Below are positions 1 to 64,000 of a stretch of 64,000 bases of DNA, in pieces. Position numbers and translations under genes: made by a program. Numbering within the stretch: the first letter of the stretch is position 1; every line of letters starts with the position of its first letter. The stretch is taken from contig NZ_JACTVA010000009.1 of assembly GCF_014490485.1 (NCBI RefSeq), positions 62,001 through 126,000 of the forward strand, given 5' to 3'. The stretch comes from Teichococcus aerophilus. Its GTDB lineage: Bacteria; Pseudomonadota; Alphaproteobacteria; Acetobacterales; Acetobacteraceae. Below the pieces are notes generated by a model. It had not been told where the DNA came from. It did not search any database and worked only from the letters and a program-made list of their open reading frames with translations.

Positions 1-1
1 C

Positions 2-1429
2 AACGTGCGCCTGCTGGCGCCGCGGGAAGAGCAGCAGCCCTATTTCGCCCAGTGGGGCTGGTCCTCCGGCGATGGCCGCACCCGCGTGCCGGATGCCGAT
101 ACGGACTGGACCGCGCAGGGCGGCCCGCTCTCGCCCTCCACGCCCGTCACGCTGTCCTGGGACAACGGCCAGGGCCAGGTGTTCCAGATCGTGCTGACGC
201 TGGACGCCAACTTCATGGTCCAGGCCGATCAGCGCGTGGTGAACAACGGCACCGAGGCCGCATCCGTCCTGCCGTGGGTCCGCATCCGCCGCGAGACGAC
301 GCCGCACGTGGCCGGCTTTTACATCCTGCATGAAGGCTTCGTCGGCGTGCTCGGCGGCCGCTTGCACGAGACGACTTACAAGACCGCCAAGAGCGACGGC
401 GGCGAACGCCGTGGCGTCGCGCTGGAGCAGGAGACCAGCGGTGGCTGGGCCGGCTTCACCGACAAGTACTGGCTGACCGCCATCAACCCCGTGGACCCCG
501 CGCAGCCGATGCGCGCGACGTGGCGCCATGTGGTGGAGGGCGGGCAGGACCGCTGGCAGGTGGATTTCGCCACGCCCGCGCCGCAATCCGTCGCCCCCGG
601 TGCCACCGCGCATGTCGGCACCCGCGTCTTCGCCGGCGCCAAGGAAGTGCGGCTGCTGGATGGCTACCGCGACAATCTGGGCATCACCGATTTCGACAAG
701 GCTGTCGACTTCGGCATGTTCTACTTCCTGACCAAGCCGTTCTTCTACGCGCTGGACTGGCTGTTCCACCACATCGGCAATTTCGGCATTGCCATCCTGA
801 TCTTCACGGTTGCCCTGAAGGCGCTGTTCTTCCCGCTGGCCTCCAAGGCCTACAAGTCCATGGCGCGGATGAAGCTGCTCGCGCCCAAGATGACCGAGAT
901 CAAGGAGCGCTATAAGGACGAGCCGGGCAAGGCCCAGCAGGAGATGATGGCGCTGTACAAGACGGAGAAGGTGAACCCCGCCTCCGGCTGTCTGCCCATC
1001 CTGATCCAGATCCCGGTGTTCTTCGCGCTGTACAAGGTGCTGTTCGTCACCATCGAAATGCGGCACGCGCCGTTCTTCGGCTGGATCCGCGATCTCTCGG
1101 CGCCCGACCCGACCAACCTGTTCACCCTGTTCGGCCTGATCCCGTGGGACGCGCCCGCCATGCTGCACATGCCGGTGTGGGCGATCATCATGGGCCTGAC
1201 GATGTTCTTCCAGCAGAAGCTGAACCCGGCGCCGCCGGACCCGATCCAGGCCAAGATCTTCACCTGGATGCCGGTGATCTTTACCTTCATGCTGGCGAGC
1301 TTCCCGGCCGGGCTGGTGATCTACTGGTCCTGGAACAACCTGCTCTCCATCGGCCAGCAGGCCTATATCAGCCGGCATGAGCTGCAGGCCCGCGCCACGG
1401 CCAAGAAGCTGGCCAAGGTCAAGCGATGA
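2..1429 (+). CDS. yidC: YidC membrane protein insertase, 3' part (5' end outside window)
   Basis: YidC inserts and folds inner-membrane proteins, alone or with SecYEG. The open frame enters from the left edge, so the first transmembrane segment and part of the periplasmic domain are missing. Visible in order are about 225 residues of beta-rich periplasmic domain and then the conserved five-helix core. The core includes the hydrophobic stretch around IGNFGIAILIFTVALKALFF (about residue 257 of the visible part), the basic cytoplasmic hairpin with KAYKSMARMK, the helix around ASGCLPILIQIPVFFALYK, and the last helix with FPAGLVIYWSWNN. It ends in a short Lys-rich tail, KKLAKVKR, as expected for ribosome contact. 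The stop overlaps the start of engB as ATGA, so the two are translationally coupled. The first in-frame GTG in the window is not a real start. Identification is firm. Confidence 0.97.
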   Translation, partial: NVRLLAPREEQQPYFAQWGWSSGDGRTRVPDADTDWTAQGGPLSPSTPVTLSWDNGQGQVFQIVLTLDANFMVQADQRVVNNGTEAASVLPWVRIRRETTPHVAGFYILHEGFVGVLGGRLHETTYKTAKSDGGERRGVALEQETSGGWAGFTDKYWLTAINPVDPAQPMRATWRHVVEGGQDRWQVDFATPAPQSVAPGATAHVGTRVFAGAKEVRLLDGYRDNLGITDFDKAVDFGMFYFLTKPFFYALDWLFHHIGNFGIAILIFTVALKALFFPLASKAYKSMARMKLLAPKMTEIKERYKDEPGKAQQEMMALYKTEKVNPASGCLPILIQIPVFFALYKVLFVTIEMRHAPFFGWIRDLSAPDPTNLFTLFGLIPWDAPAMLHMPVWAIIMGLTMFFQQKLNPAPPDPIQAKIFTWMPVIFTFMLASFPAGLVIYWSWNNLLSIGQQAYISRHELQARATAKKLAKVKR

Positions 1430-2106
1430 CCAGTCTCGCCGACGCACGCGACGACGACGAACGCGCTGCGGCGTTGGAGGAGGGGCGGCTGCTGTTCTGC
1501 CGCCCCTGCAACTTCTTCTACGCCGCCCAGGCGCTGGACCACCTGCCGGACCCCGGCCTGCCGGAAGTGGCGTTCTGCGGCCGCTCCAATGTCGGCAAGT
1601 CGTCCATCACCAACGCACTGACGGGGCAGAACAGCCTTGCGCGCGTCTCCCACACCCCGGGGCGCACCAAGCAGCTGAACTTCTTCAACCTGGGCGACCG
1701 CCTGGTGCTGGTGGACATGCCTGGCTACGGCTACGCCAAGGCGGCCAAGAGCGTGAAGGAAGACTGGCAGGGGTTGATGTTCAACTTCCTCCGCGGTCGT
1801 CCCACGCTGCGGCGGGTCATCCTGCTGCTGGATGCGCGGATCGAGACCAAGGCGTCCGACCACGCCGCCATGAAGCTGCTGACGGAAGCCGCCGTCACCT
1901 TCCAGATCGTGCTGACCAAGGCCGATGACGTGAAGCCGGGCCCCCTGGCGAAGCGGGAAGCCGAAGCGGCGGCGCTGGTGAAGAAGTACACCGCCGCCCA
2001 CCCGATGGTGATCACCACCAGCAGCGAAACGGGCTTCGGCATCCCGGAACTGCGCGCGGAGCTGGCCGCGCTGGCCATCCCGGCGGAGGAAGTGCCGGAA
2101 GGCTGA
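1426..2106 (+). CDS. engB: EngB/YihA ribosome-biogenesis GTPase
   Basis: This is a small GTP-binding protein of the TrmE-Era-EngA-EngB superfamily, needed for large ribosomal subunit assembly. The 226-residue product shows the G1 loop GRSNVGKSS (about residue 52), the switch region with HTPGRTKQLNFF, the G3 motif DMPGYGYA and the G4 motif TKAD. The length is usual for the family with a short acidic N-terminal extension. The start codon lies inside the ATGA overlap with yidC, an order common in alphaproteobacteria. A good intrinsic terminator about 65 bases after the stop ends the unit. Function is assigned from family knowledge; the motifs are seen directly. Confidence 0.96.
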   Translation: MTSLADARDDDERAAALEEGRLLFCRPCNFFYAAQALDHLPDPGLPEVAFCGRSNVGKSSITNALTGQNSLARVSHTPGRTKQLNFFNLGDRLVLVDMPGYGYAKAAKSVKEDWQGLMFNFLRGRPTLRRVILLLDARIETKASDHAAMKLLTEAAVTFQIVLTKADDVKPGPLAKREAEAAALVKKYTAAHPMVITTSSETGFGIPELRAELAALAIPAEEVPEG

Positions 2107-2169
2107 AGGAGAGGGCCGGGGGAAGGAATTCCCTCGGGACCTAATCTTCGTTTTGCAGTGTTTGGTTTG

Positions 2170-2198
2170 GGCGCCCCTGGGATGGGGGCGCCTTTTTT
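2170..2198 (+). terminator. Intrinsic terminator after engB
   Basis: A perfect 8 bp stem, GGCGCCCC pairing with GGGGCGCC, with a loop of about seven bases, is followed directly by six T residues. It ends the yidC-engB transcript. Confidence 0.9.
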
Positions 2199-2421
2199 CT
2201 TGCCCGGCTTTGGACGCGGCGGGACATGGGCCACGGCGGTTTCAGGGTCTGCCCTCGCAGCCCGATGAGTCATTCGCTCCGCCGGCAGGTTGTCCGCACT
2301 GTTCAGTGCAGATCTCAAGCATCGCGCAGCGGCGCAAATCCCGTCGCTACCGGCGCATACCCAAACTCGAAAATAGAGATGCGGCCCGGGGGAACTCGTT
2401 CCCCCGGCCTTCACGCCCGCT
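2199..2421. other. Non-coding spacer between convergent genes
   Basis: With the preceding 63 bases this makes a gap of about 315 bases between engB and the nucleoside hydrolase. Apart from the engB terminator I see no RNA gene, repeat or credible short coding region. Long frames crossing it on either strand are shadows without a recognisable domain. Confidence 0.5.
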
Positions 2422-3366
2422 TCAGTAGGAAGCCAGCCGTTCCCACAGCAAGTCGAAGAACCCCTGGGCATCCAGCTTTGACAGCACCTTGGCGTTGCGC
2501 GGGCGGTCCGTGGTGTTGAAGAAATCGCCCACCGTCTGGCCGTAGCAGAGGCCCTGGGTCAGCTCGACGCTCACATTGGCCTCGCGGAAGCCGAAGAGGT
2601 CCGGCTTCAGCAGGTAGGCGATGACGCAGGGGTCATGCAGCGGCCCGCCGGGCTCGCCGTAGCGGGCGGGGTCGTTGCGGTCATAGAAGGTGATCAGTTC
2701 GGCCGCCAGTTGGGTGATGCGGCCGCCCATGCCGCGCAGGGCGGCGACGCGGGCGGGCGTGGCCAGCGCCTGGAAGGTGACATCCAGCGGCGCCAGCACG
2801 ATCGGTGCGCCGCTGCGGAAGACGATCTCCGCCGCATGCGGGTCCGCCAGCACGTTGAATTCGGCGGTGGGGGTGCGGTTGCCGCCGGCCACGAAGGCCC
2901 CGGCCATGCACACGACCTGGGCGATGCCCCGCACCAGGGAGGGGTCGCGCGCCAGGGCCACCGCCACGTTGGTCAGTGGGCCGAGCGTGCAGAGGGTGAT
3001 CGGCTTGCCGGCAGCGGCGGCGGCCGACAGCTCGGCGGTCAGCACGTCCACCGCATGGCCGGCCGCGAGCGGCACGGTCGCCTCCGGCAGCAGCGTGCCG
3101 CCCAGCCCCCCGGCGCCGCTGTACTTGCCGCGCATCACCGGCCCCAGCAGCGGCCCGACGCAGCCGGCATGCACCGGCACCTCCGTGCGGCCGGAGAGGG
3201 CGACGACGCGCCGGCCGTTATCCAGTGTCCGCTCCCCCGGCACGTTGCCGGCGACGGTGGTGATGGCGCGCACCTCCAGCTCCGGCGAGGCCAGGGCCAG
3301 CAGTAGGGCGATGGCGTCGTCCACCCCGGGGTCGCAGTCGATGATGATGGGCAGCTTGGTGGTCAT
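2422..3366 (-). CDS. Inosine-uridine preferring nucleoside hydrolase
   Basis: This enzyme of the IUNH family cleaves the N-glycosidic bond of ribonucleosides to release base and ribose for salvage. The 314-residue product begins with the calcium-binding signature IIIDCDPGVDDAIALL, the Asp cluster that defines the family. Further family features are CTLGPLTNVAVAL, the segment EFNVLADPHAAEIVF with Asn/Asp ligands, and a C-terminal HDPCVIAYLL with the conserved HD. Substrate range cannot be read from sequence, so RihA, RihB or RihC is not assigned. Its start lies 14 bases after the stop of the substrate-binding protein upstream, so the two are probably co-transcribed. That suggests, but does not prove, that the binding protein delivers a nucleoside or related solute. 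Confidence 0.93.
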   Translation of the reverse strand: MTTKLPIIIDCDPGVDDAIALLLALASPELEVRAITTVAGNVPGERTLDNGRRVVALSGRTEVPVHAGCVGPLLGPVMRGKYSGAGGLGGTLLPEATVPLAAGHAVDVLTAELSAAAAAGKPITLCTLGPLTNVAVALARDPSLVRGIAQVVCMAGAFVAGGNRTPTAEFNVLADPHAAEIVFRSGAPIVLAPLDVTFQALATPARVAALRGMGGRITQLAAELITFYDRNDPARYGEPGGPLHDPCVIAYLLKPDLFGFREANVSVELTQGLCYGQTVGDFFNTTDRPRNAKVLSKLDAQGFFDLLWERLASY

Positions 3367-3380
3367 GGGCAGCGGCCTTC

Positions 3381-4952
3381 TCAGCGGGTGGCGTTGATGG
3401 CGAGGGTCCAGCCATCGGTACGCGGGCGGTAGGTGAAGCCGGGGCGGGTGGCCCAGCTATTGGCGAAGAACAGCACCGGGATGACGCCGTTCTCGCGAAT
3501 GGCCAGCTCGGTCGCCTGGCGCAGCAGGGCCTCGCGCTTCGCATCGTCCACGGTGCGCAGCGCCTCGCCCAGCAGGCGGTCGAACTCCGGGTTGGAATAG
3601 CGGCCGCGATTGCCGGAACCGTCGCCGCGCTCGGCATTGAAGCTGGCCAGCAGCGGGCGGAGGACAGAGGACGCCTCGCCGGTCTCGGCCGCGGCGCCGC
3701 CCATGATCAGGCTGTATTCGCGGTTGCTGGCGCGGGTGAAGTAGATGTTGCCGGGCTGGGCCTCGACCTTGGTGGGGATGCCGGCGCGCGTCCACATCTG
3801 CGCCAGTACCTGGGCCACCTTCTCGTCATTCGGGTAGCGGTCGTTCGGTGCGTGCAGGGTCAGCTGGAAGCCGTTGGGCAGGCCGGCCTCACCCAGCAGG
3901 CGGCGGGCGGCGTTCAGGTCGGCGGCAGGCGCCGCCAGACCGGGGACGTGGCCGAAATAGCCTTCCGGCACCAGCTGGCCGGCGGCGGTGCCTTCGCCAT
4001 CCATCACCCGCGCCACCAGCGCCCGACGGTCGATGGCGAGGGAGAGCGCCTGCCGCACGCGCGCATCGCGCAGCGCATTGGGAATGGCGGCACCGTCCCG
4101 CCCGCGCACGAAGGGCGACTGCTCCCGCTCATGGTCCAGGTGCAGGTACATGACGCGGTTGGAGGCGATGGAGGCCAACTGGACGCGGCTGTCCTTCCGC
4201 AGCCGTTCCACGTCCGTGGTCGGCACGTTCTCGATCACGTCCACATCGTTGGCGAGCAGCGCGGCGACGCGGCCGGGGTTGTTGGGCAGGAAGCGGAAGC
4301 TGACCTTCGCCCAGGTCGCGCCGCTCTGGCCGGGCTGCGCCGCTTCCATCTCCACCCGGTCGCCCGGGGTGTAGGCGGCAAAGCGGTAGGGGCCGGTGCC
4401 GATCATCGCCTTGCCGCTGTTGAAGTCGGCGGTCTCGGCCTGTTCCAGTGTGCGGGGCAGGATGGCGATGCGGCTCAGCGAGTTGGGTAGCAGCGGGAAG
4501 GGCTCTCGCGTGCGGATGCGCAGGGTGCGGGCGTCCACCACCTCCACCGCCGCGATCGCCCGCACGAAGGGCAGGAAGGAGGACGGGCTGTTCCGCACAT
4601 TGGGCACGCGGCGCAGGCTGGCGGCGACGTCCTCCGCCTCCACCGGCGCGCCGTTGTGGAAGCGGGCGTCGGGGCGCAGGGCGAATTCCCAGGTGGTGTC
4701 GTCCACCGCGCGCCAGGCGCTGGCCAGGCCGGCCACCAGCTGCTGCCGGTCATCCTGGTTCACCAGCCCGTCGAACATGTTGCGGGCGAGGGCGCTGTTG
4801 GAGCCGATGACGTGGAAATGCGGGTCCAGCGAGGTGATGTTGGCCCCAAGCCCGACGCGCAGGGTGGAATCCTGCGCCAGTGCCGGCACCGCCGCGAGCG
4901 GCGCGAGCAGGAAAAGGCCGAGGGCGGTTCGCAGACGGGGGCGGGTGGTCAT
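3381..4952 (-). CDS. ABC transporter substrate-binding protein, family 5 (DppA/OppA type)
   Basis: This is a periplasmic solute receptor of the peptide/nickel cluster. The 523-residue product starts with a classical Sec signal, TALGLFLLAPLAAVPALA with the cut before QDSTL, and no lipobox Cys. The mature part shows the family pattern: TSLDPHFHVIGSN near the start, AMIGTGPYRF (about residue 193), and DARVRQALSLAIDR (about residue 300), the hallmark of SBP_bac_5. No permease or ATPase gene is adjacent, so the transporter it serves is elsewhere or it has been separated from it. It is first in a two-gene minus-strand unit with the nucleoside hydrolase. The ligand may be a nucleoside, peptide or other small molecule. 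Confidence 0.92.
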   Translation of the reverse strand: MTTRPRLRTALGLFLLAPLAAVPALAQDSTLRVGLGANITSLDPHFHVIGSNSALARNMFDGLVNQDDRQQLVAGLASAWRAVDDTTWEFALRPDARFHNGAPVEAEDVAASLRRVPNVRNSPSSFLPFVRAIAAVEVVDARTLRIRTREPFPLLPNSLSRIAILPRTLEQAETADFNSGKAMIGTGPYRFAAYTPGDRVEMEAAQPGQSGATWAKVSFRFLPNNPGRVAALLANDVDVIENVPTTDVERLRKDSRVQLASIASNRVMYLHLDHEREQSPFVRGRDGAAIPNALRDARVRQALSLAIDRRALVARVMDGEGTAAGQLVPEGYFGHVPGLAAPAADLNAARRLLGEAGLPNGFQLTLHAPNDRYPNDEKVAQVLAQMWTRAGIPTKVEAQPGNIYFTRASNREYSLIMGGAAAETGEASSVLRPLLASFNAERGDGSGNRGRYSNPEFDRLLGEALRTVDDAKREALLRQATELAIRENGVIPVLFFANSWATRPGFTYRPRTDGWTLAINATR

Positions 4953-5060
4953 GACCGATGTTTCCCAGAATGAGACGTCTTTCCACGGATAGTCCGGGAA
5001 GCGTGATTTGGCATTGCTGTTAAAGGATCATGCCGAAGCCGTCACCCCGGCAGCGCGGCC

Positions 5061-5089
5061 TTGACCCCTTTGCCCTGCGCCCCTAGACG
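5061..5089 (+). promoter_or_regulatory. Candidate sigma-70-type promoter of argB
   Basis: TTGACC, a 17-base spacer and TAGACG lie upstream of argB, placing transcription start about 30 bases before the start codon. A purine-rich ribosome site, GGGAAGGA, follows at proper distance. Assigned by eye only. Confidence 0.55.
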
Positions 5090-5128
5090 CGGCGCGGAGA
5101 CTGACGCCCCTGCCGGGAAGGAACGGCC

Positions 5129-6013
5129 ATGACCGAAGAAGCACGCAGCCAGATGGAACTTCTTGCCGTGGCGCTGCCGTTCCTGAAGCGATACGACGAC
5201 CAGATCATCGTCGTGAAGTATGGCGGCCACGCCATGGGCGAGGAGGAAGCCGCCAACCGCTTCGGCCGCGACATCGCGTTGCTGGAGCAGGTGGGCGTGA
5301 ACCCCGTCGTGGTCCATGGCGGCGGTCCGCAGATCAACGCCATGCTGAAGCGGCTGAACGTCCAGTCGCAGTTCGTCAACGGCCTGCGCGTGACGGACGC
5401 CAATGTGGTGGACGTGGTGGAGATGGTGCTCTCCGGCACCGTTAATAAGCAGGTGGCCGATTGCATCACCCGCGCCGGCGCGCTCGCCGTGGGTATCTCC
5501 GGCAAGGATGGCGGGCTGATCCGCGCCCGGAAGCTGGAGCGCACCTACCGCGACCCCGAGAGCAACATCGAGAAGGTGCTGGACCTCGGCTTCGTGGGTG
5601 AGCCGGACCGCGTGGACCCGCATGTGCTGGAACTGCTGATCGGCGCCGACATCGTGCCGGTGGTGGCACCGGTGGGCGTGGGCGCCGATGGCCAGACCTA
5701 CAACATCAATGCGGATACGGCGGCGGGTGCCATCGCCGGTGCCCTGAACGCGTCCCGCCTGCTGATGCTGACGGATGTGCCTGGCGTGCTGGACGCCGAC
5801 AAGAAGCTGATCCCGGAGATGACGGTAGCCCAGGCCCGCGCCGGCATCGCCGCCGGCTGGATCTCGGGCGGCATGATCCCGAAGATCGAGACCTGCATCT
5901 ACGCGATCGAGCAGGGGGTGAAGGGCGCCGTCATCGTCGATGGCCGCGTGCCGCATGCCGTGCTGATCGAGCTGTTCACCGATGGCGGCGCGGGCACGCT
6001 GATCAGGCCTTGA
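5129..6013 (+). CDS. argB: Acetylglutamate kinase
   Basis: ArgB phosphorylates N-acetylglutamate, the second step of arginine synthesis in the cytoplasm. The 294-residue protein carries the nucleotide-binding glycine-rich motif [10 protein letters not shown] (about residue 28), the substrate loop [13 protein letters not shown], and the C-terminal nucleotide-binding segment [15 protein letters not shown]. It keeps an N-terminal helix of about 25 residues before the core. In this family such a helix is associated with hexameric, arginine-inhibited enzymes, so feedback control is a reasonable inference. ArgB commonly follows engB in alphaproteobacteria; here a minus-strand gene pair separates them. 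The start is supported by a strong ribosome site and a promoter-like sequence. Confidence 0.97.
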
Positions 6014-6016
6014 TAT

Positions 6017-6336
6017 TGCCCTCAGGCGCCGGGCGCCGCCTCCGGCGGCTTGGCTGCGCCGCATAAGCGGCGGGCCGCGTTCGCGGCCTCAGCACGGCGG
6101 GGGCCGTGCTGCGGGTTCGGTGGTGCCTTCAGGCGCCGGGCGCCGCCTCGGGCGGCTTGGCTGCGCCGCATAAGCGGCGGGCCGCGTTCGCGGCCTCAGC
6201 ACGGCGAGGGCCGTGCTGCGGGTTCGGTGGTGCCCTCAGGCGCCGGGCGCCGCCTCCGGCGGCTTGGCTGCGCCGCATAGGCGGCGGGCCGCGTTGGCGG
6301 CCTCAGTACGGTAGGGCCGTGCTGTAGTAGTCGTGG
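6017..6336. repeat. Three tandem 107 bp repeats, each with four hairpins
   Basis: Three head-to-tail copies begin at 6017, 6124 and 6231. Copies 1 and 2 differ at three positions; copy 3 decays after about 90 bases. Each unit holds four palindromes in series, given for copy 1: GCCGCC/GGCGGC (6035-6049), GCCGC/GCGGC (6058-6071), GGCCGC/GCGGCC (6073-6088) and AGCACGGC/GCCGTGCT (6091-6110). Most differences between copies fall in loops. In copy 3 the last stem has two C-to-T changes that leave G-U pairs in RNA and a loop one base shorter. The period is not a multiple of three, so each copy is read in another frame and the repeat is not coding. It fills the 429-base gap between argB and dapD. Confidence 0.9.
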
Positions 6337-6367
6337 CACTCCGGCTGGGGCGGCTTCCCCGCCGTTG

Positions 6368-6396
6368 TTGACAGCGGCCCGGCCCCACCCGATACC
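6368..6396 (+). promoter_or_regulatory. Candidate promoter of dapD
   Basis: A consensus TTGACA is followed by 17 bases and GATACC, directly after the hairpin repeat and about 47 bases before the chosen dapD start. The -35 is perfect and the -10 moderate. Confidence 0.55.
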
Positions 6397-6442
6397 GGCG
6401 CGACCCTTTTTTACCGCTACGCGCCGATCGGGAATGACCTGC

Positions 6443-7279
6443 ATGGACCTCGCCAGCCTTTCCTCCACCATCGAGGGCCTGTGGGCCCGCCGCGCCGAGA
6501 TCTCGCCCGCCACCCAGGGCGCGGAGCGTGAGGCGATCGAGGCGGCGTTGGAGCTGCTGGACTCCGGCAAGGCCCGCGTGGCGGAGCCGGATGGGCAGGG
6601 CGGCTGGAAGGTCAACCAGTGGCTGAAGCAGGCCGTGCTGCTCTCCTTCCGCCTGGAAGACAGCGCGCCGATGGATGTCGGCCTCGGCGCCTATGACAAG
6701 GTGCCGCTGAAGTTCAAGGACTGGGGCGAGAACCGCTTCCGTGAGGCCGGCTTCCGCGCCGTGCCGGGCGCCGTCGTCCGCCGCTCCGCCTTCATCGGCA
6801 AGGGCGTCGTGCTGATGCCCTCCTTCGTCAATCTCGGCGCCTATGTCGATGAGAACACGATGGTGGATACCTGGGCCACGATCGGTTCCTGCGCCCAGAT
6901 CGGCAAGAATTGCCACATCTCCGGCGGCGCCGGCATCGGCGGCGTGTTGGAGCCGCTGCAAGCCAACCCGGTCGTCATCGGCGATAATTGCTTCGTCGGC
7001 GCCCGCTCCGAAGTGGCGGAAGGCGTGATCGTGGGTGAGGGCAGCGTCCTCTCCATGGGCGTGTTCCTCGGCGCTTCCACCAAGATCATCGACCGCGCGA
7101 CGGGCGAAGTGTTCATCGGCAAGGTGCCGCCCTATTCCGTGGTGGTGCCGGGCAGCCTGCCGGGCAAGCCGTTGCCGGACGGCACGCCGGGCCCCAGCCT
7201 GTACTGCGCCGTCATCGTCAAGCGCGTGGACGCGCAGACCCGCAGCAAGACCAGCATCAACGAGCTGCTGCGGGACTGA
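6443..7279 (+). CDS. dapD: 2,3,4,5-tetrahydropyridine-2,6-dicarboxylate N-succinyltransferase
   Basis: DapD transfers succinyl from succinyl-CoA to tetrahydrodipicolinate in the succinylase branch of lysine and meso-diaminopimelate synthesis. The chosen start gives 278 residues, near the family norm. An N-terminal helical domain contains [18 protein letters not shown]. It is followed by the left-handed parallel beta helix built of hexapeptide repeats ([32 protein letters not shown]) and a C-terminal cap with [16 protein letters not shown]. The start is preceded by GGGA at nine bases; an ATG three codons earlier would also be possible. dapE follows after eight bases, forming a lysine/peptidoglycan precursor unit. 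Confidence 0.97.
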
Positions 7280-7287
7280 GCGCCGCC

Positions 7288-8415
7288 ATGGATCCCTTGC
7301 CGCTGCTCCAGAACCTCATCCGCTGCCCCAGCGTGACCCCCGCCGATGCGGGGGCGATGGCGGTGCTGGAGGCGGCATTGGAACCCCTGGGCTTCACCTT
7401 CACCCGGCTGCGCTTCGGCGAGATCGAGAACCTGTTCGCCCGCCGGGGCAGCGAAGGGCCGCATCTCTGCTTCGCCGGCCATACCGACGTGGTGCCGCCA
7501 GGCGACCTCGGCGGCTGGACAGCCGACCCTTTCGGTGCGGACGTGCGCGACGGCGTGGTCTATGGCCGCGGCGCGACGGACATGAAGGGCGGCGTCGCCG
7601 CCTGGATCGCGGCCATCGCCAGCCTGCCGCGGGACCTGCCCGGCAGCCTTTCTTTGCTGATCACCGGCGATGAGGAAGGCCCGGCCACCGATGGCACCGT
7701 AAAGGTGCTGGAGTGGATGCAGGCCAACGGCCAGATCCCCGACATGTGCGTGGTGGGGGAGCCGACCAGCAAGGCCGTGCTGGGCGATACCATCAAGATC
7801 GGCCGGCGCGGCAGCATGAATGTCGCCATCGCCATCCATGGCGTGCAGGGTCACACCGCCTACCCGCAGCGCGCCGATAACCCCATCCACCGCCTGGTGC
7901 GCGTGCTGCATACCCTGACCGCGACGCCGCTGGACCAGGGCAGCGAGTGGTTCGAGGCGACGACGCTGCAGGTCAGCAGCTTCGACGTCGGCAACCCGGC
8001 CACCAACGTCATCCCGCCCGTGGCACGGGCACGGCTGAACATCCGCTTCAACGACCTACATTCCAGCGTCTCGCTCACCCGGCACATCCGCGATGTGCTG
8101 GAGGAAGAGGGCGCACGCTACGAGCTGGATGTCTCCTGCTCCGGCGAGAGTTTCCTGACCCAGCCGGGCGCGTTCGTCGCGGCCCTGCAGGCGGCCACGC
8201 GGCAGGCGGCCGGGGTGGAGCCGAAGCTGGATACCGGCGGCGGCACTTCCGACGCCCGCTTCATTGCCCGCTACTGCCCGGTGGCGGAGCTGGGCGCGGT
8301 CGGCGCCACCATGCACAAATCCGATGAATCGACCCCGGTGGAGGAGCTGCGGGCGCTGTCCCGCCTCTACGCCGCCGTCATTGCCGCGCTGCTGCCGGCC
8401 AGGGCCTTCGCCTGA
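7288..8415 (+). CDS. dapE: Succinyl-diaminopimelate desuccinylase
   Basis: DapE is a di-zinc M20 amidohydrolase that removes succinate from N-succinyl-LL-diaminopimelate, two steps after DapD. The 375-residue product shows the metal and catalytic motifs in order: FAGHTDVVPPG (His ligand and catalytic Asp), YGRGATDMKGG (bridging Asp), TGDEEGPATDGT (catalytic Glu and Glu ligand), and near the C-terminus GATMHKSDE (His ligand). The central dimerisation domain contains GRRGSMNVAIAIHGVQGHTA. It begins eight bases after dapD and ends at a CTGA junction with the next gene. Assignment is firm. Confidence 0.97.
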   Translation: MDPLPLLQNLIRCPSVTPADAGAMAVLEAALEPLGFTFTRLRFGEIENLFARRGSEGPHLCFAGHTDVVPPGDLGGWTADPFGADVRDGVVYGRGATDMKGGVAAWIAAIASLPRDLPGSLSLLITGDEEGPATDGTVKVLEWMQANGQIPDMCVVGEPTSKAVLGDTIKIGRRGSMNVAIAIHGVQGHTAYPQRADNPIHRLVRVLHTLTATPLDQGSEWFEATTLQVSSFDVGNPATNVIPPVARARLNIRFNDLHSSVSLTRHIRDVLEEEGARYELDVSCSGESFLTQPGAFVAALQAATRQAAGVEPKLDTGGGTSDARFIARYCPVAELGAVGATMHKSDESTPVEELRALSRLYAAVIAALLPARAFA

Positions 8416-8987
8416 GCACGCTCCTGCCCGAGAAGCCGCGCAAGGCCGAGATGCTGGCCGGGCTGCGCGGCGCGCTGATGCTGGCGCGTGGGCGGCCGGA
8501 GGGCATCATGCTGATGCCGCTGGCGCCCGATGCCGCCGCGCGGTCCTACTGGGCGGCCGCCTTCTGCCTGCCGCTGTTCATGCTGATCCGCGTGATCTCC
8601 GGCACCGTGCCGCTGACCGGGCGGGGCGTGTCGGCGGAGATGATCGGCTTTGTCGTCGGCTGGGCCGGCTATGGACTGGCGACGCTGCCGATGGCCATCG
8701 CCTCCGGCCAGGCCGCCTTCTGGCCCCGCTTCCTGGCGACCTGGAACTGGGTCAGCCTGTTCCAGTACTGCGCCATCGTCGTGATCTCCCTGGTCGCCTC
8801 GCTGCTGCCGGGCTGGCTGGGGCAGGGGATCAACCTGGCCGGGCTGGGCTACCTGCTGTGGCTGCAATGGTTTTCCACCGGCCTGGCGCTGCGGGTGGGC
8901 GGCGGCGCGGCTGCCGGGCTGGTGTTGCTGGACCTGATGATCGGCTTCCTGATGTCCGGCTTCGTCACCGGCCTCGCCGGCGGCTGA
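8412..8987 (+). CDS. Small multi-pass membrane protein of unknown function
   Basis: I do not recognise the family. The protein has about five hydrophobic segments: around SYWAAAFCLPLFMLIRVISG, MIGFVVGWAGYGLATLPMAI, LFQYCAIVVISLVASLLPGW, LAGLGYLLWLQWFSTGLAL and LVLLDLMIGFLMSGFVTG. A basic, soluble N-terminus precedes them. The first ATG in frame is at 8451. However, a continuous open frame extends back to a CTG that overlaps the dapE stop as CTGA, and the extra 13 residues (STLLPEKPRKAE and so on) look like a normal N-terminus. I therefore annotate the CTG start with the ATG as alternative. Translational coupling to dapE is likely; a role in lysine synthesis is not implied. Confidence 0.7.
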   Translation: MSTLLPEKPRKAEMLAGLRGALMLARGRPEGIMLMPLAPDAAARSYWAAAFCLPLFMLIRVISGTVPLTGRGVSAEMIGFVVGWAGYGLATLPMAIASGQAAFWPRFLATWNWVSLFQYCAIVVISLVASLLPGWLGQGINLAGLGYLLWLQWFSTGLALRVGGGAAAGLVLLDLMIGFLMSGFVTGLAGG

Positions 8988-9087
8988 GGCCGGTTGCCGC
9001 TTCGCGCATCACGCCCCATCTGGGCTGCTGAAGCGCGACCGCCGCCCGGCGGGAGAACGCGCGACCAGACACTCCCGGAGTGACGTG

Positions 9088-9786
9088 ATGACGATCGAAG
9101 TCTGGAGCTGGCCGACCCCGAACGGCCACAAGGTTCATATCACCCTGGAGGAGCTCGAGCTTCCCTACAGGATCGTCCCGGTCAATATTGGCAAGGGCGA
9201 GCAGTTCCGGCCGGAATTCCTGGCCATCAACCCCAACCACCGCATCCCCGCGATCGTCGACCCGGAAGGCCCGGATGGCCGTACCGTATCGTTGTTCGAG
9301 AGCGGCGCGATCCTGATCTATCTGGCCGAGAAGGCCGGGCGCCTGCTGCCGGCGGACCCGGTGGACCGCTACACCGCCCTGCAGTGGCTGATGTTCCAGA
9401 TGGGCGGCGTCGGCCCGATGTTCGGCCAGTACAACCACTTCGCCGCCTATGCGCCGGAGAAGATCCCCTACGCCATCGACCGCTACGGCAACGAGGTGAA
9501 GCGCCTGCACAATGTGCTTGAGAAGCGCCTGGCCGAAAGCGCCTACCTGGCGGGCGATGAATATTCCATCGCCGACATCGCCACTTTCCCCTGGGTCCGC
9601 AACCCCGACCGGCGCGGGATCGACCTGGGCGAGTATCCGGCAGTGCGGCGCTGGCACGACGCCATCGCGGCGCGGCCGGCGGTGCAGCGCGGCGTCGCCG
9701 TATTATCCGGGAACCAGCGCAGCGGGCCGATGAGCGAGGCGGAGCGGGAGCTGCTGTTCGGCAAGACGCAGTACCAGCGCCGCTGA
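9088..9786 (+). CDS. Glutathione S-transferase family protein (YfcG-like)
   Basis: This is a soluble, thioredoxin-fold glutathione transferase of 232 residues. The N-terminal domain shows the TPNG motif (about residue 10), which in the YfcG/Nu group supplies Thr and Asn for glutathione-disulfide chemistry. It also shows HRIPAIVDPEGPDG with the cis-Pro and FESGAILIYLAEKAG, the glutathione-binding Glu-Ser. The helical C-terminal domain has the N-capping segment SIADIATFPWV. The ATG is preferred over the GTG one codon upstream because CGGAG lies seven bases before it. A close paralogue sits at 26.9 kb. Members of this group act as disulfide-bond reductases; the substrate here is unknown. Confidence 0.93.
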   Translation: MTIEVWSWPTPNGHKVHITLEELELPYRIVPVNIGKGEQFRPEFLAINPNHRIPAIVDPEGPDGRTVSLFESGAILIYLAEKAGRLLPADPVDRYTALQWLMFQMGGVGPMFGQYNHFAAYAPEKIPYAIDRYGNEVKRLHNVLEKRLAESAYLAGDEYSIADIATFPWVRNPDRRGIDLGEYPAVRRWHDAIAARPAVQRGVAVLSGNQRSGPMSEAERELLFGKTQYQRR

Positions 9787-10047
9787 TTTCGCGGTGGTCC
9801 CGGCCGTTTCATGCTATGCGGGGATCGGTGGCTGAAACCCGGCCGCATTAAGGGTTTGGTGATATCGTTGAATGCGCCGCCGCCAGGCTATCGTGTTGTT
9901 CGATATATATTGAAGGCTTGCAAGCAGCGTCCTCGCTTGCTTGCCCCAGGGCGGTGGGGCAGGTGGAGGGAGGAGCTGAGGCAATGGGCCTCGAGGGTCT
10001 GGAGCCTCGGTCTGTTCCACACCCTCTCCGGCGGAGGATCTGGCGGT

Positions 10048-11436
10048 ATGAGTGCGCGTATCCTGGTGGTGGATGATATCGCCGCCAATCTTCGCCTGCT
10101 GGAAGCACGCCTGAACGCTGAATATTACGAGGTGGCCCTGGCCGCGTCGGGACCCGAGGCCCTGGCGAAAGCGGCCGAATGGGCGCCGGACGTCATCCTG
10201 CTGGACGTCATGATGCCGGGGATGGATGGCTACGAGGTCTGCCGCCGCCTGAAGGCCAATCCGCTGACATCCTCCATTGCCGTCGTCATGATCACGGCGC
10301 TGGTGGACCCGGCCGAGCGGGTGCGCGGGCTGGAAGCCGGCGCCGACGATTTCCTCTCCAAGCCGGTGGACCACCCGACGCTGTTTGCCCGGCTGCGGGC
10401 CCTGCTGCGGATGAAGCAGGTGCTGGACGCCTTCCGCCTGCGGGCGGAGACGGCGCGCGACCTGGGCTTCGCGCCGGAGCCGCAGCCTTCCAACAGCGTC
10501 GCCGGCGCCGAGGCTCTGGTGGTGACCGAGGATATCAATGAGGCCGAGCTGCTGAGCAGCGTGCTCTCCGGCGACGGCGTCCAGGTGCATCTGGCGGCGG
10601 ATAGCGCCACGGCCTGGACCATGCTGGCCGAAAGCAATTTCGACCTGGCGCTGCTCAGCCTCTCCCTGGATGGGGTGGGTGGGCTCCGCTTCGCCTCCCG
10701 CCTGCGGGCCCAGGCGCATACGCGGGACCTGCCGGTGCTGCTGATCGCCGACGAGGACCAGCGCCCGATGATCCTGCGCGGCTTCGACCTTGGCGCCAAC
10801 GACCACGTGCAGCGCCCGGTGGACCCGAATGAACTGCGCGCCCGCGTCCGCAACCAGATCCGTCGCAAGCGCTACCAGGAGCGGCTGCGGGCCGAGCTGG
10901 ACCGCTCGCTGGAGATGGCGGTGACGGATGGGCTGACCGGCCTGCGCAACCGCCGCTACATCACCAGCCACCTGGAAGGGCTGCTGCGCGCCGGTGGCGC
11001 CGCCCTGCTGATGGTGGACGTGGACCGCTTCAAGGCCGTCAACGACACCCATGGCCACGCGGCGGGGGACGAGGTGCTGCGGGAGGTGGCGCAGCGCCTG
11101 AAGCACCACCTGCGCGCCATGGACGTGGTGGCCCGCTTCGGTGGCGAGGAATTCGTCGTCGCCATGGCCGCCGCGGACGCGGCGGAAGCCATGCAGGTGG
11201 CCGAGCGGCTGCGGGAATCGCTGGTGGAGACGCCGGTGGAGCTGGACCGGATGGCACCGCTGTTCATCACCGCCAGCATCGGCGTGGCGGTCAGCCGCCC
11301 GGGAGATACGTTGAACGACCTGACCTCGGCCGCCGATGCGGCCCTGTACCGCGCCAAGGCCAAGGGCCGGAACCGCGTGGAACTGGCGGAGCCGGAGGAC
11401 TGGCAGGCCCGCAGCACCGGCACCGCGACCGTCTGA
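10048..11436 (+). CDS. pleD: PleD-type response regulator with diguanylate cyclase domain
   Basis: PleD makes cyclic di-GMP on phosphorylation and in Caulobacter drives the motile-to-sessile change. The 462-residue protein has three domains. The first receiver has DD near the start, phospho-acceptor Asp53 in ILLDVMMPGMDGYE and Lys in FLSKPVDHP. The second, adaptor receiver has the acceptor position replaced (LALLSLSLDG), as in the known PleD. The third is a GGDEF domain with TDGLTGLRNRRY, the active-site RFGGEEF and an inhibitory-site RAMD five residues before it, so product inhibition is expected. The start was chosen for its GGAGGA ribosome site about ten bases upstream and the canonical VVDDIAANLRLLE. 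divK, often upstream, is absent; a 261-base spacer precedes the gene. Confidence 0.95.
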   Translation: MSARILVVDDIAANLRLLEARLNAEYYEVALAASGPEALAKAAEWAPDVILLDVMMPGMDGYEVCRRLKANPLTSSIAVVMITALVDPAERVRGLEAGADDFLSKPVDHPTLFARLRALLRMKQVLDAFRLRAETARDLGFAPEPQPSNSVAGAEALVVTEDINEAELLSSVLSGDGVQVHLAADSATAWTMLAESNFDLALLSLSLDGVGGLRFASRLRAQAHTRDLPVLLIADEDQRPMILRGFDLGANDHVQRPVDPNELRARVRNQIRRKRYQERLRAELDRSLEMAVTDGLTGLRNRRYITSHLEGLLRAGGAALLMVDVDRFKAVNDTHGHAAGDEVLREVAQRLKHHLRAMDVVARFGGEEFVVAMAAADAAEAMQVAERLRESLVETPVELDRMAPLFITASIGVAVSRPGDTLNDLTSAADAALYRAKAKGRNRVELAEPEDWQARSTGTATV

Positions 11437-11466
11437 CGGCCCGCCCGCACCCAGGCAACCGAAACG

Positions 11467-11497
11467 GAAAAAGGGCCGCTCCCAAAGGGACGGCCCT
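11467..11497 (-). terminator. Intrinsic terminator of rpmG
   Basis: AGGGCCG and TCCC pair with GGGA and CGGCCCT (one bulged base, three-base loop). Five A residues on the plus strand become a U-tract in the minus-strand transcript. It lies between convergent pleD and rpmG and mainly serves rpmG. Confidence 0.85.
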
Positions 11498-11540
11498 GTT
11501 CCGTAGCCAGTCCTCGCCCGCGCGGGGCGGGCGAAGCGGC

Positions 11541-11708
11541 TTACTTGATCTTGGATTCGCGGAAGACGACGTGCTTCCGGGCGACCGGGTCGTACTTCTT
11601 GAATTCCAGCTTGTTGGTCGTGGACCGGGTGTTCTTCTTCGTGACGTAGAAGTAGCCGGTGTCAGCCGTGCTGACGAGCTTGATCAGGATCGTGTTGGAC
11701 TTGGCCAT
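11541..11708 (-). CDS. rpmG: 50S ribosomal protein L33
   Basis: A 55-residue basic protein, [20 protein letters not shown] at the N-terminus and [12 protein letters not shown] at the C-terminus, matches bacterial L33 over its full length. It carries the conserved [10 protein letters not shown] and KLELKKYDP segments. The zinc-binding Cys pairs of the C+ form are absent, so this is the zinc-independent C- form, usual in alphaproteobacteria. It lies tail to tail with pleD, a conserved pairing in this class. Its own promoter-like sequence and terminator flank it, so it is a single-gene unit. Confidence 0.97.
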
Positions 11709-11806
11709 GACATTCTTCCGTAGTCGCCGTGGTGCGACGCAAACTGCGCTGCTCTGGACCGGGCGATACTAGACTCCGCATTCCCGGCTAGCTTGAGGCC
11801 GCGGAA

Positions 11807-11832
11807 ACTATACCGCCCACGGCCGTAGTCAA
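11807..11832 (-). promoter_or_regulatory. Candidate rpmG promoter
   Basis: On the minus strand TTGACT is followed by 14 bases and TATAGTTT; read as TAGTTT the spacing is 16. The predicted leader is about 90 bases. The hexamers are good but the spacing is imperfect. Confidence 0.4.
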
Positions 11833-11868
11833 GCACATCCTCGATTCCCGTGTGTTTTCAGGCTGTTT

Positions 11869-13443
11869 TTAACGGGCGAGGGCGGTGCCGTAGGCGCCGG
11901 GGCGGTCCATCAGCACCTTCGCCACCTCGGCATCCAGTTCCCGGCCCTCGGCGGGCGGGCAGGTGTTGCGCAGGGCGGAGACCTCGCTGGCCGGCACGGG
12001 GGCCCGGGCGGCCCGCAGGCGGGCCAGTACCGCTGCCCTGGGGGCCTGGCCGGCGAAGAGCTGCGCCAGCTCCGCCTGCACCGCATCCAGCCCCAGGCTG
12101 GTGCACAGCGCCGGCTGCACGCCCAGCCCCTGTACCGGCCAGCCCAGCGGCGCCAGCACGCGGGACCAGGAGATCAGTACCTCCGCGCCGTTCGAAAGCG
12201 GCACGACGATCTGGATCAGCCCTTTGCCCAGCGTGGAGCTGCCGACTACCACGGCCCGTCCACGGTCGGACAGGGCGGCGGTGACGATCTCGGCGGAGGA
12301 TGCGGTGCGCCCGTCCACCAGCACCACCACCGGGCGGCCCTGCGCCTGGTCCCGCCCCGCGGCGCGCCAGTTGCGCACCGAATCCGGGTGGCGGCCCAGG
12401 CTGCTGGCCACCGGGCCATCGGTCAGAAACAGGTCGGCTACCGACATCGCCTGCATCAGCACGCCGCCCCGGTTGCCACGCAGGTCCAGCACCACGCCAC
12501 GCGGCGCCTGTGGGCCAGAGAAGGCATCCAGCAGGGCGGTGGAGAGGTCGTCCGTGGTCTGGGCGGAGAAATGGGACACGCGCAGCCACAGCAGCCCGTC
12601 CGACCGCTCGGCCCGGACCGTCTGGCTCGGCTGGCTGCTGCGGCGGAGCGAGATGGTCAGGCGCCGGTTGCCGCGCCGCAGCCCCAGCGACACCTCGGTA
12701 TCGGTGTAGCCTTCCAGCAACTCGGCGGCCTCGGTGATGCGGCGGGCGGAGACCGGGTAGCCGTCGATGGAGAGCAACTGGTCGCCCTCCCGCAGCCCGG
12801 CCCGCGCCGCCGGGCCATCCGGCACGACGGAGGCGATGATGACGACGTTTCGCCGCCCGCCGGCCAGCCGCAGCCCCAGCGACGACTGGCCGACCCGGCG
12901 TTCCCGTGCCTCCAGCGCATCCTGTGCGGTGACGTAGCGGCTGTAGGGGTCCAGGTGGTTGAACAACTCGTCGAACCCGGCCTGCAGCATCCGCTCGGCC
13001 CCCGCATGGCGCAGCACGGGGGAGGCCGCCCAGGCGGCCGCGTAGAATTCCGTCAGCGTGCTCGCCAGCACGTCCGCCGGTGGCCTTGCCTCCGGGCGCG
13101 CGGCGCCTGGTGGCGTCCCGGGCTGCAGCGGCTGGGCGGGGGCCAGCAACTCGGCCAGCAGCCGGTCCCCCAGGGTCAGCCGCAGCAGGCCACTGACGAC
13201 TTCGGCGCTCAGCCGAGTATCCACGGCGCCCAGGCCGCGCAGGGACCACAGGGCCAGGTCGGCGGGTGCGGCGGGCTCCAGGTGGCGTTCCAGGATGGCG
13301 GTGAAGGCCTGCTGCAAGGCTGGCTGCACCATGTTGCGCGGGAAGGGACCGTCCTGCGCACGCGCCGGCAGGCCCGCTACCAGGGACAGCAGTATCGCCA
13401 CGGCCAGCCGGAGGAAGGCGGCGCGTGTCAGGGGAAGGCGCAG
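11869..13443 (-). CDS. S41 family peptidase (C-terminal processing protease type)
   Basis: This is a periplasmic serine protease of the Ctp/Prc/TSP family, which trims or degrades envelope proteins. Hydrophobic AAFLRLAVAILLSLVAGLPARA forms a Sec signal. A PDZ domain follows (VVPDGPAARAGLREGDQLL), then the S41 core with the catalytic Ser in TASSAEIVTAAL and the Lys in STLGKGLIQ. The signal sequence has no ATG, GTG or TTG upstream of it within the gene. The first ATG (at Met-Val-Gln-Pro) would remove the signal. I place the start at a CTG six bases after the rnr stop, but this is uncertain. The gene is last in the long minus-strand run ending with topA and rnr. Confidence 0.85.
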   Translation of the reverse strand: MRLPLTRAAFLRLAVAILLSLVAGLPARAQDGPFPRNMVQPALQQAFTAILERHLEPAAPADLALWSLRGLGAVDTRLSAEVVSGLLRLTLGDRLLAELLAPAQPLQPGTPPGAARPEARPPADVLASTLTEFYAAAWAASPVLRHAGAERMLQAGFDELFNHLDPYSRYVTAQDALEARERRVGQSSLGLRLAGGRRNVVIIASVVPDGPAARAGLREGDQLLSIDGYPVSARRITEAAELLEGYTDTEVSLGLRRGNRRLTISLRRSSQPSQTVRAERSDGLLWLRVSHFSAQTTDDLSTALLDAFSGPQAPRGVVLDLRGNRGGVLMQAMSVADLFLTDGPVASSLGRHPDSVRNWRAAGRDQAQGRPVVVLVDGRTASSAEIVTAALSDRGRAVVVGSSTLGKGLIQIVVPLSNGAEVLISWSRVLAPLGWPVQGLGVQPALCTSLGLDAVQAELAQLFAGQAPRAAVLARLRAARAPVPASEVSALRNTCPPAEGRELDAEVAKVLMDRPGAYGTALAR

Positions 13444-13448
13444 GACGC

Positions 13449-15596
13449 CTAGCGCCGCCTTGCTCCGCGCGCGGGCGGTGCGCCCTGCATGAGATGAAAC
13501 ACCAGGCCGCCGGTCAGCGGAGCGGCGTCGGATAGCCGCACATCGACCGCTTGGCCCAGGCTGAACACCAATCGGGTGTTTCGGCCTGAAAGCCGGCGTT
13601 CGGCCTCCTCGTGAATCCATCGATCGTCCGGCAGGGATGACAACGGCACGATTCCGCTCGCGCCGTTCTCCTCCACGGTGACGAACAGTCCGAACCGTGT
13701 CACCCCCGAAATACGCGCGGCGAATATGTTGCCAATGCGTGTTGCCATAAGGCCAGTCAGGTAGCGGTCCACCGCATCCCGCTCCGCGGCGGCGGCGCGG
13801 CGCTCGGCGCGGGTGATGCGCTCGCCGATCTCGGCGAATTCGGCGGCGTCGGCTGGCGGAATCGATTCCGGCCCCAGTTTCAGCCCACCGATCAGCGCGC
13901 GGTGCACCAGCAGGTCGGCATAGCGGCGGATGGGGCTGGTGAAGTGCGCGTAGCGGGGCAGCGCCAGGCCGAAATGCCCCAGATTCTCCGGGCTGTAGGC
14001 GGCCTGGGATTGGCCGCGCAGCACCGCCTCATGGATCAGCCGCGCCTCGGGCAGGTCCTTGGTACGGTCCAGCAACGCGGCGAAGTGGGCGGGGCGCAGC
14101 TCGCCGGCGGCGGGCAGGTCCAGTTCGAAACTGTCCAGGAACTGGCGCAGCCCTTCCAACTTCTCGTCGGAGGGCCGCTCATGCACCCGGTACATGCAGG
14201 GCTGGCCCTGCTTTTCCAGCGTCTCCGCCGCGCAGACATTGGCGGCGACCATGAATTCCTCGATCAGCCGGTGCGAGTCGAGGCGGAGGCGCGGCACCAC
14301 GTCCCGCACCTGGCCGTTCTCGTCCAGCAGCACGCGGCGCTCGGGCAGGTCCAGGTCCAGCGTGCCACGCGCGTCCCGCGCCTTCTGGAGCGCGGCATAG
14401 GCGCCGAACAGCGGTGCTATGGTCTCCACCATTTCGCCACGCAGATGCGCTTCCTGCACCTGCTCGTAGGTCAGGCGGGCGGCGGAGCGCATCAGGCCAC
14501 GGCCGAAGCGGTGGGTGGTCTTGGTGCCGCCGGCATCGAACCGCATGTCCACGAACAGGCAGCCGCGGTTCTCGCCCGGCTTCAGGCTGCACCATTCGTT
14601 GGAAAGCGCTTCCGGCAGCATCGGCACGACGCGGTCGGGGAAGTAGACGCTGTTGCCGCGCAGCCGCGCCTCGTCATCCAGCGCGCTGCCGGTGCGGACG
14701 TAATGCGCCACGTCGGCGATGGCGACGATGACGCGCCAGCCATCCGCCGTCGCTTCCGCCCAGACGGAGTCGTCGAAATCCCGCGCATCCTCGCCATCGA
14801 TGGTGACGAGGGGGATGGGGCGAAGATCCTCACGCCCCTGCAGGTCCACGGCACCGGCGGCGTTCGCCTCGGCCAGCGCGGCGGGCGGGAAGGTGTCCGG
14901 GATGCCATGCTGGTGGACGCAAAGGATGGAAATGGCGCGCGGCGCATCCATCCGCCCCAGCCGCTCAACGATGCGGACGGGGCGCAGGCCGGGCCCGACA
15001 TGGTTGATGGGTTCGGCCAGCACCAGCTCGCCCGGCTCGGCGCCGCCATCCTGGCCGGCAGGCACGGTCCATTCGGCCTTCTGGCGCTTGTCCACCGGCT
15101 GCACGCGGCCGTCCTGGTACAGCCCCAGCACGCGCGGCGCGGCTGCGGCGCCCAGGCGCTTGAAGGTGCGGCCGTCATACTTGCCGCCGCCCATGGAGCG
15201 CAGCCGGGCCATCACCCGCTCGCCCGGCGCCAGGGCGGGCTGGCCGGGGCGTTCCGGGCGCATATAGACCAGCGGCGGGCGGCCTTCGCCCAGCCACTCG
15301 ACCGGGCGGGCGAGGGGGTCACCATCGGGGTCGATGCCGAAGACCTCGACCACCGCCACTTCCGGCAGCTTCTGGATGTCGCGGGCGCGGCGGCTGCCGG
15401 AGCGGGCGACGACGCCTTCCGCCTGCAACTGCCGCAGCAATTCCCGCAGGGCCGGGCGCTGCTCAACGCTCAGGCCGAAATGCCGGACGATGTCGCTCTT
15501 GCCGACATCGCCCTTGGCATCGCGCAGGAAGCGGCGAAGCTGGTCGCGTGTCGGCAGCGGCGAGGGGCCGCTGCCGTTGTCGGGCTCGCCGCTCAG
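13449..15596 (-). CDS. rnr: Ribonuclease R
   Basis: RNase R is a 3'-to-5' exoribonuclease of the RNB family that degrades structured RNA. Cold-shock-like domains precede the RNB catalytic domain, which holds the metal ligands in IDGEDARDFDDSVW (middle of the protein) and RVHERPSDEKLEGL. A C-terminal S1 domain (IFAARISGVTRFGLFVTVEE) and a short Arg-rich tail end it. The start matters. A TTG at 15440 would give 663 residues but cut away an in-frame helix-turn-helix segment, QLRRFLRDAKGDVGKSDIV. The frame is open upstream to a CTG that overlaps the topA stop as CTGA, giving 715 residues, closer to the family length. No ATG, GTG or TTG occurs between them, so the CTG start is inferred. Confidence 0.93.
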   Translation of the reverse strand: MSGEPDNGSGPSPLPTRDQLRRFLRDAKGDVGKSDIVRHFGLSVEQRPALRELLRQLQAEGVVARSGSRRARDIQKLPEVAVVEVFGIDPDGDPLARPVEWLGEGRPPLVYMRPERPGQPALAPGERVMARLRSMGGGKYDGRTFKRLGAAAAPRVLGLYQDGRVQPVDKRQKAEWTVPAGQDGGAEPGELVLAEPINHVGPGLRPVRIVERLGRMDAPRAISILCVHQHGIPDTFPPAALAEANAAGAVDLQGREDLRPIPLVTIDGEDARDFDDSVWAEATADGWRVIVAIADVAHYVRTGSALDDEARLRGNSVYFPDRVVPMLPEALSNEWCSLKPGENRGCLFVDMRFDAGGTKTTHRFGRGLMRSAARLTYEQVQEAHLRGEMVETIAPLFGAYAALQKARDARGTLDLDLPERRVLLDENGQVRDVVPRLRLDSHRLIEEFMVAANVCAAETLEKQGQPCMYRVHERPSDEKLEGLRQFLDSFELDLPAAGELRPAHFAALLDRTKDLPEARLIHEAVLRGQSQAAYSPENLGHFGLALPRYAHFTSPIRRYADLLVHRALIGGLKLGPESIPPADAAEFAEIGERITRAERRAAAAERDAVDRYLTGLMATRIGNIFAARISGVTRFGLFVTVEENGASGIVPLSSLPDDRWIHEEAERRLSGRNTRLVFSLGQAVDVRLSDAAPLTGGLVFHLMQGAPPARGARRR

Positions 15597-18331
15597 GCCT
15601 TGGCCTTCGCGGCCGGGGCCTTGGCCGCCGCCTTGGGTGCGGCGGCCTTCTTGGCGGCGGGCTTCTTCGCCGCCGGCTTCTTGGCGGTGGCGGCTGCCGC
15701 CTTCTTCGGCGCTGCGGCCTTCTTCGGCTTGGCCTCGGCGCCGTCGGCGGCCGGCGTCGCGGCCGCCTTACGCGGGGCCGCCTTCTTCGCCGCGCCCTTC
15801 TTGGCACCCTTCGGCGGCAGCTTCTTGCCCTTCTCGGCCAGCAGCGCCACGGCCTGATCGAGGGTGATCTCCTCCATCGTCAGGTTGCGCGGCAGGCTGG
15901 CCACGAAGCCATTATGCTGCGCGAAGGGACCGAAGCGACCCTTCTTGACCTCCACCGGCTCCCCGTCCTTCGGGTGGGGGCCCATGGAGCGCACGCGCGC
16001 CGCCGCATCCGCCAGCAGGGAGACGGCACGGTTGATGCCGATGCTGAGGACGTCATCGTCCTTGTCGATCGACTTGAAGATGCTGCCCATCTTCACGTAG
16101 GGGCCGAAGCGGCCGATGGCGGCGGTGATCTCGTCGCCGCTTTCCGGATGCAGGCCGATGACCCGCGGCAGGGAGAGCAGGGCGAGCGCCCGTTCCAGGG
16201 TCAGCGTCTCCGCATCCATGCCGCGCGCCAGGCTGGTGCGCTTGGGCTTGGTCGGCTTGCCCTTGGCATCGGTGCCGCCCTCGCCGAGCTGCACATAGAC
16301 GCCGTAGGGGCCGCGCCGCAGCGTGACATCCTGGCCGCTGACCGGGTCCACGCCCAGTTCCTTCATGCCGCCGGCCAGGCCGCCGGCTTCCGCCTCGCCC
16401 TCACCACCCGGTACCGTCAGCGGGCGGGTGTAGCGGCACTCGGGGTAGTTGGAGCAGCCGATGAAGGCGCCGTTCCGCCCCAGCCGCAGGCCCAGCCGGC
16501 CATTGGCGCAGGAGGGGCAGGCGCGCGGGTTGCCGCCATCTTCCTGCTGCGGGAAGAAGTGCGGGCCCAGCTCCTCGTCCAGCGCGTCGATGACGGCGCT
16601 GATGGTCAGGTCCTTGGTGGCGCCGACGGCGGCGTTGAACTCTTCCCAGAAGGCGCGCATCACCGCGCGCCAGTCGGCCCGGCCGCCGGAGATGTCGTCC
16701 AGCTGCTCCTCAAGCCCCGCGGTGAAGTGCGGGTCCACGTAGCGCTCGAAGAACGAGACGAGGAAGGTCGTGACCAGCCGGCCACGGTCCTCCGGCACGA
16801 AGCGCCGCTTGTCGATCTTCACGTAGTCGCGGTCCTGCAAGGTCTGCAGGATGGAGGCGTAGGTGGAGGGGCGGCCGATGCCGAGCTCCTCCATCTTCTT
16901 CACCAGCGACGCTTCCGAATAGCGCGGCGGCGGCTGGGTGAAGTGCTGGTCGGCCTGGGCGGCGGTCAGCTTCGCTGGGTCGTCCTGGCGCATCGGCGGC
17001 AGGGTGCGGCCTTCCTCGTCGTCACCGGCGCTGTCATCCACATCCTCGCGGTACAGCTTCAGGAAGCCGTCGAAGGCGATGACGCTGCCGGTGGCGCGCA
17101 GCTTGGACTTGCCGGCGGCATCGGCGAGGTCCACGGCGGTCTGGTCCAGCTCGGCGGACTGCATCTGGCTGGCGACGGCGCGCTTCCAGACCAGCTCGTA
17201 CAGCCGGCGCTGCTCGGGCGAGAGGAAGCGGGCGACGTCCTCCGGCCGGCGGCTGACATCGGTCGGGCGTACGGCCTCGTGCGCCTCCTGGGCGTTCTTG
17301 GCCTTGGAGGAATATTCGCGCGGCGCGGCCGGGATGTAGTCGGGGCCGAAGCTCTCCTTCACATGGTCGCGGATGGCGAACATCGCCTCCCGCGCCATCT
17401 GCACGCCGTCCGTACGCATGTAGGTGATCAGGCCGACCGTCTCGCCCTGGATGTCCACGCCCTCGTACAGCTGTTGCGCCAGGCGCATGGTCTGCTGCGC
17501 GCCGAAGCCCAGCTTGCGCGAGGATTCCTGCTGCAGGGTGGAGGTGGTGAAGGGCGGCGGCGGATTGCGGCGGACGCGCTTCTTCTCGACCGTGGCGACG
17601 GAGAAACTGCCACCCTCGACCGTCTTCTTCGCATGCTGGGCCGCGGCCTCGTTCGACAGGTCGAACTGGTCGAGCTTCTTGCCTTCGAGATGCGTCAGCC
17701 GGGCATGGAACGGCGCGCCGTTGACGGTGAGGAACTTGCCCTCGACCGTCCAGTACTCGCGCGCTTTGAAGACCTCGATCTCGGCTTCCCGCTCGCAGAT
17801 CAGCCGCAGCGCGACGGACTGCACGCGGCCGGCGGAGCGGCTGCCCGGCAGCTTGCGCCACAACACGGGGGAGAGGGTGAAGCCCACCAGGTAGTCCAGC
17901 GCGCGGCGGGCCAGATAGGCCTCGATCAGCGGCGTATCCAGGTCGCGCGGATGCGCCAGGGCGTACTGCACGGCGCGCTTGGTGATCTCGTTGAAGGTGA
18001 TCCGGTGGACCTCGACGCCCTTCAGCGCGCCCTTCGCCCGCAGCATCTCCTGCACGTGCCAGGAGATGGCCTCGCCCTCGCGATCCGGATCGGTGGCGAG
18101 GAACAGGCGCTTGGCCCCCTTCATCGCCTTGGCGATGGCGGCCACCTGTTTCTCGCCCCGGTCCTCGCTGGACCAGTCCATGGCGAAGTCCTCATCCGGG
18201 CGCACGCTGCCGTCCTTGGCAGGGAGGTCCCGCACATGGCCGAAGCTGGCGAGGACGGTGAAGTCCTGGCCCAGATACTTGTTGATGGTCTTCGCCTTGG
18301 CCGGCGATTCGACGACGACGACGTCGGTCAT
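15593..18331 (-). CDS. topA: DNA topoisomerase I
   Basis: This type IA topoisomerase relaxes negative supercoils. From the chosen start the protein has 912 residues. It begins with the Toprim domain (VVVESPAKAKTINKYL at the N-terminus, then FLATDPDREGEAISWH). The catalytic Tyr lies in GLITYMRTDG near residue 310. A four-Cys zinc finger follows (CPSCANGRLG, then CSNYPEC), with several topoisomerase C-terminal repeats. It ends in about 70 residues rich in Lys and Ala with PAAKK-type repeats, a histone-H1-like DNA-binding tail. The start ATG, MTDVVVVES, is 29 codons inside the longest frame and fits the family. rnr overlaps its stop. Confidence 0.97.
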   Translation of the reverse strand: MTDVVVVESPAKAKTINKYLGQDFTVLASFGHVRDLPAKDGSVRPDEDFAMDWSSEDRGEKQVAAIAKAMKGAKRLFLATDPDREGEAISWHVQEMLRAKGALKGVEVHRITFNEITKRAVQYALAHPRDLDTPLIEAYLARRALDYLVGFTLSPVLWRKLPGSRSAGRVQSVALRLICEREAEIEVFKAREYWTVEGKFLTVNGAPFHARLTHLEGKKLDQFDLSNEAAAQHAKKTVEGGSFSVATVEKKRVRRNPPPPFTTSTLQQESSRKLGFGAQQTMRLAQQLYEGVDIQGETVGLITYMRTDGVQMAREAMFAIRDHVKESFGPDYIPAAPREYSSKAKNAQEAHEAVRPTDVSRRPEDVARFLSPEQRRLYELVWKRAVASQMQSAELDQTAVDLADAAGKSKLRATGSVIAFDGFLKLYREDVDDSAGDDEEGRTLPPMRQDDPAKLTAAQADQHFTQPPPRYSEASLVKKMEELGIGRPSTYASILQTLQDRDYVKIDKRRFVPEDRGRLVTTFLVSFFERYVDPHFTAGLEEQLDDISGGRADWRAVMRAFWEEFNAAVGATKDLTISAVIDALDEELGPHFFPQQEDGGNPRACPSCANGRLGLRLGRNGAFIGCSNYPECRYTRPLTVPGGEGEAEAGGLAGGMKELGVDPVSGQDVTLRRGPYGVYVQLGEGGTDAKGKPTKPKRTSLARGMDAETLTLERALALLSLPRVIGLHPESGDEITAAIGRFGPYVKMGSIFKSIDKDDDVLSIGINRAVSLLADAAARVRSMGPHPKDGEPVEVKKGRFGPFAQHNGFVASLPRNLTMEEITLDQAVALLAEKGKKLPPKGAKKGAAKKAAPRKAAATPAADGAEAKPKKAAAPKKAAAATAKKPAAKKPAAKKAAAPKAAAKAPAAKAKA

Positions 18332-18496
18332 GGCAGGTGTCGCGTGCTCTCTCTGGCCACGATGAGGGCGGGCCGGACCCAGGCGGGATAACGCTTCGGC
18401 CCCTTCCGCGTCCCCCATGGGCAGCGGTCAGAACCCAAGCCTATTTCTACTCACGTGATTCTCGCCCCAGGCCCGGACAGCCTCCGACGATCACGT

Positions 18497-19594
18497 TCAA
18501 TCGCTGCGGACGACCCGGTTGCCGGTGAGGGTTTCGATTCGCCCCTCCAGCTCCAAATCCAGCAGGATACCCTGCACCGCAGCAGCGGAGAGGTGGCAGC
18601 GCCGGAGCAACTCGTCAACAGTGACTGGACTGTTGCCTATTAAATCAAGCAGTTGCGCGGCGTCGGATACGGCCCCCCGCGGCGTTTCCGGCTTTTCGGG
18701 CGCTGTGGGGAGGGGTTTCGGGCGGTACAGAACCGGCTCGCGCGGCGCATCCGGCAGGTGCTGGAGGATGTCCTCCACCCCGCCCGCGAGGTGCGCGCCC
18801 TGGCGGATGAGGTCGTTGGAGCCGGCGCAGCGTGGGTCCAGCGGGCTGCCGGGCACGGCGAACACCTCGCGCCCCGCTTCCAGCGCCAGGCGGGCGGTCA
18901 TCAGCGTGCCGGACCGGTAGGCGGCCTCCACCACCACCACGCCCAGGCTGAGACCGGCGATGATGCGGTTGCGGCGGGGGAAGTGGCGGGCGATGGGCGC
19001 GGTGCCCAGCGGCGCTTCCGCCACCACGGCGCCGGCCTCGGCCAGTGCGGATTGCAGCCCGGCATGCTCGGGCGGGTAGGCGACGTCGATGCCACCCGGC
19101 ACCACGCCGACGCTCTGCCCGGCGCGCAGCGCGCCTTCATGCGCCGCGCCATCGATGCCGCGCGCGAGGCCGGAGGTGACGACGATGCCCTGCGCCGCCA
19201 GCGCCTCCGCCAGTTCCGCCGCCATGCGACGCCCGAGGGCGGAGGCGTTGCGGGCGCCGACGATGGCGACCTGGCGCTCATGCAGGCAATCGGCGTCGCC
19301 CACCACGGCCAGTAATGGCGGCGCATCCTCCAGCAGGGCCAGCAAGGGCGGGTAGTCGTCCTCGCCCCAGACCAGGAAGCGGCCGCCCATGGCGTCCAGC
19401 TTCTCCAGCTCCGCCTCGGCGGCGGCGGCCGGGAAGGGGGTGAAGGGGGCGCCACGGCGGGAAGCATGGCCCGGCAGCGCCGCGAGCGCGGCGGAGGCGG
19501 TGCCGTACTGGCCCAGCAGGCGGCGCCAGGTGAGCGGGCCGATCCCCTCGGTCCGCGTCAGGCGCAGCAGGGCGAGGGTCTCGGCCTGGCTCAC
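18497..19594 (-). CDS. dprA: DNA-processing protein DprA
   Basis: DprA binds incoming single-stranded DNA and loads RecA during natural transformation; it is also widespread in non-competent bacteria. The 365-residue protein has an N-terminal helix-hairpin-helix-like segment (TRTEGIGPLTWRRLLGQYG). The central Rossmann-like domain shows VAIVGARNASALGRRMA, VTSGLARGIDGAAHEGAL and YPPEHAGL. A C-terminal winged-helix region, PVTVDELLRRCHLSAAAVQG, completes it. Its start lies 13 bases after plsY. A gap of 165 bases separates it from topA, so topA may have an extra promoter. Competence cannot be inferred from this gene alone. Confidence 0.95.
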   Translation of the reverse strand: MSQAETLALLRLTRTEGIGPLTWRRLLGQYGTASAALAALPGHASRRGAPFTPFPAAAAEAELEKLDAMGGRFLVWGEDDYPPLLALLEDAPPLLAVVGDADCLHERQVAIVGARNASALGRRMAAELAEALAAQGIVVTSGLARGIDGAAHEGALRAGQSVGVVPGGIDVAYPPEHAGLQSALAEAGAVVAEAPLGTAPIARHFPRRNRIIAGLSLGVVVVEAAYRSGTLMTARLALEAGREVFAVPGSPLDPRCAGSNDLIRQGAHLAGGVEDILQHLPDAPREPVLYRPKPLPTAPEKPETPRGAVSDAAQLLDLIGNSPVTVDELLRRCHLSAAAVQGILLDLELEGRIETLTGNRVVRSD

Positions 19595-19607
19595 TTGCCC
19601 ACCCTGG

Positions 19608-20192
19608 TCACTTGCTCTTGCCGATCCTTGGCTCGGTGCCGGCCAGCAGGCGGCGGATATTGTCCTGGTGGCGCCAGATGATCAGCAGCACCAGCACCAG
19701 GGCGAAGCCGGCCAGCCGCAGATCGCCGGAGATCAGTGCGATGACCGGCGCGCAGGCGCAGGCCGTCAGCGCGGAGGCGGAGGAGATGCGCGTGACCTTG
19801 GCCATCACCACCCAGATCAGCGCGCAGATCAGGCCGATCCACCAGCTGGCGGCCAGCAGCACGCCGGCGCCGGTGGCGACACCCTTGCCGCCCTTGAAAC
19901 CCAGCCAGACCGGGAAAATGTGGCCCAGCAGCGCGGCGATGCCGGCAATGAGCCCGGCATCCCGGCCCCACAGCCAGCCCAGCAGGAGCACGGGGATGGC
20001 GCCCTTCAGCGCATCCAGCAACAGGGTGGCGGCGGCCACCTTCTTATTGCCGGTGCGCAGAACGTTGGTGGCGCCGATATTGCCGCTGCCAATGCTGCGG
20101 ATATCGCCCAGCCCTGCCGCACGCGTCAGCAGCAGCCCATAGGGCACCGAGCCGGACAGATAGCCGATGACGGCGGCCAGAAGCGGGATCAC
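19608..20192 (-). CDS. plsY: Acyl-phosphate:glycerol-3-phosphate acyltransferase
   Basis: PlsY is an inner-membrane enzyme that transfers acyl from acyl-phosphate to glycerol-3-phosphate, starting phospholipid synthesis. The 194-residue protein has about five membrane helices and the three family motifs. Motif 1 is SGSVPYGLLLTRAAG with GSGNIGATNVLR. Motif 2 is FKGGKGVATGAGVLL. The third region, VITLI-like, is less clear and lies near the C-terminus. The start overlaps the stop of the pyrC-like gene as ATGA. The neighbourhood pyrB, pyrC-like, plsY, dprA, topA is typical for alphaproteobacteria. Confidence 0.95.
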   Translation of the reverse strand: MIPLLAAVIGYLSGSVPYGLLLTRAAGLGDIRSIGSGNIGATNVLRTGNKKVAAATLLLDALKGAIPVLLLGWLWGRDAGLIAGIAALLGHIFPVWLGFKGGKGVATGAGVLLAASWWIGLICALIWVVMAKVTRISSASALTACACAPVIALISGDLRLAGFALVLVLLIIWRHQDNIRRLLAGTEPRIGKSK

Positions 20193-21478
20193 CCGAACAC
20201 CCGCTTGCCGGCCTTCCAGGTGCCCATCACGCGGCCTTCCAGTGGCCGGCCGTCGAAGGGCGAGTTCTGCGCCTTGCCGGGCAGCTTGCCTGCCTCGACC
20301 TTCCAGCCGCGCTCCAGGTCGAACATCACCAGGTCGGCAGGGGCGCCGCGGGTCAGGCGGCCGGTCTCCAGCCCCAGCAGCGTGGCGGGCTTGCAGGTCA
20401 GCAGCGCCAGCGCGTCCAGCAGCGAGAGGTCGCCGCCATGCACCCGCGCCAGCGTGACCCCCAGCACCGTGGCCAATCCGGCGCCGCCGGCGGCGGCCTG
20501 GGCGAAGGGCAGGCGCTTATCATCCGCATCGCGCGGCTGGTGGTCGGAGGCGATGGCGTCGATCGTGCCATTCTGCAGCGCCGCGACCACGGCCAGCCGG
20601 TCCTCCTCCCGCCGCAGCGGCGGGGAGAGCTTGGCATAGGTGCGGAAATCGCCGATCGCCGTCTCGTTCAGGTCGAAATACGGGGGCGCGGTATCGCAGG
20701 TGACGCGCAGCCCTTCATCCTTCGCCTGCCGGATGAGATCCAGCGCCGCGCCGGTGGAGACATGGGCGAAATGCACATGGCCCTTGGTGATGCGGGCGAG
20801 GGCGATGTCCCGCGCCACCATCATGGATTCGGCGGCGGGGTGGATGCCGGCCAGGCCCATGCGGCTGGCCATCTCGCCCTCGGTGGCGACGCCGCCGCGG
20901 GCAAGATCCGGCTCCTCCGGATGCTGCACGATGAAGCTGCCGAAGGCGCGGGCGTAGGAGAGCGCCAGCCGCATGACGCGGGCATTGCCGATGGCGTGGG
21001 TGCCATCGGTGAAGGCGATGGCACCGGCCTCCTTCAGCAGGCCGAACTCGGACAGGTCCTTGCCGGCGCAGGCGCGGGTGGCGGCGCCATAGGGCAGGAT
21101 GGAAAGGCTGCCCAGCGCCTCCCCCCGCCGCCACACATATTGCAGCAGGGCGGGGTCATCGAGCGGCGTCTCAGTATCCGGCAGGGCGCAGAGGGTGGTG
21201 ATGCCGCCCGCCGCCGCCGCTTCCGCCGCGCTGTCGATAGTCTCGCGGTACTCGTTGCCGGGCTCGCCCAGGCTGGCACGCAGGTCGATCAGCCCGGGGG
21301 CCAGCACGGCGCCGCCGCAATCCACCACCGTGGCGCCATCCGGCACGCCGAGCGAGCCGCCATGGTCCGCGATCAGCCCCCGGCTGACCAGCAGGCTACC
21401 GGGCGAGTCGAGACCGGAGGCCGGGTCCAGCAACCGGGCATTGGTGAACAGGATGTCGGGGGAGGAAAAGGGCATCAT
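20189..21478 (-). CDS. Dihydroorotase-like protein, probably catalytically inactive (PyrC' type)
   Basis: The 429-residue protein has the fold and length of a type I dihydroorotase (GxIDLR at the entry of the barrel, [18 protein letters not shown]). However, the metal-binding HxH that normally follows GLIDL is replaced by Arg-Ala-Ser ([13 protein letters not shown]). The segment after CD also lacks its His ([12 protein letters not shown] rather than a TPHH-like sequence). In several bacteria an inactive homologue called PyrC' is encoded beside pyrB and serves as structural partner of aspartate carbamoyltransferase. Its position here, overlapping pyrB by ATGA, fits that role. A second, active dihydroorotase should then exist elsewhere. 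Automated pipelines will tend to call it pyrC. Confidence 0.9.
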
Positions 21479-22419
21479 GGCCGGGCGTTCCGCCGCAGGT
21501 TGCGGGAGAGGATGTCGAGCACCGCCATGCGGACGGCGACCCCCATTTCCACCTGTTCGCCGATGACGCTGCGGACCGGGTCGTCCGCCACGGCGCTGTC
21601 GATCTCGACGCCACGGTTCATCGGGCCCGGATGCATGACAATGGCATCCGGCTTGGCGACGGCGAGCTTGGCGGCATCCAGCCCGAAGAAGCGGAAATAC
21701 TCGCGGGCGGAGGGGACGAGGCCGCCGGCCATCCGTTCCTTCTGCAGGCGCAGCATCATCACCACGTCGGCGTCGCGCAGGCCGGTCTTCATGTCGTGGA
21801 ACACTTCCACGCCCATGCGCTCCACCTCGGCGGGCAGCAGGGTCGGCGGGGCGACGACGCGCACCCGGCAGTTCATCGCGGAGAGCAGGTGGATGTTGCT
21901 GCGCGCCACCCGGCTGTGCAGCACGTCGCCGCAGATGGCGACCACCAGATTCTCCAGGCTGCCCTTGTGGCGGCGGATGGTCAGCGCATCCAGCAGCGCC
22001 TGGGTCGGGTGCTCGTGCGTGCCGTCACCGGCATTGATGACCGCCGCATCCACCTTCTGGCTCAGCAGGGCGGGCGCTCCGGACTGGGCGTGGCGCACCA
22101 CCAGCAGATCGCAATGCATGGCATTGAGGGTGGAGGCGGTGTCGAGCAGCGTCTCCCCCTTGTTCACGCTGGACTGGCTGACGGACATGTTGATCACGTC
22201 CGCGCCCAGGCGCTTGCCGGCCAGTTCGAAGCTGGTGCGGGTGCGGGTGCTGTCCTCGAAGAACAGGTTGATGAGCGTCCGGCCCTTGAGCTGGTCCCGC
22301 TGCGTCTTTCCGCTGCGGTTCAGGAGGGCATAGGATTCAGCCAGATCCAGCAGATCGGCGATGTATGGCGGCTCCAGCCCCTGAAGGGCGAGGAGATGCC
22401 GGTGCGGATATGCGATCAT
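21475..22419 (-). CDS. pyrB: Aspartate carbamoyltransferase catalytic subunit
   Basis: PyrB joins carbamoyl phosphate and aspartate, the committed step of pyrimidine synthesis. The 314-residue protein carries the carbamoyl-phosphate motif [15 protein letters not shown] (about residue 53), the segment [32 protein letters not shown] (about residue 133) and the C-terminal [11 protein letters not shown] for aspartate binding. No regulatory pyrI is adjacent. Coupling to the inactive dihydroorotase-like protein suggests a class of enzyme built from PyrB and PyrC'. Eighty-nine bases separate it from the unknown gene upstream. Confidence 0.97.
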
Positions 22420-22508
22420 GTGGGACCAGTCCGGCTAGAGGCGGGGGACCATAACGGGGGTGCCGCCGCGCCGGAAGGGGCTGTCTGAACCGCCGGCGTC
22501 GCCTGTGC

Positions 22509-22973
22509 CTATCCAGCCTGTTCGCCGGCGTACTGCTTCAACAGCGCGACCGGGGCGAAGGGGGCGGGCCAGAGGAGGAGGCGGTAGTGGTCGTCGCCTT
22601 CCAGGCCGTCCTCGCTCAGCGTGCCCAGCCGGCCGAAACAGGCCCGGACCCGGTAGGTCCCCGGCGGAAGCGGGATGATGTCGACCGAACCGCCCGTGCA
22701 TTCGTGGATTTCCAGCTGCCCCGAGGGCAGTTCCAGGCTGGCCTCCGCGACATGGTCCCAGCCGTCCAGCGGCTCATCGGGCGGCGCGTCACAAAGGTCC
22801 AGCTGCACCGGCACGTCCATGTCGCGCTCCGGCTGGATCACCACCACGAAGGGCGCGGCCTTGATGCGGCGTGTGGTGTCCTCCTCGCTGTAGTCGGTCG
22901 GCGCTTCGGGGGAGGTGCCGTGGTCCCAGAGGTAGAACTGGTGGTAGTCCGCGAAGATCCTGTACTGCCGCAT
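22509..22973 (-). CDS. Conserved-looking hypothetical protein, 154 residues
   Basis: I do not recognise a named family. The product is acidic and soluble, without signal or membrane segment. It begins [19 protein letters not shown] and contains [34 protein letters not shown] and [16 protein letters not shown], suggesting a small beta-rich domain. Codon use matches the neighbours. The start is 25 bases after ruvX and pyrB follows after 89 bases, so it probably belongs to the same unit. Nothing in the sequence fixes a function. Confidence 0.75.
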
Positions 22974-22998
22974 CGTCGTGCTCCCTCGGTGCGGCCCC

Positions 22999-23484
22999 TC
23001 AGGGGGCTTTGCCCTCGCGGCCCGCGGCCGTGGCGTCCAGCGCCGCCTGCAGCATGTAGGCGGCGGCCGCCGCGTCCACGACCTGGGCGCGCTTGGCGCG
23101 GGTCATGTCCGCTTCCTGGATCAGCATGCGGTTGACGGCGGAGGAGGAGAGGCGTTCATCCCACAGTGCCGCCGGCAGGCCGGTGGCGTCCGAGAGCGCG
23201 ATGGCCCAGTCCTTGGCCGCCTGCGCGGCGGGGCCGAAGCTGCCATCCATGCCCAGCGGCAGGCCGACCACCAGGCCGCCGGCGCCTTCCTTCTTCGCGA
23301 TGGCCATGATTTCGGCCGCGTTGACGGCCAGCTTGGCCCGGGCCATGCCCTTGTACGGGCTGGCCAGCATCAGCAGCACGTCGGAGAGCGCGATGCCCAC
23401 GGTGCGCTTGCCGGGGTCCAGCCCGATCAGCCGCTGGTCGCGGGTCAGGCCGGCACGAAGGTCGCTCAGGTTGAACAAGGGCAT
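22999..23484 (-). CDS. ruvX: RuvX/YqgF putative Holliday junction resolvase
   Basis: This RNase-H-fold protein was annotated by homology as a Holliday junction resolvase; in Escherichia coli it has also been linked to 16S rRNA 5'-end maturation. The chosen ATG gives 161 residues, the family norm; the longer frame adds 13 residues without conservation. The first strand carries the catalytic Asp in [16 protein letters not shown], then [11 protein letters not shown] and the later acidic motif LWDERLSS. It lies divergent from gatC with 73 bases between starts. Confidence 0.94.
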
Positions 23485-23557
23485 GGCGGCCTTTATGGTC
23501 CGCCCCCGTTCGCGTGCCAACACGACCGATCATCCACTACCGGAAGAAGAACACAGA

Positions 23558-23857
23558 ATGTCGCTCGACACCGCCACTGTCCGGCGCGTCGCGTCCCTTG
23601 CCCGCATCAGGGTCGAGGAAGACGAGCTGCCGCGCCTCCAGTCCGAACTGAATGGCATCCTTGGCTGGATCGAGCAGTTGCAAGCGGTCAATACCGACGG
23701 CGTGGAGCCGATGGCCGGTGGCGGCACCCAGGCGCTGCGCCTGCGGGAGGACCGCGTGACCGATGGCGGCATCCAGCAGCAGGTGCTGGCCAATGCGCCC
23801 GATGCTGGGCCCGAGGGGGCGGCCGTCTTTTTCAGCGTCCCGAAGGTGGTGGAGTAA
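23558..23857 (+). CDS. gatC: Asp-tRNA(Asn)/Glu-tRNA(Gln) amidotransferase subunit C
   Basis: GatC is the 99-residue clamp that holds GatA and GatB together. The sequence shows family features: [22 protein letters not shown] at the N-terminus, [21 protein letters not shown] in the middle and [10 protein letters not shown] before an FSVPKVVE C-terminal end. The ATG was chosen inside a much longer open frame because the upstream residues lack any family match. gatA follows after five bases and gatB overlaps gatA, giving a complete gatCAB operon. Confidence 0.96.
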
Positions 23858-23862
23858 GCCGC

Positions 23863-25344
23863 ATGACCGCCCCGACCGATTTCACCATTGCCGAGGCCCG
23901 GACCGCGCTGGCCAAGCGCGAGCTGAGCGCCACCGAGCTGACCCAGGCCCATCTCTTGACCATCGAGGCGCTGAACCCGCGCCTGAACGCCTACATCACC
24001 GTGACGCCCGAGGTGGCGCTGCAGCAGGCCAAGGCCGCCGACGCCGCGTTGGCGAAGGGCGAGGCCGGACCGCTGACCGGCATTCCGCTGGCCATCAAGG
24101 ACCTGTTCTGCACCGCCGGCACCCGCACCACGGCGGCCAGCAAGATCCTGGGCAATTTCGTGCCGCCCTATGAGAGCACCGTGACCGCCAACCTGCTGCG
24201 GGATGGCGCCGTGTTCCTGGGCAAGGCGAACCTGGACGAGTTCGCCATGGGTTCCTCCAACGCCACCTCAGCCTTCGGCGGCGTCGAGAACCCCTGGAAG
24301 CGTACGGGCGACGACACCGTGCTGGTGCCTGGCGGTTCCTCCGGCGGCTCGGCCGCGGCGGTGGCCGCGCGGCTGGCGCTGGGCGCGACGGCGACCGATA
24401 CCGGCGGTTCCATCCGCCAGCCGGCGGCGTTCTGCGGCATTGCCGGCATCAAGCCGACCTATGGCCGTGTCTCCCGCTTCGGTACGGTGGCCTTCGCCTC
24501 CTCGCTGGACCAGGCGGGGCCGATGGCCCGCACGGTGGAGGATTGCGCCATCCTGCTCGGTTCCATGGCCGGCTTCGACCCGAAGGATTCCACCAGCGCC
24601 CAGATGGCGGTACCGGATTTCGCCGCCGCCTGCGCGCGGGGCGTGAAGGGGCTGCGCATCGGCATCCCCAAGGAATACCGGGTGCCGGGCATGCCAGCCG
24701 AGATCGAGGCACTGTGGCAGCAGGGCATCGCCATGCTGAAGGATGCCGGCGCCGAGCCGGTGGAGATCAGCCTGCCGCACACCCAGTACGCGCTGCCGAC
24801 CTATTATATCGTGGCGCCGGCCGAGGCGTCCTCCAACCTCGCCCGCTATGACGGCGTGCGGTTCGGACTGCGCGAGGAAGGGTCCGATTTGAAGGACCTG
24901 TATGAGCGGACCCGCCGGGCCGGCTTCGGCGACGAAGTGCGCCGCCGCATCCTGATCGGCACCTACGTGCTCAGCGCTGGCTACTACGACGCCTACTACC
25001 TGAAGGCGCAGAAGGTGCGGGCGCTGATCAAGCGCGATTTCGACGAGGCCTGGGGCAAGGTGGACGCCATCCTGGCGCCGGCCACGCCCTCCGCCGCCTT
25101 CGGGCAGGGCGAGATGCAGGACGATCCTGTGGCGATGTATCTGATCGATGTGTTCACGGTGACGGCCAACCTGGCTGGCATTCCCGGCCTGACGGTGCCG
25201 ACCGGGCTGGATTCCAAGGGCCTGCCGCTGGGGTTGCAGATCCTCGGCAAGCCGTTCGATGAGGAAACCGTCTTCGCCGTCGGCAGTGCGCTGGAGCGCG
25301 CCGCCAACTTCACCGCCACCCCGTCCGTGAGGGCCGCGGCATGA
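23863..25344 (+). CDS. gatA: Asp-tRNA(Asn)/Glu-tRNA(Gln) amidotransferase subunit A
   Basis: GatA is the amidase that releases ammonia from glutamine or asparagine for transfer to misacylated tRNA. The 493-residue protein has the amidase signature Ser-cisSer-Lys triad: Lys in [12 protein letters not shown] (about residue 79), cis-Ser in [14 protein letters not shown] and the nucleophile Ser in [16 protein letters not shown]. The C-terminal end, [18 protein letters not shown], is also typical. Its stop overlaps the gatB start as ATGA. Confidence 0.97.
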
Positions 25345-26792
25345 GCTACACGCTGGAAGGTGCCACCGGCACTTGGGAAGTCGTCATCGGGCTGGAAGTG
25401 CACGCCCAGGTGACGTCGAACGCCAAGTTGTTCAGCGGGGCGGCGACCGAGTTCGGCGCCGAGCCGAACAGCCAGGTCAGCTTCGTCGATGCCGGCTTTC
25501 CTGGCATGCTGCCTGTCATCAATGGCGAGTGCGTGGCGCAGGCCGTGCGCACGGGGCTGGGGCTGAACGCGCAGATCAATCTGTGGTCGCGCTTCGACCG
25601 CAAGAACTACTTCTACGCCGACCTGCCACAAGGCTACCAGATCAGCCAGTTCGAGTTCCCTATTATCGGGACTGGCGAGATCGAGATTCAGCTGGCCGAC
25701 GGTAGCGTCAAGAATATCGGCATCACGCGCCTGCACCTGGAACAGGATGCCGGCAAGTCGCTGCACGACCAGCATCCGACCAAGAGCTACATCGACCTGA
25801 ACCGGTCCGGCGTGGCGCTGATGGAGATCGTCTCCGAGCCCGACCTGCGTTCGCCGGAGGAAGCCGGCGCGTATCTGACGAAGCTGCGGCAGATCCTGCG
25901 CTACCTTGGCACCTGCGATGGCAACATGGAGCAGGGCTCGCTGCGCGCGGACGTGAACGTCTCGGTCCGCAAGGCGGGCGAGGGGTTCCGCACGCGGTGC
26001 GAGGTGAAGAACGTCAATTCCATCCGCTTCGTCATGCAGGCGGTGGAAGCCGAGGCGCGCCGGCAGATCGAGGTCTGGGAAGCCGGCGAGGAAGTCGTGC
26101 AGGAAACCCGCCTGTTCGACACGTCGCGCGGCGTCACCCGCTCCATGCGCTCGAAGGAAGATGCGCATGACTACCGCTACTTCCCCGACCCGGACCTGCC
26201 GCCGCTGGTGCTGGATGCCGCCTGGGTGGAGCAGCTGAAGGCCGGCCTGCCGGAGCTGCCGGACGCCCGCCGCGCCCGCTATGTCGGCGATTACGGGCTG
26301 ACGCCCTATGACGCGCATGTGCTGACGCTGGAGAAGGAGACCGCCGCCTTTTACGAGAGCGTGGCCGAGGGGCGTGACCCGAAGATGGCGGCCAACTGGC
26401 TGACCGGCGATTTCTTCGCCGGACTCAACCGGACCGGCCACAGCATCGGCGATTCGCCCGTCAGCGCCGCGCATCTTGGCGAGCTGCTGGACCTGATCAA
26501 GGACAACACCCTTTCCGGCAAGCTGGCGAAGGAGGTGCTGGAGGCGATGTTCGAGACCGGCAAGGCGCCGTCCGTGCTGGTCGAGGAGCGTGGCCTGAAG
26601 CAGGTGACAGATACCGGCGCGATCGAGGCGATCATCGACGAGGTGATGGCCAAGAACGCGGACAAGGTGGCTGAGTACCGCAGCGGCAAGGACAAGCTGT
26701 TCGGCTTCTTTGTCGGCCAGACGATGAAGGCGATGCAGGGCAAGGGTAACCCCACCCTGGTGAACGACCTGCTGAAGCAGAAGCTGGCCTGA
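25341..26792 (+). CDS. gatB: Asp-tRNA(Asn)/Glu-tRNA(Gln) amidotransferase subunit B
   Basis: GatB binds the misacylated tRNA, activates it with ATP and channels ammonia from GatA. The 483-residue protein opens with the signature [20 protein letters not shown] and shows [50 protein letters not shown], and a C-terminal YqeY-like tail domain with [18 protein letters not shown]. The last 22 bases of the gene are the first part of a 30 bp sequence repeated three times, so the end of the gene has been duplicated downstream of itself. Translation stops in the first copy. Confidence 0.97.
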
Positions 26793-26860
26793 GGCCAGGG
26801 GCTGAAGCAGAAGCTGGCCTGAGGCCAGGGGCTGAAGCAGAAGCTGGCCTGAGGCCAGAG
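26771..26860 (+). repeat. Three tandem 30 bp repeats spanning the gatB stop codon
   Basis: Units start at 26771, 26801 and 26831. The first two are identical and the third differs only in its last two bases. Each contains the end of the gatB reading frame (Leu-Lys-Gln-Lys-Leu-Ala-stop) and a hairpin, CTGGCC-TGA-GGCCAG, with the stop codon in the loop. All copies are in frame, so a readthrough would meet a stop in each. Confidence 0.95.
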
Positions 26861-26910
26861 ACCGTGCGACGCTTCCGTTCCTGGATAATCCGGAACGGAA
26901 GCGCCACGGC

Positions 26911-27540
26911 ATGATCACGCTCTACACCTACAACACGCCCAACGGCCGCAAGATCAGCGTGGCGTTGGAGGAGATGGGCCTGCCCTACGAGGTCAAGGTC
27001 ATTGACATCACCAAGGGCGAGCAATTCTCCCCTGATTTCCTGAAGATCGCTCCCAACAACAAGATCCCGGCCATCGTCGATTCCGATGGGCCGGATGGGC
27101 AGCAGATCAGCGTGTTCGAATCGGGCGCCATCCTCATCTACCTGGCCGAGAAGACCGGCAAGTTCCTGCCAGCCGATATGCGCGGCCGCGTGCCCGTCAT
27201 GGAATGGCTGATGTGGCAGATGGCGGGCTTCGGGCCGATGCCGGGGCAGGTGCATTTCTTCCTGGGCCAGCCGGAGGGGCCCGCCCGCGATTTCGGGCTG
27301 GAGCGCTACAGCAAGGAAACCCGCCGCCTGTACGGTGTGCTGGACAAACAGCTGGCCGGCCAGGACTTCGTGGCGACGAAGGGCGAGCCCAGCATCGCCG
27401 ATTTCGCCATCCTGGGCTGGGCCTGGCGGCACGAGCGGCACAAGGTGGACCTGGCAGATTTCCCCGCCGTCGGCGCCTGGTATGCCCGGATGCTGGCCCG
27501 GCCGGCGGTCGCGAAAGGCCTTGAGGTCAAGCTCGCCTGA
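26911..27540 (+). CDS. Glutathione S-transferase family protein (YfcG-like), second copy
   Basis: The 209-residue protein closely resembles the one at 9.1 kb: the TPNG catalytic motif (about residue 10), the KGEQF segment, NKIPAIVDSDGPDG with cis-Pro, FESGAILIYLAEKTGKFLPAD, and the C-terminal SIADFAILGWA cap. The two are clearly paralogous but well diverged in the helical domain, where substrate specificity resides. It follows gatB and its repeat by 50 bases after the last unit. It could be read from the gatCAB promoter or its own. A promoter for the next tRNA begins 17 bases after its stop. Confidence 0.93.
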   Translation: MITLYTYNTPNGRKISVALEEMGLPYEVKVIDITKGEQFSPDFLKIAPNNKIPAIVDSDGPDGQQISVFESGAILIYLAEKTGKFLPADMRGRVPVMEWLMWQMAGFGPMPGQVHFFLGQPEGPARDFGLERYSKETRRLYGVLDKQLAGQDFVATKGEPSIADFAILGWAWRHERHKVDLADFPAVGAWYARMLARPAVAKGLEVKLA

Positions 27541-27557
27541 ATCGTCGCCATTCGCAT

Positions 27558-27586
27558 TTGACGAACCCCTCCGCCGCCGCTAGAAG
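27558..27586 (+). promoter_or_regulatory. Promoter of tRNA-Ser
   Basis: TTGACG, exactly 17 bases, TAGAAG. The start of transcription would be about 30 bases before the mature tRNA, as expected for a single tRNA gene. Confidence 0.65.
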
Positions 27587-27622
27587 CACGCCTGCATACG
27601 TCGTGTAACTTCAAAGCCCTGC

Positions 27623-27715
27623 GGAGGGGTGGCCGAGTGGCCGAAGGCGGCGGTTTGCTAAACCGTTAAAGGGAGATAATCCCTTTCGTGGGTTCGAATC
27701 CCATCCCCTCCGCCA
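27623..27715 (+). tRNA. tRNA-Ser(GCT)
   Basis: The acceptor GGAGGGG pairs with CCCCTCC, followed by discriminator G and an encoded CCA. The anticodon stem-loop is GCGGT-TTGCTAA-ACCGT with anticodon GCT, reading AGC/AGU serine codons. A long variable arm (AAAGGGA and TCCCTTT) marks it as a class II tRNA, and the T loop is TTCGAAT. All arms pair well, so this is a functional gene. Confidence 0.97.
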
Positions 27716-27936
27716 CTTTCCTTCTTTTTGCTGCGAAGTCGCCAAGCCGCCCCGCTCGGCGGGCTTGTCGTGGTTTGCCGGCCTGCGTGTTTCAGGCCAG
27801 GGCTGCGCCTTGAGCGCCGCCGCTGCCGCCCCGCATGAACGGACCTTCACAATCAGTCCGGATGCCGCAGAATGGGCCGCAGCGCTCAAGGCCCGTGGCG
27901 TCTGAACGGCCCGGCCGGCGGGAAGGAGACATCGCC

Positions 27937-28710
27937 ATGTTCCAAGACCTGAAGGGCCGCCGCGTCCTCATCACCGGCTCCACGCTCGGCATCGGCCTGG
28001 CGGCGGCGGAAGCCTTCGTGCGGATGGGGGCGAAGGTGGGGCTGAACGGCCGCCGCGTGCCGGCAGATATCGAGGCCACGCTGGCCCGCCTGAACGCGCT
28101 GGAAGGGGAGGCCGCCTTCTTCCAGGCCGATGTGGGGACGGAGCAGGGGGCCACCGCCCTTGTCGCCGATTTCGTCGCGCGGTTCGGCGGCATCGATGTG
28201 CTGGTCAATAATGCCGGCGGGCTGGTGGCGCGCAAGAAGCTGCCGGACATCGACACGGATTTCTTCCATGCGGTGCTGGACGTCAATGCCCTCTCGGCGG
28301 TGATGGTGACGCGGGAGGCGTTGCCGCATCTGAAGGCCTCGGCGCAGGGCGGGCAGAGCAGCTCGGTCATCCTGGTGGGCTCGGTTGCCGGTGATGTCGG
28401 TGGCGGGCCGGGCGCGGCGCTCTACGGCGCGGCCAAGGCCTGGTTGCACAACGTGCAGAAGAACTGGGTGAACTTCCACAGCGCCGACGGCATCCGCTTC
28501 AACACCGTCTCCCCCGGCACCATCGATACCGCCTTCCATGCCGACAAGTCGGAGGAGGTGAAAGCGAAGATCGGTGCCGGCATTCCGCTGGGGCGGCTGG
28601 GGCGGCCGGAGGAATGCGCGCCCGCCTTCCTGTTTCTCGCCTCCCATGCGTGCAGTGGCTACATGACTGGGCAGATTCTCAACGTGAATGGCGGCCAGTT
28701 CATGCCGTAG
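27937..28710 (+). CDS. SDR family oxidoreductase
   Basis: This is a classical short-chain dehydrogenase/reductase of 257 residues. It has the NAD(P)-binding motif TGSTLGIG (about residue 12), the structural NNAGG, a Ser in ILVGSVAGDVGG and the catalytic YGAAK. The C-terminal end MTGQILNVNGGQF is typical. The ATG has a strong AAGGAG eight bases upstream. An Arg after the first strand region (GRRVP) hints at NADP preference, an inference only. eutB starts 71 bases downstream on the same strand, so it could be co-transcribed. A link to acetaldehyde from ethanolamine is speculative, and the substrate is unknown. Confidence 0.92.
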   Translation: MFQDLKGRRVLITGSTLGIGLAAAEAFVRMGAKVGLNGRRVPADIEATLARLNALEGEAAFFQADVGTEQGATALVADFVARFGGIDVLVNNAGGLVARKKLPDIDTDFFHAVLDVNALSAVMVTREALPHLKASAQGGQSSSVILVGSVAGDVGGGPGAALYGAAKAWLHNVQKNWVNFHSADGIRFNTVSPGTIDTAFHADKSEEVKAKIGAGIPLGRLGRPEECAPAFLFLASHACSGYMTGQILNVNGGQFMP

Positions 28711-28781
28711 GGCGCATCGCGCCGTTGCGGTGCCGGTGGCGGCTGTTAGGCTTCCACCGGACGAAGGAACGGAGCGACGCG

Positions 28782-30188
28782 ATGGGCCGGTATGCCAGCG
28801 ACTTCCGGGGAGAACGCCACGTCTTCCGCGACTTGGCCGAGCTGCTGGCCAAGGCGTCGCCCCGCCGCTCCGGCGACGAACTGGCCGGGCTGGCGGCGGA
28901 GAGTGACGCCCAACGCGTCGCCGCCCGCGCGGTGCTGGCCGACCTGCCGCTGACGCGCTTTCTGGAAGAGCCCCTCATCCCTTACGAGGAGGATGAGGTG
29001 ACGCGGCTGATCCATGACAGCCACGACGCAGCCGCCTTCGCCCCGGTGCGCCACCTGACGGTGGGCGGCCTGCGGGACTGGCTGCTCTCCTACGACGCCA
29101 CGCCGGGGGTCCTGGCGGCGCTGGCGCCCGGCCTGACGCCGGAAATGGTCGCCGCCGTGTCCAAGCTGATGCGGAACCAGGACCTGATCTCGGTCGCCAG
29201 CCGCTGCCGCGTCACCACCGCATTCCGTAGCACCATCGGCCTGCCCGGGCGGCTCTCCACCCGCCTGCAGCCCAACCACCCGACGGACGATTTGCGCGGC
29301 ATCGCCGCCGCCACACTGGACGGGCTGCTTTACGGTACGGGGGATGCGGTGATCGGCATCAACCCGGCGACGGACAGCGTGCCCAACTGCATCGCGTTGC
29401 TGGAAATGCTGGACGGGCTGCGGGAGCGCCACGACATCCCGACCCAGACCTGCGTGCTGACGCATGTGACCAACGCCATCCGCATCATGGAGCGAGGCGC
29501 GCCGGTCGACCTCGTCTTCCAGTCCATCGCGGGGACGGAGGCGGCCAATCGCGGCTTCGGCGTCGACCTGGCGGTGCTGCGGGAAGCGCGGGAAGCCGCG
29601 CTTGCGCTGAAGCGCGGCACGGTGGGGCAGGACGTCATGTATTTCGAGACGGGGCAGGGTGCGGCGCTCTCCGCCGACGCGCATCATGGGCTGGACCAGC
29701 AGACAGTGGAAACCCGGGCCTATGCGGTGGCGCGCGCCTTCTCGCCCCTGCTGGTGAACACGGTGGTCGGCTTCATCGGGCCGGAATATTTGTATGACGG
29801 CAAGCAGATCATCCGTGCCGGGCTGGAGGACCATTGCTGCGCCAAGCTGCTCGGCGTGCCGATGGGCGTGGACGTCTGCTACACCAACCATGCCGAGGCC
29901 GACCAGGACGACATGGATACGCTGATGACGCTGCTGGCCGTTGCCGGCACCAGCTTCATCATCACCGTGCCAGGCGCCGACGACGTGATGTTGAACTACC
30001 AGAGCGGTTCCTTCCACGACGCGCTGTACCTGCGCTCCGTCCTCGGCCGTCGCGCCACGCCGGAGTTCGAGGCATGGCTGGAGCGGATGGACATGACCGA
30101 CCGTGTGGGCCGCATCCGCCAGTTCGCACCGCAGGAAGGCGCAATGCGGCGGCTGCTGTCGGGCCAGGATGAATCCCTTGCCCTCTGA
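28782..30188 (+). CDS. eutB: Ethanolamine ammonia-lyase large subunit
   Basis: EutB is the adenosylcobalamin-dependent catalytic subunit that converts ethanolamine to acetaldehyde and ammonia. The 468-residue protein matches the family over its length, with SKLMRNQDLISVASRCRV (about residue 127), GINPATDSVPNC, VLTHVTNAI, FQSIAGTEAANRGFGVDL, FETGQGAALSADAHHGLDQQ and CYTNHAEADQDDMD. The ATG (MGRYASDFRGERHVF) is preferred over an upstream frame of 56 codons that runs into the SDR gene. eutC overlaps its 3' end by 20 bases. No microcompartment shell genes or EutA reactivase are seen in the window. Confidence 0.96.
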   Translation: MGRYASDFRGERHVFRDLAELLAKASPRRSGDELAGLAAESDAQRVAARAVLADLPLTRFLEEPLIPYEEDEVTRLIHDSHDAAAFAPVRHLTVGGLRDWLLSYDATPGVLAALAPGLTPEMVAAVSKLMRNQDLISVASRCRVTTAFRSTIGLPGRLSTRLQPNHPTDDLRGIAAATLDGLLYGTGDAVIGINPATDSVPNCIALLEMLDGLRERHDIPTQTCVLTHVTNAIRIMERGAPVDLVFQSIAGTEAANRGFGVDLAVLREAREAALALKRGTVGQDVMYFETGQGAALSADAHHGLDQQTVETRAYAVARAFSPLLVNTVVGFIGPEYLYDGKQIIRAGLEDHCCAKLLGVPMGVDVCYTNHAEADQDDMDTLMTLLAVAGTSFIITVPGADDVMLNYQSGSFHDALYLRSVLGRRATPEFEAWLERMDMTDRVGRIRQFAPQEGAMRRLLSGQDESLAL

Positions 30189-30942
30189 CCTGCCGCAGAA
30201 CGACCCCTGGCGCGGACTACGCCGCTCCACCCCCGCGCGGATCGGCCTGGGTCGGGCAGGGGATGCCCTGCCGCTGGAGGCGGTGCTGGATTTCCAACTG
30301 GCGCATGCCCGCGCGCGGGATGCGGTGCACACGCCGCTGGACCTCGCCGCGCTGGCCGACGGGCTGGAGGGGCTGGACCACGTCTCGGTCCGCAGCCAGG
30401 CAGCCGATCGTGGCACCTATCTGCGTCGCCCGGACCTGGGCCGGCGGCTGGACCCCGCCTGCGCGGTGGACCTGCCGGCTGGCGGGTGGGATGCGGTGTT
30501 CGTGCTAGCGGATGGGCTCTCGGCCAAGGCCGTGCAGCTTCATGCCGTACCGCTGCTGCGCTCCGTTTTAGTAAAGCTACCGGGCTGGCGGATTGCCCCT
30601 GTGGTGCTGGCCAGCCAGGCCCGCGTCGCGCTGGGAGACGATATCGGCGGTGCGCTGGGGGCCACGCTCTGCGCCATGCTGATTGGCGAGCGGCCGGGCC
30701 TCAGCGTCGCCGATAGCCTCGGCGTGTACCTGACCTACGGGCCGCGAACCGGGCGGCGGGATTCCGAGCGGAACTGCATCTCCAACATCCATCCCTCCGG
30801 CGGCCTGACCTACGAGATGGCGGCGACCAAGCTGGCCTGGCTGATGACGGAAGCCCGCCAGCGCCGGCTGACCGGCGTGGACCTGAAGGATGACGCGGCC
30901 ATCCTACCCGCGGCGGCGGAGCCGAAGGCGATCGAAGGTTAG
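30169..30942 (+). CDS. eutC: Ethanolamine ammonia-lyase small subunit
   Basis: EutC completes the ethanolamine ammonia-lyase and helps bind adenosylcobalamin. The 257-residue protein has the expected features: TPARIGLGRAGDALPLEAVLDF near the N-terminus, VFVLADGLSAKAVQ, GERPGLSVADSLGVYLTYGP and the C-terminal RNCISNIHPSGGL. It starts inside the last codons of eutB, so the two are translationally coupled. A long perfect hairpin follows six bases after the stop. Confidence 0.95.
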   Translation: MNPLPSDLPQNDPWRGLRRSTPARIGLGRAGDALPLEAVLDFQLAHARARDAVHTPLDLAALADGLEGLDHVSVRSQAADRGTYLRRPDLGRRLDPACAVDLPAGGWDAVFVLADGLSAKAVQLHAVPLLRSVLVKLPGWRIAPVVLASQARVALGDDIGGALGATLCAMLIGERPGLSVADSLGVYLTYGPRTGRRDSERNCISNIHPSGGLTYEMAATKLAWLMTEARQRRLTGVDLKDDAAILPAAAEPKAIEG

Positions 30943-30947
30943 AAGCT

Positions 30948-30976
30948 AGCCCCGGCCGCGCGAGGCGGCCGGGGCT
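30948..30976. terminator. Perfect 12 bp hairpin between convergent eutC and bfr
   Basis: AGCCCCGGCCGC pairs with GCGGCCGGGGCT around a five-base loop. There is no T-tract on either side, so it may be a bidirectional U-less terminator or a 3'-end stabilising structure. Confidence 0.55.
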
Positions 30977-30984
30977 GGGTGGGT

Positions 30985-31476
30985 TCAGGCCTTGCCCTGG
31001 TCCGGCGCGGCGTCGCTGTTCAGGCGAATGTAGTCGGACAGGCCGATCTGCTCGATCAGCTTGAACTGCGTGTCCACGAAGTCGGCGTGATGCTCCTCAT
31101 CCACCAGGATGCGCATCATCAGGTCGCGGGAGACGAAGTCGCGCACCGCCTCGCAATGGGCGATGCCATCGCGCAGGTCGTTGATCGCCTTTTCTTCCAG
31201 CTTCTGATCGCACTTGAGAATCTCGCCCACATCCTGGCCGATCAGGATCTGGTTGAGGCGCTGCACATTGGGCAGGCCGCCGAGGAACAGGATGCGGGAG
31301 ATCAGCTCATCCGCATGCTTCATTTCCTCGATCGATTCGGCGTATTCATGCTTGCCAAGCTTGGTCACGCCCCAGTCGTCCAGCATGCGGGCATGCAGGA
31401 AATACTGGTTGATCGCAGTCAGCTCATTAGTGAGCTGAATGTTCAGGTATTCGATGACCTTGGGGTCGCGCAGCAT
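30985..31476 (-). CDS. bfr: Bacterioferritin
   Basis: Bfr stores iron in a 24-subunit cage with haem at subunit interfaces. The 163-residue protein keeps the di-iron ferroxidase ligands Glu18, Glu51, His54, Glu94, Glu127 and His130. It also keeps the haem ligand Met52, at the same numbers as in the Escherichia coli protein. It is therefore a true haem-binding bacterioferritin and not a mini-ferritin. bfd lies 97 bases upstream on the same strand, and the two probably form an iron storage and release pair. Confidence 0.97.
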   Translation of the reverse strand: MLRDPKVIEYLNIQLTNELTAINQYFLHARMLDDWGVTKLGKHEYAESIEEMKHADELISRILFLGGLPNVQRLNQILIGQDVGEILKCDQKLEEKAINDLRDGIAHCEAVRDFVSRDLMMRILVDEEHHADFVDTQFKLIEQIGLSDYIRLNSDAAPDQGKA

Positions 31477-31573
31477 GACATGCTCTCCGTCTCTGTCTGG
31501 AGCGGAAAGTGGAGAAGCGTGAGCTCTCCGTCAAGTCATTGTTTTTGCATGAGAATGCGACTGCGAGACGGTC

Positions 31574-31765
31574 TCAATCGCCGGCGGAAGCCTGCTCCGC
31601 ACCCGCCGGCTGGTCCCGGATGATGGAAAGCATGGTGCCGGTGCAGCAGCCGCATTGCGCGTTGCAATTGCAAGCGGCGTAAACGTCCTTGGGTCGCTGC
31701 GCCCCACCCGCGATGGCGTCGCGGATCTGGGTATCGGTCAGGGCATTGCAGAGGCAGACATACAT
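31574..31765 (-). CDS. bfd: Bacterioferritin-associated ferredoxin
   Basis: Bfd is a small [2Fe-2S] protein that passes electrons to bacterioferritin haem to release iron. The 63-residue product has the family pattern: Cys4 and Cys6 in YVCLCNALTD and the second pair in CNCNAQCGCCTG, with extra Cys residues there. The length is normal. It is upstream of bfr in the same direction, and a strong palindrome lies about 50 bases before its start, consistent with iron control. Confidence 0.93.
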   Translation of the reverse strand: MYVCLCNALTDTQIRDAIAGGAQRPKDVYAACNCNAQCGCCTGTMLSIIRDQPAGAEQASAGD

Positions 31766-31813
31766 GTCGTTTGAGCCGCATCGCTGATCGGGATGCGACT
31801 GATAACCGCTCGC

Positions 31814-31835
31814 AGAATCAGTTGCAACTGGTTCT
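31814..31835 (-). promoter_or_regulatory. 22 bp near-perfect palindrome upstream of bfd (candidate iron-responsive operator)
   Basis: A perfect 12 bp core, CAGTTGCAACTG, is flanked by AGAA and TTCT, giving ten of eleven symmetric pairs. On the bfd strand it overlaps a possible -35 (TTGCAA) 16 bases before TTATCA. The position suits a repressor such as Fur or another iron regulator. The sequence is not a textbook match for Fur, Irr or RirA sites, so the regulator is open. Confidence 0.5.
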
Positions 31836-31982
31836 TAGTAACAGCGATGGTGTGCGTGTTGGCGCGCCCGCAAAGGGGGGCGGACGGCCCAGCGACGTCT
31901 GTCTGTTGAGAATGCCCGCAGCAGGGCCATTCAGCTGGCGTTGAGAATCACGCCGCGCGGCCAAGTCCGCGGTGAACGCGCT

Positions 31983-33788
31983 TCAGGCGAATTCCCGCAG
32001 CACCCGCAGTACGTCCTGCCCGTAGCGCTCCAGCTTGGTGTTGCCGACGCCGGGGATGGTGGAGAGGCTTTCCAGCGTCTCCGGCTGCTCGGTGGCGATC
32101 TCGGCCAGGGTGCGGTCCTGAAAGATGACATAAGCCGGCACGCCCTGGGCCAGCGCCGTCCGCTTGCGCCACTCACGCAACGCGGCGAAGCGGGGGTCGG
32201 AGGGTGCCTCGATATTGCCGCGGGTGCGCAGGCTGCCCCTGGCGGGCACTGTCACCAATTCCTCCCGCAGCATCACCGATTGCTCGCCCTTCAGGATGGG
32301 GCGGGCGGCGTCGGTCGGCACCAGTTCGCCGTGGTTCTCCACCGCCACGTCCAACGCGCCCTGCGCCACCAGCTGGCGGGCCACGCCGCGCCAGGCGGCT
32401 TCCGGCAGGTCGCGCCCCACGCCGAAGGTGGGCAGCTGGTCGTGGCCGAACTGGGCGACCTTCTCCGTGGTCTTGCCCTGCAGCACGTCCACCACATGGC
32501 CAAGCCCGAACCGCCGCCCGGTGCGCAGCACGGCGGACAGCAGCTTCTGCGCCGCCACAGTGCCGTCGAACAGCTTGGGCGGCGTCAGGCAGATATCGCA
32601 GGCGCCGCAGGGCTCTGGCGCTTCCTCGCCGAAGCAGCGCAGCAGGATTTGGCGCCGGCAGGTGGAGGCCTCGGCGATGCCGACCATCGCCTCCAGGCGC
32701 TGCCGTTCCACCCGCTTCTGCTCGTCCGACGCGCCGCTTTCCTGGATGCGGTGGCGCGCCAGGGCGATGTCGCCAGCGCCATACAACAGCAGAGCCTGGG
32801 CCGGCAGGCCGTCGCGCCCGGCGCGGCCGATTTCCTGGTACCAGCTCTCCGGGCTCTTCGGCAGATCGGTATGGGCGACGAAGCGCACATCCGGCCGGTC
32901 GATACCCATGCCGAAGGCGATGGTCGCCGCCATCACCACGGGGTCGCCGCCAGCGAAGCGCTTATGGGCTTCGCGCTTGGCCAGCGGGTCCATGCCGGCG
33001 TGGAACACCAGCCCGTCCAGGCCGTCCTGCCGCAGCCAGTCGGCGGTCTGCTCCGCCTTGCGGCGCGTGCCACAATAGATCAGCCCGGCACCGGTACCGT
33101 CCGCCGCGCCCTTGATGAAGCGGCGCAGCTGGGCGCGCTCCTGCTCGCGCGGCTGGGCGCTGATCATGATGTTCGGCCGGTCGAAGCTGGAGCGGAAGAC
33201 CGGGCAATCCTCCAGCCCCAGCTGGCGCTGGATGTCCTGCACCGTGCGCGGGTCCGCCGTCGCGGTCAGCGCTAGGCGCGGCACGCGGGGGAAGCGCTGG
33301 GCCAGGATGGGCAGCGCGCGGTATTCCGGCCGGAAGTGGTGGCCCCACTGGCTGACGCAATGTGCTTCGTCGATCGCGAAGAGGGCGATCTCCATCTCAT
33401 CCAGCCGGGCGAGGGTGCCCTCCGCCGTCAGCCGTTCCGGCGAGACATAGAGCAGCTTGAGCGTACCGTTGTTCAGGTCCCGCCACACAGCGCGGGCCTC
33501 GTCCGGCGGCAATTCGGAATGCAGGGCGGCGGCCGGGACGTCCTGCTGGCGCAGGGCAGCCACCTGATCTTCCATCAGCGCGATCAGCGGGGAGACCACG
33601 ACGCCGAGGCCGGGCCGGCACAGGGCCGGGATCTGGAAGCAGAGGCTTTTGCCGCCGCCGGTCGGCATCAGGATCAGACCTGAGCCGCCGCCGACTGCAT
33701 GCTGAACCACCGTTTCCTGCTCACCCCTGAAGCCTGTATGGCCAAAGACTCGGTGCAGGATTTCCAGTGGGTCGCCGTATCCGTTCAT
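31983..33788 (-). CDS. recQ: ATP-dependent DNA helicase RecQ
   Basis: RecQ is a 3'-to-5' helicase acting at stalled forks and in RecF-type recombination. The 601-residue protein has motif 0 (FRGEQETVVQHA), Walker A MPTGGGKSLCFQIPA, the DEAH box with the aromatic-rich loop (IDEAHCVSQWGHHFRPEY), motif IV-VI including YQEIGRAGRDG, a four-Cys zinc site (CRRQ, then CGACDIC) and a C-terminal HRDC domain with LESLSTIPGVGNTKLERYG. It is full length. It ends about 220 bases from bfd on the same strand. A small lipoprotein gene lies just upstream. Confidence 0.96.
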   Translation of the reverse strand: MNGYGDPLEILHRVFGHTGFRGEQETVVQHAVGGGSGLILMPTGGGKSLCFQIPALCRPGLGVVVSPLIALMEDQVAALRQQDVPAAALHSELPPDEARAVWRDLNNGTLKLLYVSPERLTAEGTLARLDEMEIALFAIDEAHCVSQWGHHFRPEYRALPILAQRFPRVPRLALTATADPRTVQDIQRQLGLEDCPVFRSSFDRPNIMISAQPREQERAQLRRFIKGAADGTGAGLIYCGTRRKAEQTADWLRQDGLDGLVFHAGMDPLAKREAHKRFAGGDPVVMAATIAFGMGIDRPDVRFVAHTDLPKSPESWYQEIGRAGRDGLPAQALLLYGAGDIALARHRIQESGASDEQKRVERQRLEAMVGIAEASTCRRQILLRCFGEEAPEPCGACDICLTPPKLFDGTVAAQKLLSAVLRTGRRFGLGHVVDVLQGKTTEKVAQFGHDQLPTFGVGRDLPEAAWRGVARQLVAQGALDVAVENHGELVPTDAARPILKGEQSVMLREELVTVPARGSLRTRGNIEAPSDPRFAALREWRKRTALAQGVPAYVIFQDRTLAEIATEQPETLESLSTIPGVGNTKLERYGQDVLRVLREFA

Positions 33789-33799
33789 ACGGCCGGGTA

Positions 33800-34210
33800 T
33801 TAGCGCGGAGGAGAGCCGCCGCCCACGCGAATTTCCACACGGCGGCTTTCCAGCGGCATCATCTCGAACGGCACGGCGCCGCGCGGGGAGACGACGATGC
33901 GCTGCTGGTCGACGCCATCCTGCCGCAACTGCTCGGCCACCGCCTGGGCGCGGGCATCGGAGAGGGCGCGGTTATAGGCGCGGCCGCCATCCGGGTCGGC
34001 GAAGCCCAGCACCACCACCGGCGCGGTCGGGTTCTCCTTGGCCAGGGTGGCCGCGTTGGTCACGACGCCGCGCGCGGACTCGTCCAGGGCGGAGCTGTCC
34101 TCGGTGAAGAAGACGACGCGGGTGGGTTCATCGGCCAGATTCCCAGGCAGAAGGCCGCAGCCCGCGAGCAGGGGCAGCGCGACGATGGTCGAAACAAGCA
34201 GGCGGCGCAT
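33800..34210 (-). CDS. OmpA-family peptidoglycan-binding lipoprotein
   Basis: The 136-residue product starts with a lipoprotein signal, MRRLLVSTIVALPLLAGC, whose LAGC lipobox predicts lipidation at Cys19. The mature domain resembles OmpA C-terminal domains: VVFFTEDSSALDESARGVV, VVVLGFADPDGGRAYNRALSDARAQAVAEQL and a final RRVEIRV. The usual peptidoglycan-contacting Asp and Arg are present in the NRALSDARA region. The longest frame adds 42 residues upstream without signal features, so the later ATG is chosen. A 5' region rich in A and T separates it from the divergent MarR gene. It is not tolB-linked pal. Confidence 0.85.
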   Translation of the reverse strand: MRRLLVSTIVALPLLAGCGLLPGNLADEPTRVVFFTEDSSALDESARGVVTNAATLAKENPTAPVVVLGFADPDGGRAYNRALSDARAQAVAEQLRQDGVDQQRIVVSPRGAVPFEMMPLESRRVEIRVGGGSPPR

Positions 34211-34451
34211 GTGCGCACTCCGGTCGATGATGGAACGAAAGCAATGCGCTGAGCGCGGGTCGGCGTCAACTTGGCACTGCGGCTGGGAGGTGGCAGGAGG
34301 CGCCGGGCAACGATCCGCGGGCGAAGCGTTCTTCAATATTGAGTGTTACGCCCGTGTAAGGCCACATTCGGGCCCGAAAGGGGTGGAAACCCCGCCGATT
34401 CGCCCAATATAAACAATGTGATAAATTGGTCGAAATGATAGAGAAACGGCC

Positions 34452-34480
34452 TTGTTAGCGGCGTTACAAACTGGGATATT
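34452..34480 (+). promoter_or_regulatory. Candidate promoter in the AT-rich interval
   Basis: TTGTTA, 17 bases, GATATT. Each hexamer matches four of six consensus bases. A start near 34487 would give a transcript of about 127 bases to the terminator. Confidence 0.4.
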
Positions 34481-34486
34481 TTGTAA

Positions 34487-34613
34487 TAGTTACGATTTGT
34501 CGCTGGACTTTGCCACTGCGAGTTCCGCAATACCGCATCTGCGAAGGCGGATGCGCCAGCCGGGTAAAGCCCGATTTATCGGGGCCGATGTTAAGACCTT
34601 ATAACATCTTTTT
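34487..34613 (+). ncRNA. Putative small RNA or attenuator leader
   Basis: The interval has an 8 bp stem with tetraloop (GCATCTGC-GAAG-GCGGATGC, 34535-34554). Two mutually exclusive short hairpins follow (CGGG/CCCG at 34561-34573, CCGA/TCGG at 34571-34582), then an intrinsic terminator. No reading frame fits. It could be a free small RNA or, because it points toward marR 244 bases downstream, a riboswitch-like attenuator. I compared it in mind with cobalamin and cyclic di-GMP riboswitches and found no convincing match. Confidence 0.4.
34587..34613 (+). terminator. Intrinsic terminator in the AT-rich interval
   Basis: GATGTTA pairs with TAACATC across an eight-base loop and is followed directly by five T residues. 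No coding gene precedes it on this strand, which is why a non-coding transcript is suspected. Confidence 0.7.
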
Positions 34614-34856
34614 GCCTTACCCGGTTGATAATGTGGGCTATGCTTGCAAGTGCATTCCGCGTAGTTTTCGATCGTTCCGCGTAAATGTGGGTGCGCCCAC
34701 AGGCCCTTCGTTCAGGCTTCGGAATGTGTCGGAACTGTGATTTGGATGTCGTGTATAGAAAGCCTTTCTTTTCAATGAGATTGGCTGGTTTCGGAAATAT
34801 TCATTTCCCCGCAGGCAGTATGCGGCTGGGTTATGATTTGCTGAGGAATTTCTTCA

Positions 34857-35261
34857 ATGGCCGTTCAACATGCCCCGGACCAGCTGGTCGGCATCCTGCG
34901 GGACACTGTGGTCGCCTTGGTGCGTCGGGATGGACATGATCTCTCGGCCCGTCAGCTCGGTGTGTTCCTGACTGTCTATCTGAGCGAGGGGCCGCACACG
35001 GTGCGGGGGCTTGCCGCCGCCCTGAACGTCTCCAAGCCCGCCATTACCCGTGCGCTGGACCGGCTCGGCGAGCTCGACCTGGCCCGCCGCAAGACCGATC
35101 CGCAGGACCGCCGCTCCGTGCTGGTGCAGCGGACCGTGAAGGGCTCCGCCTTCCTGCGTGACATTCGTGGCGTGATGGTGGAAGCGGACGCGACCGCCCG
35201 CACCGCCGTGGCGCCCGCGCTGCCCGCCAATACCGAGAGCGCCGCCCGCCGCGCTGGCTGA
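34857..35261 (+). CDS. MarR-family transcriptional regulator
   Basis: This is a 134-residue winged-helix protein. The recognition helix region is VRGLAAALNVSKPAITRALDRLGELDL (about residues 49-75), followed by the wing KTDPQDRRSVLV with the family DxRxxxV pattern. The C-terminal dimerisation helix is shorter than usual and ends in an Ala-rich tail. The start follows GAGGAA at a proper distance. A long AT-rich leader or intergenic region lies upstream and a strong terminator downstream, so it is probably monocistronic. The ligand and targets are unknown; it faces the cyd operon tail to tail. Confidence 0.9.
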   Translation: MAVQHAPDQLVGILRDTVVALVRRDGHDLSARQLGVFLTVYLSEGPHTVRGLAAALNVSKPAITRALDRLGELDLARRKTDPQDRRSVLVQRTVKGSAFLRDIRGVMVEADATARTAVAPALPANTESAARRAG

Positions 35262-35315
35262 CACCGGCCACGGACAAGCTCTGAAGGCGGCGCCTTTCGG
35301 GGCCGCCAGAACATT

Positions 35316-35349
35316 GAAAAGCGGCCCGGGATGTCCGGGCCGCTTTTTT
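35316..35349. terminator. Bidirectional terminator between marR-type gene and cydX
   Basis: AGCGGCCCGG pairs with CCGGGCCGCT (10 bp, five-base loop). It is preceded by four A and followed by several T, so it can end transcripts from both strands. Confidence 0.9.
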
Positions 35350-35413
35350 GATGGGCGGATGAAGCAGCCTCCACGCGCCGGCGGTGGGCCAGCAGCGTGG
35401 CGCGGGCCTGGGC

Positions 35414-35524
35414 TCATTCCTCCGGCTTCAGCTCGCCTTCTTCCATCAGCTCGAACCACATCGCGTTCAGCACGGCGAAGGCACAGGCCAGGGGCAGGCC
35501 CAGCATCCAGGCGAAATACCACAT
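35414..35524 (-). CDS. cydX: Cytochrome bd oxidase small subunit CydX
   Basis: A 36-residue single-pass membrane peptide, beginning MWYFAWMLGLPLACAFAVLN and ending EEGELKPEE. It fits CydX, the small subunit that stabilises haems in cytochrome bd-I (family start MWYFxWxLG). It lies 17 bases downstream of cydB in the same direction. It falls below the size most gene callers accept and is easily missed. Confidence 0.93.
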   Translation of the reverse strand: MWYFAWMLGLPLACAFAVLNAMWFELMEEGELKPEE

Positions 35525-35541
35525 GTTCCGGTTCCTTTCGG

Positions 35542-36696
35542 TCAGTACGCGCTGTCGGTGGTGCGGCGGATCTCTTCCTCGGTCACCTTCCCCCACAGCA
35601 CCCGGTACACCCAGCTGGTATAGGCCAGGATGATCGGCAGGAAGATCGCGGTAGAGACCAGCATGATGAACAGGGTGAGGTGGGAGGAGGAGCTGTCCCA
35701 CACCGTCAGGCTGGCGTCCGGCGCGTGGGACGATGGCAGCAGGAAGGGAAACATCGAGACGCCGACCGTCGAGATGACGCCGAAGATCGACAGCTTGCTC
35801 AGCAGCAGCGTGCCGACCTCGCTGCGGGCCCGCATGCCCAGCCAGGCGCCGGCCGCGCCGATGAAGCCGGCGGCGGGCGCGATCAGCATCCACGGATAGG
35901 TGCGGTAGTTGGTCATCCAGGCACCGGGCTCCCGCACCACGCTCTTCAGCAGGGGGTTGGAAGGGCCGTCGGTGACGATCGGGCTGGTGATGCGGTAGCC
36001 ATCCAGCAGCAGCCAGACCACCAGGCCGCCCAGCGCGAACAGCACCATCACCGCCAGCGCCGCCATGCTGCCGTAGCGGCGGCTGCGCTCGGCGATCGGG
36101 CCATCGGTCTTCAGCGTCAGCCAGGCCCCGCCATGCATGACGACCATGCTGACGGCCAGCACGCCGCACAGCAGCGGGAAGGGCCCGAGCAGGCCGAGGA
36201 AGGAGCCGGCGTAGCGCGGCACCATCTCCGTCGTGAAGTAGAAGGGCGCGCCCACCAGCGCATTGCCCACTGCCACGCCGAAGATCAGCGATGGCACGAA
36301 GCCGGCGACGAACAGCGCCGCGTCCCACCGCGCGCGCCAGGCCGCTTCCGGCCGCTTGCTGCGGTACTTCATGCCGACGGGGCGCAGGATCAGCGCCGCC
36401 AGCACCAGAAACATCGCCAGGTAGAAGCCGGAGAAGGACACCGCGTAGAGCGGCGGCCAGGCGGCGAAGATGGCGCCGCCGCCCAGGATCAACCAGACCT
36501 GGTTGCCTTCCCACACCGGACCGATGGCGTTCAGCGCGATCCGCCGCTCCATATCCGTGCGGGCGACGAAGGGCGAGAGCACGCCGACGCCGAGGTCGAA
36601 CCCATCGGTCATGGCGAAGCCAATCAGCAGCACGCCGATCAGCGCCCACCAGATGATGCGGAGGGTCGGGTAGTCGATCAGTTCATGAAGGATCAT
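35542..36696 (-). CDS. cydB: Cytochrome bd ubiquinol oxidase subunit II
   Basis: CydB is the second large membrane subunit of cytochrome bd. The 384-residue protein has about eight to nine membrane helices and the conserved start IIWWALIGVLLIGFAMTDGFD, ERRIALNAIGPVWEGNQVWL, and GAWLTLKTDGPIAERSR. The length fits the family. It starts six bases after the cydA stop. It was identified from helices and motifs; no haem ligands reside here. Confidence 0.96.
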   Translation of the reverse strand: MILHELIDYPTLRIIWWALIGVLLIGFAMTDGFDLGVGVLSPFVARTDMERRIALNAIGPVWEGNQVWLILGGGAIFAAWPPLYAVSFSGFYLAMFLVLAALILRPVGMKYRSKRPEAAWRARWDAALFVAGFVPSLIFGVAVGNALVGAPFYFTTEMVPRYAGSFLGLLGPFPLLCGVLAVSMVVMHGGAWLTLKTDGPIAERSRRYGSMAALAVMVLFALGGLVVWLLLDGYRITSPIVTDGPSNPLLKSVVREPGAWMTNYRTYPWMLIAPAAGFIGAAGAWLGMRARSEVGTLLLSKLSIFGVISTVGVSMFPFLLPSSHAPDASLTVWDSSSSHLTLFIMLVSTAIFLPIILAYTSWVYRVLWGKVTEEEIRRTTDSAY

Positions 36697-36702
36697 GACG
36701 GC

Positions 36703-38307
36703 TTACTCCGCCGGAACCGGCTTGGCGCCGTGCATGCCAGGGCTCGGCAGGCTGGCATTGGGCTTGGGGTGCGCGTTATCGAATGCAGGGCCTTTGCGGA
36801 TGGCCTTCAGCATCAGCTTGACCTCGATGATCGCCAGCGTCGTGTAGATCACGACGAAGCCGCAGATGGTGAACAACACGTCCCAGATGCCGAGATGGGA
36901 GACCGCGGCAGCGGTCGGCAGCACACCCTCGATAATCCAGGGCTGCCGGCCGAACTCGGCGACGAACCAGCCGCTCTCGATGGCGACCCATGGCAACGGA
37001 ATGGAGAACACCGCCACCCACAGCAGCCAGCGGTACCGGTCCAGCCGGCGGCGGGAGGCGAGGTAGAAGAACGTCACCATCATGACGATGAAGAAGACGC
37101 CGAGGCCCACCATGATGCGGAAGGTCCAGAACAGCGGCGCAACCTGCGGCACCGTGTCCCACGCCGCCTGGTCGATCTGCGCGTCAGTCGCCTGGCGCGG
37201 GTCGTCCACGTAGCGGCGCAGCAGGTAGGCGTAGCCGAGCTGCCGGCCATTCGCCTCGAAGTTCTCCTGCGCAGCGGCGGGGATCGGTTCGCCGCTGCCG
37301 CCGGCGGCGCGGATGCCCTGCAGCGCGTCGTAGGCGACGATGCCCTGGCGGATGCGTAGCTTGGCCAGGTCCACCAGGTCCCGGATGCCCGGCACCTCGG
37401 TGTTGAGGGAGCGGGTGGAGACCAGCCCGGTCAGCCAGGGGATATGGATGGCGAAATGGGTCTCCCGCGCCGCCTGGTCGGGGAAGCCGAAGGCGGTGAA
37501 GGCGGCGGGGGCGGGCTCCGTCTCCCACATGCTCTCGATGGCGGCGAGCTTCATCTTCTGGTGCTCGGTCGCCAGGTAGCCGCTCTCATCCCCCAGCACG
37601 ACGACGGAGAGGGAGGCCGCGAGGCCGAAGGACGCCGCGACGGTCATCGACCGCTTGGCCAGCGCGATGTGCCGCCCCTTCAGCATGTACCAGGCAGAGA
37701 CGCCCAGCACGAAGAAGGACGCCGCGACATAGCCGGCGGAGACGGTGTGGACGAACTTGGCCTGCGCCACCGGGTTGAACACGACTTCGAAGAAGTCGAC
37801 CATCTCCATCCGCATCGTCTGCGGGTTGAAAGCGGCACCCACCGGGTTCTGCATCCAGCCATTGGCGATGAGAATCCACAGCGCCGAGAAATTGGAGCCG
37901 ATGGCGACCGCCCATGTCGCCGCCAGGTGCCCCAGCTTGGACAGCTTGTCCCAGCCAAAGAAGAACAGGCCGACGAAGGTGGCTTCCAGGAAGAAGGCCA
38001 TCAGGCCTTCCACCGCCAGCGGGGCGCCGAAGATGTCACCCACATAGTGGCTGTAGTAGCTCCAGTTCATGCCGAACTGGAATTCCATGGTCAGCCCGGT
38101 GGCGACGCCGAGCACGAAGTTGATGCCGAACAGCACGCCCCAGAACTGCGTCATCTGCCGCCAGATGGCACGGCCGGTGGTGACGTAGACGGTTTCCATG
38201 ATCGCCAGGAGCATCGAGAGCCCCAGCGTCAATGGCACGAATAGAAAGTGGTAGAGCGCTGTCATCGCGAACTGGAATCGCGAGAGTGAGACGACGTCGA
38301 GTTCCAT
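36703..38307 (-). CDS. cydA: Cytochrome bd ubiquinol oxidase subunit I
   Basis: CydA carries haems b558, b595 and d and oxidises quinol, reducing oxygen to water with high affinity. From MELDVVSLSRFQFAMTALYH the protein has 534 residues. Haem ligands expected in the family are visible: His20 in ALYHF, His in FVHTVSAGY (near 188) and Met in FRIMVGLGVFF. The quinol loop contains KLAAIESMWETEPAPA. The GRQPW box (AEFGRQPWIIEGVLPT) is intact. The Q loop is of ordinary length, without the long insertion. The start was moved 20 codons inward from the longest frame to this conserved N-terminus. Confidence 0.97.
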   Translation of the reverse strand: MELDVVSLSRFQFAMTALYHFLFVPLTLGLSMLLAIMETVYVTTGRAIWRQMTQFWGVLFGINFVLGVATGLTMEFQFGMNWSYYSHYVGDIFGAPLAVEGLMAFFLEATFVGLFFFGWDKLSKLGHLAATWAVAIGSNFSALWILIANGWMQNPVGAAFNPQTMRMEMVDFFEVVFNPVAQAKFVHTVSAGYVAASFFVLGVSAWYMLKGRHIALAKRSMTVAASFGLAASLSVVVLGDESGYLATEHQKMKLAAIESMWETEPAPAAFTAFGFPDQAARETHFAIHIPWLTGLVSTRSLNTEVPGIRDLVDLAKLRIRQGIVAYDALQGIRAAGGSGEPIPAAAQENFEANGRQLGYAYLLRRYVDDPRQATDAQIDQAAWDTVPQVAPLFWTFRIMVGLGVFFIVMMVTFFYLASRRRLDRYRWLLWVAVFSIPLPWVAIESGWFVAEFGRQPWIIEGVLPTAAAVSHLGIWDVLFTICGFVVIYTTLAIIEVKLMLKAIRKGPAFDNAHPKPNASLPSPGMHGAKPVPAE

Positions 38308-38381
38308 CCGATTTACGCCGTCTCCGGCGTCCTTTCGGTTGCGGTGCCATCCGGGACAGGGCGGCACCTTGGGGCGTACGA

Positions 38382-40073
38382 TCAGTCCGGTCGCAGAATG
38401 TCCAACAGGCCGGCATGTGTGGGGTCACCTTGTCGTGCTTCAGCTTGCACCCGGCCGTCCCGCAGCAGCACGACGCGGTCCGCCAGGACCGCCTCCCGCC
38501 GCAGATGCGTGACGATCAGGGTGGCGTGGCCGGACAGGCGTGGGTGAAGGCTTCGCAGCAGGTCCTGGGCGGTAGCGCGGTCCAGGCCCTCGGTCGGTTC
38601 GTCCAGCAGCCAGAGTGGTGCCGGGCGCAGCAGCGCGCGCGCCAGGGCCAGCCGCCGCGTCTGGCCGGAGGAGAGGCCGAAGCCGCCTTCGCCCAGGCGC
38701 GTATCCAGCCCCTCCGGCATCGCCGCGAGCACCGGGGTGAAGCCGGCGGCGTCCAGGGCGGCGAGAAGGGCGGCATCCTCCGCCTCCGGTGCCGCCAGCA
38801 GCAGGTTGTCGCGCAGGCTGTCCTGGAACAGCGCCGGATGCTGGCTCATCCAGACGGTGCGGGGGCGGCCGTCGGGCAGGGCGATGCTGCCCTCGGCCGG
38901 TTCGGCTTCGCCCGCGATCAACGCCAGGATGCTGGACTTGCCGGCCCCGCTCTCGCCTACCAGGGCGACGCATTCGCCCTCGGCGATCTGCAGGTCCAGC
39001 CCGTTCAGCACCGGGGCGCCGGCGCCGGGGTAGTGCAGGCTCACTCCTGCCATCCGCAGCGCCACGCCCTGTGGCGCGGTCGCACGTGGCGGCGTGGCGT
39101 CGGGGGCACGCAGCCTCGGCCCCAGGCGGCGGGCGGCCAGCCAGGCCCGGCCCAGTTCCAGCGCTCCGCGCCGCAGTGGCGTGAAGGCTTCCAGCCCGGC
39201 CAGCGCCGCCAGCAGTGCCAGCGCGGCGATGGGGGCCGAGATCGCCCGTTGCTCCACCAGCGTGGCCGAGACCAGCAGCGTCACCACCAGCGCGGCCTGC
39301 CCGGCCATGAACAGCAGGGCGCCGCTCCGGGCATCCAGCCGGTTCAGCGCATCCTCCGCCTGCGCCAGCCTGGTATCGGCGGCCAGGACGGCGTCGGCCT
39401 GGGCGGCGGCGCGGCCGGCCATCACCCATTCGGTCTGGCCCTGGGCGAGGTCCACAGCGCGGGCCCGCAACGCTTCCAGCGCCAGGGCGCGGCGGCGGTT
39501 GGGCCGTAGCGCGGCGCGCGCGACCCACCAGGGCAGCAGTCCGCCGGCCGGCACCAGCAGCAGCATCACCGGCCAGGCCAGGGACGGATGCGCCAGCCAC
39601 AGCCCCAGGGAAAGCAGCAGGGCCACCGCGAGCGCGGCACCGATCGGCGCCAGGACGCGCAGATACAGGCTGTCCAGCGCATCGACCTCGGCGGTCAGGC
39701 GGAACAGCAGGCGAGCGGGGCGCAGGCGCAGCGCCCCGGCGGCGTTGGGGGTGGCGTAGCCACGGAACAGCCGCTCCCGCAGCCGGGCCAGCATGCGGAG
39801 CGTGGCGTCGTGCGTCACCAGCCGTTCGCCGTAGCGCGCACCGGTGCGCACCAGGGCGAGCAGTCGGATGCCGGCGCCGGGGGCGAAGATGTCGAAGGTG
39901 GCGGCCGCACCCGCCATGGCCGCGGCAGCGGTCGCGGTGATGAACCAGCCGGACAGGCCCAGCAGCGCCACGCCGGCCAGCAACGTGGCCGCCATCAGCG
40001 CGGCCCCGCCCAGCAGGGCGCGGCGGCGTTCCTGCCAGAACAGGCGCAGCAGGGGAGAGAGGTCCCGCATCAT
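38382..40073 (-). CDS. cydC: Heterodimeric ABC exporter subunit CydC
   Basis: CydDC is an inner-membrane ABC exporter, reported to move glutathione/cysteine or haem, that is needed to assemble cytochrome bd. The 563-residue half-transporter has six membrane helices and a nucleotide-binding domain. The latter has Walker A VGESGAGKSSILAL (about residue 370), a degenerate signature LSSGQTRRLALARALL, Walker B LWLLDEPTEGLD and the switch His in IVTHLRREAV. The start overlaps the cydD stop as ATGA. Seventy-four bases separate it from cydA. Confidence 0.95.
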   Translation of the reverse strand: MMRDLSPLLRLFWQERRRALLGGAALMAATLLAGVALLGLSGWFITATAAAAMAGAAATFDIFAPGAGIRLLALVRTGARYGERLVTHDATLRMLARLRERLFRGYATPNAAGALRLRPARLLFRLTAEVDALDSLYLRVLAPIGAALAVALLLSLGLWLAHPSLAWPVMLLLVPAGGLLPWWVARAALRPNRRRALALEALRARAVDLAQGQTEWVMAGRAAAQADAVLAADTRLAQAEDALNRLDARSGALLFMAGQAALVVTLLVSATLVEQRAISAPIAALALLAALAGLEAFTPLRRGALELGRAWLAARRLGPRLRAPDATPPRATAPQGVALRMAGVSLHYPGAGAPVLNGLDLQIAEGECVALVGESGAGKSSILALIAGEAEPAEGSIALPDGRPRTVWMSQHPALFQDSLRDNLLLAAPEAEDAALLAALDAAGFTPVLAAMPEGLDTRLGEGGFGLSSGQTRRLALARALLRPAPLWLLDEPTEGLDRATAQDLLRSLHPRLSGHATLIVTHLRREAVLADRVVLLRDGRVQAEARQGDPTHAGLLDILRPD

Positions 40074-41737
40074 AGCCGCACCACCCGGTCCATCCGGGCC
40101 GCAAGCGCCGGGTCATGCGTCGTCACCAGCAGGGTGCGGCCTTTCGCCAGCCGCAGCAGGCCTTCGGCGACGGCGGCGGCGCTTTGCCGGTCCAGATGCG
40201 CGGTCGGCTCGTCGGCCAGGATCAGGCCGGCGGCGTCGTTCAGCGCGGCGCGGGCGAGGGCGATGCGGCGTGCCTCGCCACCGGAAAGGCCAAGCCCGCC
40301 TTCGCCGATGCCGCCCTTCAGCCCACCCGGGCGGCGGGCGACGACATCCCCGGCCGAGGCTAAGTCCAGCGCCGCCAGCAATTCCGCCTGGCCGAACCTG
40401 CGGCCGAGCAACAGGTTGGCATGGAAGGAACCGGCGAACAGATGCGGCCGGGCACCCAGCCACGCCATGCGGGCACGGGCGGCGGCGGCGCTGCTTTCGT
40501 CCAGCGGAATGCCGTCCAACCGAACGGCGCCTTCATGCGGCACCAGCAGCCCGGCCACCAGGGCAAGCAGGGTGGACTTGCCGGCCCCGCTGGGGCCCAG
40601 CAGCGCCACATGCTCGCCCGGTGCGACGTCCAGGCTGAAGCCGGCTACCACGTCCCGCGCCTCACCAGGGTAGCGGAAGCCGATGCCGGCCAGCGCCAGC
40701 CGCATCGGGATGGGGGAGGCGGCGGCATCCGGCGCGGCTTCGCCCAGCAGGATCGGGGCGGCGGGGGGTTCCAGCAGCCTGGCCAGGCCAGCCAGCGCGG
40801 CCTCGCCGGCGGCACGGTCATGATAGGCGGCAGCGAAGTCGCGCAGCGGCTGGAAGAATTCCGGCGCCAGCAGCAGCATGAACAGCCCGGATGCCAGGGT
40901 CAGGTTGCTGCCCCAGGCGCCGAACGGCAGCTGCCCCAGCAGGTGCAGGCCGATGAAGGTGGCGACCATCGCCACGCCCAGCGCTGCGAACAATTCCAGC
41001 ACCGCGGAGGAGAGGAAGGCGATCCGCAGCACCGCCATGGTCTGCCGCCGCAGCCGCTCGGCCGAGGCGCGCAATTGCCGGGCGGTGGCATCGACGGCGC
41101 CGAAGGCGCGCAGCGTGTCCAGCCCGCGCAGCCGGTCCAGCAGGAAGCCGTTCATGCCTCCGAGCTCGGCCATCTGCCGGTCGCTCGCATCGCGGGCGCG
41201 CAGGCCGATCAGCGCCATGAAAATCGGGATCAGCGGTGCCGCGATCAGCAGCGCCAGCGCCGCCACCCAGCTTTGCGCCAGTACCACCAGCAGAATGACC
41301 GTCGGCACGATAGCCATGCGCAGCCGCGCCGGATGCCAGCGGGTCAGCCAGGGCAGCAGCGCGTCGGCCTGTTCCGCCAGCACGCTGGCGACCTGGCCGG
41401 ATGCGGGGCGGGCACGGTCGAAGGGCGAGAAGCGGGGCAGGTTGTCCACCGCCGCGCGCCGCAGCTGGCTGACGATGGCCCGCGCCGCCAGGAAGCCGCG
41501 CCGGTTGGCTGCCGCATCCAGCCCCGCCCGCAGCAACGCCAGCACGAGAATGCCGATGGCGGGCAGCACGGCATCCGAACCGGGTGCGCCTGTGGCCATG
41601 CCATGCACGGTGCCAGCCAGCAGCGCCGCCTGGCCGATCCAGACCAGGCCGGAGGCCGCTTGCAGCAGCCCCGCCTGGCGGATGCGGGCCATCTCACGCG
41701 GGAAGCGCGTCTCCAGCTTCAAGGCGGCGGCGGACAT
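40070..41737 (-). CDS. cydD: Heterodimeric ABC exporter subunit CydD
   Basis: This is the partner of CydC in cytochrome bd maturation. The 555-residue protein has six membrane helices and a C-terminal nucleotide-binding domain with Walker A LLGPSGAGKSTLLALV (about residue 375), the full signature LSGGEARRIALARA, Walker B LILADEPTAHLD and the switch His in TTHDP. CydD has the canonical and CydC the altered signature, as expected of an asymmetric ABC pair. It starts 14 bases after the GbsR-type gene. Confidence 0.95.
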   Translation of the reverse strand: MSAAALKLETRFPREMARIRQAGLLQAASGLVWIGQAALLAGTVHGMATGAPGSDAVLPAIGILVLALLRAGLDAAANRRGFLAARAIVSQLRRAAVDNLPRFSPFDRARPASGQVASVLAEQADALLPWLTRWHPARLRMAIVPTVILLVVLAQSWVAALALLIAAPLIPIFMALIGLRARDASDRQMAELGGMNGFLLDRLRGLDTLRAFGAVDATARQLRASAERLRRQTMAVLRIAFLSSAVLELFAALGVAMVATFIGLHLLGQLPFGAWGSNLTLASGLFMLLLAPEFFQPLRDFAAAYHDRAAGEAALAGLARLLEPPAAPILLGEAAPDAAASPIPMRLALAGIGFRYPGEARDVVAGFSLDVAPGEHVALLGPSGAGKSTLLALVAGLLVPHEGAVRLDGIPLDESSAAAARARMAWLGARPHLFAGSFHANLLLGRRFGQAELLAALDLASAGDVVARRPGGLKGGIGEGGLGLSGGEARRIALARAALNDAAGLILADEPTAHLDRQSAAAVAEGLLRLAKGRTLLVTTHDPALAARMDRVVRL

Positions 41738-41751
41738 GACGCATCAAATCC

Positions 41752-42348
41752 CTATTCGCCGCTGTCTTCGGTATTGGCGGCCTTGCGGCGCCGGCCCTTG
41801 CCGCCGGGCAGCAGGGTCAGCCGGTCCTTCATATCCAGCAGGCGGGTGATGCGGCTGCCCAGCTTCATGAGCTGCACCAGCCGCTCCGTCTCCAGCTTCT
41901 GCACGTCGTCGGCCCAGCCGGTCAGCAGTTCGATCAGGCCGTGCAACTCGCGCATCCGCTCCTGCGCATGGCGTTCCTCGGGGCTGTCGGGGGTTTCCAT
42001 CAGTACGCTGCGCAGCAGGCTGAGCGTGGGGTCCACCTCCCGCTTGCGGCGCTCCTCGGCCAGGATGCGGACGATCTCCCAGACATCCTCAGGGGTGGAG
42101 AAATACTCCCGCCGGTCGCCCGGAATGTGCTGCAGCCGCACCAGCCGCCAGCTTTCCAGTTCCTTCAGCCCCATCGAGATATTGGAGCGGGAAAGGCCGA
42201 GCGCGCCGGTGATGTCCTCCGCGTTCAGGGGCCGGTTGCTGAGGAACAACAGGGCGTAGATCTGCCCCACGGTGCGGTTGACGCCCCACCGGCTGCCCAT
42301 CTCACCGAAATGGAGGACGAAGGTGCGGGCGAGGGGCGGGATGTCCAT
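41752..42348 (-). CDS. GbsR/MarR-family transcriptional regulator heading the cyd operon
   Basis: The 198-residue protein has the GbsR-type N-terminus, FVLHFGEMGSRWGVNRTVGQ, then the winged helix LNAEDITGALGLSRSNISMGLKELESWRLV and a wing with PGDRREYF. The C-terminal part is helical and ends in a basic tail. Known GbsR/OpcR proteins respond to choline or glycine betaine, but the family is wider. Being first gene of cydDCABX, with a perfect palindrome 14 bases before its start, it is a good candidate for autoregulator and cyd regulator. There is no clear ribosome site, so a short leader or leaderless mRNA is possible. Confidence 0.9.
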   Translation of the reverse strand: MDIPPLARTFVLHFGEMGSRWGVNRTVGQIYALLFLSNRPLNAEDITGALGLSRSNISMGLKELESWRLVRLQHIPGDRREYFSTPEDVWEIVRILAEERRKREVDPTLSLLRSVLMETPDSPEERHAQERMRELHGLIELLTGWADDVQKLETERLVQLMKLGSRITRLLDMKDRLTLLPGGKGRRRKAANTEDSGE

Positions 42349-42361
42349 GGGATACAGTTCG

Positions 42362-42377
42362 TTCAGTAATTACTGAA
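42362..42377. promoter_or_regulatory. Perfect 16 bp palindrome before the GbsR-type gene (candidate operator)
   Basis: TTCAGTAATTACTGAA is fully symmetric and lies in the 190-base divergent region between the regulator and the molybdenum hydroxylase gene. On the minus strand it directly follows TTGCGG, 18 bases, TACTGT, so a bound protein would cover the transcription start. Autoregulation is inferred. Confidence 0.65.
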
Positions 42378-42538
42378 AACACAGTACGCCCTGATGCTGC
42401 CTGCCCGCAAGGGTCATACTTGGCCTTCGCAGTGCGAAAAGGCCGCATCGCAAAGCCGGGAGGGGGGTCGCCTCCGGCGCCATATGCTTCTACGCTTTGC
42501 CCAACCCCCTGTTCTCCCCCTGCCACGGAGAGGTCCCC

Positions 42539-44884
42539 ATGCCGGATTCCCTGCCCCCCGACGCCAGCCGCCTGAAATTCGGCATTGGCCAGCCGGTGCC
42601 GCGCAACGAGGACCCGATCCTTCTGCAAGGCCGCGGCCGCTATACCGATGACCTGCAACTGCCCGGTCAGCTCTGGTGCGTCATGGTCCGCAGCCCCTAC
42701 GGCCACGGCACGCTGAACGGCATCGACACCTCGGCGGCGCTGGAGGTGCCGGGCGTCGTCGGCGTCTATACCGGCGCGGACCTGGCCGAATACGGCACCC
42801 TGCATTGCATGATGCCGGCACCGGGCCTGACCGACATCCAGCGCCCCGTGCTGGCCATGGACAAGGTCCGCTTCGTCGGTGACCCGATCGCCTTCGTGGT
42901 GGCCGAGACGAAGGAAGCGGCCAAGGACGGCGCCGAGGCGGTGTACGCCGATATCGACACGCTGAATGCCGTGACCGAGGCCTCTGCCGCCGCCGCGCCC
43001 GGCGCGCCGCTGCTGTACGACCACATCCCCGGCAACCAGGTGCAGGATTTCCACTTCGGCGACGCCGCCAAGGTGGCCGAGGCCTTCGCTGGCGCCGCGC
43101 ATGTCACGAAGCTGGACATCCGCAACAACCGCATCGTGGTCTGCGCGATGGAGCCGCGCAGCGCCATCGGCGAGTACGATGCGGCCAGCGAGCGGTACAC
43201 GCTGCACGTCGGCAGCCAGGGCGTGTTCGGCATGCGGGCCGGCATCGCCAATGAGTTGCTGAAAGTGCCGGTGGAAAAGCTGCGCATCCTGACCGGCCAT
43301 GTCGGTGGCAGCTTCGGCATGAAGGCCGGCGCCTACCCCGAGTATCTCTGCCTGCTGCACGCCGCCAAGGTGCTGGGCCGCCCGGTGAAATGGACGGATG
43401 AGCGCACGGGGAGCTTCCTCTCCGACTATCATGGCCGCGACCATGAGGTGACGGCGGAGCTGGCGCTGGACGCCGAAGGCAAGTTCCTGGCGGTGCGGCT
43501 GACCGCCATGGCCAATATGGGCGCCTATATCAGCAGCGTCGGGCCGCTGATGGGCACGTCCGGTTTCATGCGGAACGTGCAAAGCAATTACACGACGCCG
43601 CTGATCGAGATTGCCACGCGCAGCTTCGTCACCAACACGCCGCCGGTCACGGCCTATCGCGGCGCCGGTCGGCCGGAAGGCAACTACTTCATGGAGCGGC
43701 TGATCGAGGCCGCCGCGGTGGAGATGGGGGTGGACGCGGTGGAACTGCGCCGCCGCAACCACATCCGGCCCGAGCAATTCCCCTACGCCGCCGCTTCCGG
43801 CAACAAGTATGACGGCGGCGACTTCACCGCGCTGATGGAACAGGCGCTGGAAGCCGCCGACTGGAAGGGCTTCGCGGCCCGTAAGGCGGAGAGCAAGGCG
43901 CGCGGCAAGCTGCGCGGCCACGGCATCGGCAACTTCCTGGAATGCACCGCGCCGCCTTCCAAGGAGATGGGCGGGCTGCGGTTCAACGAGGATGGCAGCG
44001 TCACCATCGTCACCGGCACGCTGGATTACGGGCAGGGGCACTGGACGCCCTTCGCCCAGGTGCTGCACCAGACGCTGGGCGTGCCGTTCGAGAAGATCAA
44101 GCTGCTGCAAGGGGACTCGGACAAGCTGATCGCCGGTGGCGGCACCGGCGGCTCTAAGTCCCTGATGGCTTCGGGCAGTGCGATCATCGAGGCCTCGGCC
44201 AAGGTGGTGGACAAGGCGCGCATCGCCGCCGCCCACATGCTGGAAGCCGCCGAGGCCGATATCGAGTTCGAGCCGCATGCGGAGGGCGGTGCCCGCTTCA
44301 GCATCGCCGGCACCGACCGTGGCATCGGCTTGCTGCAACTGGCCGCCCAGCTGCGCCAGGCCAAGGACCTGCCGCCGGAAGTGCCCGACACGCTGGATGT
44401 GGACCACATCTTCGACCAAGCGCCGATGGCCTACCCGAATGGCTGCCACGTCGTGGAGCTGGAGGTGGACCCGGAGACGGGCGTCGTCCACATCGACCGC
44501 TACGTCACCGTCAACGACTTCGGCACCATCGTGAACCCGCTGATGGTGCAGGGCCAGGCGCATGGCGGCATCGCCCAGGGCATCGGCCAGGCGCTGATGG
44601 AGCGGACCAACTACAGCGAGGACGGCCAGTTCCTCTCCGGCTCCTATTCCGACTACGCCGTGCCGCGCGCCGTGGACGTGCCGAGCTTCGAGTTCATCAG
44701 CCACAGCGTGCCCGCCAAGACCAACGCGCTGGGCGTGAAGGGCTGCGGGGAGGCCGGTTGCGCCGGCTCGCTGCCCGCCGTGATGAACGCGCTGGTCGAT
44801 GCCCTGAGCGAGTATGGCGTGACGCATATCGACATGCCGGCGACGCCCGAAGTCGTCTGGCGCGCCATCCAGCAGAACCGTTGA
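42539..44884 (+). CDS. Xanthine dehydrogenase/aldehyde oxidase family molybdopterin-binding subunit
   Basis: This is a large subunit of a molybdenum hydroxylase, 781 residues, with the characteristic GRGRYTDDLQLPGQL near the N-terminus. Further motifs are GGSFGMKAGAYPEY, TAYRGAGRPEGNYFMERLIEAAA and, late, GCGEAGCAGSLPAVMNALVDAL with the conserved Glu near the cofactor. AYRGAGR marks a form II or aldehyde-oxidase-like enzyme; true CO dehydrogenase has AYRCSFR. So it should not be called CO dehydrogenase. The medium FAD subunit and small iron-sulfur subunit normally encoded beside it are absent here. The start is supported by GGAGAGG. A GlcG-like gene follows after 13 bases. Confidence 0.9.
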   Translation: MPDSLPPDASRLKFGIGQPVPRNEDPILLQGRGRYTDDLQLPGQLWCVMVRSPYGHGTLNGIDTSAALEVPGVVGVYTGADLAEYGTLHCMMPAPGLTDIQRPVLAMDKVRFVGDPIAFVVAETKEAAKDGAEAVYADIDTLNAVTEASAAAAPGAPLLYDHIPGNQVQDFHFGDAAKVAEAFAGAAHVTKLDIRNNRIVVCAMEPRSAIGEYDAASERYTLHVGSQGVFGMRAGIANELLKVPVEKLRILTGHVGGSFGMKAGAYPEYLCLLHAAKVLGRPVKWTDERTGSFLSDYHGRDHEVTAELALDAEGKFLAVRLTAMANMGAYISSVGPLMGTSGFMRNVQSNYTTPLIEIATRSFVTNTPPVTAYRGAGRPEGNYFMERLIEAAAVEMGVDAVELRRRNHIRPEQFPYAAASGNKYDGGDFTALMEQALEAADWKGFAARKAESKARGKLRGHGIGNFLECTAPPSKEMGGLRFNEDGSVTIVTGTLDYGQGHWTPFAQVLHQTLGVPFEKIKLLQGDSDKLIAGGGTGGSKSLMASGSAIIEASAKVVDKARIAAAHMLEAAEADIEFEPHAEGGARFSIAGTDRGIGLLQLAAQLRQAKDLPPEVPDTLDVDHIFDQAPMAYPNGCHVVELEVDPETGVVHIDRYVTVNDFGTIVNPLMVQGQAHGGIAQGIGQALMERTNYSEDGQFLSGSYSDYAVPRAVDVPSFEFISHSVPAKTNALGVKGCGEAGCAGSLPAVMNALVDALSEYGVTHIDMPATPEVVWRAIQQNR

Positions 44885-44897
44885 GGAACGACACAGC

Positions 44898-45362
44898 ATG
44901 CCCAATCCGCCGATCGGCTTCGCCCCCGGCCTGAACCTTGCCACCGCCCAGCGCATCGTGGAGGTCGCGCTCGCCAAGGGGCGCGAGCTCGGCCTCGCGC
45001 CGCTGACCGTGGTGGTGCTGGACCAGGCGGCGCAGATGAAGGCCGCGGCGCGGGAAGACGGCGCCAGCCTGCTGCGGCCGGATATCGCCCACGGCAAGGC
45101 GTACGGCGCCATGGCCATGGGCTTCGGCGGGGCGGAGCTGGCCCGCCGCGCCGTGAAGATGCCCGCCTTCATGAACGCGTTGTCGGACCTGACGGGCGGC
45201 CGTGCCGTACCGGTGCAGGGTGGCGTGCTGGTGCGCGATGCCGCCGGCACGGTGCTGGGCGCCGTCGGCATCTCCGGCGACATGTCGGACAAGGACGAGA
45301 TCTGCGCGGTGGCGGGCATCGAGGCGACGGGACTCGTGGCAGATACCGGCAATCCCGAGTAA
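44898..45362 (+). CDS. GlcG/HbpS family (DUF336) protein
   Basis: The 154-residue protein has the DUF336 layout: LNLATAQRIVEVALAKGREL at the N-terminus, VVVLDQAAQMKAAAREDGAS, ARRAVKMPAFMNALS, VQGGVLVRDAAGTVLGAVGI and a C-terminal DKDEICAVAGIEAT. Some family members (HbpS) bind haem; GlcG accompanies glycolate oxidase genes, but its exact role is unclear. Lying 13 bases after the molybdenum hydroxylase gene, it is probably co-expressed with it and may assist oxidation of the same substrate; this is inference. Confidence 0.9.
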   Translation: MPNPPIGFAPGLNLATAQRIVEVALAKGRELGLAPLTVVVLDQAAQMKAAAREDGASLLRPDIAHGKAYGAMAMGFGGAELARRAVKMPAFMNALSDLTGGRAVPVQGGVLVRDAAGTVLGAVGISGDMSDKDEICAVAGIEATGLVADTGNPE

Positions 45363-45416
45363 ATTGCGCGCAGTGTAATCCTGCCCTGACGGGGGCGGCC
45401 TGATGGATGCCCTCTG

Positions 45417-45995
45417 ATGCTGTTCGCGCTCTACCAATGGATCCTGCGCCTGGCGGCCCACCGCCTGGCCGGGCTCTGGCTCGCCGTGGTCTCCTTCGCG
45501 GAGAGCAGCTTCTTCCCCATCCCGCCCGATGCCATGCTGGTGCCGATGTGCCTGGCGCGGCCGGAGCGGGCGTGGCGCTACGCCGCCATCTGCACCGCCT
45601 CCTCCGTGCTCGGTGGCATACTGGGCTACGCCATCGGTTACTATCTGTTCGAGGCGGTGGCCCAGCCCATCCTGGCCGCCTATGGCCATGCCGAGGCGCT
45701 GCAGAGCTTCCGTGGCTGGTTCGCCCGCTGGGGCGCGGCGGTCATCCTCATCAAGGGCCTGACGCCGATCCCGTTCAAGATCGTCACCATCGGTGCCGGC
45801 GCGGCTGCGTTCGACCCATGGATGTTCCTGCTGACCGCCGCCATTACCCGCGGCGCCCGCTTCTTCCTGCTGGCCGGGTTGCTGCGCCGCTACGGCGCGC
45901 CGATCCGCGACTTCATCGAGAAGCGGCTGACGCTGATCACCACCGTCGTGGCGGTGGCCATCATCGGTGGCTTCGTGGCGCTGCGCTTCGTGTGA
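45417..45995 (+). CDS. YqaA/DedA-family membrane protein
   Basis: The 192-residue inner-membrane protein of the SNARE-associated/DedA superfamily has the Glu-containing FAESSFFPIPPDAMLVPM near residue 30. The second reentrant loop holds GWFARWGAAVILIKGLTPIPFKIVTIGAGA with Arg, Lys and Pro typical of the group, and a C-terminal helix LITTVVAVAIIGGFVALRF. DedA proteins include undecaprenyl-phosphate and phospholipid flippases; the substrate of the YqaA branch is not settled. No strong ribosome site precedes the start. It converges with the AAA ATPase gene. Confidence 0.88.
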   Translation: MLFALYQWILRLAAHRLAGLWLAVVSFAESSFFPIPPDAMLVPMCLARPERAWRYAAICTASSVLGGILGYAIGYYLFEAVAQPILAAYGHAEALQSFRGWFARWGAAVILIKGLTPIPFKIVTIGAGAAAFDPWMFLLTAAITRGARFFLLAGLLRRYGAPIRDFIEKRLTLITTVVAVAIIGGFVALRFV

Positions 45996-46031
45996 GCGTT
46001 CGCGCTGCAAGATGACGCAGCCTGTCTGCTT

Positions 46032-46613
46032 CTACCGTTCATCAGATGTGGTGGACGGCGGCGCCGCATCGGTCAACGCCGCCAGCAGCCAGTCCGCCCG
46101 CTGCCGTACCGGCAGCTTCGGCAGGGTGCGAAGCCGGTAGCCGTGGCGTGGGAAGAAGGCGTGGAGACGTTCATACTCCGCCACCGCTTCCGCGAACCCG
46201 TGCGGCCGCTGCGGATCGGTCGCGTAGATCTCCGGCCAGGGCGGCGTCATGAACACCATGGGGTGGTAAAGGCCGGGCAGGGTCAGGCCGGGCACGCTGG
46301 GTTCGCCGGCATGGTGGAGCGCGGCGGCGGCATCCAGCACGCCACGGTCGAAGAACACCCAGCCGCGTTGGCTGGCGGCCACCTCGCGGTCCGCCAGCGC
46401 GACCTCGATGGCACGGCGGGCGAAGGCGGCCAGGTCGACCCAGGGCAGGGCGCCACCGCCCATCGCCAGTTCCCGGGCGACGATGCGCCGCCCGGGTTCT
46501 TGCACCACCGCATGGCCGCGTCGGCGCAGTTCTTCCAGCAAGGTCGACTTGCCGCCGCCGGAGCAGCCGGAGAGGACGACGAGCCCTGCTTCCGGCTGCG
46601 CCGCTCCGGTCAC
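46032..46613 (-). CDS. AAA-type ATP-binding protein (predicted kinase-like, AAA_28)
   Basis: The 193-residue protein starts GTG, with its first codon overlapping the peroxiredoxin stop as GTGA. It carries Walker A LSGCSGGGKSTLLEEL (about residue 14), an early Glu-Pro-Gly-Arg motif (VVQEPGRRIVARE) and a Walker B-like FFDRGVLDAAAAL. It ends with a segment LPVRQRADWLLAAL. The pattern resembles small P-loop NTPases of the AAA_28 type with a nucleoside-kinase-like fold. No substrate can be assigned. Translation is coupled to the peroxiredoxin. Confidence 0.85.
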   Translation of the reverse strand: MTGAAQPEAGLVVLSGCSGGGKSTLLEELRRRGHAVVQEPGRRIVARELAMGGGALPWVDLAAFARRAIEVALADREVAASQRGWVFFDRGVLDAAAALHHAGEPSVPGLTLPGLYHPMVFMTPPWPEIYATDPQRPHGFAEAVAEYERLHAFFPRHGYRLRTLPKLPVRQRADWLLAALTDAAPPSTTSDER

Positions 46614-47077
46614 CCCAGCGCCTGCGCCGCCGCCATCACATCCTTCGCATGGCCCGGCACCTTCACCTTGCGCCAGATCTTTGCCACCTTGCCGTCCTTG
46701 TCGAGCAGGAAGGTCGCGCGGTCCATGCCCATGTACTTGCGTCCATACATGGATTTCTCGACCCAGGTGCCATAGGCCTCGGCGACCGTCTTTTCCGCGT
46801 CGGAGGCCAGCGGGAAGGTCAGGTTGTACTTCTCGGCGAACTTCTCGATCGGCTTCATCGGGTCGGGCGAGACGCCGATGACGTCGAGCCCCAGGCCGCC
46901 AAGCGCCGGCAGCGCCTCCTGGAAATCGCAGGCTTCCTTGGTGCAGCCGGAGGTATCGGCCTTCGGGTAGAAGTACAGCACGAAGGGCTTGCCCTTCATC
47001 GCCTCCAGCGAAACGCTGCGCCCGCCGCTGGCCGGCATGTCGAACGCCGGTGCCGGCGCGCCTTCCTCGATGCTCAT
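46610..47077 (-). CDS. bcp: Thioredoxin-dependent peroxiredoxin, BCP/PrxQ type
   Basis: This peroxiredoxin reduces hydroperoxides with electrons from thioredoxin. The 155-residue protein has the peroxidatic Cys in the PxxxTxxC pocket (YFYPKADTSGCTKEAC). A second Cys five residues later can resolve it inside the same helix, typical of the atypical 2-Cys PrxQ/BCP group. ATFLLDKDGKVAKIWRKVKV near the C-terminus also fits. The ATG (MSIEEGAPAPAF) is five codons inside the longest frame. It is followed by the overlapping AAA gene. Confidence 0.95.
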   Translation of the reverse strand: MSIEEGAPAPAFDMPASGGRSVSLEAMKGKPFVLYFYPKADTSGCTKEACDFQEALPALGGLGLDVIGVSPDPMKPIEKFAEKYNLTFPLASDAEKTVAEAYGTWVEKSMYGRKYMGMDRATFLLDKDGKVAKIWRKVKVPGHAKDVMAAAQALG

Positions 47078-47145
47078 CCTGTCGCTCCGCAAGGCGCGGT
47101 CGCTGGCGGTGGAATTACCGTGTGCGATGCCGCGCGGTTCTTCGA

Positions 47146-50130
47146 TCAGCCCGGCGCCTGGGGTGTGCCGCCGCTGTCCGGCCGGCCGAGATGGCGTTCG
47201 AACAACCGGCGTACCAGGGCGGCCTTCTCCTGCATCTGTGCGTGGAAGTCGGGGAGGTCAACCGCCGGGCGGTCCAGCAACGGCCCGGTCACGCGCATCA
47301 GCGCGGCGCCGGTGGCGGCGGGCAGGGTGGCTTCCTTCCAACGGCCCACCGTCAGGCGCAGCAGGCCGATGGTGGTGCGCCACAGCCGGTCGGCGCCGAT
47401 CAGCGCCTCCGCATCCTCCTTCGGCAGGATGCCGGCGCGCGCCAGGTTGGCCAGCGCCACATGGGTCGTCGGTGCCAGGATGGCCGGCTTGCGGCGGCAA
47501 TGCACCAGTTGCAGCGCCTGGGCGATGAACTCCACCTCGATCAACCCGCCCGGCATCGCCTTCACGTCGAACGGCCCTTCCGCCGGCAGCTCCCGCAACA
47601 TCCGCGCGCGCATGGAGAGCGCGTCGGTGACCGCGCCCGGACCCGCGTGCTCGATCAACGCGGTCTTCACCGCCGTGTTGATCCGCTTGCGCAGGCTGGC
47701 GGGGCCGGCGACGCAGCGGGCCCGGGTCAGCGCCATGCGTTCCCACGTCCAGGCATTCTCGGCGTGGTAGCGCTCGAAGGAGGAGAGGGAGGTGGCGACC
47801 GGACCCTTGTTGCCGGTCGGCCGCAGCCGCATGTCCACCTCGTACATCTTGCCCTCCGCGCCTGGGGAGGTGATGGCGCCGACCACCTGCTGCGCCAGCC
47901 GGCCGAAATAGGTGCTGACGGGCAGGGCGCGCGGACCACCATGGCTTTCCGCGGTGGCCTCGGGATGGTCATAGATCAGGATCAGGTCGAGGTCGGAACC
48001 GGGCAGCATCTCCCGCCCACCGAGCTTGCCCAGCGCCACCACCGCCAGCGCACCGCCCTTCACCTTGCCGAAGCGGGTGGCGAACTCGGCCTGCACATGC
48101 GGCAACAGGGCATGGATGGCGCCGTCCGCGAGGTCGGAACGCGCCTGCCCGGCGGTGTCGGCATCGACGATCCCTTCCAGCGCGGCGGCGTCGATCTCGA
48201 ACTTCCCCTCGGTCACCATCCGGCGGGCGCCTTCCAGCGCTTCCTCGAAATGGCGGGATTCCTTGACCAGGGCGGGCAGGCAGGCGCTCGCTCCATCCAA
48301 CGCATCACCAGCCAGCAACCCGTCCAGCGATGCGGGGTTGTGAGCGAGGTGATTCGCCAGGGCAGGAGCCGCACCCAGAATGCCGGCTACGCGTGCCAGC
48401 AGCGCCGGATTGCGTTGGAACAACGACAGTACCTGCACGCCCGCCTGCATGCGGGAGAGCACGACATCGAAGCGTGCGAAGGCGGCATCGGGCTCCCGCT
48501 GCCGGGCAAAGGCGGCCAGCACCAGCGGCATCAGCGCGCGTAGCAGCATCCGCGCGCGTTCGGACCGGGTGGCGCGGGTCTGCCCCTGGTACCAGCCGCG
48601 AATGACGCTGGCGATATGGGCAGGGTTGCCGAAGCCCATGGCGCCCAGCGCCGTCAGCGTCTCCGGATCGTCGCGCGGGCCCTCGAAGTTCAGCCGGCTT
48701 TCCGGTGCGTCTTCGCCACGTTCCTGTTGCGGGGGCATGCCGGCCTCGAAGAGTTGGGTGTAATGGCGCTCCACCCGCAACAGGTGCTGCAGCAGCACGG
48801 CGCTGAAGGCGGCCAGGTCCGGGAAGCCCATGAAGCTGGCGATTCGCGCCAGCCCGGCCTCGTCCTCCGGCAATTGCTGGGTCTGCCGATCGGCCACCAT
48901 CTGCAGCCGGTGCTCGACATCGCGCAGGAACACATAGGCATCGGCCAGGTCGGCCGCCGCCCGCCGCTCGATCCGCCCGGCGGCGGCCAGGGCGGCCAGT
49001 GCGCCCAGCGTGGTCGGGTCCCGCAGGCCGGGGTCGCGCCCGGCCCAGATCAACTGCAGCACCTGCACGGTGAACTCGATCTCGCGGATGCCACCCCGGC
49101 CGAGCTTCACGTTATGGCCGGGCACCTGCACTTCGGCATTGGCGCCACGGGACGCACCGTGCGCGGCGTGGATCTGCCGCTTGATGGCGTGGATGTCCGC
49201 CATCATCGCGAAGTCCAGATGGCGGCGCCAGATGAAGGGGCGGATCTCGGCCAGGAAGGCGTCGCCGGCCGCGTGGTCGCCGCCCACCGGACGGGCCTTG
49301 ATCATCGCCGCGCGTTCCCAGTTCTGCCCGGTCGACTCGTAATAGGTGATGGCGGTGTTGATGCTGACCGCCAGCGGCGTGGCCGCCGGGTCCGGCCGCA
49401 GGCGCAGGTCGGTGCGGAAGACGTAGCCGCCGGCCGTCCGTTCCTCCATCAACCGAACGAGGTCACGCGCGATCCGAACATACAGGGCGCCGGCGCGCTC
49501 GGTGTGGTAGGCTGCCGCCTCAGGGTCGTAGAGGACCATCAGGTCGATGTCGGAGGAGTAGTTGAGTTCGCGTGCCCCCAGCTTGCCCATGCCGAGAATG
49601 ATGAGACCCGACCCCTTGGCGACCTGCCGCGGATCGCGCGCCCCGGCGCGCGGCAGCTTCAATTCACCACGCACGGCGGCTTCCCGCAGCAAGTGCGCGC
49701 AGGCGTAATCGATTGCCGTTTCCGCCAGTTCCGACAACGCACCCGTCACCCGGTCCAGCTTCCATTGCTGGGTGAGGTCCGCCGCGGCGATGATCAGCGC
49801 CGCCTGCCGCTTGGCCTGCCGCAGCAGCGCCGCGACCGCCGGGCGCGCCGCGTCCGGATCAGCGCGGCCCAGCGGGTCCAGCGCCAGGGCCAGCGCCGCA
49901 TCCGCCCCACGTTCGGCGAAGCGCAGCAGGGTCGGGCTCTCCCGCTCCGCCAGGTCGGCCAGGTAGGGGCTGTGGCCGCCCAGCGCGCCGAGCAGCGCGG
50001 CGCCGCCGGCACTCTCCGCGAAGGCGCGTTCCGGCGCCCCCTTGGCGGCGAAGGCGTCCAGCGTTCGCGCGGCGGCCTCCGCATCGTAGGGGCGGGGCAA
50101 CCGGGTCAGGTCGGGCATTGCATCGGGCAT
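47146..50130 (-). CDS. glnE: Bifunctional glutamine synthetase adenylyltransferase/adenylyl-removing enzyme
   Basis: GlnE adds and removes AMP on glutamine synthetase in response to PII and glutamine, linking nitrogen status to assimilation. The 994-residue protein has the two nucleotidyltransferase domains expected. The N-terminal one has NYSSDIDLMVLYDPE (about residue 190) and the C-terminal one has LPGSDLDLILIYDHPEAT (about residue 710). Helical PII-UTase linker regions (GRGGIREIEFTVQVLQL and GGLIEVEFIAQALQLV) follow each. Both catalytic motifs are intact, so both activities are likely. It lies head to head with the YhdP-like gene, starts 17 bases apart. glnA and glnB are not in the window. 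Confidence 0.96.
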   Translation of the reverse strand: MPDAMPDLTRLPRPYDAEAAARTLDAFAAKGAPERAFAESAGGAALLGALGGHSPYLADLAERESPTLLRFAERGADAALALALDPLGRADPDAARPAVAALLRQAKRQAALIIAAADLTQQWKLDRVTGALSELAETAIDYACAHLLREAAVRGELKLPRAGARDPRQVAKGSGLIILGMGKLGARELNYSSDIDLMVLYDPEAAAYHTERAGALYVRIARDLVRLMEERTAGGYVFRTDLRLRPDPAATPLAVSINTAITYYESTGQNWERAAMIKARPVGGDHAAGDAFLAEIRPFIWRRHLDFAMMADIHAIKRQIHAAHGASRGANAEVQVPGHNVKLGRGGIREIEFTVQVLQLIWAGRDPGLRDPTTLGALAALAAAGRIERRAAADLADAYVFLRDVEHRLQMVADRQTQQLPEDEAGLARIASFMGFPDLAAFSAVLLQHLLRVERHYTQLFEAGMPPQQERGEDAPESRLNFEGPRDDPETLTALGAMGFGNPAHIASVIRGWYQGQTRATRSERARMLLRALMPLVLAAFARQREPDAAFARFDVVLSRMQAGVQVLSLFQRNPALLARVAGILGAAPALANHLAHNPASLDGLLAGDALDGASACLPALVKESRHFEEALEGARRMVTEGKFEIDAAALEGIVDADTAGQARSDLADGAIHALLPHVQAEFATRFGKVKGGALAVVALGKLGGREMLPGSDLDLILIYDHPEATAESHGGPRALPVSTYFGRLAQQVVGAITSPGAEGKMYEVDMRLRPTGNKGPVATSLSSFERYHAENAWTWERMALTRARCVAGPASLRKRINTAVKTALIEHAGPGAVTDALSMRARMLRELPAEGPFDVKAMPGGLIEVEFIAQALQLVHCRRKPAILAPTTHVALANLARAGILPKEDAEALIGADRLWRTTIGLLRLTVGRWKEATLPAATGAALMRVTGPLLDRPAVDLPDFHAQMQEKAALVRRLFERHLGRPDSGGTPQAPG

Positions 50131-50147
50131 GGCCAGGGAGCCAATCC

Positions 50148-53100
50148 ATGCCGGGCGTGAGCGGTCAAGCCCTTCGTATCGGCGGCCGTACTTGCGGGCT
50201 GGTGCTGCGGGCGGCGATGGCGCTGTTCCTGCTCGCCGGCCTCGGCGTCAGCGCCCTGGCCTGGCGGCTGGCGGAAGGCCCGCTGCACATCCCGGCGCTG
50301 ACCCGGCTGGTCGAGGAAGCGCTGGACCGCAGCGGGCTGGAACGCACGGTGAAGGTGGCCGACATCGTCCTGGCCTGGGACGGCTTCCGCAAAGGCGGCG
50401 GCTCCCCGCTGGAAATCCGTGCCACCGGTGTCCGCGTGTTCGACGAGACCGGGGCGATGCGGCAGGAACTGCCGGAGATCGGCGTCTCCCTGGCTTTTAC
50501 CCGCCTTTTGCGGGGCGAGATCGCGGTACGGGACGTGACCTTGCGCAACCCGCGCATCGTCATGGAGCGGTTGCAGGATGGCAGCGTCTCCCTCGCCATG
50601 GGGCGCATCGCCGACGCGCAGCCCACCGACAGCCAGGGCGGCGACGTGTTGCAGGAATTGCTGAGCGACGCCGAGGAAGCCGGGCCGCTGAGCGCCTTGC
50701 AGGATGTCGTCATCACCGGCGGCAACCTGATCGTGCTGGACCGCCAGCTGCAGCTGACCTGGGATCTGCGCGACGTCGGCATCCGGCTGAACCGGCAGGG
50801 GCGCAGCGAGGCCGCCGCCGAGGGCACCGCGTCCCTGCTGTTGCCGGACCATGGCAACATGGTCCCGGTGCGCCTGAGCGGCCGTGCCAACCTGTCCGGC
50901 AAGATGGAAGGCCATTTGATCCTGCCGATGCTGGAGCCGGCGCGGATCGCTCGCCTGATGCCGGCGCTGGCGCCGCTGGGCCTGGTGCAGGCCTCCGTCT
51001 CGCTCGACGTATCGGGCAAGTTCGACAGCAGCGCGCAGGAGCCGCCGTCGCTTCGGCTCGGCCTGCGGGCCGGGCCGGGGAATGTCAGCCTGCAACCCAA
51101 CCGGCAGATGGCCTTCGCCGGCATCGCGCTGGACGCCAGCGGCACGCCACAGGATTTACGCCTGGATGCGCTGCGTATCACGCTGCCCACACCCGCCCGC
51201 GCCAGCCGTGGCGCGGCGCCCATCAACCCAGTGATCTCCGCCTCCGGCCAGGCAGCCCTGCGGGACGGGCGCTGGCGCGGCCAGGTGGATATCGGCCTCG
51301 ACCGGCTGGAATCATCCGAGCTTCCTGCCTACTGGCCAGCAGAGGTCGCCCGGCACGCCCGCGCCTGGGCGCTGGAGAACCTGACCGCCGGCGTGTTCAG
51401 CGGCGGCCGCTTCACCCTGAAGGCGGAGTCGGCCGACGACCTCTCCGGCTTCCGGCTGACCGACCTGACCGGGACGCTGCGGGTGGAGCAGGCGACCATT
51501 CATTGGCTGCGGCCCATCCCGCCGCTGCAAGGCGTCGCGGCCACCGCCTCCTTCGGCCTGAAGGAGATCACCATCCGGGCCGATTCCGGCCAGCAATCCG
51601 GCACCGGCCTGACCTCGCCCGAAACCACCCTGCGCTTCTACGACCTGGATACCGATAGCGAGCAGATGGAGCTGACGGCGCGCCTGCGCGGCCCGGTGGC
51701 GGACGCGGTCTCCGTCATCCGCCACCCGCGTCTCAAGCTGTTCGAGAAGCGGCCGTTGGAGCTGACCAACCCCGGCGGGCAGTTGGAGGGCACGCTACGC
51801 CTCGCCCTGCCGCTGTTGCAGGACATTCCCAACGAGGCCATCCGCGTCAGCGCCCAGTTGAAACTGACCGGGCTGCGGCTGGACGACGTGGTGGCCGGGC
51901 AGCGGCTGGACCGCGGCACCGCCGACCTGACGGTGGATACCTCCCGCCTGCGGGCCGCCGGCAACGCCCAGCTCGGCGGCATCCCAACCCGGCTGGCGGT
52001 CGACCTGGATTTCCGCCCCGGCCCCGCCAGCCAGGTGGTGGAGCGTATCCAAGCCACCGCCCAGACCGAGATCAGCAACCTGCAGCGCTTCGGGCTGGAC
52101 CTGGACGGGCTGGCCGCCGGCCCCGTCGCCGCCGACGTGACCATGGAGACCCGGCGCTCCGGCGAGGCGCGCGTCTCGATCAGGGGCGATCTGCGCGGGG
52201 CGGAAATGACGGTCACGCCCCTGGCCTGGCGCAAGCCCCCGGGCCAGCCGGCCACCGCCCGTGCCGAGTTGCGGGTGGCCGGCAACGCCTTGCGCGGCGT
52301 GGAGAATTTGCAGGTCGAGGCACCGGAGCTCAGCCTGCGTGGCAGCGGCACCTTCGCCGCCGGCAACCGGCTGGAGCGGCTGGAGATCGCCAGCGCCTCC
52401 ATCGGCCGCACCCGGCTATCCGGCAACATCCGGCCGCCGCGCGGCACCGGCGGCGCCTGGCAGTTCCAGGTCAGCGGCCCGGTGCTGGACCTGGCCCCGG
52501 CGCTGGAGGCGCCGGACGCGCCGGAGCCCGCCGGCACCAGCCGCCCCTCCGCCGACCCGGACAGCGTGGTGGATGCGCGGTTCGACCGGGTGCTGCTGGG
52601 CGAACAGGGTACGCTGACCGCCGTGCGCGGCCAGATCCGCGCCGATGGCGGTGGCGTGCTGCGGGAGGCGCGCGTCACCGGCCGCGCCAACGGCACCGGA
52701 CCCTTCGACATCGCCGTGGCACCGCGCGGCGCCGGGCGGGACCTGCGGCTGACCTCCGAGGATGCCGGCGCATTGCTCTCCGCCTTCGATGTGTTGAAGA
52801 CCCTGCGCGGCGGCCGGCTTTCAGTGAACGCGCATTGGTCGACCAACAGCCGCACCTCGCCCCTGTCCGGCACGGCGGAGCTGCACGATTTCTCGGTGGT
52901 GAACGCGCCCGGCATTGGCAAGCTGTTGCAGGCGTTGACGGTGTACGGGGTGTTCGAGGCGGTGCAGGGGCCGGGGCTGACCTTCTCCAGCATGGTCGCG
53001 CCCTTCACGCTGACGCCGCAGCAGCTGGTGCTACGCGATGCGCGTGCCTTCTCCGCCTCGCTGGGGCTGACGGTTCAGGGGCAGCTCAACCGCCAGGCCA

Positions 53101-53357
53101 AGACGCTGGATCTGAACGGCACCATCGTGCCCGCCTACGCGCTGAACACGCTGCTGGGCCGCATTCCGCTGATCGGCAGGCTGTTCAGCCCGGAGCAGGG
53201 CGGTGGGTTGTTTGCTGCCACCTACCGGGTGAACGGCCCGCTTGATAACCCGAACGTCTCGGTAAACCCGCTCTCGATGCTGACGCCGGGCTTCCTGCGC
53301 AATCTGTTCGGCGGCAGCGGCGCACCGGAACCGCAGCCGGGGGAGGCGCCGCGTTAA
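50148..53357 (+). CDS. YhdP/AsmA-like envelope protein (DUF3971 and AsmA_2 regions)
   Basis: The 1069-residue protein has one N-terminal membrane helix (LRAAMALFLLAGLGVSALAW) and a very long beta-rich periplasmic part. AsmA-like proteins are thought to bridge inner and outer membranes and carry phospholipids. The C-terminal segment is diagnostic: LQALTVYGVFEAVQGPGLTF, then AYALNTLLGRIPLIGRLF and GGLFAATYRVNGPLDNP, which resembles YhdP. The ATG was chosen for AGGGAG seven bases upstream. Base and codon use match the neighbours. Function is by family; the substrate is presumed phospholipid. Confidence 0.88.
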   Translation: MPGVSGQALRIGGRTCGLVLRAAMALFLLAGLGVSALAWRLAEGPLHIPALTRLVEEALDRSGLERTVKVADIVLAWDGFRKGGGSPLEIRATGVRVFDETGAMRQELPEIGVSLAFTRLLRGEIAVRDVTLRNPRIVMERLQDGSVSLAMGRIADAQPTDSQGGDVLQELLSDAEEAGPLSALQDVVITGGNLIVLDRQLQLTWDLRDVGIRLNRQGRSEAAAEGTASLLLPDHGNMVPVRLSGRANLSGKMEGHLILPMLEPARIARLMPALAPLGLVQASVSLDVSGKFDSSAQEPPSLRLGLRAGPGNVSLQPNRQMAFAGIALDASGTPQDLRLDALRITLPTPARASRGAAPINPVISASGQAALRDGRWRGQVDIGLDRLESSELPAYWPAEVARHARAWALENLTAGVFSGGRFTLKAESADDLSGFRLTDLTGTLRVEQATIHWLRPIPPLQGVAATASFGLKEITIRADSGQQSGTGLTSPETTLRFYDLDTDSEQMELTARLRGPVADAVSVIRHPRLKLFEKRPLELTNPGGQLEGTLRLALPLLQDIPNEAIRVSAQLKLTGLRLDDVVAGQRLDRGTADLTVDTSRLRAAGNAQLGGIPTRLAVDLDFRPGPASQVVERIQATAQTEISNLQRFGLDLDGLAAGPVAADVTMETRRSGEARVSIRGDLRGAEMTVTPLAWRKPPGQPATARAELRVAGNALRGVENLQVEAPELSLRGSGTFAAGNRLERLEIASASIGRTRLSGNIRPPRGTGGAWQFQVSGPVLDLAPALEAPDAPEPAGTSRPSADPDSVVDARFDRVLLGEQGTLTAVRGQIRADGGGVLREARVTGRANGTGPFDIAVAPRGAGRDLRLTSEDAGALLSAFDVLKTLRGGRLSVNAHWSTNSRTSPLSGTAELHDFSVVNAPGIGKLLQALTVYGVFEAVQGPGLTFSSMVAPFTLTPQQLVLRDARAFSASLGLTVQGQLNRQAKTLDLNGTIVPAYALNTLLGRIPLIGRLFSPEQGGGLFAATYRVNGPLDNPNVSVNPLSMLTPGFLRNLFGGSGAPEPQPGEAPR

Positions 53358-53396
53358 CGTGGTGCCCCTCCCGTTGATGCCGGCGAACTGAGGCCG

Positions 53397-53642
53397 ATGA
53401 AGAAGGCCTGGAACGTCGTCGCGACGATCATCGAACTTCTGTTCGCAGGCCTCGGCTTCCACCCCGACCTGCCGAGATTTGGCGAGCGCCGGCCAAGCGG
53501 TCCGGCTATCGAGCTGGACCGGCCGCCGTTGGATCAAGTCGTCGTGGGAGAGCCACCGGTGCCGCAGGTCCGGCGCTTCAGAGTCGTCCCCACCGAAAGC
53601 AGGGGCGGCACCACCGATCAGGCTCCGCAACCACCCGGCTGA
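53397..53642 (+). CDS. Possible small secreted or membrane-anchored protein, 81 residues
   Basis: A short frame starts MKKAWNVVATIIELLFAGLGF, which could be a weak signal or anchor, then continues with a Pro/Arg-rich sequence ending TTDQAPQPPG. GAGG lies four bases before the ATG, 39 bases after the YhdP-like stop. I know no relatives. It could be real or chance in GC-rich DNA. Confidence 0.35.
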   Translation: MKKAWNVVATIIELLFAGLGFHPDLPRFGERRPSGPAIELDRPPLDQVVVGEPPVPQVRRFRVVPTESRGGTTDQAPQPPG

Positions 53643-53669
53643 ACGGCACGCGCATCAATGGAGGCGGAC

Positions 53670-53701
53670 GGCCGGGGGGAAACACTCCACCCCCCCCGGC
53701 C
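53670..53701. terminator. Long GC-only hairpin between convergent genes
   Basis: GGCCGGGGGG pairs with CCCCCCGGCC around a loop of about 12 bases, just downstream of tyrS on the minus strand. No T-tract follows on either strand, so it would be a U-less terminator if it acts as one. Confidence 0.5.
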
Positions 53702-53708
53702 GGTCGTG

Positions 53709-54935
53709 TCAGCCCTGGGGGCGCACTAGCACGTGGCGCTTCTTGCCGGCGGAGAGCTTGGCAGCGCCGTCGCGCAGCTCGGCCTCCGTCACTATCGCCG
53801 CTTCGTCGGTGATGGCCTCGTCATTCAGGCGCAGGCCGTTGCCGCGGATCAGGCGGCGGGCCTCGCCCTTGCTGGCGGCGAAACCGGCCTGCACCGCCAG
53901 GTCGATCACCGCGGCCGGCAGCGCGGCTTCGATGCTTGGCAGGGTGTCAGCGGCCTGGCCTTCCTCGAAGGCGCGGCGGGCGGTCTCGGCGGCTTCCTCG
54001 GCGGCGGCGCGGCCATGCAGCATCGCCGTCGCCTCGGTGGCCAGGATCTTCTTGGCCTCGTTGATCTCGGCGCCGCCGAGGGCGCCGAGGCGCTTCACCT
54101 CGTCCATCGGCATCTCGGTGAACAGCGCCAGGAAGCGGCCGACATCGGCATCCTCCGTGTTGCGCCAGAACTGCCAGTAGCCGTAGGGCGCCAGGCGGTC
54201 CGGGTTCAGCCACACCGCGCCGCCCGCCGTCTTGCCCATCTTGGTGCCGGATGCGGTGGTCAGCAGCGGCGTGGTCAGGCCGAACACCTCGGCGCTGTCG
54301 ATGCGCCGGTTCAGTTCCACGCCCATGATGATATTGCCCCACTGGTCGGAGCCGCCCATCTGCAGGCCGACGCCGTGGCGGCGCTGCAATTCCAGGAAGT
54401 CGTAGGACTGCAGCAGCATGTAATTGAATTCGAGGAAGCTAAGCGGCTGCTCGCGGTCGAGCCGCAGGCGGACGCTGTCCATCGTCAGCATGCGGTTGAC
54501 GCTGAAGTGGCGGCCGACATCCCGCAGGAACGGGATGTACATCAGCTTGTCCAGCCAGTCCGCGTTATCGACCATCACCGCGTCCGACCTGCCTTCCCCG
54601 AAATTCAGGAAGGAGGCGAAGGTCTTGCGGATGCCGGCCTTGTTGACGTCGATCTGCTCGTCCGTCAGCAGCGGGCGGGCGTCGTCGCGGAAGGATGGGT
54701 CGCCGATGCGGGTGGTGCCGCCGCCCAGCAGCGCCACCGGCTTGTGGCCGGTCTTCTGCAGCAGCCGCAGCATCATGATGGAGAGCAGGTGGCCGACATG
54801 CAGGCTGTCCGCCGTGCAGTCGAAGCCCACATAGGCCGGCAGAGGACCCTGCTTCATCCGGGCGGCCATCGCCGCTTCGTCCGTCACCTGGTGGATGTAG
54901 CCGCGCTCACGCGCGACGTGCAGGAACTCTTCCAT
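53709..54935 (-). CDS. tyrS: Tyrosyl-tRNA synthetase
   Basis: This class I synthetase attaches tyrosine to tRNA-Tyr. The 408-residue protein has the Rossmann core with the HIGH-like motif [14 protein letters not shown] (about residue 43), the tyrosine site [30 protein letters not shown], and the KMSKS-like loop [15 protein letters not shown]-terminal S4 domain ends with [22 protein letters not shown]. It is full length. It is divergent from anmK with 69 bases between starts. Confidence 0.96.
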
Positions 54936-55004
54936 CGCTGCCTAGACCCATTCTTTTCGCCGGTGGGACTTCCACCGGGCACGCGGCCCTAGCACAGTGT
55001 GGCC

Positions 55005-56114
55005 ATGCTGCGAACCATTGGGCTGATGAGTGGAACCTCCCTGGACGGCGTCGATGCCGCCTGGGTCGAGACGGATGGAGAGAGGATCGGCCGGTTGGGC
55101 CCCAGCCTGACCCTGCCGTATGAGCCCGCCTTGCGGCGGGACCTGCGCCGTTTGCTGGACATGGCGGGCGACGTGCCGGCCGACGACCCCTTCCTGCTGG
55201 ACTGCGAAGCACGAATTACCGAGCGGCACGCCGAGGCCGTGCTGAAGCTGGGATTGCAGGCCGACCTGATCGGCTTCCATGGCCAGACCATCCTGCACCG
55301 CCCGCGTGCCGGCCGGCCGGGCGAGGGGCGGACCTGGCAGATCGGCGATGCCACAGCGCTGGCGCGGCGCACCGGCATGGCCGTCGCGCATGATTTCCGC
55401 AGCGCGGATGTCGCGGCGGGCGGGCAGGGCGCGCCGCTGGTGCCGGTATTCCATGCCGTTCTGGCGGCCGACTTGCCGAAGCCGCTGGCCATCCTGAACC
55501 TCGGCGGCGTCGGCAACGTCACCTGGATCGGTGAGGATGGGCGGCTGGTGGCCTTCGATACCGGCCCCGCCAACGGCCCGCTGGATGACTGGGCCCGCCG
55601 CTCCACCGGCGAGGACTACGACCGCGATGGCCGGCTGGCGCTGTCCGGCCAGCCGGATGGTGCGGTGCTGGGCCGGCTGCTGGCCCACCCCTACCTGACG
55701 GCACCGCCGCCCAAATCGCTCGACCGGCTGGATTTCGACCGGGCGTTGCGGGAGGCAGGGGCGGGCGAACTGTCACCGGCCGATGGCGCGGCAACGCTGG
55801 CCACCTTCTGTGCCTGCGCCGTGGCGGCAGCGGAGCGGCATTTCCCGGTGCCGCCAAAGCAATGGCTGGTGGCTGGTGGCGGCCGGCGCAACCCGGCGCT
55901 GATGCGCGCCCTGGCGGGCGTGCTGCCGGAACTGGTGCGGCCGGTGGAAGTCGTGGGCTGGGATGGCGATGCGCTGGAGGCCCAGGCCTTCGGCGTGCTG
56001 GCCGCCCGCGTCTGGCAGGGCCTGCCGCTGACCTTCCCTGGCACGACCGGTGCGCCGCAGCCACTGAGGGGCGGCCAACTGACGGGCGCGAACGGCCCGC
56101 TGGTCCCGGCCTGA
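55005..56114 (+). CDS. anmK: Anhydro-N-acetylmuramic acid kinase
   Basis: AnmK cleaves and phosphorylates 1,6-anhydro-N-acetylmuramic acid to MurNAc-6-phosphate in peptidoglycan recycling. The 369-residue protein has the ASKHA-fold phosphate motif IGLMSGTSLDGVDAAW at the N-terminus. It also has FHGQTILHRP (about residue 90), ILNLGGVGNVTWI, the second phosphate loop AFDTGPANGPLDDWARR with the catalytic Asp, and LVAGGGRRNPALM. The ATG is favoured over a GTG two codons upstream. It stands alone between divergent tyrS and a convergent hydrolase. Confidence 0.95.
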   Translation: MLRTIGLMSGTSLDGVDAAWVETDGERIGRLGPSLTLPYEPALRRDLRRLLDMAGDVPADDPFLLDCEARITERHAEAVLKLGLQADLIGFHGQTILHRPRAGRPGEGRTWQIGDATALARRTGMAVAHDFRSADVAAGGQGAPLVPVFHAVLAADLPKPLAILNLGGVGNVTWIGEDGRLVAFDTGPANGPLDDWARRSTGEDYDRDGRLALSGQPDGAVLGRLLAHPYLTAPPPKSLDRLDFDRALREAGAGELSPADGAATLATFCACAVAAAERHFPVPPKQWLVAGGGRRNPALMRALAGVLPELVRPVEVVGWDGDALEAQAFGVLAARVWQGLPLTFPGTTGAPQPLRGGQLTGANGPLVPA

Positions 56115-56154
56115 GGCCGACGGCGAAAGCGGGAACCATGCGACGGGCCGAGGC

Positions 56155-56187
56155 ACAAAAAAACCGGGTGGCCTGCGCCACCCGGTT
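56155..56187 (-). terminator. Terminator of the alpha/beta hydrolase gene
   Basis: A perfect 11 bp stem, AACCGGGTGGC with GCCACCCGGTT, and a CTGC loop. The A-run on the plus strand gives a U-tract on the minus strand. It may also stop anmK transcripts. Confidence 0.88.
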
Positions 56188-56209
56188 CATTGTGTGAAAC
56201 CGCTGCCGA

Positions 56210-56878
56210 TCAGTCGGCGGCCATGGCCATCCGGGCGCGGTTCAGCATGGTCTGCACGTGGTCCTCGGCGGCGTCCGCCACCTTCACGGTCTGCTCGGGC
56301 GTGAAGACGTGGCCGGCGCCTTCCAGCACGCGGTAGTCGATGGCGATGCCGCGCTGGGTGTTCAGCTTGTCCACCAGCTTGCGGACGGACGGCTCGGGCA
56401 CCAGCTCGTCATCCTGGCCGTGCATGATCAGGCCGGAGCAGGGGCAGGGCGCCAGGAAGCCGAAATCGTAGTGGCTGGCAGGGGCGGAGATGGAGACGAA
56501 ACCGCCCATTTCCGGCCGCCGCATCAGCAACTGCATGCCGACATAGGCACCGAAGGAATAGCCGGCGACCCACAGCATGGAAGCATTGGGGTTCACGGCC
56601 TGGATGAAGTCCAGTGCCGCCGCAGCGTCCGAGATTTCCCCGATGCCGCCGTCGTAACGGCCCTGGCTACGCCCGACACCGCGGAAATTAAAGCGGAGGG
56701 CGGAAAAACCCATATCCTGGAAACGGGAATACAGCGCGTGCACCACGCGGTTGTTCATCGTGCCGCCGTGCAGCGGGTGGGGATGAAGAACCAGGGCAAC
56801 CGGAGCGTTGGGCTGCTTCGAGTGGTGGTAACGACCCTCAAGCCGGCCATCAGGCCCGGCGAACATTACTTCAGGCAT
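56210..56878 (-). CDS. Alpha/beta hydrolase (dienelactone hydrolase-like, COG2945 type)
   Basis: The 222-residue cytoplasmic hydrolase has the oxyanion region LVLHPHPLHGGTMNNRVV, the nucleophile elbow GYSFGAYVG (Ser near residue 107), an Asp in IMHGQDDELVP and the His in EGAGHVF, giving a complete Ser-Asp-His triad. Relatives often sit beside iron-sulfur cluster genes in alphaproteobacteria; here it is divergent from iscR. The substrate is unknown. The regulatory site at 57023 may affect it as well as iscR. Confidence 0.88.
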   Translation of the reverse strand: MPEVMFAGPDGRLEGRYHHSKQPNAPVALVLHPHPLHGGTMNNRVVHALYSRFQDMGFSALRFNFRGVGRSQGRYDGGIGEISDAAAALDFIQAVNPNASMLWVAGYSFGAYVGMQLLMRRPEMGGFVSISAPASHYDFGFLAPCPCSGLIMHGQDDELVPEPSVRKLVDKLNTQRGIAIDYRVLEGAGHVFTPEQTVKVADAAEDHVQTMLNRARMAMAAD

Positions 56879-57022
56879 CGTTCCCTTGCATCCAGTGCGG
56901 TGGGCGCGGCAGCGCCCGTTTGGGAAGCCATGTGCCCGGGGCGCGTCATGCGTCCCATCGACAGAACCGGGGCCACTCCAGCGTCACAGTCAGTCATCGG
57001 GCCTGCACATCATGCGGGCCGA

Positions 57023-57047
57023 ATGGTTGACTGCGTAAGTCAGGATC
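57023..57047 (+). promoter_or_regulatory. Type 1 IscR binding site
   Basis: The 25-base site fits the published type 1 consensus (ATASYYGACTRWWWYAGTCRRSTAT) at the key positions. It has G-TT-GACT-G on the left and AGTC-AG-G on the right with correct spacing. The A/T-rich centre and one outer end differ. Type 1 sites bind the [2Fe-2S] form of IscR, implying repression when clusters are plentiful. Confidence 0.75.
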
Positions 57048-57055
57048 AATAGCGT
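57027..57055 (+). promoter_or_regulatory. Candidate iscR promoter overlapped by the IscR site
   Basis: TTGACT, 17 bases, TAGCGT. The -35 and most of the spacer lie inside the IscR site, a classical repression layout. The -10 is weak, and the leader would be about 205 bases. Confidence 0.5.
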
Positions 57056-57266
57056 TCCCTAAGGCGGCGAGAACGCAGGGACCCGTACCTGAAATGGCCT
57101 TGGCGCCGCGGGGCAGGCTTCCTCCTCCCCCGGACAGCCCCAATATACGCATGCGGTACGCAATTTCATAACAGATTCATGGCCTCTTCGGTGCCTGAGA
57201 CGCCGAAACCATTCGTTACCAAGCTTCGCGCCCCGTTCCGGGCGCCATGAGGAAGAAAAACCAGCC

Positions 57267-57839
57267 ATGCGGCTGTCTACACGTGGTCGATATGCCGTGA
57301 TGGCCCTGGTCGAGCTCGCGGCCCGGACGGACCCCTCCTGCCGACTGAATGACAGCCATGCGCCTGACGCAGGTGTTGGCACCGACTCCCTCGACGAGCG
57401 CCCTGTCAGCCTGACCGAGATCGCGGCCGCGCAGATGCTCTCGGTGGCCTACCTGGAACAGATCTTCGCCCGCCTGCGCCGCGCCGGTCTGGTGGAGTCG
57501 GCGCGGGGCCCTGGTGGTGGGTATCGCCTGGCGAGACCGGCGCAGTACATCCCGATCGGCGCCATCATCGATGCAGTGGATGAGCCGATCACCGCCACGC
57601 GCTGCGAGAGCGTGGCGCCCGGCTGCCTGGCCGGCCAGCGTTGCCTGACCCACGACCTCTGGCACGAATTGGGCGAGCAGATCCGGCTGTTCCTTCTTCA
57701 TATGTCGCTGGCGGACGTGCTGGCCGGCCGCGTGCTTGGCCGCGCCTTGCCACCGGCGGCCGCCGCGCTGGGGCTGCACGCACCGGTCGCGCCGGATTAT
57801 GCGAAGGGGGACATTACGCGGGGGGACGACACTCCATGA
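57267..57839 (+). CDS. iscR: IscR, Rrf2-family [2Fe-2S] transcriptional regulator
   Basis: IscR senses iron-sulfur status and represses its own operon when it holds a cluster. The 190-residue protein has the Rrf2 winged helix: MRLSTRGRYAVMALVELAAR, SLTEIAAAQMLSVAYLEQIF and RAGLVESARGPGGGYRLARP. The cluster ligands are present as three Cys in TRCESVAPGCLAGQRCLTH, with the His of LTHDLW. The first Cys spacing is one residue longer than in Escherichia coli. An insertion of about 20 residues (SCRLNDSHAPDAG onward) widens the loop before the recognition helix. The gene heads the sulfur operon, overlapping the next gene as ATGA. Confidence 0.93.
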   Translation: MRLSTRGRYAVMALVELAARTDPSCRLNDSHAPDAGVGTDSLDERPVSLTEIAAAQMLSVAYLEQIFARLRRAGLVESARGPGGGYRLARPAQYIPIGAIIDAVDEPITATRCESVAPGCLAGQRCLTHDLWHELGEQIRLFLLHMSLADVLAGRVLGRALPPAAAALGLHAPVAPDYAKGDITRGDDTP

Positions 57840-58930
57840 GTGCCCTGTACCTGGATGCCAATGCCTCTGAGCCGCTGCGGCCAGAGGCCCGTGCGGCCCT
57901 GCTCGCGGCGCTTGACCTGCCGGGCAACCCCTCCTCCGTCCATGGCGATGGCCGGGCGGCGCGGCGGGTGCTGGAACAGGCGCGTGCCCGGGTGGCGGCG
58001 CGGTTCGGCAGCCGCCCGCGCGATGTCGTCTTCACCTCCGGCGCCACCGAGGCCAATGCGATGGCGCTGCACGGCCTGGGGGCCGGGCGGCGCATCCTGG
58101 CCGGCGCCACCGAACACCCCGCCATCCTGCGCGCCATGCCGGGTATCGAGCAGTTGCCGGTGCAGGCAGACGGGCAACTGGACCTCGCCGCGCTGGAGGC
58201 CGCGCTGGCCTCGGGCGGTCCGGCGCTGGTCTGCGTCATGGCCGCGAATAACGAGACGGGCGTGTTGCATCCGCTGGAAGACGTGATGCTGCTGTGCCAG
58301 CGGCACGGGGCGCTGCTGCATGTCGATGCCGTCCAGGCCGCCGGCCGGGTGCCGGTCTCGCTGGCCGGGCTGGGTGCCGACTCCATGGCGCTTTCCGCCC
58401 ACAAGATGGGTGGGCCAAAGGGCGTCGGCGCGCTGCTGCTGCGCCCGGGGCTGGATCTCGCCGCCCTGCTGCCCGGCGGCGGGCAGGAGCGTGGCCGCCG
58501 CGGCGGTACCGAGGCCTTGCCCGCCATCGCCGGCTTCGGCGCGGCGGCGGAGGCGGCCGACCCGGCCCAGAGCGCGCGCCTCGCCACGCTGCGCGACGCC
58601 ATCGAGGCCGGGGTGGGCCCAGAAATCGGAATCCTGGGCGCAGGGGCGCCTCGCGTCCCCAACACCACCTGCCTGCTGCTGCCCGGCACCCCGGCCGAGA
58701 CCCAGGTGATCGCGCTGGACCTGGGCGGGATGCGGGTTTCGGCCGGCTCCGCCTGTTCCTCCGGCAAGGTCGCCGCCAGCCATGTGCTGCTGGCCATGGG
58801 GCTGGGGAGAACCGAGGCCGCCGCCGCCATCCGTGTCTCGCTGCCCTGGAATGCGCCCGACGATGCGGCGGAGCGCTTCCTGGAGGCCTATGCTGCCCTG
58901 CGCGCCCGCCTGAGCCGCAACGCCGCCTGA
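57836..58930 (+). CDS. Cysteine desulfurase family aminotransferase (first copy)
   Basis: A PLP-dependent class V enzyme of 364 residues that should remove sulfur from cysteine to form a persulfide. It shows FTSGATEANAMALHG, the Lys-containing SAHKMGGPKGVGALL, and the catalytic Cys in SAGSACSSGKV. The N-terminus YLDANASEPLRPEAR departs from the usual YLDNxATTPxxP, and the PLP-Lys motif has MGG where IscS has IYG. It is thus a diverged NifS/IscS relative with the key residues intact. Directly coupled to iscR by ATGA and followed after 12 bases by a second, more canonical copy. Confidence 0.9.
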   Translation: MSALYLDANASEPLRPEARAALLAALDLPGNPSSVHGDGRAARRVLEQARARVAARFGSRPRDVVFTSGATEANAMALHGLGAGRRILAGATEHPAILRAMPGIEQLPVQADGQLDLAALEAALASGGPALVCVMAANNETGVLHPLEDVMLLCQRHGALLHVDAVQAAGRVPVSLAGLGADSMALSAHKMGGPKGVGALLLRPGLDLAALLPGGGQERGRRGGTEALPAIAGFGAAAEAADPAQSARLATLRDAIEAGVGPEIGILGAGAPRVPNTTCLLLPGTPAETQVIALDLGGMRVSAGSACSSGKVAASHVLLAMGLGRTEAAAAIRVSLPWNAPDDAAERFLEAYAALRARLSRNAA

Positions 58931-58942
58931 GGGAGCCGCGCA

Positions 58943-60130
58943 TTGCCCGCGAACCGTCCGGTCTATCTCGACAACCACGCCACCACGCCGCTGGACCCCA
59001 GGGTGTTGGCAGCCATGCGCCCGTGGTGGGAAGAGAATTTTGCCAACCCGCACAGTGTCGAGCATGTGCTGGGCCGGGCGGCCGAGGCTGCGGTCGAGGA
59101 TGCGCGCGCGCATGTCGCCGCGCTGATGGGTGCCGAGGCGAGGGAGATCATCTTCACCTCCGGCGCCACCGAGTCGAATAACCTGGCCATCAAGGGCGCC
59201 GCCCGCTTCGCCGCCAGCCAGGGCGATGCCCGCCGCCGCGTCATCACCGTCGCCACCGAGCACAAATGCGTGCTGGAGAGCGTCCGTGACCTCGCCGCCG
59301 AGGGGTTCGAGCCCGTGGTCCTGCCGGTCGGCCCCGACGGTTTGCTGGCGCCGGAGACCCTACGCGCGGCCCTGGCCGTGCCGACGCTGCTGGTCTCCGT
59401 CATGGCGGTGAACAACGAGATCGGCGTGGTGCAGGACCTGCCGGCCCTGGCCGCGCTCGCCAAGGAAGCCGGCGCCCTGTTCCATACCGATGCCGCCCAG
59501 GGCGCCGGCCGTGTAGCGCTGGATGTGCGGACCTTGCCGGCGGACCTGATTTCGTTCTCCGGGCACAAGATCTACGGGCCCAAGGGGATCGGCGCGCTCT
59601 ATGTCCGCCGCCGGCCGCGCGTGCGGCTGCTGCCCTTGTTCTCCGGTGGCGGACAGGAGCGGGGGCTGCGCTCCGGCACCCTGCCGGCGCCCCTGCTGGT
59701 CGGGCTGGGGGAGGCCGCGCGCTTGGCCCAGGCGGAGCGGCAGCTGGATGCCGGGCGCATCGGCGGGCTGCGGGACCGGCTATGGGCCGGCTTGCGGGCC
59801 GAAGTGCCCGGGGTGGCGCAGAACGCGCCGCAGGCCCCCCGCGTGCCGGGCAATCTCAGTCTGTTGTTTCCCGGCGGCGCCACCGCCCAGGCCATCATGG
59901 CGGCGGCGGCGGAGGAGCTCTGCGTCTCCACCGGTTCGGCCTGTTCCTCGGCCGAGGTGGAGCCCTCCTACGTGCTGCGGGCCATCGGCGTGCCGGACGC
60001 GGCGGCGAGGTCGTGCTTGCGGATCGGCATCGGACGCTTTACCTCGCCCGCCGATGTGGACCTTGCCGCGGCCGCCCTGGGCCGCGCCTGGCGCCAGGCC
60101 CTTTCCGAAACCAGAGATGCGGCGGAGTAG
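58943..60130 (+). CDS. iscS: Cysteine desulfurase IscS-type (second copy)
   Basis: The 395-residue protein has the canonical N-terminus [34 protein letters not shown], the PLP-Lys in [18 protein letters not shown] and the catalytic Cys in [15 protein letters not shown], followed by a long C-terminal tail. It uses a TTG start, eight bases after AGGGAG; no ATG lies nearby in frame. It likely provides sulfur for iron-sulfur clusters and, given mnmA downstream, for tRNA thiolation. It is clearly more IscS-like than its upstream neighbour. Confidence 0.92.
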
Positions 60131-60140
60131 AGAGACGGCG

Positions 60141-60467
60141 ATGCCGAAGATGACGTTCATCGAGCGCGACGGTACGCGGCGCGAAGTGGAGGCCCCGCTC
60201 GGCCTCTCCGTGCTGGAAATCGCGCACCGCAATGATGTGGACATCGAGGGTGCCTGCGAGGGCAGCTTGGCCTGCTCCACCTGCCACGTCATCGTCGATT
60301 CCAGCTGGTTCACCAAGCTGGAGGACCCGACCGAGGATGAGGAGGACATGCTCGACCTCGCCTTCGACCTGCAGGAGACCTCCCGCCTCGGCTGCCAGCT
60401 CATCATGAGCGAGGAACTGGACGGGCTGGTGGTGAAGCTGCCGGCCGGCACGCGGAACGCGGGCTGA
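60141..60467 (+). CDS. fdx: [2Fe-2S] ferredoxin, ISC/adrenodoxin type
   Basis: The 108-residue ferredoxin gives electrons for cluster assembly. Four Cys ligands are seen in the pattern [15 protein letters not shown] plus SRLGCQLI, the adrenodoxin-like Cx5Cx2CxnC arrangement. Acidic residues in [18 protein letters not shown] fit partner docking. It begins 10 bases after the iscS stop and its own stop is one base before the tenA start. IscU, IscA and HscBA are not found next to it. Confidence 0.95.
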
Positions 60468-60468
60468 G

Positions 60469-61161
60469 ATGAGCTTTCCCGCGCCCTACGGCGCCCCGGG
60501 CGGGCTCGCGCGGCGGCTGCGGGAAGCCTCCCTGGAACGGTGGGATGCCTATTGCTGGCACCCCTTCGTGCAGGGACTGGCCGAGGGCACGCTGCCCCTG
60601 GCCTGCTTCCAGCGCTACCTGGTGCAGGACTGGCTGTTCCTCATCCAGTTCGCCCGCGCCAAGGCGCTGGCCGCCTTCAAGGCGGAAAGCCTGGCGGCGC
60701 TGCGCACCAAGGCCTCCGGCTTGAATGCCCTGCTGTCCGAGATGCAGATGCACCTGACCTATTGCGCCGAGTGGGGCCTGCTGGAAGCCGACGTGGTCGC
60801 GCATACCGAGGCACCGGAGACCGTCTCCTACACCCGCTGGGTGCTGGATCGGGGCATGGCGGGCGATATCCTGGACCTGGAAGTCGCGCTGGCGCCGTGC
60901 ACGATCGGCTATGGGGAGATCGCGCTGCGGATCATGGCGCATCCTGGCCGCAAGCGGGACGGCAACCCATATGAGAGCTGGATCGAGACCTATGGCTCCC
61001 TGGGCTACCAGGCCCTGGCCAAGAGCGCGGCCGAGCGGCTGGACGCGCTGGGCATCAGCCATGGGGGCGATGCCCGCTTCCCCAGCCTCTCCGCCACCTT
61101 CGGGGAAGCGGCGCGGCTGGAAATCGCTTTCTGGCAGATGGGGTTGAACGCAGCATCATGA
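60469..61161 (+). CDS. TenA family protein (aminopyrimidine hydrolase type)
   Basis: TenA-family enzymes hydrolyse aminopyrimidines from damaged thiamine. The 230-residue helical protein has HPFVQGLAEGTLPLACFQRYLVQDWLFL near the N-terminus (shown in part), LAPCTIGYGEIA with the family Cys near residue 145, and a C-terminal EIAFWQMGL with the conserved Glu. The catalytic Cys is therefore present. The gene lies between fdx and mnmA with tight spacing. The reason for a thiamine-salvage gene in a sulfur operon is not evident, though thiamine synthesis also uses desulfurase sulfur. Confidence 0.88.
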   Translation: MSFPAPYGAPGGLARRLREASLERWDAYCWHPFVQGLAEGTLPLACFQRYLVQDWLFLIQFARAKALAAFKAESLAALRTKASGLNALLSEMQMHLTYCAEWGLLEADVVAHTEAPETVSYTRWVLDRGMAGDILDLEVALAPCTIGYGEIALRIMAHPGRKRDGNPYESWIETYGSLGYQALAKSAAERLDALGISHGGDARFPSLSATFGEAARLEIAFWQMGLNAAS

Positions 61162-62264
61162 GGGTACTGGTCGCCATGTCCGGCGGGGTGGATTCCTCCG
61201 TCGTCGCGGGGCTGATGAAGGAGGCGGGGCACGATGTGATCGGCGCCACGTTGCAGCTCTACGACCATGGCGAAGCGGTGCAGAAAAAGGGCGCCTGCTG
61301 CGCCGGCCAGGACATCCACGATGCCCGCAACGTGGCCGACCGGCTGGACATTCCCCATTACGTGCTGGACCGGGAGAGCCGCTTCCGCAAGGCGGTGATC
61401 GAGGATTTCGCCGACGCCTATGCGCGCGGCGAGACGCCGGTGCCCTGCATCCGCTGCAACCAGACCGTGAAGTTCACCGACCTGGTGGAACTGGCGAAGG
61501 ACCTCGGCTGCGAAGCCCTGGCCACCGGCCACTATGTCCGCCGCGTGGAAGGCCCGAACGGGCCGGAACTGCGGCAGGCGGTGGACCCGGCGCGGGACCA
61601 GTCCTACTTCCTGTTCGCTACCACGCCGGCGCAGCTGGCCTTCAGCCACTTCCCGTTGGGCGACTATGCCTCCAAGGCCGATGTCCGCGTCCAGGCGGCG
61701 CGGCTGGGCTTGGACGTGGCGGCCAAGGCGGACAGCCAGGACATCTGCTTCGTGCCCCGTGGCAATTACCACGAGGTCGTGGCCGGCATCCGCCCGGACG
61801 CGGCGCAGCCCGGCACGATCGAGCATGTCGATGGCCGGGTGCTGGGCACGCACCAGGGCATTGCCCGCTACACGGTGGGGCAGGGGCGTGGCCTTGGCCA
61901 GGCGTCGCGGGATGGCGAGGAGCCGCTCTACGTCGCCACGCTGGATGCGCCGCGCCGCCGCGTGGTGGTAGGCCCCCGCGCCGCCCTGGCGGTGCCGGAG
62001 GTGGTGGTGGGCGAGGTGAACTGGCTGATCGAGCCCGGCGCCGCCCCTTTTGCCTGCACAGTGAAGCTGCGGGCGCGCGAGAATCCGCAGCCGGCAACCG
62101 TGGCCTGGGATGCCGCCGCCCGCCTGATGCGCGTGCGGCTGGACGTGCCGGCCATCGCAGCCCCCGGCCAGGGCTGCGTGTTGTACGATGGTGACCGCGT
62201 GCTTGGCGGCGGGTTTATCCGCAGCGCCGTCCGGGCTGTTGACAGCGGCGGAAAGGCGGCCTAA
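61158..62264 (+). CDS. mnmA: tRNA-specific 2-thiouridylase MnmA
   Basis: MnmA puts sulfur on U34 of tRNA-Lys, Glu and Gln. The 368-residue protein has the PP-loop AMSGGVDSSVVAG (near residue 7), the first catalytic Cys in PCIRCNQTVKF (near 97) and the second in DSQDICFVPRGNY, and the C-terminal beta-barrels with YTVGQGRGLG and EVNWLIEPGA. It overlaps tenA as ATGA. Its sulfur comes ultimately from a cysteine desulfurase, so co-location with two desulfurases is meaningful. The last codon region doubles as promoter for tRNA-Met. Confidence 0.96.
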   Translation: MRVLVAMSGGVDSSVVAGLMKEAGHDVIGATLQLYDHGEAVQKKGACCAGQDIHDARNVADRLDIPHYVLDRESRFRKAVIEDFADAYARGETPVPCIRCNQTVKFTDLVELAKDLGCEALATGHYVRRVEGPNGPELRQAVDPARDQSYFLFATTPAQLAFSHFPLGDYASKADVRVQAARLGLDVAAKADSQDICFVPRGNYHEVVAGIRPDAAQPGTIEHVDGRVLGTHQGIARYTVGQGRGLGQASRDGEEPLYVATLDAPRRRVVVGPRAALAVPEVVVGEVNWLIEPGAAPFACTVKLRARENPQPATVAWDAAARLMRVRLDVPAIAAPGQGCVLYDGDRVLGGGFIRSAVRAVDSGGKAA

Positions 62265-62267
62265 TTC
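62239..62267 (+). promoter_or_regulatory. Promoter of tRNA-Met inside the mnmA 3' end
   Basis: Perfect TTGACA, 17 bases, TAATTC; the -10 begins with the mnmA stop codon. Transcription would start about 44 bases before the tRNA. Confidence 0.7.
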
Positions 62268-62317
62268 GCGCCACCTGACGGGAACGATCCTCACGGACCA
62301 CCCCGGCAGCTTGGTTT

Positions 62318-62394
62318 GGCGGTGTAGCTCAGCTGGTTAGAGCACAGCACTCATAATGCTGGGGTCGGCGGTTCAAGTCCGCCCGCCGCTACCA
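62318..62394 (+). tRNA. tRNA-Met(CAT), elongator
   Basis: The cloverleaf has acceptor GGCGGTG with CGCCGCT (G1-U72 pair), anticodon arm CAGCA-CTCATAA-TGCTG, T arm GGCGG-TTCAAGT-CCGCC and encoded CCA. The D arm and the variable GGGTC resemble elongator Met tRNA rather than initiator (no C1-A72 or GGG/CCC anticodon stem) or lysidine-modified Ile tRNA. Confidence 0.93.
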
Positions 62395-62623
62395 AACCTC
62401 CCCCTCTTCCTCGACATTCGCAGCCTGCGCCCTCGGCCAAGCCGGGTATCTTGGCGCGGTTTGCTCTGCAAAGCCCGCGGACAATCCAGCAGCTTTCCTG
62501 TCGGGGCATTTACGTTGCGATATCGTTATTAGGGCGCCTAGGCTCCGCTTCCGGCGTCCAGGCCGCTGGTCCGCTCGCGCGGCCGGCCGTCGCCCCCTCA
62601 CGCCGGCAAACGGGGAGGACACG

Positions 62624-64000
62624 ATGGCGGAGAGCTTATCTGCGGACCCGCTTCCGGCAACGCCTTGGGGCTTTTCCTTACCAGACATGGAGGACTCACC
62701 ACCGGCGGGCGCGGAGGAATGGGAATCCCACTACGCCTACACGCTGGGCCTGCAGGCCTACATCTATGGCTTCCCCTGGATGTACCTGGCGCAGCTCCGC
62801 TGGCTTTGGACCAGCGAGGCCGGCAGGAAGGTGGCGGAGGCGCAGCACAGGAGCATGCCCTGGGCGCCGCTCAATAATTTCTTCAACGTGGATCATCTGG
62901 CGACGCCGGAGGACCAGACCGGCGGCTCCCCCAACCATGACACGCTCTACTCGGTCGCGTGGCTGGACCTGGCGGCGGAGCCGATGGTCATCTCGGCACC
63001 GGCGATCACCGACCGCTTCTGGTGCATGCAGATGTGCTGCATCGATTCTGACAACTTCACCTATATCGGCAGCAAGGCGACCGGCAACGCCGCGGCCAAT
63101 TACCTGGTCGGCGGCCCCGGCTGGCACGGCGCGGTGCCGGCGGATGTGCTGGACGTCCTGCCGCGCGCACGTACGCCCGCCGTGCTGATCTTCGGCCGGA
63201 CCGGTGTGAACGACGATGCCGATGGCGGTGCCGATCTGCAAAAGGCCCGTGCGCTGCAGCTGCAATACCGCATCACGCCACTCTCCGTCTGGGCCGGGCA
63301 GCCGCGCCACCCGTCGCGTCCGCCGCACGCGCAGGTGCCGGCCGGCATCGATTACGAGAATGCGCTGGGCAGTTGGATCACCATGAACCGGGCGATGACG
63401 GAGAACCCGCCCGGCGCCGCCCCCGGCATCGATCAGGCGGAGCTGCTGCGCCTGTTCGCCACCATCGGCATCGGCCCTGGCCAGAGGCTGGAGGATCGCT
63501 CCCCCGCCACGCGGGCCGGGTTGCAGCGCGCGGCCAAGCATGGATTGCGGCTGTTGCGGCAGATGGCCAAGGGCCGAGGCAAGAGCATCAACTCCTGGCA
63601 CTACCCGCCCCCCATCATCGGCCGGGCAGGGCAGGCGAGCGACTTCGTCACCCGCGCCGCCATGCAGGCCCTGGCGGGCATTTCCGCGCATGACCCGGAA
63701 CAGGCGGTCTACGTCAACACGGCGAAGGATTCGGACGGCAACGCGCTGGCCTCGGACGGCGCCTACGTCATGGCCTTCGACCCGGCGGCAGGTGGCTTCC
63801 CGCCTTACCAGAAGGAATTCCACGGCTTCTGGTCCGTCACCATGTACGGCGCCGACTACAACCTGGTGAAGGGCACGGACAATTACTTCGTCAACGGCTA
63901 CTACCCGCGCTTCCAGACCCTCGGCCCGGACGGCAACATGACCGTCCTGATCCAGCGCGAGCAGCCGCCCGACCCTTTGCCGGACGGCACCTACTGGCTG
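62624..64000 (+). CDS. DUF1254/DUF1214 domain protein, 5' part (runs off the window)
   Basis: The frame is open to the right edge, giving 459 residues with no stop. A soluble start without a clear signal precedes the DUF1254 region (YTLGLQAYIYGFPWMYLAQL near residue 40, then SPNHDTLYSVAWLDL and FWCMQMCCIDSDNF). The DUF1214 region follows (HGFWSVTMYGADYNLV and NGYYPRFQTLGPDGNM). Families with both domains are common in soil proteobacteria; no reaction is established. GGGGAGG precedes the ATG at a good distance. The C-terminal end lies outside. Confidence 0.9.
   Translation, partial: MAESLSADPLPATPWGFSLPDMEDSPPAGAEEWESHYAYTLGLQAYIYGFPWMYLAQLRWLWTSEAGRKVAEAQHRSMPWAPLNNFFNVDHLATPEDQTGGSPNHDTLYSVAWLDLAAEPMVISAPAITDRFWCMQMCCIDSDNFTYIGSKATGNAAANYLVGGPGWHGAVPADVLDVLPRARTPAVLIFGRTGVNDDADGGADLQKARALQLQYRITPLSVWAGQPRHPSRPPHAQVPAGIDYENALGSWITMNRAMTENPPGAAPGIDQAELLRLFATIGIGPGQRLEDRSPATRAGLQRAAKHGLRLLRQMAKGRGKSINSWHYPPPIIGRAGQASDFVTRAAMQALAGISAHDPEQAVYVNTAKDSDGNALASDGAYVMAFDPAAGGFPPYQKEFHGFWSVTMYGADYNLVKGTDNYFVNGYYPRFQTLGPDGNMTVLIQREQPPDPLPDGTYWL

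Follow-up and report, generated by a model that had tools for sequence, protein, structure and literature searches.

The RIME of Rhizobium, which Osteras is said to have described in 1995, are reportedly mosaic, palindromic and intergenic, some 100 bp long, and belong to alphaproteobacteria. The element described in this article shares with them an intergenic position, a palindromic build and alphaproteobacterial hosts. GTAG- and CGTC-tagged REPs and BIMEs are portrayed as short, high-copy intergenic palindromes that lie mostly 3' of genes, singly or clustered, and are unevenly distributed among species; the tagged REPs are single palindromes of 20-40 bp carrying GTAG or CGTC, and the GTAG type is linked to RAYT transposases (PMC3733652). 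Multi-palindrome repeats designated Br-REP1 and Br-REP2 are reported from the 3' UTRs of Bradyrhizobium, Rhodopseudomonas and their relatives, Br-REP1 comprising three adjacent palindromes between convergent genes (PMC5082802).

The present element lies between argB and dapD of Teichococcus aerophilus. Like the GTAG/CGTC REPs and BIMEs (PMC3733652), it is high-copy, intergenic, mostly downstream of genes, single or clustered and unevenly spread among species. In relatives its palindromic copies are numerous, lie between genes and seldom separate divergent ones, whereas its own genome has one array only. Unlike a GTAG REP (20-40 bp), it is about 95 nt long with four ordered hairpins and the motifs CCTCA and CTTGGCT, has no terminal GTAG in the tables of its flanks, and is not linked to RAYT (Y1) transposases. 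With Br-REP1 and Br-REP2 it has in common alphaproteobacterial hosts, multiple palindromes and a location at gene 3' ends, but the consensus sequences printed in PMC5082802 contain neither CCTCARRCGCCGG nor CTTGGCT. No description of a matching element was found in the literature searched; the element is real and widespread, and apparently undescribed.

Within the window, the whole stretch of 64,000 nucleotides that was analysed, the array is the strongest tandem repeat by a large margin (Tandem Repeats Finder: 95% matches, score 560). The features of the locus, with model matches referring to the covariance model introduced below, are:

5129 to 6013, + strand: argB, acetylglutamate kinase (TIGR00761, above cut-off)
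6017 to 6324, + strand: tandem array, 107-bp unit, 2.9 copies (Tandem Repeats Finder)
6020 to 6116, + strand: element copy 1 (model match, 89.5 bits)
6127 to 6223, + strand: element copy 2 (model match, 90.7 bits)
6234 to 6329, + strand: element copy 3 (model match, 95.0 bits)
6368 to 6396, + strand: TTGACA-N17-GATACC before dapD, its putative promoter
6443 to 7279, + strand: dapD, tetrahydrodipicolinate N-succinyltransferase (TIGR00965, above cut-off)

Copy 1 is in turn composed of:

6020 to 6032, + strand: conserved leader CCTCAGGCGCCGG (alignment), whose GCC can form pairs with GGC inside the CTTGGCT linker
6035 to 6049, + strand: hairpin 1, arms 6035-6040 and 6044-6049, loop TCC
6050 to 6055, + strand: conserved linker TTGGCT (alignment)
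6057 to 6072, + strand: hairpin 2, arms 6057-6062 and 6067-6072
6073 to 6088, + strand: hairpin 3, arms 6073-6078 and 6083-6088
6090 to 6111, + strand: hairpin 4, arms 6090-6098 and 6103-6111

A sequence-only reading of this DNA had described three 107-bp copies with four hairpins each, which both Tandem Repeats Finder and the model matches confirm; it had run the array on to 6336, too far by the model match, in which copy 3 ends at about 6329. Its argument that the period excludes a peptide also stands: a peptide-coding repeat is ruled out, since a period of 107 cannot be divided by 3 and the open reading frames across the array are mechanical. Copy 1 begins 6 nt after the argB stop codon. 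As that reading had stated, copies 1 and 2 differ at three bases, two of them in loops; the third falls in the leader and none among the 60 stem positions. Comparison of the copies likewise bears out two C-to-T stem changes in hairpin 4 of copy 3, both leaving G-U pairs, alongside seven unpaired changes relative to copy 1. Single units fold only moderately better than shuffles (as RNA, z of -1.2 to -2.2 on the + strand and -2.0 to -3.4 on the - strand; as DNA, z of -2.5 to -3.5 on either strand), and for this reason the array taken alone is weak evidence of structure; it is the relatives that make the evidence strong. The motif TTGACA-N17-GATACC precedes dapD in 14 of 17 genus orthologues, the printed stretches of the other three ending before it, and was not reported by a consensus scan. 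Because this putative dapD promoter lies beyond the array, the three copies are probably part of the 3' region of argB and not of the control of dapD.

Relatives were searched by BLAST and with a covariance model (R1) built from 25 genus copies aligned by MAFFT without structure (alignment A1). In the 5.66-Mb draft genome of the strain itself, BLAST of the unit and the covariance model found only the three array copies, 150 of 20,889 candidates having been scored in the latter search, so that weak copies may be missed. No degenerate extra copies emerged there from a core pattern (32 matches versus 14 for a reversed control), and among the core-pattern matches listed, the full leader-stem-linker was recognized by eye only in the array. 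BLAST of 17 genus genomes gave matches in eight. R1 matches were found in at least 7 of 17 genomes of the genus, at least 51 of 299 of the family (at least 18 of 102 genera), at least 21 of 385 of the class (at least 18 of 277 genera) and at least 8 of 398 of the phylum, all eight being Alphaproteobacteria; these counts include the strain's own genome and are lower bounds, with 10 to 13 candidates scored per genome in the large scans. Thirteen family genomes each have at least 13 matches, and one relative (G243), scored deeper, has at least 95 copies. The suggestion of a REP-like dispersed element is therefore supported in relatives in the genus, family and class, but not in the strain's own genome, with its one array.

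Carriers identified directly include Falsiroseomonas bella and an Elioraea metagenome-assembled genome with two copies just 3' of its own argB; further carriers are Siccirubricoccus sp. G192, Roseicella frigidaeris, Pseudoroseomonas deserti, P. rhizosphaerae and Roseomonas sp. 18066. At the argB-dapD site itself, the element is present in 2 of 17 genus members, the strain and G010, and the site is empty in the other 15. Tandem arrays occur at several sites. Three genus members, G005, G015 and G010, carry 2, 5 and 1 copies, respectively, in one shared neighbourhood that by eye is the rho 3' end (L117, L118, L126). Among viral-collection contigs, the 48-kb IMGVR_UViG_2708742415_000004 (L316, L360, L361) has approximately 20 copies, many in direct 108-nt tandem, and L328, L333 and L378 often present the elements as close inverted pairs, BIME-like and about 120 nt apart, which differ from the direct tandems of the window's genus. 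One genus copy had no match in a plasmid collection, and Rfam at gathering score returned only tRNA and tmRNA matches for the window and 12 loci, none at the element.

The placement of the element is REP-like, near gene 3' ends and rare between divergent genes. Of 187 matches, 24 had an unknown neighbour or lay inside a called open reading frame; the remaining 163, with neighbours called by our own codon-position G+C finder, comprise 72 between convergent genes, 86 between co-directional genes (50 sense and 36 antisense to both) and 5 between divergent genes, compared with 15 of 59 element-free spacers of the same loci that are divergent. With genes called in the same way, the distance from an upstream stop codon to the element is most often 7 nt; the flank on the 5' side of the element is rich in T from -10 to -6 and ends in GC. 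Strong folding of the 40 nt 5' of the element was seen in 86 of 186 cases, where shuffles would give 53, and 38 of the 186 have a T-rich stretch as well; on this basis some copies may lie downstream of a terminator.

Across the class, four hairpins in fixed order are accompanied by conserved leader, linker and loop sequences. The order is CCTCARRCGCCGG, hairpin 1, CTTGGCT, hairpins 2 and 3 directly adjoining each other, the bases TC, hairpin 4 and GCAGGT; the loop of hairpin 1 is (A)TCC in genus copies, and the conserved unpaired parts are CCTCA, GCCGG/CTTGGCT and the loops TCC and ATTC. By eye, a further hairpin stands directly 5' of CCTCA in some copies (L149, L153, L154, L157, L166, L181, L187), possibly as a fifth module.

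That structure is kept, as the sequence-only reading had supposed in proposing selection on it, shows in the stems, whose covariation lies far above shuffled and slid controls. In the structure-blind alignment A1, 91.5% of stem cells pair versus 76.2% when shuffled, two-sided changes number 91 versus 31, and the covariation score is 0.373 versus 0.124, a score reached by none of 500 shuffles; RNAalifold recovered hairpins 2 to 4 from it unaided. In A2, with 94 distinct matches, the corresponding values are 97.6% versus 74.8%, 552 versus 189, and 0.492 versus 0.116, and the signal is lost when partners are slid by 1 to 3 columns. A2, A3 and A5 were fitted to the covariance model and their pair counts thus lean towards it, whereas those of A1 (MAFFT only) do not; the copies within alignments are not independent. 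At eight orthologous sites in sister genomes, with one pairing per site and the argB site among them, differing positions amount to 34 of 479 in stems versus 74 of 284 unpaired, so that, on the comparison of stem-breaking with loop changes to which the earlier reading had pointed, stems are the slower. The stem differences include nine compensated double changes, three single changes via G-U and another nine single ones by which a pair is broken or mended; the G010 copy at the argB site differs from the strain's own by compensated changes in hairpins 1, 3 and 4. In G243, 56 of 77 copies have all 20 counted pairs Watson-Crick at a median nearest-neighbour identity of 0.87, which rules out young copies as the sole cause of perfect stems; that genome has three main stem types each for hairpins 2 and 3 and 36 for hairpin 4.

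The element offers hundreds of natural replicates across many alphaproteobacterial families for asking whether paired stem changes in bacterial repeats stem from a function of the RNA, from folding of the DNA or from mutation by template switching, and counts of G-U versus A-C and of transversions provide a simple test. If the RNA fold of one strand were kept, C-to-T changes (leaving G-U) should outlast G-to-A changes (leaving A-C), and the observations are otherwise. In hairpins 2 to 4, leaving out the last pair of hairpin 4, 3613 of 3688 cells are Watson-Crick, with A-T pairs frequent (138 cells), and G-U accounts for 23 versus 37 for A-C; hairpin 1, parsed without the model and leaving out 24 unparsable regions, gives 5 and 12 of 623. 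The excess of G-U over A-C expected of a one-strand structured RNA was therefore not found in these stems. The balance is similar in copies antisense to both neighbours (3 versus 5) and in sense-only copies (6 versus 8). The two G-U pairs of copy 3 are not typical of the family; the earlier claim that pairing persists in RNA of the array's own strand is not supported, and one-strand RNA is probably not the form under selection. Double transversions occupy 471 cells versus 68 for double transitions, and make up six of the nine compensated changes at orthologous sites. Since double transversions cannot pass through G-U, and G-U is no commoner than A-C, pairing at the DNA level is favoured: the stem changes fit Watson-Crick pairing kept in DNA better than RNA alone. 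The route could be selection on folded single-stranded or cruciform DNA, rewriting of one arm by template switching, or exchange of whole hairpins between copies.

These counts weigh on the proposal that the element is a functional RNA of 3' UTRs, whose four hairpins would stabilize the upstream mRNA or lead to its processing, either by stopping 3'-5' exonucleases or by binding an RNA chaperone. Many copies do lie close behind a stop codon, the unpaired CCTCA, CTTGGCT and loops are conserved in a manner as compatible with an RNA-binding partner as with a DNA-level reader, the element is retained with slow stems at orthologous sites, and stabilization of mRNA by REPs in E. coli is reported (PMC5082802). 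However, G-U is not preferred even in the sense-only copies, while the tRNAs of the same loci have 30 G-U in 386 pairs (only the G-U share being comparable, as the program hides A-C mismatches), and 36 of the 163 placed copies are antisense to both neighbours; we consider this explanation somewhat unlikely. For the array itself, a role as 3'-end protector of argB mRNA is possible, at a site that is empty in most of the genus.

Pairing could instead be kept by mutation without selection, with template switching between arms repairing or rewriting the stems of a passive repeat. The creation and maintenance of perfect stems by this route has been proposed (PMC8794818), and both the dominance of double transversions and the scarcity of single-step mismatches (74 of 3688 cells) are in keeping with it. 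It does not account for the class-wide conservation of leader, linker and loops, for the one order in which the four hairpins stand or for the placement bias, and is judged improbable. Still less probable is a transcription terminator acting in both directions where genes are convergent or in tandem: the 72 convergent placements would suit it, and two-way action would also demand strict Watson-Crick stems, yet hairpin 4 has no T-run after it, the stretch rich in T instead preceding the element, a terminator scan of 5950-6480 found none, and sense-only copies have the same balance of G-U and A-C.

The explanation we favour, and hold to be about evenly poised between right and wrong, is that of a palindromic alphaproteobacterial DNA element, REP-like and non-coding, with four hairpins that act in DNA, which spread to gene 3' ends and was tandemly amplified here. 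The hairpins would matter as a folded single strand or cruciform, the folded DNA being selected or corrected by template switching; an enzyme reading the conserved unpaired parts may have mobilized copies, which would spread to gene 3' ends and persist there. One copy would have settled behind argB and before the dapD promoter, either before the strain and G010 diverged or separately in each, and then been amplified to three in the strain's own genome, presumably by slippage or unequal recombination. A more specific version resembles in its logic the attC sites of integrons, in which stem sequence is free and the fold and unpaired bases are read in single-stranded DNA. By such logic, an ancient alphaproteobacterial element with a four-hairpin single-stranded fold would be the substrate of a non-Y1 enzyme, its stems drifting in pairs and its unpaired bases fixed; this is rather unlikely, and the comparison concerns the manner of working only.

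A mobile repeat would be consistent with copy numbers that vary between sister species, with the empty sites and with the arrays in tandem. Y1_Tnp (PF01797) was found in 3 of 51 element-bearing family genomes versus 32 of 248 without the element (the element and Y1_Tnp scans being taken, on agreement of their handles, as covering the same 299 genomes), in 3 of 20 class positives, and not in the strain's own genome. On this lack of co-occurrence in family and class a RAYT-driven REP is rejected; no mobilizing enzyme was found in a search confined to Y1 transposases, which are not enriched in element genomes. At argB-dapD, no target-site duplication was resolved in the spacers, which are too diverged for the insertion boundaries to be defined. 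The G243 copies are mostly old, one younger group standing at 0.93-0.96 nearest-neighbour identity, and hence do not demonstrate active transposition. Persistence at orthologous sites could mean a host function.

Some regularities were noted in how matches abut genes. The stop codon of an antisense neighbour lies exactly 21 nt from the element 3' end in L152, L179, L186, L188, L190, L191, L253, L254, L269, L280, L286 and L291, and exactly 1 nt from it in eleven other matches, nearby distances being few; no shared sequence or cause was found in these matches. Where an antisense gene starts 5-10 nt upstream (e.g., L152, L186, L191), the reversed CCTCA presents TGAGG at Shine-Dalgarno spacing from the start codon, and such copies may supply ribosome binding sites. 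Elsewhere in the window, Tandem Repeats Finder detected a perfect 30-bp tandem repeat of 2.9 copies at 26771-26858, with a short palindrome inside.
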